From assembly GCA_015521685.1 (NCBI GenBank), contig WANT01000017.1, positions 1 through 49,852 of the forward strand: a stretch of 49,852 nucleotides of DNA, written 5' to 3'. Numbering within the stretch: position 1 is the first letter of the stretch; each line of letters opens with the position of its first letter. Under the pieces are notes generated by a model. The model was given only the letters and a program-made list of their open reading frames with translations. It was not told where the DNA came from and ran no database searches. The DNA is from Aeropyrum sp. (GTDB lineage Archaea > Thermoproteota > Thermoprotei_A > Sulfolobales > Acidilobaceae). Below, piece after piece: positions 1-49,852 of this stretch. Made by a program: the position numbers and the translations under genes.

Positions 1-2
1 AG

Positions 3-542
3 CTCTCGGGCTTCAGGGGCTCGGGGGTGGCTAGGGTTGAGTACCGGGGTGCGGAGTGCGAGAGGATAACACCCCCGGGGGTAGACGGTGTGAGGGAGGC
101 TCTGAGATACATTAACGTGGGAAGGCTCGGCTACGCCGCCCTAGCCCTCGGGATGGCTGATAGGGCTGTTGAGATGATAGTGGAGGCTGCCAGCAGTAAG
201 GAGATCTTCGGGAGGAGGCTCATAGACTACCAGGGTGTCAGGTGGGCTGTGGCGGAGATAGCTGTAAAGAGGGCGGCGCTAGAGTCGCTTGTAGCCAGAG
301 CCCTGAGCGGGGGCTCCATAGACCCGGAGCTCGCTGCCGCAGCAAAAATACTGGCTGGAGAGCTTGGCGTTGAGGCGGCTTGGAGGGCGGTGCAGATACT
401 GGGTGGACGGGGCCTCGAGATGTGGGGGGAGGCGGAGAGGATGTATCGGGATGCTAAAGTACTGGATATAGGTGAGGGGGCGAGGGAGGTGCTGCTGGAC
501 TATATAGCGGCGAGAACGGTCAAAAAGACTGGTGTCTCGTGA
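3..542 (+). CDS. Acyl-CoA dehydrogenase, C-terminal part (5' end outside window)
   Basis: This open frame runs in from the left edge and covers about 179 residues. It matches the C-terminal all-helical domain of acyl-CoA dehydrogenases, flavoenzymes that desaturate acyl-CoA at the alpha-beta position. Visible family marks are the helix containing ALGMADRAVE, the FGRRLIDYQGVRWAVAEIA segment, and the QILGGRGLEMWGEAERMYRDAK segment, whose arginines and glycines lie near the FAD and at the tetramer interface. The N-terminal and middle domains, with the catalytic base region, lie outside the window, so substrate chain length cannot be judged. A GTG at 27 is in frame but is only an internal valine. 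The gene converges on the superoxide dismutase gene 12 bp away. Confidence 0.9.
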   Translation, partial: LSGFRGSGVARVEYRGAECERITPPGVDGVREALRYINVGRLGYAALALGMADRAVEMIVEAASSKEIFGRRLIDYQGVRWAVAEIAVKRAALESLVARALSGGSIDPELAAAAKILAGELGVEAAWRAVQILGGRGLEMWGEAERMYRDAKVLDIGEGAREVLLDYIAARTVKKTGVS

Positions 543-554
543 GGAGGTCTGGGT

Positions 555-1202
555 TTACTGGGGAGGTATGAATAGTTGTTTTGACCCGTTTAGAGCCTGC
601 TCCAGCCTCTTCTCAACATCGCCCCAGTTGACCACGTTCCACCAGTTGTCCACGTAGCTGCCTCTATCGTTCTTGTACTGCAGGTAGTAGGCGTGCTCCC
701 AGACGTCTATCACTAGCAGCGGCACGAGGCCGGCGGTCATGAGAACGTTGTGCTTCTCAACCTGGAGTATTCTAAGCTCGCTTGTCAGAGGGTCGAAGGC
801 CAGCACGCCCCAGCCAACACCCTCAACACTCTTGGCGGCTGCGCTGAATAGTTGCTTAAACTTCTCGAACCCGCCGAACTGCTGGTCTATGAGGTCTGCA
901 ATCCTCCCTCCAGGCGTGCCGCCTCCCTTGCCTGGGGGAGCCATGTTGGGCCAGAATATGGTGTGCATTATGTGGCCAGCGTAGTTGAAGCTGAAGTCCC
1001 TCATCACCGCCTTCACATCGATCTGGGCCTCGCCCTTGAGGTGCTTCTCGATCTTCTCGAGAGCGGCGTTAGCACCCTTAACGTAGGCGTTGTGGTGCTT
1101 CTGGTGGTGGAGTTTCATGATCTCCTCGATGATGTAAGGCTCTAGAGCATTATAGCTGTAGGGGAGCGGGGGTAGCTCGTACCTCGTGAACGAAGCCAAC
1201 AC
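555..1202 (-). CDS. sod: Superoxide dismutase, Fe/Mn family
   Basis: A 215-residue Fe/Mn superoxide dismutase that converts superoxide to peroxide and oxygen in the cytoplasm. The four metal ligands are recognisable: His32 in KLHHQKHHNAY, His80 in AGHIMHTIFW, and Asp166 and His170 in DVWEHAYYLQY. The second-sphere residues His36 and Tyr40 are also present. Length is normal for the family. Whether Fe or Mn is used cannot be read from the sequence, and archaeal enzymes of this type are often cambialistic. The start is GTG at 1202, backed by a GGAGGT ribosome binding site at 1211-1216 (minus strand). It probably has its own promoter (TATA-like TATTTAT near 1276-1284). The frame on the plus strand inside this gene is a shadow. 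Confidence 0.96.
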   Translation of the reverse strand: MLASFTRYELPPLPYSYNALEPYIIEEIMKLHHQKHHNAYVKGANAALEKIEKHLKGEAQIDVKAVMRDFSFNYAGHIMHTIFWPNMAPPGKGGGTPGGRIADLIDQQFGGFEKFKQLFSAAAKSVEGVGWGVLAFDPLTSELRILQVEKHNVLMTAGLVPLLVIDVWEHAYYLQYKNDRGSYVDNWWNVVNWGDVEKRLEQALNGSKQLFIPPQ

Positions 1203-1370
1203 TAGAGCACCTCCGACCAGATCCGGGGCTCTATTAGTTAGTTAACGGAGTTAAAGAACGTAGATGGTGTTGGGATAAATACCAAGGCCAGAGCTAAGCG
1301 ATATCCCTCCACAAAGCCTGGGGACAGCAAAAAACACGGCATGCAAGTAGCCTGGGCTGGGCATAGCACC

Positions 1371-1679
1371 TTAGCCAGTAGCTATAGACGTGTGGACTTG
1401 CTTCACCGTCAGCAGCCTGCCGAGCGGGTAGCCGTGCTTCTCAAGCACGTCCTCCACGCTCCTCCTAATCTCGCTCAGGCTCCCCACCTTCTCAGCAAAT
1501 ATATCGATATCTGTTATGGGTAGGTTTGAAGGCTGGGCTATGAAGCTGTTGATCCTAACTAGGGTCTCACCGCCTAGTAGCGAGTCTAGAGAGGCTGTTA
1601 GGTCTTTGAGGAAACCGACTTTCCACCTCCTCCCAACCAGCCTGACTCTGACAGCTGTCGCTAGCCTTTCCGACAACAT
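1371..1679 (-). CDS. Small conserved-looking hypothetical protein (102 aa)
   Basis: A 102-residue protein that I do not recognise. It looks like a mixed alpha/beta globular protein, with a basic N-terminus (MLSERLATAVRVRLVGRRWK) and no membrane segment or cysteine motif. It is likely real because a GGAGG ribosome binding site (minus strand, 1688-1692) lies six bases before the ATG at 1679. A very AT-rich stretch at about 1700-1725 upstream could hold its TATA box. It sits downstream of nothing obvious and is followed, on the same strand, by the superoxide dismutase gene after 168 bp. No function is proposed. Confidence 0.65.
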   Translation of the reverse strand: MLSERLATAVRVRLVGRRWKVGFLKDLTASLDSLLGGETLVRINSFIAQPSNLPITDIDIFAEKVGSLSEIRRSVEDVLEKHGYPLGRLLTVKQVHTSIATG

Positions 1680-1742
1680 CTACCGCCTCCAATATAGTTG
1701 GATTATAATTTATAATTATATTATTGTGTGTCAAACCCTTTC

Positions 1743-1880
1743 CTCAGCTCAAGGCGGGAAGCGACGGCTGAGTATATACAATAGTTATTTATATATTCTA
1801 ATACATGCGGCGCGGGCCTCCAATACCCCAGAGCCAGTCACCACTCCTTCAGGGCACGACTGGCCTCACAGGCCCGCGCC
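1743..1880. ncRNA. Candidate structured RNA or palindromic element, two hairpins
   Basis: This gap of about 290 bp holds two strong inverted repeats. The first is CTCAGC (1743-1748) facing GCTGAG (1767-1772). The second is an 11-bp perfect stem, GGCGCGGGCCT (1809-1819) facing AGGCCCGCGCC (1870-1880). The second encloses a 7-bp stem, GCCAGTC (1833-1839) with GACTGGC (1858-1864), separated by an asymmetric internal loop of 13 and 5 nt. A TATA-like stretch at about 1923-1936 could drive it leftward, which would make it a minus-strand RNA of about 100 nt. I could not match it to tRNA, C/D or SRP RNA. The H/ACA fit is incomplete because no clear ACA box follows the stem. Confidence 0.4.
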
Positions 1881-1922
1881 CACCAATCCCATATTGAGGC
1901 GCCGCCGAATAACTGGTTGGAG

Positions 1923-1932
1923 CTAAATATAA
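1923..1932 (+). promoter_or_regulatory. TATA box for the ATPase-NMD3-aIF1A-Rio1-KH operon
   Basis: The sequence CTAAATATAA lies about 45 bp before the ATG at 1973, in an otherwise GC-rich neighbourhood, and fits an archaeal TATA box. The predicted transcript start is near 1953. The same AT-rich block read on the other strand could serve the structured element at 1809-1880. Confidence 0.5.
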
Positions 1933-1972
1933 CCACCGGAGCAGCTCTTTCAATTCACTGGAAGAGAGTGTT

Positions 1973-2758
1973 ATGGAGCGGGTCGAAAGGCTGAAGACAG
2001 GAGTACCAGGACTGGACGAGATCATGGGAGGAGGGATCCCTAGGGGCTTCTTCGTGGCGGTAGTCGGAGAGCCTGGAACCGGAAAAACGGTCTTCGGCCT
2101 CCACTTCGCTTGGCAGGGAGTGCGGGAGGGAGATAGAGTTATATATGTGACAACAGAGGAGAGCAGGGAGAGCATACTAAGGCAAGCCGCCATGATGGGC
2201 ATGCCTCTGGCCCGGAGCGTCGACGAGGGTAAAGCGGTTGTGATAGACGCGCTAATGAGGAGCCGAGGTGACGAGTGGAGCCTAGAAGAGCTGACTGTAG
2301 AAGAGCTGGTGAACAAGGTCGTGGAGGCTAAAAGAAAGCTCGGCTATGGGAGGGCGAGGCTCGTTGTCGATAGCATGAGCGCGTTCTGGCTCGACAAGCC
2401 AGCAATGGCCCGGAAGTACAGCTATATAGTGAAGAGGGTCCTGTACAGGTGGGATATAACAGCCCTCCTGATAAGCCAGTACTCGATAACCACGGGAGAG
2501 GCTTTCGGGTGGGGATTAGAGCATGTAGCAGACGGGGTGATAAGGTTCGGCAGGACGGTTGTGGGAGGCGAGCTGAAGAGGTACGTGATAGTAGAGAAGA
2601 TGAGGCAGACGAGACACGACCTAAGAGTCTACGCAGTAGAGATCGAGAGCGGTGTGGGGATGAGGATAGCCGGGCCCACAGAAGCGAGGATCGAGGACCT
2701 GCGGCTGGGCGGCGCTGGGCGGAGGTGGGCATGGCCAGAGGGGGGAGAAAGGCTCTAG
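1973..2758 (+). CDS. RecA-superfamily ATPase, KaiC/RadA-like
   Basis: A 261-residue single-domain ATPase of the KaiC/GvpD/RAD55 group. It opens with the family signature TGVPGLDEIMGGGIPRG, followed by Walker A GEPGTGKT at residues 32-39, a TEES segment at 61-64 that carries the catalytic glutamate pair, and Walker B RLVVD at 129-133. There is no second KaiC domain and no DNA-binding N-terminal domain like that of RadA. Such proteins are common in archaea, and their targets are mostly unknown. It is the first gene of a probable operon with NMD3, aIF1A, Rio1 and a KH protein; the next gene starts 21 bp after its stop. That suggests, but does not show, a link to ribosome assembly or regulation. 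The start is the ATG at 1973. Confidence 0.9.
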   Translation: MERVERLKTGVPGLDEIMGGGIPRGFFVAVVGEPGTGKTVFGLHFAWQGVREGDRVIYVTTEESRESILRQAAMMGMPLARSVDEGKAVVIDALMRSRGDEWSLEELTVEELVNKVVEAKRKLGYGRARLVVDSMSAFWLDKPAMARKYSYIVKRVLYRWDITALLISQYSITTGEAFGWGLEHVADGVIRFGRTVVGGELKRYVIVEKMRQTRHDLRVYAVEIESGVGMRIAGPTEARIEDLRLGGAGRRWAWPEGGERL

Positions 2759-2779
2759 TCGGGGGGTGTTGGGCCTGAT

Positions 2780-3907
2780 ATGAAGCCTGTGTGCCCTTCC
2801 TGTGGCAGGCCTCTTGGCGGCGGGGCGGAGGCTATAGAGAGGCTGTGCCCCGCCTGCTACGTAAAGAGGCATGGCGTAGCCCGCCTGCCTAGAGCTCTGA
2901 AGGCTGTCTACTGCAGGGACTGCGGGGCTTACAGGTACCAGGGGGGGTGGAACGCTGGCGTCGGGAGCGTGGAGGAGACGCTGAAGGAATACGCCCTCAT
3001 AGCCCTAACAGCGAAGCTCAGACCGTCCCAGGGGCTAGAGGAGGCTTGGATAGAGAGGATAGATATGGAGCCTGGGTTCGCGGGGCCCGGAGTCTACAGG
3101 CTTCGAGCAAGGCTGGCTGGGAGGGCTGGAGTAGTTGAGGTTAGGGAGGAGGCGTACATCACTCTCGAGGCCCAGCAGGCGTTATGCCCTAGATGCGCTG
3201 CCAGAGCTACGGGGAGGGGCTATGAGGCCGAGGTTAAGATCAGGAGTAGCTCAGGCAGGCTTAGCGGGAATTTGAAGTCGGAGCTTGAAACCTTCTTCTC
3301 GAGGCTCCCCAGATCTCTCGCTGAATTCGTGATAAAGGTAGACTATGTGAGGGAGGGCATAGATATACTTATGTCGGACCAGTCGGCAGCTAGGATGTTG
3401 GCTAGCAAGCTGAGAGACGAGTTCTCGGGCGAGGTGGTTGAGTCCTACAAGCTGGTCGGCAGGACCCCAGCGGGGAAGAGGAGGGGTAGGCTTACACTAT
3501 CCGTGAGGCTCCCCGACCTCAGCCCTGGAGACCTGATAGTGGTTAGCGGCAGGCCGCACCTATACATTGGCAGGGTTAAGAGGGGGCTGGTGGCCATAGA
3601 CCTGGAGTCAGGCGGTGAGAGGGTTATAAGGGTTGATAGGGAGGGGGGTCTCTCCTCCATAGCAAGCCACCCAGGAGGAGAGTCTGTTAGGCGGTATATG
3701 GTTGTGAGCGACGACGGCGAATCCATAGTGTTTCTAGACGTGGAGAGGGATATGCAGGAGGTTGTGGATGCCCCCAGGAGCTCCGTGGAGGTGCTTACAG
3801 GCAGGCTAGAGCCAGGCAGGATTTACGACGTCTACGTGTCTGGCAACAGAATATACGTTCTAAGGGAGACGGATGAGAGTGGTGTTGAAGGCCGTGGCAA
3901 GAGGTAG
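2780..3907 (+). CDS. nmd3: NMD3-like protein (archaeal homologue of the 60S export adaptor)
   Basis: A 375-residue protein resembling archaeal NMD3. The N-terminus carries zinc-finger pairs: CPSCG at 5-9 with CPAC at 33-36, CRDCG at about 55-59 and CPRC at about 147-150. An alpha/beta region and a C-terminal beta-rich domain follow. In eukaryotes NMD3 binds the large ribosomal subunit for nuclear export; in archaea, which lack a nucleus, it is thought to act in late 50S maturation or subunit joining. Its place ahead of aIF1A, Rio1 and a Dim2-like protein fits that. The 3' end overlaps the start of aIF1A by 35 bp in another frame, which suggests translational coupling. The start is the ATG at 2780. 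Confidence 0.88.
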   Translation: MKPVCPSCGRPLGGGAEAIERLCPACYVKRHGVARLPRALKAVYCRDCGAYRYQGGWNAGVGSVEETLKEYALIALTAKLRPSQGLEEAWIERIDMEPGFAGPGVYRLRARLAGRAGVVEVREEAYITLEAQQALCPRCAARATGRGYEAEVKIRSSSGRLSGNLKSELETFFSRLPRSLAEFVIKVDYVREGIDILMSDQSAARMLASKLRDEFSGEVVESYKLVGRTPAGKRRGRLTLSVRLPDLSPGDLIVVSGRPHLYIGRVKRGLVAIDLESGGERVIRVDREGGLSSIASHPGGESVRRYMVVSDDGESIVFLDVERDMQEVVDAPRSSVEVLTGRLEPGRIYDVYVSGNRIYVLRETDESGVEGRGKR

Positions 3908-4232
3908 GGGAAGGAAGGGCCAGGAGAGGGGCGAGGCGCCCCTGCCGAGCGAGGACGAGGGCACGATGCTATGCATAGTCCAGAGAGTCGTAGGCGCGGG
4001 GTTCCTGGAGGTGTTGTGTACCGATGGCGAGGTATACATGGCCAGGATACCCGGCAAGATGAGGAGAAGGGTTTGGATGAGGGAGGGAGACGTGGTGCTC
4101 TTCCTCCCTTGGGGGACCGCCGATAAGAAGGGGGAGGTTGTATACAGGTACGTTAGGGACGAAGTCAGGAAGCTGGTCGAGTCTGGGCTGCTGCCAGAGG
4201 AGCTCGTAGAAGAGGTGGCTGGAGCAGAGTGA
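3873..4232 (+). CDS. eif1A: Translation initiation factor aIF1A
   Basis: A 119-residue archaeal homologue of eIF1A. It has an S1-like OB fold from about residue 31 (MLCIVQRVVGAGFLEVLCTD, then ARIPGKMRRRVWMREGDVVLFLPW) with a basic N-terminal tail (RGRGRKGQERGE). It binds the A site of the small subunit and helps start-codon selection. The C-terminal helix and acidic tail (LPEELVEEVAGAE) match the family. The ATG at 3873 lies inside nmd3; GTG or TTG codons a few residues later are alternatives, because the conserved part begins at about residue 9. The stop overlaps the GTG start of rio1 in a GTGA arrangement. Confidence 0.95.
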   Translation: MRVVLKAVARGRGRKGQERGEAPLPSEDEGTMLCIVQRVVGAGFLEVLCTDGEVYMARIPGKMRRRVWMREGDVVLFLPWGTADKKGEVVYRYVRDEVRKLVESGLLPEELVEEVAGAE

Positions 4233-5020
4233 GGCGTAGGGCGAGATGGCTTAAGAGGGAGCGTGAGGAGGCCGAGAGGGTAAAGGATAGGGATCTATTT
4301 AAGATTGTGGACGAGGTCTTTGACTCTATAACCTTAGGCCACCTCTACAGGCTCTATTCTAGGAAGGTCCTCAGGGAGTTGAAGGGCTCAATAAGCAGCG
4401 GTAAGGAGTCCAAGGTCTTTTGGGGCGTCTCATGGGACGGCAGCGATGTAGCTGTAAAGATATACCTCTCCTTCACGTCCGACTTCAGAAAGAGTATTAA
4501 GAAGTATATCCTGGGCGACCCCAGGTTCGAGGAGATCCCCTCAAGCAATATAAGGAGGCTGATATACGAGTGGGCTAGGAAGGAGTACAGGAACCTCAAG
4601 AGGATGAGGGAAGCCGGGGTCAGAGTGCCCAAGCCGATGGCTGTTGAGGCCAACATTGTGGTCATGGAGTTCCTGGGGGAGAAGGGCTACCGGGCCCCTA
4701 GCCTAGCCGAGGCTAGGGCGGCTCTCGACAAGGATGAGGCTGACAGGATAGCTAGGGCGGTGCTAGACCAGCTGGAGCTCATTGTCTGCCGGGCCAGGCT
4801 CGTGCACGCAGACCTCAGCGAGTATAACATACTCCTCTGGAGGGGGGAGCCATGGATAATAGACGTCTCGCAGGCGGTCCCCGTGGACCACCCAAACGCT
4901 AGGGAGTTTCTCGAGAGGGATGTCAGAAACATCTATAGGTTTCTAGAGGGAATAGCGGAGATTGGCGTCGATGAGGATCGACTCCTCGAAGAGCTTGAGT
5001 CTTGCGCGGGGGTGGCCTAA
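4229..5020 (+). CDS. rio1: Rio1-type serine protein kinase
   Basis: A 263-residue RIO1 family atypical kinase/ATPase. The signature loop SISSGKES lies at 54-61, the ATP lysine is Lys77 in VAVKIY, and the catalytic loop LVHADLSEYNIL has Asp195 and Asn200. The metal-binding Asp212 is in IIDVSQAV, the RIO1 form of the DFG motif. Rio1 acts in the last steps of small-subunit maturation and leaves when ATP is hydrolysed. Its immediate neighbour, the Dim2-like KH protein, is a known partner type in the same step. The start is GTG at 4229, overlapping the aIF1A stop by 4 bp; the next gene begins on the base after its stop. Confidence 0.96.
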   Translation: MRRRARWLKREREEAERVKDRDLFKIVDEVFDSITLGHLYRLYSRKVLRELKGSISSGKESKVFWGVSWDGSDVAVKIYLSFTSDFRKSIKKYILGDPRFEEIPSSNIRRLIYEWARKEYRNLKRMREAGVRVPKPMAVEANIVVMEFLGEKGYRAPSLAEARAALDKDEADRIARAVLDQLELIVCRARLVHADLSEYNILLWRGEPWIIDVSQAVPVDHPNAREFLERDVRNIYRFLEGIAEIGVDEDRLLEELESCAGVA

Positions 5021-5608
5021 GTGCCGGGGGATCAGGCAAAACCCAGGATCTACGTCAAGGTCAAGCCTGAGAGGCTAGGGGCCTTGATAGGCCAGGAGGG
5101 ATCCGTTAAAACCGAGATAATGAGGAAGACCGGTACTGTGCTGACGGTGGACAGCGAGAACTCAATGATAATTATAGAGCCGGAGGCCGACGTAGTGCCG
5201 CCCATTAACCTCATGAAGGCCGCCGAGATAGTGAAGGCAATCTCCCTAGGCTTCCCCCCTGAGAAGGCGTTGAGGCTGCTGGACGACGACCAGATACTGG
5301 TGGTGGTAGACCTAAAGCAAGTAGTGGGGGACAGCCCTAACCACCTAAGGAGGATAAAGGGCAGGATCATAGGCGAGGGAGGAAGGGCTAGGCGCACCCT
5401 AGAGGAGATGACTGGCACCTACATACATGTAGGGGAACACGAGGTGGCGATTATAGGAGACTATGAGAGGGCTATGGCCGCTAAGCAAGCCGTGGAGATG
5501 CTGGCTGAGGGGAGGATGCACAGCACCGTCTACAGACACCTAGAGAGGCTACTCAGGGAGATAAAGAGGCGTGAAAGGCTGAAGATGTGGAGTCCTGAGG
5601 AGATCTAG
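5021..5608 (+). CDS. dim2: Dim2/Pno1-like KH-domain protein (small-subunit assembly)
   Basis: A 195-residue protein with two KH domains. The first spans residues 8-85 and has loop GQEG; the second spans 95-165 and has loop GEGG in KGRIIGEGGRARRTLEEMTG. A basic C-terminal helix follows (ERLLREIKRRERLKMW). This is the architecture of archaeal Dim2p, which binds the 3' end of 16S rRNA and, in Pyrococcus, the aIF2 alpha subunit. Together with Rio1 and aIF1A it makes a compact module for finishing the 30S subunit and starting translation. The start is GTG at 5021, directly after the rio1 stop. It is the last gene of this operon; the next gene starts 70 bp on. Confidence 0.93.
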   Translation: MPGDQAKPRIYVKVKPERLGALIGQEGSVKTEIMRKTGTVLTVDSENSMIIIEPEADVVPPINLMKAAEIVKAISLGFPPEKALRLLDDDQILVVVDLKQVVGDSPNHLRRIKGRIIGEGGRARRTLEEMTGTYIHVGEHEVAIIGDYERAMAAKQAVEMLAEGRMHSTVYRHLERLLREIKRRERLKMWSPEEI

Positions 5609-5678
5609 CACCGGGTCCTCCCTTATATTCCACCGTTATCCTAGCTCAATCGCAACACTAAGATCAGGGTGGAGGTCT

Positions 5679-6542
5679 TTGAGGGTAGCCATAGTCGGAG
5701 CTGGGAGGATGGGGTCAGCTGCTGCCCGCAGGCTAGCCAAGCTAGGCTTTGACCTCGTCATATGGAACAGGACTAGAGAGAGGGCGGAGAGCCTAGCGAG
5801 AGAGATAGGGGTAAGGGATGCAGGCTCTCTAATCGAGGCGCTATCCCACTCGCAAATAGCCCTAGCGATGCTGGCTGACGACGAGGCCCTCCTCTCGGTA
5901 GTGTCCAGCATGAGAAGGATGGATGGATTGATACTAGTCAACGGCTCAACAGTAACCCCCAAGGCTAGCATTGCGGCGTCTAAGCACTTAGAGGGTCTAG
6001 GTATAGGGTATGTTGAGGCCCCTATAGTTGGTGGGCCTGGGGCTCTCGAGAGGGGTGAGGCCATAATACTAGTATCAGGGAGGAGGGCTGATGTTGCAGC
6101 TGCAGGCGAGGTCCTCGATGCTCTAGGAGAGGTTTTTGTTGTGGGCTGGAAGTACGGGCTGGCGCCCGCGCTCAAGCTAGCGTTCAACAACCTCCTGCTA
6201 GCGTCGATAGCCGGGTTGAGCGAGTCGCTGCTAATACTAGACGCCTACGGCCTGGACAAGAGGCTGTTCAGAGACCTCCTAGGTAGAACGGTATTCGCCT
6301 CCTTCTCAGAGAAGTATCTGGAGAGGGCTGTTGAGGGGAGGAAGCCCACATTCACCTCAAGGCTGGCAGGGAAGGACGCTAGGTACGCGGCTGAAGCTCT
6401 AGCGGATAGGGGGTATCCAAGGATAGTTTCTAGCAGGGTGGCGGACATCTACGACCTTATATCATCACTAGGTGGGGGCGAGGACGACTATGTAGGTATC
6501 TATAACACCCTGAAGAGGCTATCGGAGAGAGTGAGAGGTTAG
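5679..6542 (+). CDS. 3-hydroxyisobutyrate / beta-hydroxyacid dehydrogenase family protein
   Basis: A 287-residue NAD(P)-dependent dehydrogenase. The N-terminus is a Rossmann fold, with MRVAIVGAGRMGSAAARRL giving the GxGxxG site and IWNRTRE following; the Arg in NRT suggests NADP preference (inference). The substrate loop is VNGSTVTPKAS (about 87-97), and EAPIVGGPGALERG (about 112-125) matches the family's EAPVSGG motif. The catalytic lysine is probably in LAPALKLAFNNLL (about 165-177). The substrate cannot be assigned: hydroxyisobutyrate, glyoxylate/tartronate and succinic-semialdehyde-type reductases share these marks. The start is TTG at 5679, with GGAGGT unusually close upstream (5671-5676). 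Confidence 0.88.
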   Translation: MRVAIVGAGRMGSAAARRLAKLGFDLVIWNRTRERAESLAREIGVRDAGSLIEALSHSQIALAMLADDEALLSVVSSMRRMDGLILVNGSTVTPKASIAASKHLEGLGIGYVEAPIVGGPGALERGEAIILVSGRRADVAAAGEVLDALGEVFVVGWKYGLAPALKLAFNNLLLASIAGLSESLLILDAYGLDKRLFRDLLGRTVFASFSEKYLERAVEGRKPTFTSRLAGKDARYAAEALADRGYPRIVSSRVADIYDLISSLGGGEDDYVGIYNTLKRLSERVRG

Positions 6543-6548
6543 CCTGGG

Positions 6549-7604
6549 ATGGGGGGAGAGCTACACATAGTAGGCCTGGGCCCTGCGGGCGTTGGGGCCG
6601 CGATAGCGGCGTCAAAGATGGGTCTGAAGCCGGTAATCTACGAGTCTATGCCGAAGGCTGGGGTAAAGCCTTGCGGGAGAGGGGTTCCTGAGGTCGGAGA
6701 CCTTCCAGGTAGGATTCCCAAAGACTCGATAATGTCGGAAGTGAAGGGTGCCATAATGTATGTTGACGGGGAGCACCTATTCGAGATGAGGGGATTCCTT
6801 GAGGGCTATATAGTTGACAAGGGGAGAATGCTAGAGGCGATGGCTGTCGAGGCTGGCGCTGAGATAGTGTATAGGGCGAAATATGACCACAAGACCGGCG
6901 AGGTTAAGCTGCCAGGCCAGGGTAGGGTGAGGCTAGAGAGGGGTGTCTTTGCGGGCGGCCACCCCTACTATAGCGGAGATAAGATACTCGCCATCCAGTG
7001 GGTTATGCGTGGCAAGCCTGAGACCCCGGAGGGGATGCTGGAGATACACTTCGACACCACCATAATGGGCTACCTCTACGTTTTCCCCAAGGATGATAAG
7101 GCATTCGAGGTGGGAATAGGGGGATTCTCCAGCAGGAGCAGGCTTCTCGCCAGGCTCGAGGAGTTCATCAAATCCAGGGAGGACCTCAGAAGGATGGAGA
7201 AGCTTCGCCTTGAGGGGGCCAAGATAGGCTTGGGGGGGCTGAGGATAGGAAGGCTTAATGGGCTAGTCAAAGCTGGAGAGTCTGCTGGCTTCGTCTTACC
7301 TCTAACAGGTGAGGGGATAAGGCCTTCTATGATATCTGGCTTCGAAGCCGCAAGAGCCATGATAGAAGGCTCGGACCCCATCAAGAGTATGGAGAGGTCC
7401 AGCATGGGGCGAGCGGTCGAGACGCAGAAGAGGATACTAGACTTGGTGATGAAACTAACCGTAGAGAAGAGGAGAGAACTACTGAAGAGCCTAACGCCCA
7501 AGGCTCACGCAGAGATAGCTCTAGGCAGGCTAAGGAAGGCGGTGCTAGCCCTAGAGTTGGCTAAGTCTCCACGAGCTGCATCAATCTTGCTACAAGCTCT
7601 TTAA
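6549..7604 (+). CDS. Geranylgeranyl reductase family flavoprotein
   Basis: A 351-residue FAD-dependent reductase of the archaeal geranylgeranyl reductase family. It has the dinucleotide site ELHIVGLGPAGVGAAIAASK at the N-terminus and the cysteine motif KPCGRGVPEVGDLPG at about 41-55. The second FAD contact, AGESAGFVLPLTGEGIRPSMISG, lies at about 238-260. Such enzymes saturate the isoprenoid chains of archaeal membrane lipids, or of prenyl cofactors. The exact substrate is not readable, although digeranylgeranyl-glycerophospholipid is the usual assignment. The ATG at 6549 is 6 bp after the preceding dehydrogenase, so the two are probably cotranscribed. A strong palindrome 44 bp after the stop may end the transcript. 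Confidence 0.9.
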   Translation: MGGELHIVGLGPAGVGAAIAASKMGLKPVIYESMPKAGVKPCGRGVPEVGDLPGRIPKDSIMSEVKGAIMYVDGEHLFEMRGFLEGYIVDKGRMLEAMAVEAGAEIVYRAKYDHKTGEVKLPGQGRVRLERGVFAGGHPYYSGDKILAIQWVMRGKPETPEGMLEIHFDTTIMGYLYVFPKDDKAFEVGIGGFSSRSRLLARLEEFIKSREDLRRMEKLRLEGAKIGLGGLRIGRLNGLVKAGESAGFVLPLTGEGIRPSMISGFEAARAMIEGSDPIKSMERSSMGRAVETQKRILDLVMKLTVEKRRELLKSLTPKAHAEIALGRLRKAVLALELAKSPRAASILLQAL

Positions 7605-7647
7605 TCTAGGGGAGAGGCGGTCTGGCGAGAGCCCGAGGACATCAACA

Positions 7648-7673
7648 CCGGGGCCCCTACGTAGGGGCCCCGG
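7648..7673. terminator. 26-bp perfect palindrome, possible terminator hairpin or operator
   Basis: CCGGGGCCCCTAC is followed directly by its exact reverse complement GTAGGGGCCCCGG, giving 13-bp arms with no spacer, centred between 7660 and 7661. It lies 44 bp after the geranylgeranyl reductase stop and about 120 bp before the next gene. There is no T-run after it, so an intrinsic terminator is not certain; a protein-binding palindrome is equally possible. Confidence 0.5.
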
Positions 7674-7791
7674 CGCCTCCCACGGTTAGCTAGTCTTCAT
7701 CCCGCGCCAATGTATAGATAATGGGGGGTAAAGGGTTTCAAAGCTACGTGAACCTCTGCCAGCTGAGAATTATGCGTGTAGGTGTGGGATT

Positions 7792-8739
7792 GTGAGGATA
7801 GTTATTGTCGGCGGCCTCGGGTATGTAGGGGCTAACGCTGCCCCAGCCCTGCTAAGGCTGGGAGAGGTTTTGATTGTTTATAGGGGTAGCCCTAGGGGTG
7901 CTAGGAGGGCTATAGCTGGGTATCTGGAGAAAGCTGGGGCTGAGCTTGTTAAGATGGATAGGGTATCCTCGGAGGAGCTGATGAGGCTGGGGGCAGATGT
8001 CTATATACACATGGCGGGCAAGATATCAGGCCCTTACAGGATTCAGTGGGAGTCTCACGTGGGTGTACTGTCTGAGATAGTCGACGCCGCCTCGCAGATA
8101 GGAGCTAGAGTGGTGTACACTAGTAGTACTCTTGCCTACGGTAGGGTTGAGGGCATGCCTAGGGGTAGCGAGGTCCTTGAGGAGGAGAGACACCTGTCAG
8201 GAGAGCGCAGGTGGAGATCGCACCACGGGAGGACTAAGGCTGAGGGCGAGAGGCTACTGGTTAGAAGGGCCGATGAGGTCGGGGGTAGGTTCTCCATACT
8301 GAGGCACGGACTCGTCGTAGGAGTATTCCCGTATCATAGGGAGTGGCAGGCGATTGTAAGGCTCTCTAGGCTAGGTCTCTACCCCTCCCTAGGCTGGGGG
8401 GTCAACTACACTTCTAGAAGGGCGTTGGAGTGGTCTTACACAGAGGCAGCTAGAGGAAGCCTGGATGGTCGTTGGGTGCACACGGCATCAACATACGCAC
8501 CATACAGTGAGGTTGCTAGGAGGGTCTGTGAGGAGCTAAAGAGGGTCTCTTGTAGGGGTATCCCCTTAGGAGTCTTGATACGGGTCGCTGGGCCCCTGGC
8601 TCCTTCATGGAGTTCTCTATCGGCGGTGTGGGAAGGAGTGGAGCAGGGCTACGTGTTTAAGTCGAGATACGGGGTACCGCGGGATAGTAGTGTTGAGGAC
8701 CTCGTCTCTAGCCTAGTCTCATGGCTTGCAAGGAATTAA
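7792..8739 (+). CDS. NAD(P)-dependent epimerase/dehydratase (extended SDR) with altered catalytic Tyr
   Basis: A 315-residue extended short-chain dehydrogenase. The Rossmann motif is GGLGYVG at 7-13, an AGK segment (about 75-77) stands where SDRs usually have an NAG- or AGx-type motif, and the active-site strand VVYTSSTLAYG lies at 107-117. The YxxxK pair reads HGRTK, with His145 where Tyr is expected and the lysine kept at 149. The codon is CAC, one base from TAC. This would weaken or change proton transfer, so the protein may be a non-classical enzyme or an NAD-binding protein. Sugar-nucleotide epimerases and hydroxysteroid-dehydrogenase-like proteins are the nearest groups by feel. The start is GTG at 7792, and the gene converges on the phosphatase gene 2 bp away. 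Confidence 0.85.
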   Translation: MRIVIVGGLGYVGANAAPALLRLGEVLIVYRGSPRGARRAIAGYLEKAGAELVKMDRVSSEELMRLGADVYIHMAGKISGPYRIQWESHVGVLSEIVDAASQIGARVVYTSSTLAYGRVEGMPRGSEVLEEERHLSGERRWRSHHGRTKAEGERLLVRRADEVGGRFSILRHGLVVGVFPYHREWQAIVRLSRLGLYPSLGWGVNYTSRRALEWSYTEAARGSLDGRWVHTASTYAPYSEVARRVCEELKRVSCRGIPLGVLIRVAGPLAPSWSSLSAVWEGVEQGYVFKSRYGVPRDSSVEDLVSSLVSWLARN

Positions 8740-8741
8740 GG

Positions 8742-9446
8742 CTAGCAAGGCTCAATGGGAAGGTTAAACACTCTAGATATAATCTCAAAGGTCCCGCTCG
8801 CCCCAGGCCTGCTGGCTACTATGGATGCAGCAGTCTTAGCCTGGTTAGAGGCGTCGGCCGGAGCTCCCGAGATTCCAGCCTTGGCTAGCATTTCCACATC
8901 GTTGTCCCCGTCGCCCACAGCGAGGACCTCACTCCAGCTGGCGCCAAGCATCTCGAGAAGGGCTTCTAGACCCCTCGCCTTTCCGCCTCCAGGGGGCTGT
9001 ATGTGTAGCGCATAGCCTGACCATATGGCTGAGTACCCCGCCTGCCTGGCAAGCGACGACGCCCTTCTTATGAGCGGCTTATCGGGCGCTACAGGTATGA
9101 GGGCGTACTCGTGATACCTATACTCGTTCTGCCAGCTCTCTACGAAACCGAGCTCGACTATAGACTCTACGAGGTTTTTAGGCGGCTTTCCCCTGCAGAA
9201 GTGTATCCTCTCTCCACCAACAAAGGCTACACAACCGTTTTCAGCAATCACGGGGCCCCTGAGCCCGAGGTAGGACGCCAGCCCCTTAACCACTGGAAGG
9301 CTGTTCCCAGTAACCAAGACAGGCTCGACACTAAGGTCATCGAGCACCCTAGCAATCTTGATACTGCAGGGATCGAGCCTCGTGTCTCCTCTCCTAGCTG
9401 TTATTGTCCCGTCCACATCCAGGGCTACGACCCTTACTCCAGACAT
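8742..9446 (-). CDS. pgp: Phosphoglycolate phosphatase, archaeal HAD type
   Basis: A HAD-superfamily phosphatase of 234 residues. Motif I is ALDVDGT near the N-terminus with the nucleophile Asp, motif II is LVTGNS, the lysine is in PGGGKARG, and motif IV is GDGDND. A type IIB cap lies between motifs II and III. This matches the archaeal phosphoglycolate phosphatase subgroup; sucrose-phosphate and mannosyl-glycerate phosphatases share the fold, so the substrate is an inference. The ATG at 9446 is preferred over a GTG three codons earlier (9455) because GGAG lies about 10 bases before the ATG. It diverges from the aminopropyltransferase gene across about 80 bp. Confidence 0.9.
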   Translation of the reverse strand: MSGVRVVALDVDGTITARRGDTRLDPCSIKIARVLDDLSVEPVLVTGNSLPVVKGLASYLGLRGPVIAENGCVAFVGGERIHFCRGKPPKNLVESIVELGFVESWQNEYRYHEYALIPVAPDKPLIRRASSLARQAGYSAIWSGYALHIQPPGGGKARGLEALLEMLGASWSEVLAVGDGDNDVEMLAKAGISGAPADASNQAKTAASIVASRPGASGTFEIISRVFNLPIEPC

Positions 9447-9528
9447 CCAAACCACACTCCTAGGGTCAGGGCTTGGGATAGCCGCCGCCTAAAATTTACC
9501 CACTCGACCAGCCCGGTTATGAGTTCTG

Positions 9529-10473
9529 GTGTGTGGTGTAGTGGGCGACGAAATATTCCTCAAGTGGAGCTGGTTCCTAGAGTGGCTTACCCCCGGGAGG
9601 GCCACTCTGAAGCACGTGAAGAGAGTCATATTCCAGGGGAGGAGCAGGTTCCAGAGCGTGGCCGTGGTGGAGGTAGAGGATGAGGGTAAGGTGCTGGTTC
9701 TCGACGGCAAGACCCAGTCTAGCGAGAGCGACGAGTTCATATACCACGAGGCCCTAGTGCACCCGGCCATGCTACTCCATGGAAGCCCGGAGAAGGTGCT
9801 AATACTGGGAGGCGGGGAGGGAGCTACACTGCGGGAGGTCCTCAAGTATCGAAGTGTTAAGAGGGCGGTGATGGTTGACATAGACGACCTCGTAGTCGAG
9901 ATTGCTAGGAAGTACCTTCCGGAGTGGCATCAGGGCTCGTTCGACGATCCTAGGGCCAGCCTTGTCATAGACGATGCCTGGAACTTCGTCGCTGAGGGGA
10001 GGGAGAGGGGCTTTGATGTTGTAATCTCAGACCTCGTAGACCCCCTCGAGGCAGGTCCAGCAACCAGGCTTTACTCTCTAGAGTATTATAGGATGGTTAA
10101 GGACGTTATGAGTAGTGATGGCGTGTTCGTGACGCAGGCTGTAAGCATCTCCCATCTAGCACGATACCACGCGATAATCAAGAACACGCTATCCAGGGTG
10201 TTTAAACACGTTGCAAGCTATGGCGTCTACGTGCCGAGCTTCGACAGTATGTGGGGGTTCGTGCTGGCCAGCGACTCCAGGGACCCCCAGGTCCTCGCGT
10301 CGAGAGACGAGTTCGAATCAAGGGTGGCCAAGCTAATAGACCCCAAGACGCTTAAGTTCCTGGACTACATGGCGCTACTCCACATATTCAGTATTCCTAA
10401 GACCTATAAGGAGAAGATAGACGAGGTCGAGGAGTACGCTACACTTGATAACCAGGTATTCCTGCCAGCATGA
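9529..10473 (+). CDS. speE: Polyamine aminopropyltransferase (spermidine synthase family)
   Basis: A 314-residue spermidine synthase-type enzyme that moves an aminopropyl group from decarboxylated AdoMet to a polyamine. It shows a substrate-gate region with YHEALVHPAM (about 72-81), the AdoMet-binding motif LILGGGEGATLREVLKY (about 90-106), the acidic residue in MVDIDDLVVEIA, and the active-site segment VISDLVDPLEAGPA. Whether putrescine, agmatine or cadaverine is used cannot be told; crenarchaeal enzymes often accept agmatine. The start is GTG at 9529, and other GTG codons follow within 15 bp. The stop overlaps the ATG of the PGI/PMI gene in ATGA, so the two are translationally coupled. Confidence 0.93.
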   Translation: MCGVVGDEIFLKWSWFLEWLTPGRATLKHVKRVIFQGRSRFQSVAVVEVEDEGKVLVLDGKTQSSESDEFIYHEALVHPAMLLHGSPEKVLILGGGEGATLREVLKYRSVKRAVMVDIDDLVVEIARKYLPEWHQGSFDDPRASLVIDDAWNFVAEGRERGFDVVISDLVDPLEAGPATRLYSLEYYRMVKDVMSSDGVFVTQAVSISHLARYHAIIKNTLSRVFKHVASYGVYVPSFDSMWGFVLASDSRDPQVLASRDEFESRVAKLIDPKTLKFLDYMALLHIFSIPKTYKEKIDEVEEYATLDNQVFLPA

Positions 10474-11459
10474 GGGGGAGCGGCTGGTTGGAAAGCCATT
10501 ACATGGAGTGGCCTTCATGGTTTTCAAGGGCTCTTGAGATGTATAGGGGGTTGGCTGGAGTCTTCAGAGGTCTAAGTCATGTATACTCTTGTGGGATGGG
10601 GGGTAGTGGGGCCGCCTCCGACTATCTAGCCGAGCTGCTATGGTACACCGGTTCAAGTGTAAGGCTAACAGTAGTGAAGGACTTGGCTCCGCGCGAGAAG
10701 CCCTCTAGCGAGTACGGGCTGGTCCTGTCCAGCTATTCCGGGAACACAGTGGAAACTCTAGCCTGCGGCGAACGTCTGGCAAAGCAAGCTAGCTCCATAC
10801 TTGCGGTTACATCTGGGGGAAGGCTGTTAGAGTTAGCTAGGAGTAGAGGGTGGAGTATTGCTGAGGTACCCCAGGGCCTCCTACCTAGAGTGTCTTTTCC
10901 ATGGATGCTAGGCGCCCTCATCTCGTCATTCTCGGAAGAACTTAATTTGAACCTCGAGGCCCTGTCCTCTAGGACTTCCCGTATCGATGTCGCTGAAGCC
11001 AGGAGCAAGGCCGGCGTCGTCGCGGAGTTTCTATACGATCATAGGATTGCGACGATAGCCTCGTGCGGGCCTACAACCCCATTAGCCGTTAGGCTAAAGA
11101 ACGAGCTGGCTGAGAACTCTAAGATGCCGTCTAGGCTCGAGGTATACCCTGAGTCTTCCCACAACGATATCGTAGCTTTAGAGACAGCTAGGGGTTTGTA
11201 CGGAGGTGTCTTCCTGACTCCCTCTTCCGGCGAGTGCATGGCGGTAATGAGGGCTGCCAGCCAGATTTATGCTGAGTACGGGGTTCCTTATCTGGAGTTG
11301 GTAGTAGGGGTTGATGGAGGCGTTGAGGACCTGGCGATAGAATACCTGTACTGGACTATCGTCGCTGGGCTCTCTAGCGTAGAGCTAGCTAGGAGGAGGG
11401 GTCTAGACCCAGCATCCACGCGCCCAATAGAAAGATATAAGAGGATAGTATCAATATGA
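10470..11459 (+). CDS. pgi: Bifunctional phosphoglucose/phosphomannose isomerase
   Basis: A 329-residue archaeal PGI/PMI that interconverts glucose-6-P or mannose-6-P with fructose-6-P. The SIS fold shows CGMGGSGAASDYLAELL (41-57), LSSYSGNTVETLACGE (86-101) and AVTSGGRLLELA. Catalytic residues expected in this family are a Glu in KNELAENSK (Glu215 by spacing), His231 in PESSHNDI, and a C-terminal lysine (Lys324 in ERYKRI). The length is typical for the crenarchaeal bifunctional form, and the enzyme has been characterised in Aeropyrum (from memory). It overlaps the preceding aminopropyltransferase gene by 4 bp, and the two pathways have no obvious metabolic tie. Confidence 0.95.
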   Translation: MRGSGWLESHYMEWPSWFSRALEMYRGLAGVFRGLSHVYSCGMGGSGAASDYLAELLWYTGSSVRLTVVKDLAPREKPSSEYGLVLSSYSGNTVETLACGERLAKQASSILAVTSGGRLLELARSRGWSIAEVPQGLLPRVSFPWMLGALISSFSEELNLNLEALSSRTSRIDVAEARSKAGVVAEFLYDHRIATIASCGPTTPLAVRLKNELAENSKMPSRLEVYPESSHNDIVALETARGLYGGVFLTPSSGECMAVMRAASQIYAEYGVPYLELVVGVDGGVEDLAIEYLYWTIVAGLSSVELARRRGLDPASTRPIERYKRIVSI

Positions 11460-11495
11460 ACATGCGCCGATCCATACACATATAATGGGAGCAAG

Positions 11496-13052
11496 GTGTT
11501 GCCGAGTAGCAGGAGGCTAACAATAGCGGAGAAGAGGGCGATAGTTCAGGACGCGATACACGGCTCCATAATGATAACCAACGCCGAGTACATAACACTC
11601 CAAACCCCCTTCATGAGGAGGCTACACGGCATTAAGCAACTAGGCTTCAGTTATCTCGTATTCCCCAGCGCAACACACTCTAGGCTCTCCCACTCCATAG
11701 GAGTGATGCACATAGCGTCAAAGATGGCTGACAGCCTCCTCTCGAGGCTCGAGCCGAGAGAGTGCAGGGAGATACTGGGTAAGTGTGGGGAGAGCGAGAA
11801 GACGGCGTTTAGAACTCTAGCTAGGATGGCTGGCCTCATACACGACGTCGGCCACTATCCATACAGCCATATGTTCGAGAATGCAGTGGAGCATCTGATG
11901 AAGAGGGGCGATATTGAGTGGGAGGCTAGTCCAGCTGGCTACGGAAGGCTGAAGCCTCATGAGGAGGCGGGCTATATATTTGCGAGGGAGATGGCTAGGA
12001 TCGCTGGAGAGGACCTCGGGGAGGAGGAGCTAGCCCTAGTTATTAGTGCAGCTGCGAAAACCGTGTTCGCCAGAAGCCCTGAGAAGGAGTATCAGGAGCT
12101 TGGGTTAGCCGGGCATGCTTGGCATATAGTGAGGGATATCATATCCCACGATGTGGTTGATGCGGATAGACTGGACTACCTTAGGAGGGATGCGTGGTTC
12201 ACGGGAGTCGTGTATGGCTATACAGACTTGGAGCGGGTATATGAGGGCATTAATATCGGTTTAGCGGGCAGGCCTAAGATAGTGTACGACAGGAAGAGCT
12301 ATCAAAGCATAGAGGACGTGTTCGACTCCAGGTACAAGATGTACAGGTCTGTATACTACCACCACAAGGTTATGAGCCTGAGCTACTCTATGAAGAGGCT
12401 CATAAGCTATGTGAGGGAGGAGTGGAGCAGCATAGCCCCGGAAAGATTTGAGGGCGTCGGGTTCGACGACCTAATCCAGCCCGAGAGGCTGGCCAAGATG
12501 GTGGCTGAAGGGGAGCTTTACTTCGACGACACAGACTTCGATGACATAATCAGGAATATCCTGGCTAGGGGGAGCAGAGAGGCTAGGAGGTGGGCTAGAT
12601 GCTTCACCCACGAGCGCCACCTGCTCCCCATCTCCCTAGTTAAGAGGCAGGACGAGATCGTGGGAGCCATAGAGGAGGTGTTGGGAAGTGGGGGCAGCGT
12701 CCACGAGAGGCTATCCAACGTCTCCAGGGCCATGAGTATGTTCATAGATAGCAACATACTGTTGAGCGAGTTTGGAGAGAGGATTAGGCGGGAGGCTAGC
12801 GTGTTAGCTGGCGTCAGCTACTCTGACGTGGAGTTCGATGCTGAGGTAGCCTTCACTTCTGGTAGTGAGGGCGGGTTTGACACTATATATATTAGGATCT
12901 TGGACGAGCTCTCAAGCATCCCAATAGTAGTGCCATTCATCTACTCTGAAGACCCCGAGGCCCACGAAAAGCTATACAGGAGGAGGCGCGAGATAAGAAA
13001 GGCCTTCAGGGATATTGTATCACGAAGTAGGGTGTGGTCAGCAATAAGATAA
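11496..13052 (+). CDS. HD-superfamily phosphohydrolase (dNTPase/SAMHD1-like)
   Basis: A 518-residue HD-domain hydrolase. The N-terminus has the family element VQDAIHGSIMIT followed by QTPFMRRLHGIKQLGFSYLVFPSATHSRLSHSIGV, in which His66 is the first metal ligand. The HD pair is His116-Asp117 in LIHDVGHYPYSH, and the last Asp is in ISHDVVDADRLDYLRRD. These proteins resemble bacterial dGTPases and SAMHD1 and usually remove triphosphate from dNTPs, although several archaeal members have not been tested. The C-terminal 200 residues are less conserved. The start is GTG at 11496 or the adjoining TTG at 11499. The gene runs in the same direction as the PGI/PMI gene, 36 bp downstream. Confidence 0.92.
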   Translation: MLPSSRRLTIAEKRAIVQDAIHGSIMITNAEYITLQTPFMRRLHGIKQLGFSYLVFPSATHSRLSHSIGVMHIASKMADSLLSRLEPRECREILGKCGESEKTAFRTLARMAGLIHDVGHYPYSHMFENAVEHLMKRGDIEWEASPAGYGRLKPHEEAGYIFAREMARIAGEDLGEEELALVISAAAKTVFARSPEKEYQELGLAGHAWHIVRDIISHDVVDADRLDYLRRDAWFTGVVYGYTDLERVYEGINIGLAGRPKIVYDRKSYQSIEDVFDSRYKMYRSVYYHHKVMSLSYSMKRLISYVREEWSSIAPERFEGVGFDDLIQPERLAKMVAEGELYFDDTDFDDIIRNILARGSREARRWARCFTHERHLLPISLVKRQDEIVGAIEEVLGSGGSVHERLSNVSRAMSMFIDSNILLSEFGERIRREASVLAGVSYSDVEFDAEVAFTSGSEGGFDTIYIRILDELSSIPIVVPFIYSEDPEAHEKLYRRRREIRKAFRDIVSRSRVWSAIR

Positions 13053-13103
13053 ACCTAATCCAAGTGAGAGGCCATACAAAATAGTTGGGGGGTTCCTGCT
13101 ATA

Positions 13104-14243
13104 GTGGAGACTGTATTCAGCAGCAAGCAAAGCCAGGAGGCGGTGGCGGAGCGGGTAGCGCTGGTGCTAATAGTTGACCTCGACGACGACATAGGCGAGG
13201 TCCTGGGGGAGAGCATGATAGTAGGGTACGAGCGTGTTGTTGAGGCTGGCTTGGCTTACGCTACTGAAAGGCCTGACGACGCCGATGTCAACACTATATT
13301 CTCGGGAATACAGCTGTATAGGAGGCTGTCCGGCCTCTACAGCTATGTTGAGATAGCTATAGTTGGGGGAGACAGGAGGGGGGGTATAGAGGCTCAGCGC
13401 AAGCTCCGGGAGAGGGTTGAAGCGTTGCTGAACAGCCTCGGAGGCAGGGCTGAGGTATATATAGTTGGCGATGGGGGTGAGGAGTACGTAGCCAGCCACA
13501 TTATAAGGGATATAGCTGATGTTGTCGGGATAAAAAGTGTGGTAGTCTCCCAGCATCTGGGAATAGAGTCAAACTACATGCTGATAGCTAGGTATGTGAG
13601 GAAGGCCCTAACAGACCCGCAATACTCGGTCATGTTTGTTGGCATACCAGGGCTAATCATAACAAGCGCGGCGCTACTACTTCTAGCAGGCTTCTTTTCT
13701 CTAGCTCTTAAGATCTCTATGCTAATACTAGGGGTAGCTATGGTCGTCTACGGCTTTAGGCTAGAAGGGACGATAAAATCCACTATGATGAGGTTTGTGG
13801 AGGAGATAAGGCAGGCCCCTCACATAAGGTTAGGCGGCTTAATGGCGCTAATCCTCCTTTCCTCGATAGGAGTGGTCCTAGCATATCTTGGATATAAGTC
13901 TAATGGAGTCTCCTACGCTATAGTGTCTATTCTATCCTACACTATACCCCTAACTCTAACTGGCATCATAACATACATCCTCATAAGTAGGGTTCTGGCC
14001 AGCGCCTCAGAGGGAAAAATAGATATCTCCAGAAACCTAGCCCTGATGAGCATACTAGGTTTTACGGCGCTAGCCTTCTACGACCTAGGTAGCACCCTTC
14101 AGGGCCTAATAGAGAGTGGGGTAGACCCGCTGGGGGTGGCGCTGCAGGGTGTTACCCAGTCTAAGTTCATACAATACATAGTTGTCGGCGCCGGGCTAGC
14201 TAGCCTAACCGAGCTGGTATCGAGAGCGCTTCGAGAGCTGTAG
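13104..14243 (+). CDS. DUF373 family membrane protein
   Basis: A 379-residue protein of the archaeal DUF373 family. The cytoplasmic N-terminal half begins with LVLIVDLDDDIGE and contains ERPDDADVNTIFSGIQLYRRL, the family's aspartate-rich elements. The C-terminal half from about residue 175 has six or seven hydrophobic helices (for example VMFVGIPGLIITSAALLLLA and LGGLMALILLSSIGVVLAYLG). The function of the family is unknown; the two acidic clusters suggest metal or nucleotide binding at the membrane face (inference). The start is GTG at 13104, preceded by GGGGGG at about 13086. It is the last plus-strand gene before the SRP19-to-CBS block on the other strand. Confidence 0.85.
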   Translation: METVFSSKQSQEAVAERVALVLIVDLDDDIGEVLGESMIVGYERVVEAGLAYATERPDDADVNTIFSGIQLYRRLSGLYSYVEIAIVGGDRRGGIEAQRKLRERVEALLNSLGGRAEVYIVGDGGEEYVASHIIRDIADVVGIKSVVVSQHLGIESNYMLIARYVRKALTDPQYSVMFVGIPGLIITSAALLLLAGFFSLALKISMLILGVAMVVYGFRLEGTIKSTMMRFVEEIRQAPHIRLGGLMALILLSSIGVVLAYLGYKSNGVSYAIVSILSYTIPLTLTGIITYILISRVLASASEGKIDISRNLALMSILGFTALAFYDLGSTLQGLIESGVDPLGVALQGVTQSKFIQYIVVGAGLASLTELVSRALREL

Positions 14244-14268
14244 GCGGACTGGGAATATACTAGTAATA

Positions 14269-14583
14269 CTATCTCTTGCGGGAGGCCACAATCTCCTTGA
14301 GCCGCCTCGCAACCACGCCAAGAACCTCAGACTTGCTCAACCCCTCATCAACCCGCACAAGAACTCTTTCCCTGCACCTCCACCAAAGCCTAGGATAGGA
14401 GGCCTCCTCGACCTCTGCGTCAAACCCAGCCATCCTAGCCGCCTCCACAACGTCTCGAGCTCTAGGGTTTGGAACCGACAGCTCCTTCGAAACCCTCCTT
14501 CCAAGCCTCCTAGGTATTGTAGAGTCAAAGTATGCTGGCCACAAGACAATGGTCTTCGAAGAGCTCTCGCCGCGTTTGCGCAT
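14269..14583 (-). CDS. srp19: Signal recognition particle protein SRP19
   Basis: A 104-residue SRP19 that binds the tips of helices 6 and 8 of SRP RNA and prepares it for SRP54. It begins with IVLWPAYFDSTIPRRLGRRVSKELSV, the family's hallmark segment, and continues with PNPRARDVVEAARMAGFDAEVEEASYPR and a basic C-terminus (ARRLKEIVASRKR). I place the start at the ATG at 14583. The reading frame stays open for another 39 codons upstream, but that part does not look like the family and overlaps the likely TATA box (GTATAAA, minus strand, 14658-14666). Confidence 0.93.
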   Translation of the reverse strand: MRKRGESSSKTIVLWPAYFDSTIPRRLGRRVSKELSVPNPRARDVVEAARMAGFDAEVEEASYPRLWWRCRERVLVRVDEGLSKSEVLGVVARRLKEIVASRKR

Positions 14584-14634
14584 AGTGGAATGCCACCCTA
14601 GAGGAGAGTTGGGTTGCTGGATTGTAAAAGTATA

Positions 14635-14666
14635 GGCTTGCCCGTGCAAGCCAGGGGGTTTATACT
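14635..14666 (-). promoter_or_regulatory. SRP19 promoter with a 7-bp inverted repeat next to it
   Basis: On the minus strand a TATA box, GTATAAACC, covers 14666-14658. Immediately downstream, 14652-14635, lies GGCTTGC/GCAAGCC with a 4-base loop, between the TATA box and the expected start of transcription near 14635. An operator at this place would block the polymerase; this is an inference from position only. Confidence 0.4.
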
Positions 14667-14741
14667 GTCTCCCAGGACCTCGCATACTTCGTATAAGCAA
14701 TTGTGATAGTATTGTGGTGAGCCTTCTAGCATTCCCAGCTC

Positions 14742-15143
14742 TTAGCCTCCCTCTTCAATGAGCACCGCGTTAACCACACCGTCCTGTCCCGGCCTCGAGG
14801 TAACGACGGCCCTACCAGCACTTGTCTCTATGATAGCCCCCTTGATTATTATTCCACGCCTCGCATACTCCCTCAGGGCCGGAGTCTCTACTACTCTAAC
14901 TATCCTAGCCTTCTTAGCCTCGCCCGTCTTGGGGTTGGATACTATTGCGAAAGCCACCTTCTTCACCCTAATCTTATAGCCTCCACCGCGTGCTCGAACC
15001 TTCTTCCTCTCCTCCTCCTCGCCCGGGGACAGTATTGCAGGCGTGAAGGGCCTGCCCATGGCATACTTCCTCTTGACCTTATAATATCTCCCCTTCTTGC
15101 CCCCAGTGGGCTTCTTTCTGTCCCTCCACTGGTAGATGCCCAT
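14742..15143 (-). CDS. rps8e: 30S ribosomal protein S8e
   Basis: A 133-residue archaeal S8e. The N-terminus MGIYQWRDRKKPTGGKKGRYYKVKRKYAMGRP is the family signature, and the rest forms the expected beta-barrel-like domain (VRARGGGYKIRVKKVAFAIVS, ETPALREYARRGIIIKGAIIETSAGRAVVTSRPGQDG). It is a primary small-subunit protein. The ATG at 15143 has AAGGAG just upstream. A TATA box lies at 15186-15194, so the gene probably has its own promoter, although SRP19 follows on the same strand 158 bp later. Confidence 0.97.
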   Translation of the reverse strand: MGIYQWRDRKKPTGGKKGRYYKVKRKYAMGRPFTPAILSPGEEEERKKVRARGGGYKIRVKKVAFAIVSNPKTGEAKKARIVRVVETPALREYARRGIIIKGAIIETSAGRAVVTSRPGQDGVVNAVLIEEGG

Positions 15144-15185
15144 GACTCCTTACCCCACAGGATGAGATCGGGAGTAGCGTAGGGC

Positions 15186-15194
15186 TTATATTTA
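15186..15194 (-). promoter_or_regulatory. TATA box of the S8e gene
   Basis: The minus strand reads TAAATATAA at this place, about 47 bp before the S8e ATG, followed by a GC-rich leader that ends in AAGGAG. This is the usual arrangement for a strongly expressed ribosomal gene in this window. Confidence 0.55.
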
Positions 15195-15203
15195 GTGTAA
15201 CCT

Positions 15204-15782
15204 CTAGCAGTCTATGAACGAGACTCCAGCCTGCTCCGCAACATCCCTAACACTGGCGAGGGTGGTCTGGCCCGCTAGTCTAGGTAGGAGCGCCATTAGG
15301 ACGGCTTGCTCCGTTAACTCCTGTCGGCTTAGCGTCCCGAGGCTCGCGACACCGACAAACCCCACTCCCTCGCCGAGGCCACCTATCCTGCTAATCCCAG
15401 CAGCCTTCTCCAGCTCTACGCCTACTATCATTAACTCCACTATTCTCTTATCTAGCTCGAACGAGGGGCTGAGCCCTACAGATGCCCTACACTCCCTATC
15501 TACCACTACAGCTATCTGAGTCTCCAAATAGCCGGAAGAGGATGGGAAAGTGATCGGACCAGCTTCCACTCCCACGCCGAAATCGTGGCTCGAGGACCTC
15601 AAGGATTTCACAGCCCTCTCTAAAGCACCTGCCATAACTTCTGTTAGGCCGACTGGCTGGCTACCCACGCTAGTAACAACCTTGACCATGGCAACACTGG
15701 CATCGTAGAACCGCGAGAAAACCCGCTCCACAGCCCTAACCTTAATAGGGTTTGATGTGCCGACAGCAACATTAACAGGCAA
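15204..15782 (-). CDS. Inosine/xanthosine triphosphatase, YjjX/DUF84 family
   Basis: A 192-residue house-cleaning NTPase of the YjjX (NTPase/DUF84) family, which hydrolyses ITP and XTP to keep deaminated purines out of nucleic acids. Family marks are VAVGTSNPIKVRAVERVF at the N-terminus (the TxNxxK-type motif), SQPVGLTEVMAGALERA, FGVGVEAGPI and GGLGEGVGFVG, and a C-terminal QAVLMALLPRL helix. The start is TTG at 15782, right before the conserved strand. No strong ribosome binding site is visible, so the message may be leaderless. Confidence 0.88.
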   Translation of the reverse strand: MPVNVAVGTSNPIKVRAVERVFSRFYDASVAMVKVVTSVGSQPVGLTEVMAGALERAVKSLRSSSHDFGVGVEAGPITFPSSSGYLETQIAVVVDRECRASVGLSPSFELDKRIVELMIVGVELEKAAGISRIGGLGEGVGFVGVASLGTLSRQELTEQAVLMALLPRLAGQTTLASVRDVAEQAGVSFIDC

Positions 15783-15926
15783 CTAAGCTTCACCCTAGAT
15801 TAGGGGCACTTCTAGGGAGGCTTATGCTATAGATCAAGGTAGATGAAGGGATATGCAGTGTGTGGGGTTTTGTGAGAGGCTAGGCATCGATTAAAAATCA
15901 AGTTGTTATCTCAACAGGTGGCAGGC

Positions 15927-16937
15927 TCAGACGTAGACGACTATCGCCACGTTGTCCATGAGGAACCTGTAGTGCTTTCTAATGTTAGACTCCCTGAGCT
16001 CTAGGACCTTAGCAACCTTCTTCTGGCTCAGATCGTGGCCTAGCAGCCTAGCAGCTAGGTATACAGCCGCTGCTGCTAGGGCGGCGGATTTCTTGCCGTC
16101 GAAGTTCTTCCTCCCCGGATACCCCTCGGCTCTTAGTGAAGTCCTCACGAACTCCATGGCAAGCTTCTTCACGTCATAGCCCAGATCAAGGTTTGTCACA
16201 AGCCTATTAATGAACTCATCTATCCTTTCCAGCTTGACGCTAGTGCCCTTAGACTTGGCGTTTTTTATAGATTTGCGTGTAAGCATCCTGACTATATGGG
16301 TGTCTGATAGGATAAGAGCTGCCTTCTGCACAGCGGACTCGCTAACTCCTAGAGCCCTGCAGATCTCCCCCCTACTTATAGGGATCCCATGCACCTCTAC
16401 AGCCTTCACAACGGCTGCCGCGACATAAGTGTTTAGGTTGCCTGGCTTCCTGGCTGACTGGCCTAGAAAGTGTCTTAGAATCATGGCGGCAGTTTCATGC
16501 ACAGAGTCAGGGAGGTTTAGGACCTCAGCAGTCTCCTTGAGTCTCTGGAGGGCGGTTATTGTTGGCACGTCACTCTTAGAGATGCTGCTAGTCCTATACC
16601 TGGCTCTCCTACTCCTAGCTCTGCTAAGCGGGTTCCTCTTGCGGCTGAAGTCTACGATCTTAGCTCCTATATTCATGTCGTGGGTCTTATAGGATATGGG
16701 AGCTCTAGACTCGGCGAGGCTAGACCTATCCCTCGTGCTAGGACCGTAGTCCGCGAACGTGCTCTCACTCAAAATCACTCCAGTATCCTCGCAAACCCTC
16801 TTACCATCAGAGGTGATTACAATATTAGTGCAGCCAGCCACAGCAGAGTCCACACCTACCACCTCACACGGGAGAGAGTAGCTTGGAGTCTGCAACACAC
16901 CAGGGGGACCCGCCCGAAGGGGGTTTATGGCTAGCAT
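15927..16937 (-). CDS. tfb: Transcription initiation factor TFB, divergent, degenerate zinc ribbon
   Basis: A 336-residue TFIIB-like factor that would bridge TBP-DNA and RNA polymerase. The C-terminal core has two cyclin-like repeats (about 120-210 and 230-330), with helices such as TAAMILRHFLGQ and SAALAAAAVYLAARLLGHDLSQKKVAKVL. The N-terminal ribbon is altered: only Cys36 and Cys49 stand at expected zinc positions, with Ile39 and Thr52 where the second and fourth Cys would be (CTNI, CEDT); Cys24 lies 12 residues before Cys36. From memory, Sulfolobus TFB1 has a similar CxxD/CxxT ribbon. The B-reader and linker region is basic and unlike the consensus. The gene follows gar1 by 33 bp, a common archaeal pairing. 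Confidence 0.85.
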   Translation of the reverse strand: MLAINPLRAGPPGVLQTPSYSLPCEVVGVDSAVAGCTNIVITSDGKRVCEDTGVILSESTFADYGPSTRDRSSLAESRAPISYKTHDMNIGAKIVDFSRKRNPLSRARSRRARYRTSSISKSDVPTITALQRLKETAEVLNLPDSVHETAAMILRHFLGQSARKPGNLNTYVAAAVVKAVEVHGIPISRGEICRALGVSESAVQKAALILSDTHIVRMLTRKSIKNAKSKGTSVKLERIDEFINRLVTNLDLGYDVKKLAMEFVRTSLRAEGYPGRKNFDGKKSAALAAAAVYLAARLLGHDLSQKKVAKVLELRESNIRKHYRFLMDNVAIVVYV

Positions 16938-16970
16938 AGCGCTTCCTATTAGTGGGCTTGACCCCCTTCG

Positions 16971-17342
16971 CTATCGCCTGCGCCGTCTTGAAGTCTTCCT
17001 CCTAGGCCTGTGCCTAGGCCGGTGGGGAGGAATTAGTGCTAATAGCTCCTGCTGAACTTCTAAGCTTGATTCTAGGTTTTTGCCCTTGGCTCTCACGACT
17101 ATGTAGGGATTGTCTACTCTTCCTATGACGTCTGACACGTAGCCTATAACCGGCCCGTCATCAGCAACGACTCTAAGCCTGCCATGCTTGAATACAGCCT
17201 CCACACTTCTCTCGTTTTCGGGCTCTACCAGTACGTGCCCTGTTCTTACAATAGCCTTTACCCTACCAAGCCTAACCTTCTTAGGCCTTAGCCCTACCTT
17301 GCCAGGACGACTTCTAGGAGCTCTCCTACGTCTCGAAGCCAT
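16971..17342 (-). CDS. gar1: H/ACA RNP protein Gar1
   Basis: A 123-residue Gar1, a subunit of the H/ACA pseudouridylation particle that contacts the Cbf5 thumb loop and speeds substrate turnover. The core beta-barrel is LGRVKAIVRTGHVLVEPENE, VFKHGRLRVVADDGPVIGYVSDVIGRVDNPYIVVRAKG (about 25-90). Both tails are arginine-rich (MASRRRRAPRSRPGK and HRPRHRPRRKTSRRRRR), as is common in hyperthermophiles. A TATA-like CCTATAAGG lies near 17407-17418 on the minus strand. TFB follows 33 bp downstream and is very probably cotranscribed. Confidence 0.92.
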   Translation of the reverse strand: MASRRRRAPRSRPGKVGLRPKKVRLGRVKAIVRTGHVLVEPENERSVEAVFKHGRLRVVADDGPVIGYVSDVIGRVDNPYIVVRAKGKNLESSLEVQQELLALIPPHRPRHRPRRKTSRRRRR

Positions 17343-17517
17343 CTCTCAGCGCCCCTCGGGCGGGTTGTGCCTATTGGTGTATTGCAATATTGGGTATTAC
17401 CTTCCCGGCCTTATAGGAGCGTAGACCCCTAAGATTCAGGGAAAAACTCTTAAGGGGAGCATGGCAGGAGGGGAGACAGCCTATGGCGTCGTATCATCAT
17501 AATTTCTGGATTTCTGG

Positions 17518-19401
17518 CTAGGCCTTAGTTTCAGCCTCTCCAGTCCTCCTTTCTGGCTGAATCTCAACAGCCTTCTCCACTCTAACCTGGGCTGTTCTGG
17601 CCAGCTCTCTAACTATGTCGGTCTTGGTCACTATACCCAGGGGCTTGCCATCATCGCTTACCACAGGGATACCATCGACATTATGCTTTTTCATAAGGTC
17701 TATTGCCTTGACTACGTCGTCCTCGGGCCGCACGTGAACGCCTCTGAGGCTGGTTGTGGCGTCTATGACTAGAAGAGGCACTATCTTGACATACCTCCCT
17801 AACCTAGCAGCGCCGCGAACCAGCTTCCTAACCCAAACAAGCCTTCTAGACTTCCTGCCAGCACCACCCTCGTAGGCTACAAAGGGGAGCCTGTTGGCGG
17901 AGACGACTCCCACAACCTGGGAGCCGTCGTAGACGGTTAGAGCGTCGAGGTACAGGTTCTGCATTTTCGTCACTGCGTGGTGCAGCGTGTGGTGGGGGTG
18001 AACTAGGCCCATTCTACCCGGGGTCATTATGTTCTCTACCCTGGCCCTGCCGGCCATGAGTCTACGGTAAGCCTCTACTAGATCGTCTTTAGTAATGAAG
18101 CCTACGATCTTGCCATCCTCATCCACGACTATAGCAACCTCAGCCCTAGACCTGACGAGCTTCAGGGCAACATTCTCGATAGGTTCTGTAGGCTTGACTC
18201 TGGGCAGGTCCTTGTCCATTATGAAGTCTATGAAGAACTTATCATAAACCCTCCTACTCCAGACGGGCCCTTTAAGCCCTATAGCCCTCAGCATACTCCA
18301 CTTCGTCACGACACCCTGTATCCTACCCTGATCGTCAACAACTATGACGTAGCCAGTCCTATATCTGAGCATCACCCGCCTAGCATGCTCAACTGTGTCG
18401 TTAATGCTGATCGCAGGGAGCTCTGGCCTAGCTACATCGCCAGCCCTAAGCCCAGAGAGACGCTCTTCCACAGGCTTTTCGACTAAAACCCTCTTAAGTA
18501 TACCACTGGTAGAGGCGTACTCCACCATCTCCTCTCTTCCAGCTGGCACTGGGGTTGGTAGCCTGACTGTAGGCTTAACACGGCCTGGCTTAGCCCCCTC
18601 AATGTAGGCTCTAGCTACGTCCTCGATTGTTATAACACCTACAACCCTCCCTGTCTCATCGTCGATGACGGGTAGAACCGTGTATCCATGCTCTACCATG
18701 AAGTCGGCAACGAGCTCTACTGGCGTGTCGGGAGTAGCGGCAGGAGCACCCCTGAGCATAATGCTCCTAACTTTAGCCACGCTCTTCAAACCGCGCTCGC
18801 TCTCCCTATGGAAAAACCATCTGCTGGTTTCAACAAACTCTCTTAGAGTAATGATACCCCAGGGAACCGGCTCCTCCGGGCTCTTGACTACAACCTTGCC
18901 TAGAATCCTCCCCGAGACTAGATCGCTCCAAACCCTGTTAACTCTTTCGTCTGGAGTTGTCAACAGCTTATCCAAGTCATCTGTGGTCATCACCTCAGCA
19001 ACAGTCTCTGCCTGGGGCTTGTAGCCCGCCCTCTTGAGACCCCTAATTATGTCCGCTAGTGTTATGACACCCACAACCTTCTGACTATCCCTCGAATCTA
19101 GCACGGGGACTGCGACAACCTTCTCCTCAACCATCCTCCTATAAACTTCGTCGAGCTCCTCGTCCTTGTATGCGACGGGGTAGTCTAGAGCCAGGTCCTT
19201 AGCTCTCAAGGAGGAGAAGTGGCTCGTGATCTGTATAACTTCCCTCGTGGTGATATACCCAGCGAACTTCTCAGTCTTATCGTCCTCAACTACTATAGCG
19301 ATATCTTCATCAGAATCCCGTAGCAGGGCTCTCACATAGGTAGCTGGCTCCTTAGCAGTCACAACTATTTTCGGCTTTCTCGCTACCTCCCACACCTTCA
19401 T
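17518..19401 (-). CDS. Protein with eight CBS motifs (four Bateman modules)
   Basis: A 627-residue soluble protein built almost entirely from CBS motifs, which bind adenosyl ligands such as ATP, AMP or AdoMet. I count eight: AIVVEDDKTEKFAGYITTREV, VPVLDSRDSQKVVGVITLADII, a weak third (PWGIITLREFVE), LPVIDDETGRVVGVITIEDVA, VIVVDDQGRIQGVVTKWSML, AIVVDEDGKIVGFITKDDLV, LTVYDGSQVVGVVSANRL and IPVVSDDGKPLGIVTKTDIV. No catalytic or channel domain is attached, so a sensor or scaffold role is inferred. I prefer the ATG at 19401 over a GTG five codons upstream, because the TATA box at 19433-19439 (minus strand) would start transcription near 19410, after that GTG. Confidence 0.9.
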   Translation of the reverse strand: MKVWEVARKPKIVVTAKEPATYVRALLRDSDEDIAIVVEDDKTEKFAGYITTREVIQITSHFSSLRAKDLALDYPVAYKDEELDEVYRRMVEEKVVAVPVLDSRDSQKVVGVITLADIIRGLKRAGYKPQAETVAEVMTTDDLDKLLTTPDERVNRVWSDLVSGRILGKVVVKSPEEPVPWGIITLREFVETSRWFFHRESERGLKSVAKVRSIMLRGAPAATPDTPVELVADFMVEHGYTVLPVIDDETGRVVGVITIEDVARAYIEGAKPGRVKPTVRLPTPVPAGREEMVEYASTSGILKRVLVEKPVEERLSGLRAGDVARPELPAISINDTVEHARRVMLRYRTGYVIVVDDQGRIQGVVTKWSMLRAIGLKGPVWSRRVYDKFFIDFIMDKDLPRVKPTEPIENVALKLVRSRAEVAIVVDEDGKIVGFITKDDLVEAYRRLMAGRARVENIMTPGRMGLVHPHHTLHHAVTKMQNLYLDALTVYDGSQVVGVVSANRLPFVAYEGGAGRKSRRLVWVRKLVRGAARLGRYVKIVPLLVIDATTSLRGVHVRPEDDVVKAIDLMKKHNVDGIPVVSDDGKPLGIVTKTDIVRELARTAQVRVEKAVEIQPERRTGEAETKA

Positions 19402-19606
19402 GCGTGATACCCCCACTTACTCGATATGAATGTATAAGTAATAAGCGGTAGACTCGAAACTCTACTGCTGGTTAAGGGTGGGCATCTGCGGGGCGCACAA
19501 ACTGAATAGAGTTCCTGGACCATTTGTTTAAGGTTTATAGAGTTTAACGGGTTTTAGTATCATATAAAGGAACCGGGACTCAAAGCTCCCTGACACGTGA
19601 TGAAAA

Positions 19607-19614
19607 GATATAAA
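19607..19614 (+). promoter_or_regulatory. TATA box of the TFE-beta gene (leaderless message)
   Basis: GATATAAA, preceded by purine-rich GAAAA (possible BRE), ends 20 bp before the ATG at 19635. The predicted start of transcription falls at or next to the ATG, so this message is probably leaderless. Confidence 0.55.
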
Positions 19615-19634
19615 CCAGAGGTGTTGCCATAACT

Positions 19635-20009
19635 ATGGTTAAGAATGTCGAGGTTTATGAGAGACGTGCTCTCGATCTAATAAAAAGATCCAGCGGCATA
19701 CTCCAGAGCGAGCTGTGGAAGAGGCTAGGACTCGACAGCAGGGAGGGGTCGAGGATAGTATTAAGGCTAGCCAGGAAGGGGATCATAAGGAGGGAGCAGG
19801 TAGTCATTAACGGTCGTAAGACCTACAAGCTATACCCAGCAGAGCCGAGCGACAGGAAGGAGATAAGGCTGATAGTAAATATATCCTCTATACTAGACAT
19901 CCCATGCACTATTTGCCCCTACATAGACGAGTGTGGTAAAGGAGGATTCTACAGTCCAGAGACGTGCAAGCTGATCGATGAGTGGATGTACAGCTTCCGC
20001 GAGGAATAG
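19635..20009 (+). CDS. tfeB: Transcription factor TFE-beta (RPC34/RPC39-like, Fe-S)
   Basis: A 124-residue homologue of archaeal TFE-beta, related to the human RPC39 subunit of RNA polymerase III. The N-terminal 75 residues form a winged helix (RSSGILQSELWKRLGLDSREGSRIVLRLARKGIIRR). The C-terminus carries the four-cysteine iron-sulfur domain (CTIC, DEC, ETC; about residues 94-113), ending in LIDEWM, which closely follows the RPC39 pattern. With TFE-alpha it stabilises the open promoter complex. The message appears leaderless. It converges on trm1 29 bp away. Confidence 0.86.
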   Translation: MVKNVEVYERRALDLIKRSSGILQSELWKRLGLDSREGSRIVLRLARKGIIRREQVVINGRKTYKLYPAEPSDRKEIRLIVNISSILDIPCTICPYIDECGKGGFYSPETCKLIDEWMYSFREE

Positions 20010-20038
20010 ATCGTGTAAGTCCGCAGGGCATTTTTGTC

Positions 20039-21247
20039 TCAGGCGCGCGAGGACCTGGCCACGGCAGCAACAGCATCAACCACCTCGCCAGCAGGCGCAT
20101 CGCTACGAATGCCGTCACCAGCGAAGTGGGTAGGAGCCGCCCTATACCCCCTCGATCTAAGAAACTCTATAACACGATCCTTCTTAGGAGTGTTAACCCT
20201 GAGGGCGGAGGAGATGCTGGTTAGGGAGTAGAATAAGCTATCTCCCCCTATTTCGTACTCTGCTCGCAGAATTCTAGAAAGTTGTGAAACCTTCTTTTTT
20301 GTTGCAAGCCACGTCATGGTGCCTACAGTCTCCTCAACCTCAGCAGCCACCATGGGGTCTCCAAGGCCGGACACCCATAGGGGCCCCACGACCTCTCCAT
20401 CACCACAAGGAGGTTCCAGTCCCTGGCGGACTAGAAGTGCTACCCCATTGTTTGTGCAGTAAACTGCCATTCCGATAGACTCCTGTAGCATGCGGTCAGC
20501 GCGTCTCGCACCCCTCCCGACCTCAAGAATCAATCTATAGTAGTGGCCTGCATACATTGAAACCTTAGGTACTATATATTTGTCTAGAGAGGCGGCCCGC
20601 CTAGCTATGAAGCCCAGCAGTATTCTTAGCCCTACCTCCTTCGACTGGCTCAGCCTCCGCGCGCTAGCCAGTTGGTATCTTCTAACTGCTGCGGCCCTCT
20701 TGCTACACTCTAGAACTGCCAGATCTGTCGCAGTAACAGCTAGCAGGCTGCCCTTCCCGGCCAAGGAGAGAGCGCTCTCTATATATGGGGCAGGGCTGCC
20801 GTAGGGGTCTACATCTATCGCGGCTAGTGGAGTAGGATTCTCGAGCCTGAGATGGTGCATAAGGCTGTTGGCATCCCTAGTATAGATGGCGTATCTCTTA
20901 GGGTCAATTCTGTTAAGCCTTGCATTCAATGAGGCAAGGCCCGAGGCTTCCGGGTTCAAGTCGTTCATGAGGACCTCATCAAATCCAGCCTCAAGAAGAT
21001 ACCTAATCCCCCTGACACCCACCCCTGTATGGGCGTCTAGGGCGATTCTAGACCTCCCGCCAATGTTTTTCAAGAGCGTCTTGAAGACGGCGACGCTAAA
21101 GTCCCTGTTGAATTCCATAGCGGGATTGTAGAAGACGTCTAGCCATGCTGGCTCCAGCCTTCCCGAGACAATAGCCCTGCTGGGGTCGGGGATGTATAGT
21201 AGGGCTCTACCCTCCCTAACCACAGCTAGCCTTCGACGAGATGGCAT
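20039..21247 (-). CDS. trm1: tRNA (guanine26-N2)-dimethyltransferase
   Basis: A 402-residue Trm1 that methylates N2 of G26 in tRNA using AdoMet. Marks are FYNPAMEFNRDFSVAVF near the N-terminus, the AdoMet-binding segment ALDAHTGVGVRGIRYL, the acidic loop MNDLNPEA, and the catalytic motif AIDVDPYGSPAPYI, followed by VTATDLAVLE. A C-terminal RNA-binding domain begins around GLEPPCGDGEVVGPLWVSGLGDP. I take the ATG at 21247 (GGTGAG six bases upstream) instead of the GTG at 21259. Either start overlaps the end of the upstream NTPase gene, by 32 or 44 bp. Confidence 0.94.
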   Translation of the reverse strand: MPSRRRLAVVREGRALLYIPDPSRAIVSGRLEPAWLDVFYNPAMEFNRDFSVAVFKTLLKNIGGRSRIALDAHTGVGVRGIRYLLEAGFDEVLMNDLNPEASGLASLNARLNRIDPKRYAIYTRDANSLMHHLRLENPTPLAAIDVDPYGSPAPYIESALSLAGKGSLLAVTATDLAVLECSKRAAAVRRYQLASARRLSQSKEVGLRILLGFIARRAASLDKYIVPKVSMYAGHYYRLILEVGRGARRADRMLQESIGMAVYCTNNGVALLVRQGLEPPCGDGEVVGPLWVSGLGDPMVAAEVEETVGTMTWLATKKKVSQLSRILRAEYEIGGDSLFYSLTSISSALRVNTPKKDRVIEFLRSRGYRAAPTHFAGDGIRSDAPAGEVVDAVAAVARSSRA

Positions 21248-21812
21248 CAGCGATCTCACCCACTATATCAGCTATCAAGCGTCTCGAAGCCTCGTCAACC
21301 CAAGCCATACACCCACTCGACTCTAGTAGACGGTATATGTGGGGATGGGTTTTTGAGAGTCTTCTGTGAAACACGCTTACAACAGGCTTGCTAGATTTGA
21401 GCGACTTAATAATGGCCTCTTCTAGACTCCTAGAGAAGAGCTCCATAGGGCCTATCTCATCGATCACAATAACATCAGCCTTAGCCAGGGCGTCGAGTAG
21501 AGCCCTGACTCCCACTCTCTCGACATCACCCTCTACTATCACATACCTGCCGAACCTCGGGCCCGATAATCCCCTGAGGCCTAGTAGTCTGGGGTCTGTA
21601 ACAGCTAGAAACCCCTCTCTCCCCGAAGCTATATCTGCGATCTTGAATGCCACCCTCCTACCTCCCTTGCGTACCTCTGGCGCGATCATGCCTCCAACAG
21701 AGCAGCCCCTGGACTCGAGCTCTCTGGCTATTGATAGGACTAATGTGCTCTTGCCAGAGCCTGGAGGGCCTGTGAGGTGAAGAGAGCTTCTATGGGTGAG
21801 GCAGTCAACCAG
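21216..21812 (-). CDS. THEP1-type nucleoside triphosphatase, non-standard start
   Basis: The real gene is longer than its first ATG (21689) suggests. Reading upstream in frame gives LTGPPGSGKSTLVLSIAREL, a full Walker A of the THEP1 (DUF265) NTPase family, and the downstream part has Walker B DVIVIDEIGPMELFS. The family hydrolyses NTPs, and its cell role is unclear. Between the Walker A and the in-frame stop at 21858-21860 there is no ATG, GTG or TTG. The best candidate is CTG at 21812, giving 198 residues, close to the family length. The preceding HTH gene ends at 21851, so reinitiation after it is likely. A sequencing indel or frameshift coupling are alternatives. Confidence 0.82.
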   Translation of the reverse strand: MVDCLTHRSSLHLTGPPGSGKSTLVLSIARELESRGCSVGGMIAPEVRKGGRRVAFKIADIASGREGFLAVTDPRLLGLRGLSGPRFGRYVIVEGDVERVGVRALLDALAKADVIVIDEIGPMELFSRSLEEAIIKSLKSSKPVVSVFHRRLSKTHPHIYRLLESSGCMAWVDEASRRLIADIVGEIADAISSKASCG

Positions 21813-21850
21813 GGACTCGCCGGGTCTCCAAGTTCGTGGTGTTCTAGCTC

Positions 21851-22813
21851 CTACGACTCACCACCAGATAGTCTTGAGAGGAATTCCCTCATCCTGACAG
21901 CTATAACTCTATCACTCTCAAGGCTTCTTGCTGCGCGCGGCGCGTCCTCGGATATTATGACGAATACATCGGTAGACAGGATAGAGCTGGCTTTATCGCA
22001 TTTGGCAAGCCTGCTGGCCAGCCTCTCCTCGCTTTCCCTACTTCTTCTGATAACGATTATCATCCTCTTGTCCCCTGAGGAGGAGCCGGCTGCTAGATCT
22101 ATAACAGTCCTCTTGGCGTGGCTCACTTTGTAGCCCAGCTCTGAGAGCTTCTCACCTATGGCTGCCTCCTCGCTGGTATCATAGTCTACTTTGCTTACAG
22201 GCTTTTTCGGGCTCGCTAGGATGTCTATAGGCTCCAAAATGTCGTCGCCGAAAATCTCTATGAGCTTCTCGGCTTTATCTACAGAGGGAGCCATATAGCC
22301 TCTCTCGTACTCATATACGCTTTTCCTGGAGGTTTTGAGCATGAAGGCCACGTCGCCTAGGCTGAGACCGCTCTCTAGCCTCTTCTCCCTTAGCCTGTCA
22401 CCACTCACATTAGCTGTGTAGAGGTCCTTATACTTGGATACATAGACTTGGTCTCTGCCCGAGAGATAGTTCTCGAGGGTTTCTAGGTTTACGAGGTTTA
22501 CGCCGTACCTGTCGTAGACAACACCGTCTAGAACCTCCTCATCTCCTATCCTGTCGGCCACTATTAGGGCGGAAACGCCGAGGCTGTGGGCTATTGACGA
22601 GAGCTCCGCTACTTCTCTCTTGGATATCATGCTGGCGTCGTAGATTACTTTAGCGAGGATTCTGCGTCCATCAAGCAGCTCTACTATGAGGTCTATGCTC
22701 CTCTTGGCAGGGCTGGACGGGTAGTCGAGCACCACTACTTTTCTCGAGTACCTGTATACTGTCGCTATCACCCTGTATAGGTAGTCTTCGTAGTCCACGG
22801 GTGTCTTAGCCAT
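21851..22813 (-). CDS. XRE-type HTH transcriptional regulator (COG1395-like)
   Basis: A 320-residue regulator of the archaeal COG1395 type. A restriction-endonuclease-like alpha/beta region comes first (about 25-115, VVVLDYPSSPAKRSIDLIVELLDG and ALIVADRIGDEE). An XRE helix-turn-helix follows at about 141-172 (LREKRLESGLSLGDVAFMLKTSRKSVYEYERG), then a second alpha/beta region. The target is unknown. It is the first gene of a minus-strand run with the THEP1-type NTPase and trm1, and diverges from the phosphatase gene across about 100 AT-rich bp that must hold both promoters. The start is the ATG at 22813. Confidence 0.88.
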   Translation of the reverse strand: MAKTPVDYEDYLYRVIATVYRYSRKVVVLDYPSSPAKRSIDLIVELLDGRRILAKVIYDASMISKREVAELSSIAHSLGVSALIVADRIGDEEVLDGVVYDRYGVNLVNLETLENYLSGRDQVYVSKYKDLYTANVSGDRLREKRLESGLSLGDVAFMLKTSRKSVYEYERGYMAPSVDKAEKLIEIFGDDILEPIDILASPKKPVSKVDYDTSEEAAIGEKLSELGYKVSHAKRTVIDLAAGSSSGDKRMIIVIRRSRESEERLASRLAKCDKASSILSTDVFVIISEDAPRAARSLESDRVIAVRMREFLSRLSGGES

Positions 22814-22911
22814 GGATCAACAGCCCTCAAACCCGGAGTTGAAGCCGGGTACTATTCCACCATTAACTTATTTATACTAAAGGCGAATTATAATATTTAA
22901 ACTATCCTCCG

Positions 22912-23841
22912 GTGAATCGGTTGGGGAACAGCGCAGACTTGCCCACGCCCTACCAATTCAGCGAAGCCCTGCAAAACCTAAAGATGAGAATTGAAAGACT
23001 AGAGAGTGACTTACCTTGGCCGGAATCCCGAGTAAACGGGGGAGTCGTGGAGATAGAGCTAGGCGGCCTGACGGAAGTGGCAATAATAGGTGATATTCAC
23101 GGCGACTACGCCACGCTCCATAAAATATTGGACAGAATAGAGGCTCTCCTCGAATCTTCTGGCCTAGCTGTATTCCTAGGAGACTATATTGATAGAGGCC
23201 CTCCCGAAGGCCAGGCTAAAGTTCTATGGGAGTTAGCCAGGTTAGCCACAGACTATAGAGGGAGAGTAGTAACGCTGAGGGGGAACCACGAGCCTCCTAG
23301 AGGGCTCGAGCCTGTACCCCACGACTACCCATACGTGCTGAAGCATCTTTACGGTGCTAGAGGGGAGGAACTATACTCGTTGTCGAGAGAGCTGTTCGAT
23401 GTAATGCCACATGCCATGATATTAAGGGGCTCAGCCCTGCTGCTACACGGAGGCCCTCCTACAATCAACCTGGAATTATTGAAGAAAGATCCGCACAGTT
23501 ACCTTGGCTATGATAGGAGTATAGAGGTCCTGGTAGAGATTCTATGGAACGACCCCATGGAGAGCGATTCCCCCAGAGCCTATAACCCTAGAGGTGTGGG
23601 AAGCCTTTGGGGTAGACCAGTGACTATGGCGGTAACTAAGAGTCTCGGTGTTGGTCTTATTGTGAGAGGGCACGAACCAGCGAGCCTGGGCTACAAGCTC
23701 AATCACGCCGGGAAGGTAGTAACACTATTCTCACGGCTGGGACCCCCCTACCATAACGTTATGGCTGCATATATTGAGTGCAGCATAGAAGAACTTGCTG
23801 AGGGTAGGGTGGAGGATTGTATAAGGACTATTGCTGGGTGA
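22912..23841 (+). CDS. PPP-family serine/threonine protein phosphatase
   Basis: A 309-residue metallophosphatase of the PP1/PP2A type. All family metal and phosphate motifs are present: GDIHG (about 59-63), GDYIDRG (about 93-99), GNHE (about 124-127), HGG (about 179-181) and RGHEPAS (about 257-263). It would dephosphorylate Ser/Thr in the cytoplasm. The first 40 residues are not part of the fold. The start is GTG at 22912; a TTG four codons later (22921) is possible. The AT-rich block at about 22885-22900 (TAATATTTAAA) places a TATA box so close that the message is probably nearly leaderless. Confidence 0.93.
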   Translation: MNRLGNSADLPTPYQFSEALQNLKMRIERLESDLPWPESRVNGGVVEIELGGLTEVAIIGDIHGDYATLHKILDRIEALLESSGLAVFLGDYIDRGPPEGQAKVLWELARLATDYRGRVVTLRGNHEPPRGLEPVPHDYPYVLKHLYGARGEELYSLSRELFDVMPHAMILRGSALLLHGGPPTINLELLKKDPHSYLGYDRSIEVLVEILWNDPMESDSPRAYNPRGVGSLWGRPVTMAVTKSLGVGLIVRGHEPASLGYKLNHAGKVVTLFSRLGPPYHNVMAAYIECSIEELAEGRVEDCIRTIAG

Positions 23842-23863
23842 GGGGTGTTTGGATTGAGATCCA

Positions 23864-24262
23864 TTACCTAAGCCTCATTGACTGGCCGAAGATGGTTGCT
23901 GGGCAGCCGTACTTCTGAGCTAGGACGTTAAGCCTGCTGCAAGCCTTGCACATAAGGATTTGTATCCTAGCTACATACTCTTTGTCGTCCTCGCCTCGCT
24001 CGGCCTTGGCTACTAGTAGTGCTGCAGCCTCTCTCACAATGTTTAGGAGCTCCTCGTCATTCACTATCTCGTTAACATACTTCTCACCCCGCTTGCCGGA
24101 GATATAATAGGATATGGCCGCTGGGGTCGCACCTAGGATCTTGGCCACACTATACTTGCTCATGTTGAACTCTTCAACAAGTATCTTAGCGATGCTCGCC
24201 CTTATCGAGGGGAATATGTTCTTGGCGGCGTACTCGCAGGGCAACTCGACCTTAGCTATCAT
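23864..24262 (-). CDS. HTH transcriptional regulator (COG2522-like)
   Basis: A 132-residue regulator. It starts with VELPCEYAAKNIFPSIRASIAKILVEEFNMSKYSVAKILGATPAAISYYISGKRG, an N-terminal cysteine plus a helix-turn-helix (about 34-56) typical of archaeal COG2522 proteins. The C-terminal part has further cysteines (CKACSRL, YGCP), so a metal or iron-sulfur site formed with Cys9 is plausible (inference). The target is unknown. It lies between two plus-strand genes and converges on the phosphatase gene 22 bp away. The start is the ATG at 24262. Confidence 0.85.
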   Translation of the reverse strand: MIAKVELPCEYAAKNIFPSIRASIAKILVEEFNMSKYSVAKILGATPAAISYYISGKRGEKYVNEIVNDEELLNIVREAAALLVAKAERGEDDKEYVARIQILMCKACSRLNVLAQKYGCPATIFGQSMRLR

Positions 24263-24490
24263 ATACTACCTACCCCAACAATAACTAATACTACGCCTTT
24301 AACCCACGTTATAATAAGATAAATTAGAATGGCTTAAAACATTCCCTACATACGTCTAGCCGGTCAAGATGGGAATTCAGGTATTGCTGAGAAGCGAAAT
24401 TAAAAATTTATAATCTACTTTTGGGAAAAATTGATTATCTCGTTTGTGGGAGAACCCATCTACAAGCGGTGTGGGTGGATTAGAACCTAA

Positions 24491-24500
24491 AAATATAAAT
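24491..24500 (+). promoter_or_regulatory. TATA box of the disulfide oxidoreductase gene
   Basis: AAATATAAAT lies about 25 bp before an expected transcript start near 24522. That falls after the earliest in-frame TTG (24506) and before the ATG at 24572, so it decides the start of the next gene. Confidence 0.5.
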
Positions 24501-24571
24501 AATGTTTGAAAGCTTCAAAGCATAAGATTGTTAATGAATCCAGGATTGAATACTGTAGGGGAGGATGCTGG

Positions 24572-25303
24572 ATGGCAAGATATTACGTTCTAGACCTCTC
24601 GGAGGATTTCCGCAGAGAGCTTAGAGAGACCTTAGCCGAGATGATAAAGCCCGTTGAGGCTGAAGTATTCCTCTCCAGGTCAGGCTGTGAAGCCTGCGGC
24701 GACACCCTAAAGCTGATGAAGGCTATGGAGGAGGAGTCCCCGGAGAAGGATGGGGAAAAGCTACTCAAGGTTAGAACCTTCTACAGGGAGGACGACCAGG
24801 AGGCCTTTAGGGCAAGGCGTGTTGAAAGAGTACCTACAGTATCCTTCGCAGACGGTATGGTAAGATGGACAGGAATACCTGCAGGAGAGGAGATAAGAGC
24901 GCTAGTAGAAGTTGTAATGAGGCTCAGCGAGGATGAGTCGGGACTAGAAGACTCGACTAAAGAACAGCTGAGAAGCCTGAATGGGAAGGTACACATAGAG
25001 ACGATTGTGACTCCGAGCTGCCCATATTGCCCCTACGCAGTCCTCCTAGCCCACATGTTTGCTTACGAGGCATGGAAGCAGGGCAACCCCGTAATACTCT
25101 CGGAGGCCGTAGAGGCGTATGAGAACCCTGACATAGCAGACAAGTATGGGGTTATGAGCGTTCCAAGCATAGCAATTAACGGCTATCTAGTGTTCGTGGG
25201 AGTTCCATACGAAGAGGACTTCCTAGAATACGTTAAGGCGGCGGCTGAGGGGAGGCTCACAGTTAGAGGTCCTATACAGGCAGGCGAGTCTGAGAGCCTA
25301 TAG
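24572..25303 (+). CDS. pdo: Protein disulfide oxidoreductase (two thioredoxin folds)
   Basis: A 243-residue glutaredoxin-like protein disulfide oxidoreductase with two thioredoxin folds. The first carries CEAC (Cys39, Cys42) and the second CPYC (Cys150, Cys153). Each fold also has its cis-proline loop: VPTVSF in the first and VPSIAI in the second. Such proteins make and shuffle intracellular disulfides, which are abundant in hyperthermophilic crenarchaea, and take electrons from thioredoxin reductase. I choose the ATG at 24572 because GGGGAGG lies just upstream and the likely transcript start is after the earlier TTG at 24506. Confidence 0.93.
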   Translation: MARYYVLDLSEDFRRELRETLAEMIKPVEAEVFLSRSGCEACGDTLKLMKAMEEESPEKDGEKLLKVRTFYREDDQEAFRARRVERVPTVSFADGMVRWTGIPAGEEIRALVEVVMRLSEDESGLEDSTKEQLRSLNGKVHIETIVTPSCPYCPYAVLLAHMFAYEAWKQGNPVILSEAVEAYENPDIADKYGVMSVPSIAINGYLVFVGVPYEEDFLEYVKAAAEGRLTVRGPIQAGESESL

Positions 25304-25327
25304 AGGTGCATGGAGTCCCCATTATAG

Positions 25328-25615
25328 CTAACCTTCTCCACGGCCCAGCAGCATTTTCTTGGCCTCAAAGAATACCTCGCTCCTGGGGCTAACACCCCTC
25401 CTTGCCAGGCTTATTAGAGCTTCAAGTCTCTCGAGATCTCGAGCGAGACGATATGCTATTAGTAGGGCCCACCCACCCTTGCCTCCTTCTCCTAGAGATC
25501 TCAGTATGCTAGCCACCCTCTCTACATCGGCATTTATCCCCACCTCTTCTAGAGCAACAAGGACTACTGCTAGGGGCCTTTCGAACTCTACCTCATAGAC
25601 GCCTGGCTTCCCCAC
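25328..25615 (-). CDS. Small hypothetical protein (95 aa)
   Basis: A 95-residue mostly helical protein that I do not recognise. It has an N-terminal beta segment (VYEVEFERPLAVVLVALEEVG), then helices VERVASILRSLG and WALLIAYRLARDLERLEALISLARRG. There are no cysteines and no membrane segment. A GGAGGT ribosome binding site lies about 11 bases before the GTG at 25615. It converges on the disulfide oxidoreductase gene 24 bp away. The composition looks coding, but nothing points to a role. Confidence 0.6.
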   Translation of the reverse strand: MGKPGVYEVEFERPLAVVLVALEEVGINADVERVASILRSLGEGGKGGWALLIAYRLARDLERLEALISLARRGVSPRSEVFFEAKKMLLGRGEG

Positions 25616-25795
25616 GTCTTTGGCACACCTCCGAGCCCTATGTTAGCACCAAGATAAGGAGAGGGTGGAGGGGGTGGTAACAGTATGGTATCATCAGCAC
25701 GATCCAAACCCGTTATAATAATAAAAAGAGTCAGTATTACCTGAAGAAGTATCATGTCCTGCTCGCGGCAACAGGATTTCAATACTAGGCATTAG

Positions 25796-25854
25796 TCAGA
25801 CGGGTAAGTATTCCTCATCGCACTGCACAGCTCGGGCCGGGAGTAAATCATCAT
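25796..25854 (-). ncRNA. Candidate C/D-box guide sRNA (minus strand)
   Basis: Read on the minus strand, the order is a perfect C box ATGATGA (25854-25848), 17 nt, a D'-like CTGT (25830-25827), 5 nt, a C'-like GCGATGA (25821-25815), 15 nt and a perfect D box CTGA (25799-25796), 59 nt in all. A TATA-like CTAAATAG about 40 bp upstream (near 25890-25898) would start transcription close to 25866. The guide before D is complementary to ACGGGTAAGTATT, which reminds me of the 23S rRNA segment around E. coli U1939; I cannot verify this. The D' box, the terminal stem and the spacer lengths are imperfect. Confidence 0.4.
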
Positions 25855-25965
25855 ACTCTTCCCGCCTCTATCTGGGATCCGTGTGCTAGGCTCTATTTAG
25901 TTATGGGGGGTTGTCGGTCTAAGAAGCTCTTCTTTAAACCCCCGAGGAGGACCCATATTTCTGTT

Positions 25966-26036
25966 GGCGGATGAAGATACTTGCCCCCACCTGATGATCT
26001 ACAGTGGTGAAGAGATTACCGCGGACTTCAGACGCC
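25966..26036 (+). ncRNA. Candidate C/D-box guide sRNA with complement to the 16S 530 loop
   Basis: Elements in order are a 5' stem GGCG (25966-25969), a C box ATGAAGA (25971-25977), a 13-nt guide, a perfect D' CTGA (25991-25994), 9 nt, C' GTGGTGA (26004-26010), and a second guide containing ATTACCGCGG (26015-26024). A poor D box follows (CTTC at 26026 or CAGA at 26029), then CGCC (26033-26036), which pairs with GGCG. ATTACCGCGG is the exact complement of the universal CCGCGGUAAU of the 16S 530 loop. The first guide contains ACTTGCCC, complementary to GGGCAAGU, which I recall just upstream of that loop in crenarchaea. A TATA-like TTTAAA at about 25932-25937 fits a start near 25962. Confidence 0.45.
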
Positions 26037-26058
26037 GCTTATCGCGGGTGGAGAAGGC

Positions 26059-26406
26059 GTGGAGGGCGAGCTCAAGGATTTGGCTAGCCTCCTGGAGGGT
26101 ATGGGCTTCAGGGTTGTAGCCGCGAGGGAGAGGTTTAGGACGCTGGATAGACTGGATGTGGCTGAGGTTTGGGTGGTCAGGGCTTATAGTAAAGGCGAGC
26201 CAAGGGCTAAGATAACAGTATCTAGCAGTGGAGGTGGAGGAGAGTTCAGGGTCCACATCTATTTGAGGGGTGTTGGTGAGGGTGATGTAGAGGATGTGGT
26301 GGAGAGCTATGGGGGATCTATAGACTATATTGGTGAGGACGCGCTATTGGTCTTCAAATCTATAGATATCAAGAAGCTCGGTGAGCTTATTGAAAAGATG
26401 TTTTAA
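26059..26406 (+). CDS. Hypothetical protein (115 aa)
   Basis: A 115-residue acidic alpha/beta protein that I do not recognise. It alternates helices and strands (LKDLASLLEGMGFRVVAARERF, AEVWVVRAYSKGEPRAKITVS, FRVHIYLRG, DVEDVVESYGGSIDYIGEDALLVFKS) and has no cysteine, membrane or nucleotide motif. The start is GTG at 26059, with GGTGGAG a few bases upstream. It lies directly downstream of the 16S-complementary sRNA candidate and 7 bp before another unknown gene, so the two proteins are probably expressed together. Confidence 0.65.
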   Translation: MEGELKDLASLLEGMGFRVVAARERFRTLDRLDVAEVWVVRAYSKGEPRAKITVSSSGGGGEFRVHIYLRGVGEGDVEDVVESYGGSIDYIGEDALLVFKSIDIKKLGELIEKMF

Positions 26407-26413
26407 CGGCCTC

Positions 26414-27592
26414 ATGCTACCAGAGGCTGAAAACTATCAGGATCTAGTCAGCACGAACCAGTGGATATCCATCCCAGGTATAGCCCCAGTCTTCCTAGAA
26501 GCTGGACTAAACGCTGGAGGGATTGCGTCTAACACAGGATGCCTAGTGAGGCTGTCCTGCGGCACCTATCAGTGGGGCTTCGGGGAGCTTGTTGCAGACT
26601 ATCTGGGAGAGCCTCCACACGGCTTTACCATGTCCTACAGCGTAATAAGGCCCCCGAAGGGGCTAGAGGCGCAGAGTTTTGATGAGGATATAGTGGAGAA
26701 CTCGGTTTTCAACCCGTTCTCGTGGCGACCATTACTGCCTATTCCAGCTCCCATCGGTGGCTGCGTAGAATCCGAGGCTGGATACGTATCTATGGCTTCT
26801 ATAGATCCGGCCGCATCCGCACCGATATCTCGGTGTGCCACTCCCAGCCTTCAAAAGAGGATTTCGACCCACAAGGTTGGTGGAAGTTTGATCGAGGTCG
26901 AGGGCGCCAGCTATGGAACTCTCCTACTAATAGCTACTAAGAGCTTTGTGGGAGTTGCTTCAAGATCAGGGCCCATGGTTTTGGATCCTCTGGAGAAACC
27001 AGCTACGCTCACCATAAGAACGGGTGTGGCATCACATAGGATGACATTACTCTATGGTGCTGCAACCGCGTCCTTCAAGCTAGAATCTGCTAGTGTAAGG
27101 GCTAACGTGGTCAGTGTTGAGGGGCCGGGGCTAAAACTGTCTCTAGCCTCGCCAGGGGGTGTTTTAGTTGTAGCAAGGCCCGGGCATCTTGAGGTGGAAT
27201 TCTCTAGTATACTGGGGATTGTTGAGGGGCGGACTCCACAGGGCTATAGAGCCCTCTTAGAGCTGCTCTACACTTACGAAACCATGGACCGCGCTCCAGC
27301 AAGGTTGGGAAACTTCTATTCAGTTAAGGCCCATGCACTGCTACAGGGCACTAGTGATGGAGCCATCATTATAAAGTCGGTTTCTTTGGAGGAGGAGGGT
27401 GGTGGGACTGTCTACTTTAACCCTCCCTTCCCTGCAAGCACAGTAGAAGTCTATGCCATTTCAGGCGTTGAAACTCTACCAGGTGGCCCAAGAATAAGCC
27501 TGCCTACACCAGCATGCGGGTGCATAGTCGCCGAGGTAAAGGCTCGAACTAGCAGGCTCTTGGAAAGAATGAGAAGGCTAAGATATGGGTGA
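26414..27592 (+). CDS. Hypothetical beta-rich protein (392 aa)
   Basis: A protein of about 392 residues that I cannot assign. The composition is dominated by beta strands and glycine-rich turns (SLIEVEGASYGTLLLIATKSFVGVA, ASFKLESASVRANVVSVEGPGLKLSLASPGGVLVV). The last 60 residues (TVYFNPPFPASTVEVYAISGVETLPGG, PACGCIVAEVK) feel like the C-terminal beta domain of glycoside-hydrolase-type proteins, but no catalytic domain is visible. It has no signal peptide or membrane helix. I use the ATG at 26414, 7 bp after the previous stop; a GTG at 26381 would overlap the previous gene by 26 bp. Confidence 0.6.
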   Translation: MLPEAENYQDLVSTNQWISIPGIAPVFLEAGLNAGGIASNTGCLVRLSCGTYQWGFGELVADYLGEPPHGFTMSYSVIRPPKGLEAQSFDEDIVENSVFNPFSWRPLLPIPAPIGGCVESEAGYVSMASIDPAASAPISRCATPSLQKRISTHKVGGSLIEVEGASYGTLLLIATKSFVGVASRSGPMVLDPLEKPATLTIRTGVASHRMTLLYGAATASFKLESASVRANVVSVEGPGLKLSLASPGGVLVVARPGHLEVEFSSILGIVEGRTPQGYRALLELLYTYETMDRAPARLGNFYSVKAHALLQGTSDGAIIIKSVSLEEEGGGTVYFNPPFPASTVEVYAISGVETLPGGPRISLPTPACGCIVAEVKARTSRLLERMRRLRYG

Positions 27593-27775
27593 ATATTACA
27601 GCAATGTGGGGTCTAGTCTTTAATAGACGTCACCGCTAGCCAAACGACGATAAATACAGGGATAGCGTGTTTGTGGAGAGGACTACCTACACATTACTAA
27701 TAAACATCTTAATCATCAAATAGTGTGTCTCACCTTAAATTTGCTAGAATCTCGAGGATAGCGTGTGTGAGGGAG

Positions 27776-28669
27776 CTACTCGTAGAACCCGTATATCAGC
27801 TTGAGCTCCTCAAGTGTCAAAGGCTCTCCCTTCTCCATCTTCCTCTTAACCTCCTCGCGCCTCTTCTCGAGCTCGCTTAGCTCGAGGCCGCGGGTCATTG
27901 CAACCCTTATGTCCTTTAGCCGGGTCATTGCTTCTCTATACTTAACGTAGAGATCGTCTAGCTCTTTAGTCATCTCATCTATCCTAGTGCTTCTTTTGTC
28001 TATCTCCTCGCTGAGATTCTTAATTTTCTCACTATACTCTTCTATCTTGTTTACAACGCTAGCCAGCTCCTCCTTTATAATACCTGCCTCCTTCCTGAGC
28101 TCCTCTATCCTGCCATTGAGGTCCTTGAGCCGTAAAACTAGCGCTTTAACCTCCGCCTGGAGCTCCATAACTGAGAGTGCCTGCTCCTTGGCCTTCCTAA
28201 CCCTCTCTATCAGCTCCTCCAGCCTAGAGATTTCTTCTATCAGCCTCTTCTCCTCCTCAGGCCTCAAAACCCTGGTCATCTGCATCATTTCTAGCTCCTG
28301 AAGCCTCCGCTGCAGCCTTTTTAGGCTGATTTTAGCTAGCTTGCCCCCCTCTCCTGAGAGCAGGTTTTTGAGGACTTTGAGCTGGTCTCGTTTTATGACT
28401 AGCTCGTCTCTAACCTTCTTGCGGTCCTCTTTTAGCTTTGCAAGCTCGTCCAGCACTCTCTTCCTCTCCTCCCTCAGCACGCGCAGCTTATCAACAAGCT
28501 CTCTCTTCTCCTGTGAAAGCCTTCTCCTCTCCTCCCTCAGGGCCTTCACTTCGGATATGAGCCTTCTCCTCTCCTCTTTAACTCTGACGATCTGCTCCTT
28601 AAGCTCGTCAATTGTCTTCATTATCTGCTCTTCTTCACGCCTGAAGTCTGCAACGCTCTTTCCTTGCAC
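27776..28669 (-). CDS. Coiled-coil protein (COG1340-like)
   Basis: A 297-residue protein that is nearly all coiled coil. Heptads rich in Lys, Arg, Glu and Leu run from about residue 8 to 110 and 125 to 270 (KEERRRLISEVKALREERRRL, LREERKRVLDELAKLKEDRKK), interrupted by LLSGEGGKLAKISLKRL. The end is a short helix, EPLTLEELKLIYGFYE. Archaeal members of this group are long predicted coiled coils of unknown role. The start is GTG at 28669. A perfect 15-bp palindrome (28677-28691) overlaps the likely ribosome binding site AGGTGATG, so translation may be controlled there. Confidence 0.85.
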   Translation of the reverse strand: MQGKSVADFRREEEQIMKTIDELKEQIVRVKEERRRLISEVKALREERRRLSQEKRELVDKLRVLREERKRVLDELAKLKEDRKKVRDELVIKRDQLKVLKNLLSGEGGKLAKISLKRLQRRLQELEMMQMTRVLRPEEEKRLIEEISRLEELIERVRKAKEQALSVMELQAEVKALVLRLKDLNGRIEELRKEAGIIKEELASVVNKIEEYSEKIKNLSEEIDKRSTRIDEMTKELDDLYVKYREAMTRLKDIRVAMTRGLELSELEKRREEVKRKMEKGEPLTLEELKLIYGFYE

Positions 28670-28676
28670 TAATTCA

Positions 28677-28691
28677 TCACCTATTAGGTGA
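28677..28691 (-). promoter_or_regulatory. Palindrome over the ribosome binding site of the coiled-coil gene
   Basis: TCACCTA and its exact complement TAGGTGA face each other across one base. The arm next to the gene holds the AGGTGA of the ribosome binding site, 7 bases before the GTG at 28669. In the RNA this would pair the binding site away; in DNA it could be an operator. Confidence 0.4.
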
Positions 28692-28912
28692 GGCAGTCAT
28701 GGACCTCGTTAGGCCCGGTCTTCACTAACCTGGTGTTTGGGGGTTAAAAGCTTATTCAGACATATCGTGGTGCTGACACCCTCTTAGGTAATGGTTAGAA
28801 GTTTTTGGCTGTGGAAGGATAGGATTGTCTAGCTGCTCTGAAGCTTCTAGGCTTGAATCATTTGGAGGGTGTGGCGGGACGCTGAGCACATCTAAATATA
28901 TAATATAGCCGC

Positions 28913-29713
28913 TCATATATCCCGGTCCATGCTTAAATCATAGATTCTATAGTCGTCTCCCCCAGCTAGTATCTGCTGGATTTTGGCATACAGCAGGGAT
29001 AGGGTCTCCGCCTCGAAAATCGAAGACTGTAGCACCTCGCCTATAAAACCAGAGTCTTCAACCGCCCGAGCTAGCCTCTCAGCCATCTCTTTCCAGCGTC
29101 CTGAGAGCGTGTTGTCCTTCTCAAGGAGAAACTCTAGGAAGCCAGGCTCTCCAAGCCTAGGGACGACTTCATCCCTAACCTCGTCCAGGAGAAGGTCTGA
29201 CTTGCTAACCACGTTAACCTGGGGTAGGTCTAACTTGAGGGCAACGCTACTGGCGAGGAGTAGGGATGAAACGATCCCAGCGGCGTTGTCCATAAATACA
29301 GCGTCCAGGAGAAAGAGGTTCAGAGCATTGCCGTCACCGATTATACCCTTCAATATTAGGGGGCCTCCTACACGGAAGGCGAAGAGTTCTAGTTGGCCTG
29401 GAGTGTCTATAATAACGTATTCTGGCGAGTACTCTTGGACTTCCTCCCTTATCTCGAGAACGTGGTTGATTAGCGAGTCCACCGCTGCCACCAAAGCTCC
29501 ATTAGGTCCTAGTCCTCTATCTAGTAGCTCCCCGATGGAGACATAATTCCTAGCATCTACTGAGGGATGGTAGGGAAGCTTCTCTACTGCGGGATCTAGA
29601 TTCACGGTGGCAACGCTGGGCCCCATAGAGCTTATGTAGTCGGCTAGAGCTCCCACCAAGCTACTCTTACCTGACCCAGCTGTGCCCGTAACCACAATAT
29701 ATCCAATCATCAC
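28913..29713 (-). CDS. GPN-loop GTPase
   Basis: A 266-residue GPN-loop GTPase. The P-loop is GTAGSGKS at 10-17, the hallmark Gly-Pro-Asn is at 69-71 in LDRGLGPNGALV, and the switch region IIDTPGQLELFAFR carries the DxxGQ-type motif. The base-recognition motif is SKSD in VVSKSDLLL. Eukaryotic relatives assemble RNA polymerases. The archaeal homologue (PAB0955 in Pyrococcus) is a dimeric GTPase of unclear role, and in crenarchaea an interaction with transcription or replication has been suggested but is not shown here. The start is the ATG at 29713; a second ATG follows directly. Confidence 0.94.
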   Translation of the reverse strand: MMIGYIVVTGTAGSGKSSLVGALADYISSMGPSVATVNLDPAVEKLPYHPSVDARNYVSIGELLDRGLGPNGALVAAVDSLINHVLEIREEVQEYSPEYVIIDTPGQLELFAFRVGGPLILKGIIGDGNALNLFLLDAVFMDNAAGIVSSLLLASSVALKLDLPQVNVVSKSDLLLDEVRDEVVPRLGEPGFLEFLLEKDNTLSGRWKEMAERLARAVEDSGFIGEVLQSSIFEAETLSLLYAKIQQILAGGDDYRIYDLSMDRDI

Positions 29714-29836
29714 GCCGCTCCCTTACCTGAGTACCATAACACATTCTCTCGGAGTGGAAGGTATATCGGTAATTACGAGATGTTGTGAGTTAGCCTACCG
29801 TCATAATCCTCGGCTCCGAGGAGTATGGTGTGGTTA

Positions 29837-29920
29837 GGATGGCCGGGAGTGACCCGCCCCGTGCACACGTATCCCCGAGCTCCGGGGTCGATTCGCACGG
29901 GACCGGGGTACACTCGATCC
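29837..29920. ncRNA. Candidate structured RNA: long nested hairpin
   Basis: In the gap between the GTPase and permease genes an 84-nt element folds end to end. The pairs are GGAT/ATCC (29837-29840, 29917-29920), GAGTG/CACTC (29847-29851, 29911-29915), CCCG/CGGG (29853-29856, 29904-29907), CCCGTGC/GCACGGG (29858-29864, 29895-29901), then an 8x7 internal loop and CCCCG/CGGGG (29873-29877, 29883-29887) closed by 5 nt. A 14-bp near-palindrome CCTCGG-CT-CCGAGG (29808-29821) lies just before it. The coding strand is unknown. The internal loop resembles an H/ACA pocket, but the top stem is too short and an ACA box is not at the right distance. It is not a tRNA. Confidence 0.4.
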
Positions 29921-30093
29921 TATATTTCTGTGTCTCAGCGGCTTAAATGCTGTAATCCACGGGCGGACTTTCGCGATTAACATGAAATATTGTTTTAAAA
30001 TAATAATTAAAATTTTTAGCAATGACTATTTAGGATTTATTGCTGAAGTTTTCGAGAACGAAGGTGAAGATATTGAGTAGTAGCATAACATCG

Positions 30094-31464
30094 ATGATCG
30101 ACAGTTATTTCGAGGTAACAGAGAGGGGTTCAAACATTAAGACCGAGATAATAGCTGGTCTAACAACATTCATGACCATGGCATACATCCTATTCGTAAA
30201 CCCGGCTATCCTGTCTGCTGCTGGGATGCCTGCTGAGGGCGTAGTTACTGCTACTGCCCTATCTGCAGGCCTGGCATCGATATTGATGGGTATTTACGCG
30301 AGAGCTCCCTTCGCACTGGCGCCAGGGATGGGTCTCAACGGCTATTTTGCATTTGTAGTTACCCCACTAATAGCCAGCGCTCTAGCGGCTAGAGGCATTG
30401 AGGGGCACGAGCCTTGGCAGGTAGCCCTGGCAGCGGTCTTTATCGAGGGAATAGTCTTCATAGTTCTATCGATAACTAGGTTTAGAGAGGAGGTTGCCAA
30501 CAGTATCCCGCCCTCCATCAAGTACGCAACTGGGGCTGGTATAGGGCTCTTCCTAACACTCATAGGTTTGAATAGTATCGACTTCGTCGGGCCCGCGGGA
30601 CCCGCCGAGATGGGTGTGGGGATTAACGTTGAAATGCTTACTAGTCCACCTGTACTCATAGCAGCGGTATTCACGCTGGCGGCTGGTATCCTCATGGCTC
30701 TTGGGGTGCCCGGCGCTTTACTGCTTTCGATTATAGGGGCTATGATAGTGGGATGGATCCTAGGCGTGTCGGAGCCGCCTGGACAGATAGTTTCGACTCC
30801 AAGCTTCGAGGCCTCTCTCAAGATAGACTTGGCTGGTCTGCTCTCGATGGGTCCTGCGATTGCAGTAGCCATAGTCTTCACATTCTTCATGGTGGATTTC
30901 TTCGACACGCTAGGAACCCTGACTGGACTGGCTGCCAAGGCTGGCATGATGGATCGGGATGGGAAAATACCTGGTGTGAGTAAAATGCTCTTGAGTGACG
31001 CAGTAGGAACTACAGTGGGCGCCCTGCTGGGGACTAGCACTGTAACAACGTATATCGAAAGTGCTGCGGGAATACAGAGTGGCGGTAGAACTGGACTTAC
31101 GGCGGTTGTAGTGGGAGCGCTATTCCTTCTAGGGCTTATTTTCACTCCAATACTAGCTTCGACTCCAGCATATGCGACCGTGCCAGCGCTTGTTATCGTA
31201 GGCGTGCTTATGATGTCGACCCTCAAGAACATTGATTTAGACGATCCTACTGAAGCAATACCTGCAGTACTAGTACTGGCTGGAATTCCCTTCACATTCA
31301 GCATTGCAGACGGGCTTGGATTAGGCTTCATAAGCTACGTTGCGCTCAAGGCTGCGACAGGCAGAATGAAGGAGGTTAACCCGATACTAGTGGTTGTCGC
31401 CCTGCTATTCCTAGTGTACTTCGCAAGCCTGCCCTCGATACACGGATTCATAGCTGGAGGCTAA
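30094..31464 (+). CDS. NCS2-family purine/uracil-type permease (AzgA-like)
   Basis: A 456-residue integral membrane transporter of the NCS2/AzgA branch, which takes up purines such as adenine, guanine or hypoxanthine with protons. Motifs are IKTEIIAGLTTFMTMAYILFVNPAIL (first helix), APFALAPGMGLNGYFAFVV, SVTTIESAAGIQSGGRTG-like TVTTYIESAAGIQSGGRTG, and ATVPALVIVGVLMM. About 13 to 14 hydrophobic helices are visible. The substrate is inferred from the branch. I take the ATG at 30094 because it directly precedes the conserved region; TTG at 30040 is possible. AT-rich sequence at about 30005-30020 would hold the promoter. Confidence 0.92.
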   Translation: MIDSYFEVTERGSNIKTEIIAGLTTFMTMAYILFVNPAILSAAGMPAEGVVTATALSAGLASILMGIYARAPFALAPGMGLNGYFAFVVTPLIASALAARGIEGHEPWQVALAAVFIEGIVFIVLSITRFREEVANSIPPSIKYATGAGIGLFLTLIGLNSIDFVGPAGPAEMGVGINVEMLTSPPVLIAAVFTLAAGILMALGVPGALLLSIIGAMIVGWILGVSEPPGQIVSTPSFEASLKIDLAGLLSMGPAIAVAIVFTFFMVDFFDTLGTLTGLAAKAGMMDRDGKIPGVSKMLLSDAVGTTVGALLGTSTVTTYIESAAGIQSGGRTGLTAVVVGALFLLGLIFTPILASTPAYATVPALVIVGVLMMSTLKNIDLDDPTEAIPAVLVLAGIPFTFSIADGLGLGFISYVALKAATGRMKEVNPILVVVALLFLVYFASLPSIHGFIAGG

Positions 31465-31914
31465 TCTACAACAAACGATTACCATTTTACTATTAAATAG
31501 CTTTTAAAGTGGTAAATGGTGCGATGACCAAGCGTTCCAGCACCGACTTGCCCGGGGGGATGATGTAGAGCTTCCGCCCCTGGGGAGCACCATGAGCTAG
31601 ATTAATGAATAAGCCTCAGTGTTGTGATGGACTATGATTTGGGGGATGAAGAGCCAACACCTAGAGCGAAGCCCAACTTACTCGTGATGTGCGCTTCCCT
31701 GCGGCTAGACCCCCGCACGTTTAGGCTAAAGACGAAAACGCATAAATCTATACATGACGAAGGGTTGGTTAGTATAAAACTATCGTAGTTTTGTGTCTAA
31801 ACTGAGCAATTCTAAATATATTCTATTTGCTATAGCGTGTTAGGTACAATCGCGTTTGTGTAGTGTAAAATATTGTCGATCAATCATGGGCCTCATCTAA
31901 TTTATGATATCAAA
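31465..31914 (+). other. 450-bp gap before the oxidase cluster; promoter and a doubtful 53-codon frame
   Basis: This stretch separates the permease from the oxidase genes. Near its end, TGTAAAATATTG (31863-31874) is a plausible TATA element for the oxidase operon, with a start near 31890. A frame from ATG 31627 to 31788 encodes 53 residues with a basic middle (RLDPRTFRLKTKTHK), but no ribosome binding site precedes it and I cannot support it as a gene. C-box-like words (GATGATG near 31559, GATGAAG near 31644, GTGATGT near 31684) occur without a D box. Confidence 0.35.
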
Positions 31915-32664
31915 ATGAGCAAATGCAGGAGGGTAGTAAAAGTGGACATATTGCCCACGCAGGCAGTATGGTGGGAGCTATTCCTGCTGTTCACAGCCGT
32001 GGGAATCATAGTTGCAGGCTCCGTCACAGCCTTCTTCATATATAATCTCATAAAGTATAGAGCCAAGGGCAGGGTTGACGAGAGTCCCGCTGAGGCCGAG
32101 AAGGGCAAGTTTAGAATTATGGTTGAGTCGAGTATATCAGGAAAGTCGAAGTACTTGCTCTTCGTTACAGGGATCATAGTGTTCATTCTGATTGTAGCTA
32201 CGATAGATGAGACACTATACCTAGAGTTCACTCCTCCAGCAGACGAGGCAGTAGTCATTATGGTTATAGGATTCCAGTTCGGCTGGCAGTTTGAATACAG
32301 CGTAGGTGGCGAGACTATCAAGACCATAAACTATGTTGTGCTCCCGACTGACACGCTAATAGAGTTCAAGGTGACTAGTAGGGACGTTTTCCACGCGTTT
32401 GGGATTCCGGAATTCAAGAATAAGATAGACGCTATACCAGGCATCTTGAACTCAATGTGGATAACAACCCCCGAGGAGCCCGGCATAGTTTATAATGCCT
32501 ACTGTTACGAGTTGTGCGGTGCAGGGCACAGCCTCATGGTGGGCAAGGTCATAATAGTAGATAAGGAGGAGTTCTTCGAGGCGTATAACGCTGGGCCGGA
32601 GGTCTTCGGAGAGTACGTTAACAGCGTGATATCCCAGTACAGGCAGGGAGGTGCTCTAGGGTGA
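31915..32664 (+). CDS. coxB: Heme-copper oxygen reductase subunit II (CuA)
   Basis: A 249-residue subunit II of an aa3-type oxidase. Two N-terminal membrane helices (WWELFLLFTAVGIIVAGSVTAFFIY and YLLFVTGIIVFILIVATIDETLYL) are followed by the periplasmic-type cupredoxin domain with GFQFGWQFEY. All CuA ligands are present: His160 in RDVFHAF, Cys197, Glu199 and Cys201 in CYELC, His205 and Met208. A complete CuA site argues for a cytochrome or copper-protein donor over a pure quinol oxidase. The ATG at 31915 is preferred to TTG 31873, which lies next to the TATA box. The stop overlaps the next GTG start by 4 bp. Confidence 0.95.
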   Translation: MSKCRRVVKVDILPTQAVWWELFLLFTAVGIIVAGSVTAFFIYNLIKYRAKGRVDESPAEAEKGKFRIMVESSISGKSKYLLFVTGIIVFILIVATIDETLYLEFTPPADEAVVIMVIGFQFGWQFEYSVGGETIKTINYVVLPTDTLIEFKVTSRDVFHAFGIPEFKNKIDAIPGILNSMWITTPEEPGIVYNAYCYELCGAGHSLMVGKVIIVDKEEFFEAYNAGPEVFGEYVNSVISQYRQGGALG

Positions 32665-35099
32665 GCTTCAGGACCTGGGTTATGAAGTGGCTGACCACAA
32701 CGGACCACAAAGACATAGGCATTCTCTACATAGTCACGTCAATAGGTTTCCTGCTGGTAGCAGGTAGCCTAGCCCTCCTCTTCAGGGTACAGCTTGCATT
32801 CCCGTACTCCAATTTCCTAGTTGGCAGCGAGTACTACCAGGCTGTAACAGTCCACGGCCTTGTGATGCTCCTGTGGTTCGCGTCTCCCTTTGCTATAGGT
32901 CTAGCAAACTATATAGTGCCCCTCCAAATCGGAGCAAAGGACCTGGCGTTCCCCAGGCTTAACGCCCTCAGCTACTGGCTATACCTATTCAGCGGCATCC
33001 TCCTCCTGCTAAGCGCGTTCACATCTGCAGGAGCTCCAGACGTGGGCTGGACTCTGTACGCTCCTCTAACCGCTAGGATCTACACTCCCACGGTTGGCAT
33101 GGACCTAGCAGCGCTATCTATCTTCATGCTATCTCTGAGCATAACCATAGGAACAATAAACTTCATGGTCACCATAGCTGCCATGAGAGCTCCAGGCATG
33201 GGTTGGTTCAAGCTACCTATGTTCACGTGGTCCATGCTATTCACCATGCTACTCATGCTCTGGGCCTTCCCGCCCCTCATGGTAGGTGCCGCCGTCCTCT
33301 TTATCGACAGGAATCTTGGTACAGAGTTCTTCCTAAATCCGGCCGGCGGTGCGCTCCTCTGGGACCACCTATTCTGGTTCTTCGGCCACCCAGAGGTCTA
33401 CATACTACTCTTCCCGGCTCTAGGTGCTATGGCTGACATCATAACTACATTTAGCAGGAGGCCCATCTACGCGAAGAAGTATATTCTAACGGCTTTCCTG
33501 ATAGCGACCATCATAAGCTTCATAGTGTGGATGCACCACATGTTCATCACAGGAACCAACATCTACACTAGGCTCTTCTACAGCATAACTACAATACTGA
33601 TATCAATACCCTTCGAGATGGCCGTCATGTCGTTCATATTCACTCTCTACAAGGGGAGGCTGATATACACGGTTCCCATGCTCTTCGCCGTGGGATCACT
33701 GCTAAACTTCATAATCGGGGGCTCCACTGGCGTATACCTAGGATCTATAGCGATTGACAGGGGTTTCAGGGGTACATACTGGGTTGTAGCCCACTTCCAC
33801 TACATACTAGTAGGTACTGTAACCCTAGGCCTGATAGCCGGGCTCTACTACTGGTGGCCTAAGATAACTGGGAGAATGTACAGCGAGAGGGTTGGCAAGA
33901 TACACTTCGTCCTAGCCATGGTTGGCGTAGCCCTAACATTCCTCCCCCAGTTCGTCCTCCTAGACATGCCGAGGAGGTACTTCACCTACGATGTGCCAGA
34001 GTGGCTGACCCTAAACCAGATATCAACAGTAGGCTCGTTTATCTTCGGAGTCTCAATGCTAGTTGGCCTAGCAAACTTCCTGCTCTCCCTAGTGAAAGGT
34101 CCTCCAGCGCCCAGCAACCCTTGGAACGCGTGGACTCTCGAGTGGTTCATACCGTCCCCCGCACCCAAGCATAACTTCCACGGCGTGCCCATAGTCAGGG
34201 AGGATAACACCGTAGTGTTCGCTAGCGAGGAGGCAATCGAGAAGTACGGTATAGAGTCTATAAGGAAGGGCGAGGTTGACATCCCAAGCACCCCACTCGC
34301 GGGAGGCCAGCACGGGGCTCACGCCAGCCACTCAACGCACCACATAGCAACCCTAGACCCACTTATACTAAGTACCGGCTTCTTCCTAGCCTTCGCGGGC
34401 CTCGTCCTAAGCAAGCCTGTGATGTACCTTGGAGTAATAATAGCTATGGCCGCCCTAGCTAGATGGCTATGGAAGGATGTGAGAAACCTCTTCGTGGAGG
34501 ACCTGCCAGGATACGTTGAGAACTGGCCATTCCCCAAGGACAAGATAAGGAGCGCCATGTGGGTGTTCATAGCCAGCGAGATAGCGACCTTCGGCAGCAT
34601 ATTCAGCGTCTACTTCTTCATCAGGTTCAACCCGGTAGGCAAGTTTATGAGCGACGCCTGGCCTCCAGGCTATCTCGTGCACGACGTCTGGTTAGGCCTC
34701 ATAAACACTGTTATACTATTCACGGGCACGCTACTATTCACACTAGTATACCTGGGCGTCAAAAACGGGAACGAGAAGCTATCGCTTATAGGCCTCCTAG
34801 GAACGCTGTACATGGCTATACTATTCTTGGTTGTAAAGTACTTTGAGTGGGGCGAGCTGCTAGCCGCTGGGCTAGGATTGGATGCTGGAATATACATGCA
34901 GGCATACTACCTAACCACCGGGGCTCACGGGCTCCACGTATTCTTAGGCGTGCTAGCGACTACATACCTACTCCTGAAGCTATTCCACGGAACCCTGAAG
35001 GGCAAGCAAGCCCTCTCTGAGGTGTTGGCAGTAGGCATCTACTGGGGCATAGTGGAGATGGTGTGGACCCTAGTATTCCCGCTATACTACCTGGTGTAG
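32661..35099 (+). CDS. coxA: Heme-copper oxygen reductase, fused subunits I and III
   Basis: An 812-residue fusion. Residues 1 to about 560 are subunit I with heme and copper ligands: His65 in HGLVM, GHPEVY with His243, Glu245 and Tyr247, His292-His293, and His378 and His380 in VAHFHYI. Residues about 590-812 are subunit III (SAMWVFIASEIATFGSIFSVYFF, YYLTTGAHGLHVFLG, YWGIVEMVWTLVFPLYYL). The enzyme reduces oxygen to water and pumps protons. The IPTGVK segment, whose Lys lines the K channel in mitochondrial-type enzymes, reads IPFEMA here, so proton entry must differ (inference). I+III fusions are known in several archaea and Thermus. The start is GTG at 32661, overlapping coxB. Confidence 0.96.
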   Translation: MSFRTWVMKWLTTTDHKDIGILYIVTSIGFLLVAGSLALLFRVQLAFPYSNFLVGSEYYQAVTVHGLVMLLWFASPFAIGLANYIVPLQIGAKDLAFPRLNALSYWLYLFSGILLLLSAFTSAGAPDVGWTLYAPLTARIYTPTVGMDLAALSIFMLSLSITIGTINFMVTIAAMRAPGMGWFKLPMFTWSMLFTMLLMLWAFPPLMVGAAVLFIDRNLGTEFFLNPAGGALLWDHLFWFFGHPEVYILLFPALGAMADIITTFSRRPIYAKKYILTAFLIATIISFIVWMHHMFITGTNIYTRLFYSITTILISIPFEMAVMSFIFTLYKGRLIYTVPMLFAVGSLLNFIIGGSTGVYLGSIAIDRGFRGTYWVVAHFHYILVGTVTLGLIAGLYYWWPKITGRMYSERVGKIHFVLAMVGVALTFLPQFVLLDMPRRYFTYDVPEWLTLNQISTVGSFIFGVSMLVGLANFLLSLVKGPPAPSNPWNAWTLEWFIPSPAPKHNFHGVPIVREDNTVVFASEEAIEKYGIESIRKGEVDIPSTPLAGGQHGAHASHSTHHIATLDPLILSTGFFLAFAGLVLSKPVMYLGVIIAMAALARWLWKDVRNLFVEDLPGYVENWPFPKDKIRSAMWVFIASEIATFGSIFSVYFFIRFNPVGKFMSDAWPPGYLVHDVWLGLINTVILFTGTLLFTLVYLGVKNGNEKLSLIGLLGTLYMAILFLVVKYFEWGELLAAGLGLDAGIYMQAYYLTTGAHGLHVFLGVLATTYLLLKLFHGTLKGKQALSEVLAVGIYWGIVEMVWTLVFPLYYLV

Positions 35100-35118
35100 C
35101 GATAGGGGGTGGAATGCT

Positions 35119-35412
35119 GTGGAGAAGATTATGAGGGACTTCGCGAAATACCTAGGTGTTTGGATAGTCCTAGTGGCTACTGCCGTGATAGAAGTCTTCT
35201 TCGTGCTGGAAGGCATAACTAGAAATCCGATGGTCTTTGTCGTAGCAGTAGCGCTATTCCAGTCAGCACTAATAGCCCTATTCTTCCAGCACTTGAGAGA
35301 GGAGCCTATTGTGATAAAGGGTATGACAGTTTCCGGCGCGATACTCATAGTCATACTTATCGTCTCAGCTGTCACGAGCGTCCTAACATGCACTCCATAC
35401 TTCCCAGGATAG
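35119..35412 (+). CDS. Oxidase subunit IV-like membrane protein
   Basis: A 97-residue protein with three membrane helices (YLGVWIVLVATAVIEVFFVLEG, FVVAVALFQSALIALFFQHLREE, GAILIVILIVSAVTSVLTC). This is the layout of prokaryotic cytochrome oxidase subunit IV, a small stabilising subunit. It starts at GTG 35119 after a GGGGGTGG ribosome binding site, 19 bp after the I+III fusion, and belongs to the same operon. Confidence 0.85.
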   Translation: MEKIMRDFAKYLGVWIVLVATAVIEVFFVLEGITRNPMVFVVAVALFQSALIALFFQHLREEPIVIKGMTVSGAILIVILIVSAVTSVLTCTPYFPG

Positions 35413-35425
35413 GCTGGGGGTGTGG

Positions 35426-35542
35426 ATGAGGATGGTGTCTAAGTACGCCTTGTCGGCCCTCACAGCTGGGCTAGTGGTGACTGGGATACTAATAGCACTG
35501 GTTATTGGAAGGCTTCTCGGCAAGGTCCCGCCATTCATCTAG
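35426..35542 (+). CDS. 38-residue single-helix membrane peptide, possible oxidase small subunit
   Basis: A short frame starting at ATG 35426 with GGGGGTG just upstream encodes 38 residues: a short basic N-terminus (MRMVSKYA), one hydrophobic helix (LTAGLVVTGILIALVIG) and a tail RLLGKVPPFI. It lies 13 bp after subunit IV and ends 10 bp before the terminator-like hairpin, so it is the last gene of the oxidase operon. Tiny one-helix subunits are common in heme-copper oxidases, which makes this a likely extra subunit, but I know no sequence match. Confidence 0.6.
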   Translation: MRMVSKYALSALTAGLVVTGILIALVIGRLLGKVPPFI

Positions 35543-35552
35543 AGGGCTCTGG

Positions 35553-35578
35553 AGTTCATTTAACACGAACTATTTTTT
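35553..35578 (+). terminator. Probable terminator of the oxidase operon
   Basis: AGTTC (35553-35557) faces GAACT (35567-35571) across 9 bases, followed by six T residues (35573-35578). It lies 10 bp after the stop of the small membrane peptide. Confidence 0.55.
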
Positions 35579-35685
35579 GAAATTTTGGTGTACCAATCTA
35601 AAAACGTTGAAACCGGGGGGTCTCTAGATGTCTGCATATTTGCTTCCCTTGTGTTTGAATCATTCATGGCTGTAGAGGTGTATGG

Positions 35686-36393
35686 GTGCGGGGTTGGCGG
35701 CTTGTGAGCGAGCTTGACAGGATACTATCCTCGATATCGCCTTTCAAGTGGGCTCTAGTGGCGTCCTTCATGGTCATCATACTAGGCCTGTCTGTTAACA
35801 TCTACACAGCCATGACAGGCTTCTACCCTAAGGCTGACATAGGGGTGGAGTCTGAGTATGCGACTGTCTTCAAGGTGGACCAGAGGGTATTTCCAATTAA
35901 GGTGGATAGCACAGAGGGGGAGGTGGCGGTTCCTATACAGGGCAAGATAAATATTATTGTACCACAGTATGTGAGATGCCCCGACATATGCCACTACGAA
36001 ACCCTGATGATGAAGGGTTTGATGGCGGAGCTCGCCAAGAGGGGGGAGCTAGATAGAGTGGTCTTTGTGACTGTAGAGGTAGACCCGTGGAGGGGGACTT
36101 TGGAGGAGGCCAGGGCTTATATCGAGGAGTCGCTAGAAGGGTTTGGCTTAGACCCCCAGTGGATCTGGGTTGGAGGCGATGTTGAGAAGCTAAACACGCT
36201 CTATAAGCAATTCGGCCTGATAGTGCAAAGGGACAAGGAGACTGGGCTGATTGTACATACAGCTGGATTCTACATTGTAGACGAGTACGGTAGGCTCATG
36301 TACTACGTTAGAGTCGAGGACAAGGGGTGGGAGAGGCCGGACGCTGTAGTCCAAGTACTTCTAAAAGTGCTGGACGAGGTTCTCAAGAGCTAA
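35686..36393 (+). CDS. sco: SCO1/SenC-type copper chaperone
   Basis: A 235-residue membrane-anchored thioredoxin-fold protein. One N-terminal helix (WALVASFMVIILGLSVNIYTA) anchors it outside the membrane. The copper-binding CxxxC is in YVRCPDICHYETLMM and the third ligand His is in IVHTAGFYIVDEYG. SCO proteins deliver copper to the CuA site of subunit II, which is complete in the adjacent oxidase. The start is GTG at 35686 with GAGGTG 5 bases upstream; a GTG at 35704 is an alternative. It is separated from the oxidase operon by a likely terminator, so it probably has its own promoter. Confidence 0.92.
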   Translation: MRGWRLVSELDRILSSISPFKWALVASFMVIILGLSVNIYTAMTGFYPKADIGVESEYATVFKVDQRVFPIKVDSTEGEVAVPIQGKINIIVPQYVRCPDICHYETLMMKGLMAELAKRGELDRVVFVTVEVDPWRGTLEEARAYIEESLEGFGLDPQWIWVGGDVEKLNTLYKQFGLIVQRDKETGLIVHTAGFYIVDEYGRLMYYVRVEDKGWERPDAVVQVLLKVLDEVLKS

Positions 36394-36975
36394 TCAGGCC
36401 TGAAGACCCCGGCAGTTCTCGCGGCCAATCCTCAAGAGTGATATGTACCCGAAGACGTGGTCTGTGTGAAGAGATAGTGGGCCTACAGATACCTTAACGG
36501 GCTTCAGAGACCTCTCAATATATCTAGCCACATCTTCAGGCGGGTCAATATGCGAGCCAGCAATGAATGCTGGCCTATCCCCACATAGCTCCCTAAGGTG
36601 TCTTGAGACGTCGCCACCCTCTTCTCTAAGTAGCAGAACACTACTGGTTTCTTTGGATAGGATGTATGAGAGAGTTTCTACACCTCCCTCAATAACCTTG
36701 AAGCAAGAGTCGAGGCCTCTAAGCGCTTTAGAAGCCTCGACCATGAATGATCTCTCGCTAGACACTTTGGATCTGCACTCGCTGGGGGCTAGTAGGATGC
36801 GTGGGGCTCTCGGAGGCCCTAGTAGGAGTGCGTAGAATTTGAAGCTAGACTCTGCTATGGCGAGAAAGGACCTGGCGACCACATCGAGCCTCCCGCTAGG
36901 GCCAGCATACCCCTTGGCCAGGTAATTGCCGTCAGTTCTAGCAGTAGGTGATATCACAACGTATATCGGCATCAA
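36394..36975 (-). CDS. trmY: TrmY-type tRNA pseudouridine54 N1-methyltransferase (SPOUT)
   Basis: A 193-residue SPOUT-fold methyltransferase of the TrmY (DUF358) family, which converts pseudouridine 54 in the T loop of archaeal tRNA to N1-methylpseudouridine. Family marks are the N-terminal strand YVVISPTARTDGNYLAKGYAGPSGRLDVVARSFLAIAESS and the C-terminal knot region VGPLSLHTDHVFGYISLLRIG. The middle is more divergent than usual and cysteine-rich. The stop directly abuts that of the SCO gene (convergent). The start is the ATG at 36975 or the next ATG. Confidence 0.85.
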   Translation of the reverse strand: MMPIYVVISPTARTDGNYLAKGYAGPSGRLDVVARSFLAIAESSFKFYALLLGPPRAPRILLAPSECRSKVSSERSFMVEASKALRGLDSCFKVIEGGVETLSYILSKETSSVLLLREEGGDVSRHLRELCGDRPAFIAGSHIDPPEDVARYIERSLKPVKVSVGPLSLHTDHVFGYISLLRIGRENCRGLQA

Positions 36976-37087
36976 GGTCCTAGACCGGGATCACTATACT
37001 TGCATCTCGCATCCTCTTAAAAGACCATGTGTTATCTTAAACTCCGGTTATAGAGGCTTCGGTGGTTAGAGACGAGGCGTTATTGGG

Positions 37088-37687
37088 GTGTGGCTGTTGG
37101 GCGGGGAGCCTAGTAGGGGTAAGGCGGCTGTTATGGCCTCCCTAGTTCTGATATTCCTAGCCATTATGATTCTCGCCTCCAGATATGTGTGGGTGGATAT
37201 CCTAGGGCTTGAGAGCGGCCCGGTAAATCCTTACGTAGCCGTGGCTGGGGGGCTAATAGTTGGCTTAGCCGCTCTAGAGCTTGTATACACCTATGTGTAC
37301 TTCCACCCAATACACATGCTCTCCAGAACGCTAGACGAGCTTAGATTCGCCATTTCCAGACTAGTTGTAGGGCGCAAGGCTTCGGGAGGCCGTGATAACG
37401 GGGGGTGCAGCGAGGTTGAGATAATTACCGAGGGCCCATACAGGTGCGTTAGACACCCTGTCTATACTGCAGCCATAACAGCGTTCATCGGGGCTAGCTT
37501 GATAAAACACTATTTCGTGCTAGCTCTAGCTGTACTAACCATAGTGTACTCAATTCTAGTTATAGTAGAGGAGAGGATGATCGATGCGAGGACCTGCGGA
37601 AGGTACTCGGAGGTCATGAAGGGCGTGCCCAGGCTAAACCCCATAGCGCTTGCTGTTTGTGTTGTGAGAGGACAGCACGAGGAGTAG
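37088..37687 (+). CDS. ICMT/PEMT-like integral membrane methyltransferase
   Basis: A 199-residue membrane protein with four or five helices. The C-terminal half carries ITEGPYRCVRHPVYTAAITAFIGASL, the GPYxxxRHPxY motif of isoprenylcysteine carboxyl methyltransferase and phospholipid methyltransferase families, followed by EERMIDARTCGRYSEVMKGVPRLNP, the EE-Y-PR element that completes the AdoMet site. The substrate is unknown: quinone, lipid and modified cysteine are all possible. It is divergent from the trmY gene. The start is GTG at 37088. Confidence 0.85.
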   Translation: MWLLGGEPSRGKAAVMASLVLIFLAIMILASRYVWVDILGLESGPVNPYVAVAGGLIVGLAALELVYTYVYFHPIHMLSRTLDELRFAISRLVVGRKASGGRDNGGCSEVEIITEGPYRCVRHPVYTAAITAFIGASLIKHYFVLALAVLTIVYSILVIVEERMIDARTCGRYSEVMKGVPRLNPIALAVCVVRGQHEE

Positions 37688-37703
37688 TAGCCCTTATGGA
37701 CCG

Positions 37704-38780
37704 CTAGCACAGGCTCGACGGCTCTAACACTCCCCCCACGTCATTAAACTGCCTCTCAGAAGAAAGCCTGCGAGGAATTTCCCTTCTTCCTTCAATTGCC
37801 TCTGTTACCATGCGCGCGAGGGCAGGGGCAAGCGTCACCCCAATACCGTCCAGGCCCAGAATTGCATAGTTTGAACTACAACCCGGAATAGGACCTACTA
37901 CGGGCGCTGCATCCTTTGCTGTCAAGCACGGGGATGACCTGAAAGCCGTCACGCTGGAATGAGATAGGTGTGGGATCCTCTTCTCAACCTTCATGGCCAC
38001 ATCAACTATAGTATCAATATCAGGTGAGAAGCCGTCTTCGGGCCTCTCGACGGGCTTACAGCATCCATCCCCTGCTAGGATCTCTCCAGGCCTCTCAGCG
38101 AGGTAGAAGCCTGTTGAATCATCTATCACGGCAGCCTCTACCAACCCGTTTTTGAAGGAAATAGAGTCGCACGAGTAAATGTGGAACTTGCCGGAGAGCA
38201 TCTCCAGGCCTGCAATCTCAGCCACCCATGCCCCTACAGAGACTACTACGAGGTCGAACTTTGAGCGCGAGCTCCCTGCGTAGACCTCCCCACAGGATAT
38301 GGCCGAAGCTCTAGCCTCTACAAGCTCTATTCTCTCAGACTCTAGAACAGCCCTATATATATCGCCAGTGTCTACAAGGGCTGATGGGATCACCCTGAGG
38401 ACCTCGCCATGGCCGACTGCCATACTCCTATCCACGCCTAAGTCTACCTTCGCCGGGCCACCCACCTCGTCCTTGACTAACTGCAGCTTAGACAGCTCTC
38501 TGTAGGTCGAGTCGCTGCAGCTTGAATCAAGTTTGGACACCCAGTAGATGGGAGCATCCCTAACCGCCTCGCGGAAATAAGACCTATATATGGAGAGAGA
38601 CTCGAGGGCTAGAGGGAGGATCCATGGAGGCAGGGTGAGGTCTATTATTCCAGCCGAGATCCTGGAGGCTGTCGGCAAGTTCGGATTCTGCTCGTAAATG
38701 TATACCCTATATCCAGCCCTAGATAGGAACCATGAAGCCATAAGGCCAGCTATCCCGCCCCCTACAACAGCAGCCTTCAA
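37704..38780 (-). CDS. FAD-dependent oxidoreductase, D-amino-acid oxidase family
   Basis: A 358-residue DAO-family flavoprotein. It starts with AVVGGGIAGLMASWFLSRAGYRVYIYEQ, the FAD dinucleotide fold, and ends with a second FAD contact in YAILGLDGIGVTLAPALARMV. The middle region (VGHGEVLRVIPSALVDTGDIYRAVLE) is the substrate domain of glycine, sarcosine or D-amino-acid oxidases and dehydrogenases. The substrate is not readable. It contains more cysteines than usual for the fold (CSDS, GDGCCKP, SPCLT). The start is the ATG at 38780. It is divergent from surE. Confidence 0.88.
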   Translation of the reverse strand: MKAAVVGGGIAGLMASWFLSRAGYRVYIYEQNPNLPTASRISAGIIDLTLPPWILPLALESLSIYRSYFREAVRDAPIYWVSKLDSSCSDSTYRELSKLQLVKDEVGGPAKVDLGVDRSMAVGHGEVLRVIPSALVDTGDIYRAVLESERIELVEARASAISCGEVYAGSSRSKFDLVVVSVGAWVAEIAGLEMLSGKFHIYSCDSISFKNGLVEAAVIDDSTGFYLAERPGEILAGDGCCKPVERPEDGFSPDIDTIVDVAMKVEKRIPHLSHSSVTAFRSSPCLTAKDAAPVVGPIPGCSSNYAILGLDGIGVTLAPALARMVTEAIEGRREIPRRLSSERQFNDVGGVLEPSSLC

Positions 38781-38867
38781 CGCCTAACCACCGACCCAAG
38801 AAAAGTTTAGTTGGCTCGCAGGATATTCAAGGAGCCTGACCTGAGGGCTTGGGGGGAGGCTAGGAGT

Positions 38868-39665
38868 TTGAAAGTTTTAGTAACGAACGACGATGGCGTC
38901 GGTAGCAAGTCCACCAGGCTTCTCGCGTCAACACTCAGGAGTATGGGCCATAGTGTATTCACAGCGCTACCGCTAGGAAACTGGAGCGGGTCGTCTAAAA
39001 GTATTGGAAAGATAGGCAGGGTTAGGCTCTACAGGTTCATGCTGGACTGCCCGGGATGCGAAGCTGTAGCGGCCGACGCTCCTCCAGCAGCGATGGTGGC
39101 GATCTCAATAGACATACTAGGGTTCAAGCCTGACATCGTTGTGTCTGGCGTTAATTACGGGCCTAACATAGGGATTCACGACTTGTTTAGCAGCGGGACT
39201 GTAGGTGCCGTGGTCGAAGCTGCATTCAAGGGTGTTAAGGGTGTGGCTTACAGTTCTTCCTGCTATCCAGAGGACCTGGGTTGTATAGAAAATGCTGTGC
39301 GTATAGCGGCTATCCTGTTCAAACCGCTATCTGAGGTCCTAACAAGTATTTCTGGGCTTTCAGCACTTTCGGTCAACATACCGGCAGGCGAGCCTCGAGG
39401 GCTGAGGGTCGTTAGAGCCTCGCCGAGAACTCCTAGGCTTTCTGGCAAAATAAGTGGGGATGGTAGCGTTAGCATTGGAAGAATAGACCACGTCAAGCTC
39501 TACGGCTCCGACTCCGTGGGATATGATGGCGGAGCCTATGCTAGGGGGTACATAAGCGTCATGCCGATAAGGGTTGAGGCAAGAGGTGTTCAGGTGGCCG
39601 AGGACCTTATCGAGGTGGTCGAGGAGTCTCTGAATGAAGCCCAGCTCCTGGGTAGGACCCTATAA
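38868..39665 (+). CDS. surE: 5'/3'-nucleotidase SurE
   Basis: A 265-residue SurE, a metal-dependent nucleoside monophosphate phosphatase. The metal site LVTNDDG is at the very start, followed by LPLGNWSGSSKSIG, ADAPPAAMVAISI, and VVSGVNYGPNIGIHDLFSSGTVGAVVEAAFKGVKGVAYS. I take TTG at 38868 because GGGGGGAGG lies 8 bases upstream and SurE proteins begin at this strand; the frame is open back to TTG 38811. The last 76 bp overlap the end of the convergent DHPS-like gene. Confidence 0.92.
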   Translation: MKVLVTNDDGVGSKSTRLLASTLRSMGHSVFTALPLGNWSGSSKSIGKIGRVRLYRFMLDCPGCEAVAADAPPAAMVAISIDILGFKPDIVVSGVNYGPNIGIHDLFSSGTVGAVVEAAFKGVKGVAYSSSCYPEDLGCIENAVRIAAILFKPLSEVLTSISGLSALSVNIPAGEPRGLRVVRASPRTPRLSGKISGDGSVSIGRIDHVKLYGSDSVGYDGGAYARGYISVMPIRVEARGVQVAEDLIEVVEESLNEAQLLGRTL

Positions 39666-40870
39666 ATGCTGCATCCATGCCAAGAACCGTACTTGCCAGT
39701 CTTGGTCGCCAGGAGGTTGATTATAATATCCTTGGGGGGAGAGCCTGTGGCCAAGCTATAAGACGCCATGTAGGAGGCTATTCTAGCCTCGAGAGTCGAG
39801 CCCCTAGCCTTACTGCTCTCCTCGCTAGCTAATATCAACGACGCGCCCGACTCTAGGGCTAAATATGTTAGAGCAGCTACCACCCCATGGGAATCGGCGT
39901 CTATTAGCTCGTAGAAATTGTTTATACCTAGGAGTGCCGGGCACTTCATTCCCAGATCGCGGGCTAGCCTAAGACTAGCCATGGAATAGAGAGGCCCTAT
40001 TGGGGCGCCCGGCCTGAACATTATGGGGTCCACTACAGGCCTAAACCCCTGGGACAAGCCCCACTCACACGCCTCCAATACGGCTGAAGCCCGGGATTCC
40101 AGATCATTGTTTTGATAGTTCGGTAGCACAACCACATACCTCGAGATATCCCCTATCCTGCGTGGAACCCTTCCTCCAGCCACTACACTCATAAAAATAT
40201 CTATCTCAACATCCTTCGAGAGACCCTCCACCAGGCTAGGGTCATGGGGATCTAACGCCACACGCAAGCCTAGCGCCTCGACAGCTGCCTCCACTATCCT
40301 CGAGAATAGTTTGGGGTTAACTGGGCTAGATGTGCCGAGGCCTACGAAGTCCGCCCCTAAGGAGGCCCTCATCAGCACCTCACTTAGGGCATCATACAGC
40401 CCGGCATACTTGTCTACGTAAACCTCAGACGCGACGAGCAGTGGGGGAGGAGTCTCAGGGATGTCCACTCTTCCCAGGACCGGATTTATGCTTTGTGAGA
40501 GCTCTTCGAGGACCTCGCGGACCACAGCTAGGTAGGAAGACCCTAACGCCTTCTCAGCGGGGAGAGCCGGGTCGAGGCTATCTATTCCGAATGCCCTCAA
40601 CACTTTTGGGAGGACCTTAATAGAATATGGACCCTTAACTATCCTGCCACCTAGCGAGGAATAATCGCCTGGTGCTGAGCCTGGGATTATGATTTTACCG
40701 CGATTGTGTCTCGAGGCTATTTCACGTATCTCTCCATGGCTGAGTTTTTCCAACACCTCAACAACTGGGTCATACCCCAGCCTCTCAAGCTCTACGAGAA
40801 CGCCTTGCTCGACGCTAGAGGTAGTTACCAAGACTATCCTTTCTCTCGAGGTTGGGCTGCCTGAATTCAT
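39590..40870 (-). CDS. Dihydropteroate synthase-related protein
   Basis: A 426-residue protein of the archaeal dihydropteroate-synthase-related group. The C-terminal two thirds form a TIM barrel of the pterin-binding type, with MRASLGADFVGLGTSS, FRPVVDPIMFRPGAPIGPLYSMA and CPALLGINNFYELIDADSHGVVAAL. The N-terminal 130 residues are an extra domain. It may act on a folate-like or methanopterin-like C1 carrier (inference). Its last 25 codons lie inside the 3' end of surE on the other strand, and that tail (SWASFRDSSTTSIRSSAT) has odd composition, so the true stop context deserves a check. Confidence 0.85.
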   Translation of the reverse strand: MNSGSPTSRERIVLVTTSSVEQGVLVELERLGYDPVVEVLEKLSHGEIREIASRHNRGKIIIPGSAPGDYSSLGGRIVKGPYSIKVLPKVLRAFGIDSLDPALPAEKALGSSYLAVVREVLEELSQSINPVLGRVDIPETPPPLLVASEVYVDKYAGLYDALSEVLMRASLGADFVGLGTSSPVNPKLFSRIVEAAVEALGLRVALDPHDPSLVEGLSKDVEIDIFMSVVAGGRVPRRIGDISRYVVVLPNYQNNDLESRASAVLEACEWGLSQGFRPVVDPIMFRPGAPIGPLYSMASLRLARDLGMKCPALLGINNFYELIDADSHGVVAALTYLALESGASLILASEESSKARGSTLEARIASYMASYSLATGSPPKDIIINLLATKTGKYGSWHGCSIYRVLPRSWASFRDSSTTSIRSSAT

Positions 40871-40925
40871 TATGGCTCCCTCAGGCTATAGTTTCCCTTG
40901 TCGTCTGGCTAGGCGAATATATAGT

Positions 40926-42008
40926 CTATGCCGTTGACCGGCTTTTACGCCTAGGCGGCTTAGCTGGCGCATGCTGCCAATGCTGGAATGCCGCGCTGCC
41001 CTGATAAGGCTGCCAATATCCTGGGTATGCGGGGTATTGTTGCTGGTATGCTGTGTGGGGAGGTATGTGGTGGGGCTGGTGAGGTGTGGGTAGTGGCGGT
41101 GGAGCCAAAGTGGTATGGTGGAAGAGGGATTGGTACTCGCTCCTAACATCCTCGTTGGTCAGATGGAGGTAGAGCTGGGTAACCTTTATATCACTGTGGC
41201 CGAGAAGCCTCTGGAGACTAGGCAGGCTCATCCCTCTTCTCAGGGCTTCTGTGGCGAAAGTATGCCTCAATACATGTGGCCTCACCCTCTCTGGGTCGAC
41301 TCCAGCCCTCTCTGCAAGCTTTTTGAGCCTCTTGTAGACAGCCTGATAAGATATATTCACTAGCCTGTCGTTAGGCCTTCTGGGCCCGATGGCGGAGAGG
41401 TACTCCTCCAGGATAGACCGCGATATAGGGCCTAGGAATACTTCCCTCTCCTTACCGTACTTACCCCTAACTCTGATGGATCCCTTCACCATATCTATGT
41501 CCCTGAGGGTTATGGAGAGGAACTCTGATACTCTAAGCCCAGTCTCGGCTAGCAGGGAAACTATTAGAGCGTCTATAACATCCCTAGATGCCTGGAGAAG
41601 CGTAAGGACCTCGCCCCACCTGAGAGACCCTTTAAACCTCCTCTCCCCCCTTCCGTAGGCGTGCATGTCGCCTCCGACTCCAGTCCACCTCAGAAACCTC
41701 CTCACCATTATGCTATAGTAGTGTGCTGTTGACCTTCTGATTGACCCCTCCCTGACCCTCCTACTGACTAAGGAAAGCCAGGACAAGTAGTCATCGGAAG
41801 TTATCTCAGACATAGGCCTCTCGGGGCCAACACTACTGGAAAAGTCTCTGAGGGCAGCCCTATAGACCTTAATGGTCTTGGGGCTCCAGCCCAGGCTGTC
41901 GAGGACCTTCAGGAACAGCCGGATGGCCTCGCCCAACGTCATAGAGCCTATGTTGGCAGGAGGCCTCGGCAGCCTGGGCGACGCCCTCACCACTACCCCC
42001 AGATACAT
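40926..42008 (-). CDS. xerA: Archaeal XerA-type tyrosine recombinase with long C-terminal tail
   Basis: A 360-residue tyrosine recombinase, the enzyme that resolves chromosome dimers at dif. The N-terminal SAM-like domain runs to about 125. The catalytic residues are all visible: Arg159 in TGLRVSEF, a lysine in RGKYGKERE (183 or 186), His245 and Arg248 in PHVLRHTFATEAL, His271 in LLGHSDIKVTQLYLHLT, and the nucleophile Tyr280. From about 297 to 360 there is an unusual low-complexity tail rich in Pro, His, Gln and Tyr, ending in KPPRRKSRSTA. The start could be the ATG at 42008 or an ATG at 41942. I saw no dif site next to it. Confidence 0.93.
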   Translation of the reverse strand: MYLGVVVRASPRLPRPPANIGSMTLGEAIRLFLKVLDSLGWSPKTIKVYRAALRDFSSSVGPERPMSEITSDDYLSWLSLVSRRVREGSIRRSTAHYYSIMVRRFLRWTGVGGDMHAYGRGERRFKGSLRWGEVLTLLQASRDVIDALIVSLLAETGLRVSEFLSITLRDIDMVKGSIRVRGKYGKEREVFLGPISRSILEEYLSAIGPRRPNDRLVNISYQAVYKRLKKLAERAGVDPERVRPHVLRHTFATEALRRGMSLPSLQRLLGHSDIKVTQLYLHLTNEDVRSEYQSLFHHTTLAPPPLPTPHQPHHIPPHTAYQQQYPAYPGYWQPYQGSAAFQHWQHAPAKPPRRKSRSTA

Positions 42009-42111
42009 GATTAGACGAGCTAGACCGCTAACCCCTCCAGCCCCGTATTAGCAGCGTCATACCTCTAGCTAGTTAATAGGCTACTTCTTACGAGATTGAA
42101 AAACCCTGACA

Positions 42112-42119
42112 GTATAAAT
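42112..42119 (+). promoter_or_regulatory. TATA box of the P5C dehydrogenase gene
   Basis: GTATAAAT lies 36 bp before the GTG at 42155, with GGAGGGTGG (42140-42148) between. One copy of a 13-bp direct repeat (42094-42106) sits just upstream, and the other (42169-42181) is inside the first codons. Confidence 0.55.
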
Positions 42120-42154
42120 TCTCAATTACGATATCAACTGGAGGGTGGCATGCA

Positions 42155-43771
42155 GTGCCTTTATGGAAGATTGAAAAACCCCAGAACGAGCCATTCCTAG
42201 AGTTCAGGCCTGGATCTAGGGAGAGGGAGCTCCTCAAGAAGAAGCTGGAAGAGGTTAAGAGTAGAACTGTGGAGATACCTCTGATAATCGGTGGTAAGGA
42301 GGTTAAGACTGGAGAGACGGTAGAGATTAGGGCTCCCCACGAGAAGGACAGGGTTCTAGCGATAGCCCATCTGGCTGGCGAGGAGGAGATTCGCGAGGCT
42401 ATCGAGAAGGCCCTGGACGCCTGGACCAAGTGGTCTGAGGCGGAGTGGTATCACCGCGCCTCAGTATTCCTGAAGGCCGCAGACCTTCTGGCGGGCCCAT
42501 ACAGGCTTGAGGCCGACGCAGTGATAATGCTAAACCAGTCTAAGACCCCCTGGGAGGCAGAGATAGATCTTGCGGAGCTGGTCGACTTCTGGCGGTTCGG
42601 CGCCTACTATGCGAGGTTTATTTTCGAGCAGCAGCCGGAGCAGGCTCCTGGAGAGCTGAACAGGGTTGACTGGAGGCCTCTTGAGGGCTTCGTCTTCGCT
42701 GTACCTCCATTCAACTTCTTCAGCATAGGAGGGAATCTCCCCACAGCCCCGGCCCTAGTGGGTAACGTGTCTGTCTGGAAGCCCTCTAGGTGGGTAATAT
42801 ACTCCAACTATATCATTATGAAGATACTGATGGAGGCTGGCCTGCCGCCCGGCGTAGTGAACTTCGTCCCCTTCAGCTCCAGATACACGGAGATAGTATT
42901 GTCGCATCCCGACTTCGCTGGGCTCCACTTCACCGGGAGCTACTCGACCTTCGTAAGGCTCTGGAAGATGGTGTCCCAGAACCTCGAGAAGTACAGGAAC
43001 TTCCCGAGGATAGTGGGGGAGACGGGAGGTAAGGACTTCATAGTAGTCCACCCGAGTGCGGACATAAGGGAGGCAGTTATAGCGACCATAAGAGGGGCGT
43101 TCGAGTATCAGGGCCAGAAGTGCAGCGCCGCATCTAGGCTCTTCGTCCCCAAGAGTATGTGGCCGAAGTTCTGGGAGATGATGAAGTCGGAGCTTGAGGG
43201 CGTGAAGGTGGGCCCTGTTGACGACTTTAGTGTGTTCATGGGTGCAATAATCAACGAGGAGCAGTTCAGGAAGATAGTGTCCTACATAGAGTACGCTAGA
43301 CAGCACCCAGAAGAATACCAGATAATATACGGCGGCAAGTACGACGACAGCAAGGGCTACTTTGTATGGCCAACCGTGATACTAACCAACAACCCCAAGG
43401 GCAAGCTGATAACCGAGGAGATATTCGGGCCAGTGCTCACCGTGTACGTGTATGACGATGACAAGTATGAGGAGATCCTATGGGTGGTGGACAAGGCTGC
43501 GCCATACGGCCTCACGGGCTCGATTTTCGCGAAGGACAGGTACGCCATCATGACTGCCGAGAAGGCCTTAAGGTACGCCGCTGGCAACTTCTACATAAAC
43601 GACAAGCCGACAGGAGCCATGGTGGCCAGACAGCCCTTCGGAGGCTCCAGATGGTCTGGAACCAATGACAAGGCTGGCTGGTTCCTCAACCTACTCAAAT
43701 GGCTCAACCCAAGGACGATAAAGGAGACACTAATCCCGCCCAAGGAGTGGAGAAGACCCTACATGGGGTAA
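42155..43771 (+). CDS. pruA: 1-pyrroline-5-carboxylate dehydrogenase
   Basis: A 538-residue aldehyde dehydrogenase of the P5C (glutamate semialdehyde) branch, the last step of proline breakdown to glutamate. The branch is shown by the N-terminal PLIIGGKEVKTGETVEIRAPHEK and by the segment GFVFAVPPFNFFSIGGNLPTAPALVGN. The catalytic Glu is 289 in GETGGKDF, the catalytic Cys is 323 in YQGQKCSAASR, and the C-terminal GSRWSGTNDKAG lies near the substrate pocket. There is no fused proline dehydrogenase. The start is GTG at 42155 with GGAGGGTGG upstream. A T-rich run (43829-43834) after the stop may end the transcript. Confidence 0.95.
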   Translation: MPLWKIEKPQNEPFLEFRPGSRERELLKKKLEEVKSRTVEIPLIIGGKEVKTGETVEIRAPHEKDRVLAIAHLAGEEEIREAIEKALDAWTKWSEAEWYHRASVFLKAADLLAGPYRLEADAVIMLNQSKTPWEAEIDLAELVDFWRFGAYYARFIFEQQPEQAPGELNRVDWRPLEGFVFAVPPFNFFSIGGNLPTAPALVGNVSVWKPSRWVIYSNYIIMKILMEAGLPPGVVNFVPFSSRYTEIVLSHPDFAGLHFTGSYSTFVRLWKMVSQNLEKYRNFPRIVGETGGKDFIVVHPSADIREAVIATIRGAFEYQGQKCSAASRLFVPKSMWPKFWEMMKSELEGVKVGPVDDFSVFMGAIINEEQFRKIVSYIEYARQHPEEYQIIYGGKYDDSKGYFVWPTVILTNNPKGKLITEEIFGPVLTVYVYDDDKYEEILWVVDKAAPYGLTGSIFAKDRYAIMTAEKALRYAAGNFYINDKPTGAMVARQPFGGSRWSGTNDKAGWFLNLLKWLNPRTIKETLIPPKEWRRPYMG

Positions 43772-43855
43772 CCCTAACCTCACACAATCGTGTTTCCCGA
43801 GAGGTTGAGCTGGCCATCTTCGCCCCGCTTTTTTGTACAGCATTAGACTCTGTGC

Positions 43856-43874
43856 CTCGGCATCGGGAGCCGAG
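43856..43874. repeat. Short hairpin upstream of the ThrRS promoter
   Basis: CTCGGC (43856-43861) faces GCCGAG (43869-43874) across 7 bases. It lies about 25 bp before an AT-rich CTAAAAATTA (about 43898-43907) that is the likely ThrRS promoter. It could close the P5C dehydrogenase transcript or act as an operator. Confidence 0.35.
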
Positions 43875-43941
43875 CCCCATTCACCTAGACTATTTCCCCC
43901 TAAAAATTATCAGAGCCAGGCTTATGCATCATTCCTGAGGG

Positions 43942-45363
43942 TTGGCTTTCGTGGCAGGGGGAGAGAAGACACACATAGATTACGCCTACGACTTGGATCT
44001 AGCAGTGAAACCAGACTCTAGGGTACCCGTATTCAATAGAGAGTTTGGAACGTTCACAGGCGCGGGAGTTCCCCTCTTCAGTCTCGGAGGCGGTCCTCTG
44101 AGATACGCTATATCAGAGATGCTGGCAAAGTTCCATGCTAGGCGGGGCTACTATGTTGTAGAGACTCCTATAATAGCTAGTACTGAGCTCTTCAAGGTGT
44201 CGGGCCATATAGAGTTCTATAGGGAGAACATGTACCTTTTCGACATAGAGGGTCATGAGTTCGCTGTGAAGCCTATGAACTGCCCCTACCATATACTCAT
44301 TTTTCTGAACGAGCTAGCAAAGTACAGGTCAAAACTGCCCCTCCCATTTAAGGTTTTCGAGTTCGGAAGGGTCCACCGCTACGAGCCCAGCGGCAGCATA
44401 TACGGGTTACTAAGGGTAAGGGGCTTCACCCAGGACGACGCCCACATAATCACTCCGGGGGACGCCGCAGTAGATACAGTATATAGGGTTTTCGAGGAGA
44501 TGAGGATGGTTCTAGAAAAGCTATTCGGCCTCGAAGTCTCAGGGGAGACTCTAAAAGTGAGGCTAAGTATGGCAGACATGGCGCTCCTGGGGAAGGAGTT
44601 CATGGGCACTAGGGAGGAGTGGGAGGGTGCTGAGGAGGTCCTAGCGGAGGTGGCTTCGAGGATACAATCCGATCTCGGCGTCGAGGTCCTCAGGCTGGAG
44701 GGGGAGGCAGCGTTCTACGGGCCCAAGCTAGACTTCATAATGATTGTGGAGGAGTCTGGTATAAGGCGTGAATGGCAGATGGGGACTATACAGTTCGACT
44801 TCAACCTGCCGAGAAGATTCAGGCTATACGATGTTGTGGAGGAGAACTATGGTATAGGAGAGGTTTACATCATACATAGGGCCCTCCTAGGCTCGATAGA
44901 GAGATTTCTAGGAGCCTACCTAGAGCACAGGAAGGGGAGGCTACCCTTCTCCCTAGCACCGATACAGTTCGGCGTGGTAGCTATAAAGACGGGAGGGAAG
45001 GCGGATCGCGATATCGAGGAGCTGTCAAGGAGTATAGCTGAGGGTCTCAGGGCAGCTGGATTCAGGGTAGCCTACAAGGAGTCGACCAAGACTAGGCTAT
45101 CTAGCGATGTAAGGTTTGTGGAGTCCACTGCAAAGCCCTACGTTATGGTGTATGTTGGAGAAAGAGAGGTTACGGAGGGGCGGCTAGACGTTAGGCCTTA
45201 TAACCTCTTAGAGATGCGTCGGGAGAGGGAGCTGGTGGAGTTCAGAAGTCCTAGAGAGGCGGTTGAGGGGTTGGAGAGGCTTGCTTCCCGCCTGGAGGCT
45301 AGCGTTGTAGAGCTCGCGGGCCAAGCTCCAAGGATACCAGGTGATTACAGCCACATGCTGTGA
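43942..45363 (+). CDS. thrS: Threonyl-tRNA synthetase without editing domain (ThrRS-1 type)
   Basis: A 473-residue class II synthetase that charges tRNA-Thr. It begins directly with the catalytic core: motif 2 is RVHRYEPSGSIYGLLRVRGFTQDDAH, the zinc ligands are Cys114 in MNCPYH, His168 in DDAHII and a His in VYIIHRALLGS, and the C-terminal 100 residues are the anticodon domain. The N-terminal TGS and editing domains of the 640-residue bacterial type are missing. Crenarchaea are known to pair this form with a separate editing protein acting in trans; that partner is not in this window. The start is TTG at 43942 or GTG at 43951. Confidence 0.95.
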   Translation: MAFVAGGEKTHIDYAYDLDLAVKPDSRVPVFNREFGTFTGAGVPLFSLGGGPLRYAISEMLAKFHARRGYYVVETPIIASTELFKVSGHIEFYRENMYLFDIEGHEFAVKPMNCPYHILIFLNELAKYRSKLPLPFKVFEFGRVHRYEPSGSIYGLLRVRGFTQDDAHIITPGDAAVDTVYRVFEEMRMVLEKLFGLEVSGETLKVRLSMADMALLGKEFMGTREEWEGAEEVLAEVASRIQSDLGVEVLRLEGEAAFYGPKLDFIMIVEESGIRREWQMGTIQFDFNLPRRFRLYDVVEENYGIGEVYIIHRALLGSIERFLGAYLEHRKGRLPFSLAPIQFGVVAIKTGGKADRDIEELSRSIAEGLRAAGFRVAYKESTKTRLSSDVRFVESTAKPYVMVYVGEREVTEGRLDVRPYNLLEMRRERELVEFRSPREAVEGLERLASRLEASVVELAGQAPRIPGDYSHML

Positions 45364-45367
45364 GGGT

Positions 45368-46408
45368 GTGTATGGGTGTCAGTCCTTGAGCGAGTCTCAC
45401 TCCAGGCTTTGGAGGGCGGTATGGGTAGATTTTGACAGGTCGAGGAGGGTAGGGCAAGTCATATCAAGCCTCTTAGGAGGCTTCAAGCCAGACCCTTTCA
45501 CTGACCCCGAGCTCTATCCACCCGTGGACTCTAGCCGCGAACTCGTAACCATCTACTTCCTGGTTATGGTTGCAATGGACCACAGGCTCAGCAGGCCGTC
45601 GAAGCCATATGAGGCTGTGGTGGGGAGTAGGCTCTACCACGGTGCAGACCTTCTATACAGGCTGGGAGCTGCGAAGCTCTCATCAGACCCAGATTTCTTC
45701 ACGGCTGAGAGGCTGTCGAAGCTGACTGCAGATGATGTTAAGGACTGGCTCTCAGCAGGAGCTTCACGTCCTCCAGATATCGAGGTTAGGGCTAGGCTGC
45801 TCAGAGACCTTGGGGAGAAGTTGCTCCGGAATTATGGGGGTAGCGCTTGGTCTCTCATAGTGGAGTCTAGGGGGAGGCTTAGGTACGGTGTTGGGGAGGG
45901 GTTTGTAGATAGGCTCAAGATATTCACCGCCTATCAGGATCCCGTAGAGAAGAAGGCGTTCTTGCTGGCTAAATTCCTAGAGAGGCGGGGTGTAGTCAGG
46001 TTCTCTGACCCTGAAAACAAGGAACTCCCTATAGACAACCATCTAGCTCGACTAGCTGTGAGGACTGGAATAGTAGGTGTTAGCGAGGACCTGCTAGAGA
46101 GGATAAGAAGGGGGTTGGAGTTCGAGCCCATTGATGACGTGCTCCTCAGGCTAGCCGCCAGGAGGGCTTGGAAAGTGGTCTCGCAGTCATCTGGGCTCGA
46201 CCCATTTGTGCTTGACGACTTCCTCTGGATGTTTGGTAGGAAGTGCTGCACAAGAGACCACCCCACCTGCAGGGCTGGATGTAGTAGTGGCTGCGGCTCG
46301 CTAGGATGGTGTGACGGTGGCTGTCCTCTGTCTAATGTCTGTCCAGCCTCAAGAGATAACCGGTTAATGGTCCCAGAACATACATTCTACAACACCTGGT
46401 GGTATTAG
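45368..46408 (+). CDS. Unknown protein, HhH-glycosylase-like with C-terminal cysteine cluster
   Basis: A protein of about 346 residues that I cannot name. Mostly helical, it has a segment LPIDNHLARLAVRTGIVG (about 220-237) that recalls the helix-hairpin-helix/VDTH region of HhH-GPD DNA glycosylases. It ends in a dense cysteine cluster (CC, CRAGC, CGSLGWC, GGCPLSNVC; about 301-332), which would suit an iron-sulfur or zinc site. The family resemblance is an inference. The N-terminus is uncertain: the frame is open from GTG 45341 (overlapping thrS), with GTG 45368 and TTG 45386 as choices. It runs after thrS and before another unknown gene. Confidence 0.7.
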   Translation: MYGCQSLSESHSRLWRAVWVDFDRSRRVGQVISSLLGGFKPDPFTDPELYPPVDSSRELVTIYFLVMVAMDHRLSRPSKPYEAVVGSRLYHGADLLYRLGAAKLSSDPDFFTAERLSKLTADDVKDWLSAGASRPPDIEVRARLLRDLGEKLLRNYGGSAWSLIVESRGRLRYGVGEGFVDRLKIFTAYQDPVEKKAFLLAKFLERRGVVRFSDPENKELPIDNHLARLAVRTGIVGVSEDLLERIRRGLEFEPIDDVLLRLAARRAWKVVSQSSGLDPFVLDDFLWMFGRKCCTRDHPTCRAGCSSGCGSLGWCDGGCPLSNVCPASRDNRLMVPEHTFYNTWWY

Positions 46409-46423
46409 GCGGGGTACAGTAAG

Positions 46424-47467
46424 GTGCGGGGAGTTATAAGCGGAGTGCTGAGGCTGAGGGGAAAAGGCTTTATAGCCTACTCGACCCTACAGAGCCAGGC
46501 TCTATTAGGGTACGGTGGTGGGGCGACAAGGAAGTTTTCAACGAGATTCTCTATCCGCAAGCCAAGGGAGGCACGTGCCGAGAGAGTCATGATATCAATA
46601 GGGTTGTTCCTGCCTACAACACTCACCCTCCCAGTTAGGTGGAAGCTGGCTCTAGACGGTGTGACGCTATCAAGGGAGATCAAGCCGCAAGTGGTGGTGG
46701 GTGCTGAAAACGCTAAGTATGCTAGGCTAGTCATAGACGCCACCCCCCTACTATCACAGAAGTTCACAGAGAGGAGTGTCCACTCTATATTTGCGTTCTA
46801 CGATGGGGCGCACCCTGTGACCTTAGCTGACGCCTTCGTTGTGGCAGCATATAGCTGCGAGGGTTCCGAGTACAGTGTGGAATACTTTACGGGAGCTGCA
46901 TCTCTAGAGCCTGGAGAAATTTACAAGACATACGCACAACTGGGACCTAGTATGGGTGGCAGCAGATCAGCCGTGGTTTCGGCACACATACCAAATCCCA
47001 AGTCTGTGATGGAGCTGGTCGCAGGTGGCAGCAGGAGAGAGAGGATTAGGGGGCCCGGGTATAGGGTGGCTAGGGTGGAGGTCCCATATAGGGGGAGCGA
47101 AATACCAGTGGCAATAATATATAGAAGGCCTGAGACGCCCCTATACCCGAAGACCGTTATCGCCGGAGACATACTAGTCCACGAGAACCGCATCGAGGGG
47201 TTCGAGCTAAAAATGGAGAGGGGAGAGGTTTCCAAGAGTGGCGGCTCTTATATAGTTAGCCTCAAACTGTCCAACGAGGGTAGAGAGGAGGTTAGGGATA
47301 TAAGGATTGCTTTAACAGACACCCCTGGGCCAGCAGTTATCGTTGAGAGGCTACAGCCCGGGGACTCTAGGAGCGTGACTCTTAAATATCTCCATTCTGA
47401 GCCCGCATCTGTCTACATCGACGCTATAGTAAAGGGAATCAGGGTATACAAGGAGTTTCGTCTCTGA
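46424..47467 (+). CDS. Hypothetical beta-rich protein (347 aa)
   Basis: A 347-residue protein that I do not recognise. Strands dominate throughout, with two Ig-like or beta-sandwich regions: about 55-190 (VMISIGLFLPTTLTLPVRWKLALDG, SIFAFYDGAHPVTLADAFVVAAYSC) and about 230-347 (GFELKMERGEVSKSGGSYIVSLKLSNEGREEVRDIRIALTD, the pattern of a CARDB-type repeat). There is no signal peptide or membrane helix, which is odd for such a fold. The start is GTG at 46424, 15 bp after the previous gene. The two unknown genes are probably cotranscribed. Confidence 0.65.
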   Translation: MRGVISGVLRLRGKGFIAYSTLQSQALLGYGGGATRKFSTRFSIRKPREARAERVMISIGLFLPTTLTLPVRWKLALDGVTLSREIKPQVVVGAENAKYARLVIDATPLLSQKFTERSVHSIFAFYDGAHPVTLADAFVVAAYSCEGSEYSVEYFTGAASLEPGEIYKTYAQLGPSMGGSRSAVVSAHIPNPKSVMELVAGGSRRERIRGPGYRVARVEVPYRGSEIPVAIIYRRPETPLYPKTVIAGDILVHENRIEGFELKMERGEVSKSGGSYIVSLKLSNEGREEVRDIRIALTDTPGPAVIVERLQPGDSRSVTLKYLHSEPASVYIDAIVKGIRVYKEFRL

Positions 47468-47499
47468 TGCAGAACTCGTCAAGAGGCTGTAGATGGCGG

Positions 47500-47763
47500 T
47501 CACAGTCTGGGAACTCCCCTCTTCCTGACATATTCTCTAAGGGGCTCCACTAGGTTGTAGCAGCCGCTCCCCTCCTCGAGAAACCCCTTGTCCACCAGGC
47601 TTGCTATAACCTCCTCGGGATCATCGATCCCCATGGAGGATAGCTCCTTAACCGCCCTTAACTCTCCGACTGATACGTTCTCGAGGAAATATCTCAGAAC
47701 ACGCCTCTCAGACTGATTTAGGCTAGCTATTAGAGCCAAAAGCCTATCAGCATCCCCGCTCAA
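47500..47763 (-). CDS. Small winged-helix-like protein (87 aa)
   Basis: An 87-residue protein with a likely winged helix (SLNQSERRVLRYFLENVSVGELRAVKELSSMGIDDPEEVIASLVDKGFLEEGSGCYNL). The pattern of helices followed by a short hairpin and GFLEE resembles archaeal DNA-binding regulators, but the family is not clear. The start is TTG at 47763, with GGTGGGAG upstream. It converges on the unknown beta-rich gene and diverges from the Trm5-type gene. Confidence 0.7.
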   Translation of the reverse strand: MSGDADRLLALIASLNQSERRVLRYFLENVSVGELRAVKELSSMGIDDPEEVIASLVDKGFLEEGSGCYNLVEPLREYVRKRGVPRL

Positions 47764-47893
47764 ACCCGGCTCCCACCATGTTTCGGTTTAGATGCTGCGC
47801 TGAAATTTGGAATCCCATAATATGCCGCAAGCCTAAGAGGCGGTCTCTTTATTCCATCTAGCATAGATATACTACAACTTCTGGATTAGTGGT

Positions 47894-48751
47894 ATGAGCG
47901 TTTTGCGCGAGATAGCTAGGAGGCTGCTGGGTGAGGAGAAGGCTAGACGGGTTTGGAAGAGGATAGACGTAGTAGGGGATATCGCCATTATGAAGATGCC
48001 TATCCACGGCGAGATAAGTATCGAGGAAATGCAGCTGCTCGCTGAAGAGGTCCTCAGAGCGCTGCCTAGTGTTAACAGCGTATGGCTGGCTGGAGGCCCC
48101 GTTGAGGGGAGGTTTAAGACTCGAAAGTCGCTCATACACCTTGCAGGCGAGAGGAGGACCGAGACTGTCTACAGAGAGCACGGATGCGAGTTTAAGGTTG
48201 ACATTGCGAGAGTATTCATAACCCCAAGGCTCAGCTTCGAACACCTACGGATAGCTCGTCTGGTGGAGCCAGGGGAAGTTGTGGTAAATATGTTCGCTGG
48301 TGTAGGGATCTTCTCAATACTGATAGCTAGGAAGTCCAGGGCGGCGTTGGTCTACAGTATTGATGTAAATCCTGAGGCTTACAGGCTTATGGTTGAGAAT
48401 GTGAGGATTAACAGGGTCGAAGATAGGGTTATCCCTATCCTCGGCGACGCGGCGAGCGTGGTCTCTAGCAGGCTGCAAGGGGTGGGTACCAGGGTCCTGA
48501 TGCCTCTTCCAGACCTCTCCCTGGACTACATACCCTACGCCTTGCGAGCGCTCAGGGGAGAGGGATGGATACACGTATACCTCCATCTGAGCCACGAAAA
48601 GAGGAAATCACACCTAGAAAAGGCAGAGAAACTCGTGGATGAGATGGTTAGGAAGGAGGGCTGGAGAATAGTCGAGTCGAAATCCAGAGAGGTTAGGAGC
48701 GTAGGGCCGAGACTGGTCCAGGTGGTGGTAGATGCGCTTGTCAGCCGGTAA
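47894..48751 (+). CDS. trm5: Trm5-family tRNA methyltransferase lacking the N-terminal D1 domain
   Basis: A 285-residue class I methyltransferase of the Trm5/Taw2 superfamily, acting at G37 of tRNA. The D2 region has RIDVVGDIAIMKMPI and a Trm5-like ERRTETVYREHGCEFKVDIARVFITPRLSFEHLRIA; the AdoMet motif is VVNMFAGVGIFSI and SIDVNPEAYRLMVENV follows. The Trm5 motif NLP reads MPLPD here, with Pro in place of Asn. The length fits a Trm5b-like form without D1. Its 20-bp overlap with taw3 points to wyosine-type modification, so an aminocarboxypropyl transferase (Taw2) is an alternative, although TPRLS and KVDIARVF argue for Trm5. Confidence 0.85.
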   Translation: MSVLREIARRLLGEEKARRVWKRIDVVGDIAIMKMPIHGEISIEEMQLLAEEVLRALPSVNSVWLAGGPVEGRFKTRKSLIHLAGERRTETVYREHGCEFKVDIARVFITPRLSFEHLRIARLVEPGEVVVNMFAGVGIFSILIARKSRAALVYSIDVNPEAYRLMVENVRINRVEDRVIPILGDAASVVSSRLQGVGTRVLMPLPDLSLDYIPYALRALRGEGWIHVYLHLSHEKRKSHLEKAEKLVDEMVRKEGWRIVESKSREVRSVGPRLVQVVVDALVSR

Positions 48752-49322
48752 CAGCACTTCGAGTATCGAGGCTATTCTAGTCGAGGAAAGGCTCATAGGC
48801 TATCTAGACCCCGGGGCCGAGGAAGTACTTTTAAAGCTGAACAAGCCAGCTAAGCTCGAGACTACGAGTAGCTGTATGGGCAGAGTCTCTATTGTCGAGG
48901 GGGAGTGGCATTGGATGAGAGATGAGGCTAGGATCGTCTACAAGACCCACGACACCCTCACGCTGGACGAGGTTGAGAGGGTCCTCTCAAGACCATTCAC
49001 CGACCTATGGTTGAAGGCCTCAGGCCCCATAATACATCTAAAATCCTCTAGCATTGAGTGCGCGCACTCGCTTATACAGCTCGCTAGAATCCACGGCTTC
49101 AAGCACAGCGGAATAATATCCGCCCAAAGGGGCGGCCATGCAGTAGTGGAGCTCATGAGTAGCCTGGAGATGTCGCTCCCACTCAGGGTCAGGAATAGAG
49201 ACATAATCAGAGAGGAGTCGCTAGTAGAGGTAGTTGAACTCGCCAATAGGATAGTGAATCTAGGGCGCCGAAGGCTCTATAGCTTAGCTGAAGTGGTCTC
49301 GAGTTTACAAGAATGCTTTTAA
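48732..49322 (+). CDS. taw3: Wybutosine-pathway methyltransferase Taw3
   Basis: A 196-residue TYW3/Taw3, which methylates N4 of the tricyclic base at position 37 of tRNA-Phe. Family marks are LETTSSCMGRVSIVEG (about 42-57), WLKASGPIIHLKSSSIECAHSLIQLARIHGFKHSGIIS (about 93-130), and LELMSSLEMSLPL-like VVELMSSLEMSLPLRV. The ATG at 48732 overlaps the preceding Trm5-type gene by 20 bp, so the two are expressed together. The cluster supplies position-37 chemistry for tRNA-Phe. The end is followed by a long AT-rich gap. Confidence 0.92.
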   Translation: MRLSAGNSTSSIEAILVEERLIGYLDPGAEEVLLKLNKPAKLETTSSCMGRVSIVEGEWHWMRDEARIVYKTHDTLTLDEVERVLSRPFTDLWLKASGPIIHLKSSSIECAHSLIQLARIHGFKHSGIISAQRGGHAVVELMSSLEMSLPLRVRNRDIIREESLVEVVELANRIVNLGRRRLYSLAEVVSSLQECF

Positions 49323-49408
49323 AACTTTCCATTTTAATACAAAAATATAAATGGGAAAACACCTCAATAGACGCTGATCTGTAAATGCGAATATAAAGGA
49401 GAATTATC

Positions 49409-49495
49409 ATGCCCGAGAACTCCAACTGCCGGTCCAACAGCAGGAGAAGAAACCAGATATCAAACCACGACAACTACGACTGCAGCCTACTCTAG
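49409..49495 (+). CDS. Possible 28-residue Asn/Ser/Arg-rich peptide (doubtful)
   Basis: In the 351-bp gap before the tRNA, an ATG at 49409 with AAAGGAG 6 bases upstream opens a frame of 28 residues, rich in Asn, Ser and Arg, with two Cys (MPENSNCRSNSRRRNQISNH, then a short tail). A TATA-like AAAATATAAAT (49341-49351) could drive it. The composition is unlike other proteins here, so this may be chance. I see nothing else coding in 49323-49673. Confidence 0.25.
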   Translation: MPENSNCRSNSRRRNQISNHDNYDCSLL

Positions 49496-49673
49496 AAAAC
49501 CCCTCACATCACATTCTATCAATATGACTAGAATGTAAATACACGAATACTGGGAAACATTGAAACCCTATTTTTAGGAATCCCCCTCAATAACATGATA
49601 ACGATTATACTAGTATGAAGCTCCAGCCAACAATTTATAGCCTGAGACCACATCAATACACTAAAAAGCGGGA

Positions 49674-49748
49674 GGGCCCGTCGTCTAGCCTGGTCAGGAC
49701 GCCGCCCTTACACGGCGGAGGTCCGGGGTTCAAATCCCCGCGGGCCCA
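49674..49748 (+). tRNA. tRNA-Val(UAC)
   Basis: A full cloverleaf without intron. Acceptor GGGCCCG (49674-49680) pairs with CGGGCCC (49741-49747), the discriminator is A at 49748, and CCA (49749-49751) is encoded. The anticodon stem CCGCC/GGCGG encloses CTTACAC, giving anticodon UAC (valine, GUA codons). The T stem CGGGG/CCCCG encloses TTCAAAT. The D arm has GTCT and GGAC around AGCCTGGTCA. The gene sits in AT-rich surroundings, with CTAAAAAG just upstream. Confidence 0.96.
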
Positions 49749-49852
49749 CCACCATAAGGACAGCCCTTTATACGAAGAAATGTATGGAGGTTTCAGTCCT
49801 GCATTTTGCAAGATATACAATAACCTCTAAAAATAACGAAGCCCAAGACCTA

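Follow-up and report, generated by a model that had tools for sequence, protein, structure and literature searches.

Architecture of the C/D-box locus

The window, by which we mean the whole 49,852-nt stretch of Aeropyrum DNA analyzed here, carries on its plus strand a C/D-box sRNA gene at positions 25966-26036, in which boxes C, D′, C′, and D follow in order and are enclosed by a closing stem. The layout reads GGCG-G-ATGAAGA-TACTTGCCCCCAC-CTGA-TGATCTACAGTG-GTGAAGA-GATTACCGCGGACTT-CAGA-CGCC, with TGATCTACAGTG forming the loop between D′ and C′ (Table 1). An initial annotation of this DNA had proposed a C/D sRNA at exactly these coordinates, and all elements it named are present in the sequence. 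Its identification stands: the boxes and closing stem are there, they are kept in relatives, and a covariance model of the family detects the gene.

Table 1. Parts of the sRNA gene and its upstream element, in window coordinates.
Feature	Position	Strand	Remarks
Possible TATA box, TTTAAA	25933..25938	+	~33 nt upstream of the 5′ arm
Closing stem, 5′ arm, GGCG	25966..25969	+	Partner CGCC, 26033-26036
Box C, ATGAAGA	25971..25977	+	From the family alignment
Guide 1 (D′ guide), TACTTGCCCCCAC	25978..25990	+	16S E. coli 502-510; predicted target G504 (archaeal alignment 481)
Box D′, CTGA	25991..25994	+	Direct reading and alignment
Box C′, GTGAAGA	26007..26013	+	C′ register of orthologs
Guide 2 (D guide), GATTACCGCGGACTT, 15 nt	26014..26028	+	ATTACCGCGG pairs with 16S E. 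coli 525-534
Box D, CAGA	26029..26032	+	3 nt off the ancestral register; adjoins the closing stem, as in orthologs
Closing stem, 3′ arm, CGCC	26033..26036	+	Partner GGCG, 25966-25969

Boxes C (ATGAAGA) and D′ (CTGA) had been read correctly in the initial annotation; C′ had been placed at GTGGTGA (26004-26010) and is moved here to GTGAAGA (26007-26013), because orthologs carry RTGANGA followed by a spacer and then box D, the spacer measuring 12 nt in 88 of 96 parsed members. For the last D box, CTTC and CAGA had both been offered and the uncertainty flagged as the weak point of the candidate. CAGA adjoins the closing stem in the window as box D does in orthologs, which makes its assignment firm. 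CTTC, which would restore C528 as the target of the D guide, was rejected, since it would leave AGA between box D and the stem and since CTNC cannot form the G-A pairs. The flagged weakness is real and informative: CAGA is not the consensus CUGA, and it lies 3 nt off the ancestral register (see below). Among the 46 relatives used to train the covariance model, box D is CTGA in 24, CAGA in 6, CCGA in 5, and CGGA in 3, so that its second position varies freely; judged by these counts, the CAGA of the window is a tolerated variant of the consensus and not an excluding feature. The same training members have ATGANGA as box C in 44 cases, the G-A pair C3.D4 is possible in 46/46, and the sheared G-A partners of the boxes are retained in nearly all orthologs.

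The hexamer TTTAAA before the 5′ arm had also been correctly noted. TATA-like hexamers lie at the same distance in 28 of 73 family members vs. 8-20 of 73 in control windows, a modest enrichment that is only suggestive of a TATA box for the sRNA gene. An Rfam scan of the window gave no match above the gathering threshold at the sRNA (best score 16.5 vs. 45), the sole match above gathering in the whole window being a tRNA gene at 49674-49748. The archaeal C/D families in Rfam (snoPyro_CD RF00095, sR23, sR41, and others) resemble the window RNA in generic C/D architecture, strand, and approximate extent, but all score far below gathering on it, and no Rfam family recognizes it. Folding of the sRNA alone was not better than that of shuffled sequences (z -1.2), as expected for a k-turn RNA, and so lends no support either.

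Conservation, distribution, and gene neighborhood

A covariance model was trained on 46 relatives, all from outside the genus Aeropyrum, with the window held out. It recovered the window RNA at 57.7 bits (E 3.4e-12) as the sole match in its 1.44-Mb genome, where the next hit had an E-value of 2.4. Searches at the DNA level also found relatives inside the genus and beyond. With the covariance model, orthologs were detected in 116 of 229 genomes of the class, and matches were obtained in 73 of 398 genomes sampled from the phylum, including members of more distant families (e.g., f25 and f38). No f11 genome, among those listed in the phylum search, gave a match at E 0.001, and the RNA seems to have been lost or replaced in this family of the same order. 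An exact-pattern scan of 84,980 species, represented by one genome each, returned 64 matches, of which 60 fell in thermophilic Thermoproteota-type archaea and four in bacteria (L057, L070, L076, L082).

The closing GGCG/CGCC arms, as proposed in the initial annotation, form a stem that covaries across the 46 orthologs. The covariation score, a count that also takes in four pairs between the boxes, was 0.41 vs. 0.18 in shuffled alignments, none of 500 of which reached it; it exceeded that of every slid register, and two-sided changes occur in all 7 scored pairs. The guides are nearly invariant. Of 95 distinct orthologs, 87 retain CTTGCCCCC unchanged and 92 retain ATTAYCGCG, whereas the distance from guide to guide ranges from 16 to 41 nt. 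Comparison with relatives, suggested at the outset as a check on the candidate, thus found guides, boxes, and closing stem all kept. We regard this conservation as the decisive evidence for a gene, the case from the single sequence being moderate.

In family f7 (L183, L186, L188, L190, L192, L194, L195, L196), box C is ATGTTG[TG] and box D is CAGA followed by ACCCC; these box letters depart from the usual k-turn letters and are common to many members. Weak matches at L200 and L201 (genomes G081 and G082) have C/D boxes with other guides, GCCGCTCC and CATCAYGACGG; they represent another C/D sRNA, which is conserved in both genomes.

A thioredoxin-like gene or the ORF corresponding to window positions 26381-27592 lies near the sRNA in 48 of 118 loci examined, and this synteny supports orthology. 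The sRNA is directed towards this ORF in the window and at L027 and L029 and away from it at L022 and L023; since the orientation flips, a leader of the downstream gene is unlikely and an independent gene is indicated. This bears on the reading of the locus as a chance resemblance in intergenic DNA, or as an element in the 5′ leader of the ORF lying ~20 nt downstream, at 26059. The complementarity of either guide alone is within the reach of chance (see below), which would suit such a reading; against it stand the family-wide conservation and covariation, the sRNA pointing away from the same neighbor in A. pernix- and A. camini-like genomes, and the overlapping short ORF, for which nothing beyond a local similarity in two close relatives was seen. 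We consider it highly improbable.

In Ignisphaera-type and some other loci (L033, L043, L047, L072, L080, L083, L084, L086, L125), a second C/D-like unit (ATGATG..CTTGGCCGTTAC..ATGAGGA..GGTAGCC..CTGA) lies directly upstream of the sRNA. Its box D runs into the closing stem of the sRNA, giving a tandem pair that is probably co-transcribed.

Pairing with 16S helix 18 and relation to known guides

No 16S or 23S rRNA gene was found in the window's own assembly, and pairing was therefore tested on two complete genomes of the same genus, G003 and G005. We take G005, G003, G038, and others to represent A. pernix K1, A. camini, and I. hospitalis. The 16S genes of G005 and G003 carry an insert at the same site (L010, 699 nt, in G005; L013, 63 nt, in G003) with alike ends (AAAGGTCCG[CT]GGGAGGGG ... 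CTCCCCGGGCCCAGC); a second insert, of 141 nt, is present at a different site in G003.

In both genomes, positions 3-11 of guide 1 pair with 16S E. coli 502-510 through nine consecutive Watson-Crick pairs, placing G504 at the +5 position; in guide 2, positions 5-14 form ten such pairs with 525-534, and C525 is at +5. The initial annotation had directed both guides to the 530 region of 16S rRNA, one as a 10-nt complement of the 530 loop and the other to just upstream of that loop, and the pairing agrees with it, in the Aeropyrum relatives as in the family. Helix 18 is identical in the relatives whose 16S was read, save for one U/A difference just beyond the guide 1 match and changes outside the guided stretches. 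The 530 pseudoknot pairs 16S nucleotides 505-507 with 524-526 (PMC7356742); guide 1 spans one of these strands fully and guide 2 spans two of the three nucleotides of the other, and a short stem at ~512-515/536-539 is left free by both.

Taken singly, neither guide's complementarity is strong evidence. When runs were scored against the 2.2-kb A. pernix-like 16S gene, with each Watson-Crick pair counting 1 and each G-U pair 0.5, 31% of shuffled versions of guide 1 and 5% of guide 2 scored equally well. The joint chance of at least nine and at least ten Watson-Crick pairs, with the two guides within 40 nt of each other, is ~1e-4.

The closest known RNA is Iho sR206, which was detected by RNA-seq in Ignicoccus hospitalis (Dennis 2015, PMC4644070). 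Its D guide targets position 505 (and G*36, with mismatches) and its D′ guide position 482, in a numbering that assigns 507 to E. coli G530 (Dennis 2015, PMC4644070, Table 3). For L105, the ortholog detected here in I. hospitalis, the +5 sites fall at 486 and 463 of its own 16S, 23 nt apart, which correspond to alignment positions 505 and 482; these equal the published sites, and the RNA of I. hospitalis has therefore already been published as sR206. Our 16S scan, at the thresholds used, did not recover the G*36 site for the D guide. The window RNA shares with sR206 the 16S target regions, the guide cores CTTGCCCCC and ATTACCGCG, and the box order. It differs in its D′ target, at 481 one nucleotide away from 482, and in box D, which in sR206 keeps the ancestral distance (+5 at C528) and in the window is shifted by 3 nt. 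The Aeropyrum RNA is a member of a known family, the sR206 group.

Other double-guide C/D sRNAs act on the same helix. Tte sR114, Iho sR21, Pca sR28, and Sac sR115 are helix 18 double guides with targets A512 and G491 (PMC4644070), and are similar to the window RNA in this respect; however, their targets correspond to E. coli A535 and G515, as opposed to G504 and C528/C525 in the window's family, and they thus represent a different guide pair. The targets of the window RNA are 481 and 502 in archaeal alignment numbering, not A512/G491, and a pattern search for sRNAs of the A512/G491 type with two mismatches allowed gave matches comparable to the control. A protein offers a parallel of another kind. 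RsuA, the bacterial pseudouridine synthase responsible for pseudouridine 516, favors helix 18 while the 505-507/524-526 pseudoknot is still unformed (PMC7356742). RsuA is a protein enzyme, bacterial, and makes a different modification; its preference may serve by analogy only as a functional parallel for a checkpoint at the fold of helix 18.

Box D displacement and the role of the D guide

The feature that sets the Aeropyrum RNAs apart is the position of box D relative to the conserved CGCG of guide 2. This offset is 2 nt in 88 of 96 parsed members according to the script, and by eye also in L176, L189, and L197, where the script's stem register was wrong. The remaining five of the 96 are all from Aeropyrum, and only these differ, with 4 nt in L027 and L029 and 5 nt in the window, L022, and L023. 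More distant relatives also keep 2 nt as far as they are readable (e.g., CGCG-GA-CTGA). The predicted target of the D guide is thus C528 (alignment 505) in every non-Aeropyrum ortholog, whereas each of the five matching Aeropyrum genomes has its box D shifted by 2-3 nt. The window sequence is consistent with an insertion of three nucleotides into box D of the ancestral form (GACT-TCA-GA), an event that would have created the new box D, CAGA.

As a consequence of the shift, the +5 position moves from C528 to C526 or C525, while the antisense to 16S is intact in all five genomes and even one pair longer (CGCGG). In G002 and G004 pairing extends over guide positions 3-13, and C526, at +5, lies well within the duplex. 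C525 at +5 forms the last pair of the duplex in the window, L022, and L023, where guide positions 1-4 have no continuous helix to 16S G521-G524. The D′ guide of the window has nine Watson-Crick pairs with +5 inside the helix; its D guide has ten, with +5 at the helix edge and a spacer of 15 nt, and because of the 3-nt shift it is not at the usual distance for methylation of the ancestral C528. Another exact guide of the C528 type, TTACCGCGNNCHGA, had no match in G000, G002, G003, or G005. Its single match in G004 (L242) was discarded as a C528 guide, having no C/D boxes around it and by eye resembling part of a coding region. As far as the literature was searched, the Aeropyrum-specific displacement is undescribed, and no survey of Aeropyrum sRNAs was found in the open literature.

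The locus is very probably a stand-alone double-guide box C/D sRNA gene orthologous to I. hospitalis sR206, a judgement that extends to the following mechanism as a whole. Genes for fibrillarin and Nop are present in the window's genome, and the sRNA would be bound by L7Ae, Nop5, and fibrillarin. The D′ guide would pair with 16S 502-510 and, by the +5 rule, direct 2′-O-methylation of G504, and the D guide would pair with 525-534. Because the guides cover both pseudoknot strands (505-507 and 524-526) and leave the short stem free, the ribonucleoprotein should hold the pseudoknot open, presumably during early 30S assembly, and would release it after methylation. In most orthologs the D guide would methylate C528 as well. 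In Aeropyrum its +5 would fall on C526 or C525, the four nucleotides beside box D having, in the sub-lineage of the window, no continuous helix.

What the D guide still does in Aeropyrum can be read in more than one way. An ordinary methylation RNA at both sites, with the D guide retargeted from C528 to C526 or C525 and still methylating, is a serious possibility, if one that falls somewhat short of even odds. It is plausible in G002 and G004, with C526 deep in the duplex, and in the window the ten Watson-Crick pairs formally include C525 and so satisfy the nine-pair rule for guides (PMC4644070). Conversely, the terminal +5 pair in the window, L022, and L023 and the lack of a continuous helix at guide positions 1-4 argue against retargeting, as does the length of the window's D guide, 15 nt compared with 10-12 nt in published guides (PMC7994747).

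A displaced D guide might also have gained a second target in the 16S intron, with the box D-proximal CCGCGGACTT pairing with AGGTCCGCGG at the intron's 5′ end. This is the second-best small-subunit match of the window guide (ten contiguous pairs, nine of them Watson-Crick, at guide positions 1-10), and it sits where the 699-nt insert of G005 starts; the insert of 63 nt in G003 opens with a similar sequence. Yet its score of 9.5 lies near the 95th percentile of shuffled guides, and the guides of the G005 and G003 organisms themselves pair less well with it (nine pairs, eight or seven of them Watson-Crick), and we consider an intron target improbable.

Mismatches next to the +5 position on the box D side hinder methylation, and in the window just these pairs are missing, which favors annealing. 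From the displacement of box D and the lack of a continuous helix beside it, the D guide of the window probably acts mainly by annealing, as a chaperone. We judge the two alternatives, annealing without efficient methylation and methylation of C525, to be of similar likelihood, or the former to be somewhat likelier. The broader proposition, that the Aeropyrum D guide gave up site-specific methylation and was kept only for annealing, so that chaperone and methylation roles would be separated at the decoding-site pseudoknot, is put forward tentatively.

It has long been proposed that C/D sRNAs serve as chaperones of rRNA folding, but the idea is difficult to test, since annealing and methylation are normally coupled. 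In the five Aeropyrum genomes the pairing with 16S has been kept while the ruler for the methylated nucleotide has moved by 2-3 nt, and the genus may therefore offer a clean test of chaperone vs. methylation functions. The displacement bears on whether annealing by itself can be under selection, at a position where folding of the pseudoknot controls the decoding center.
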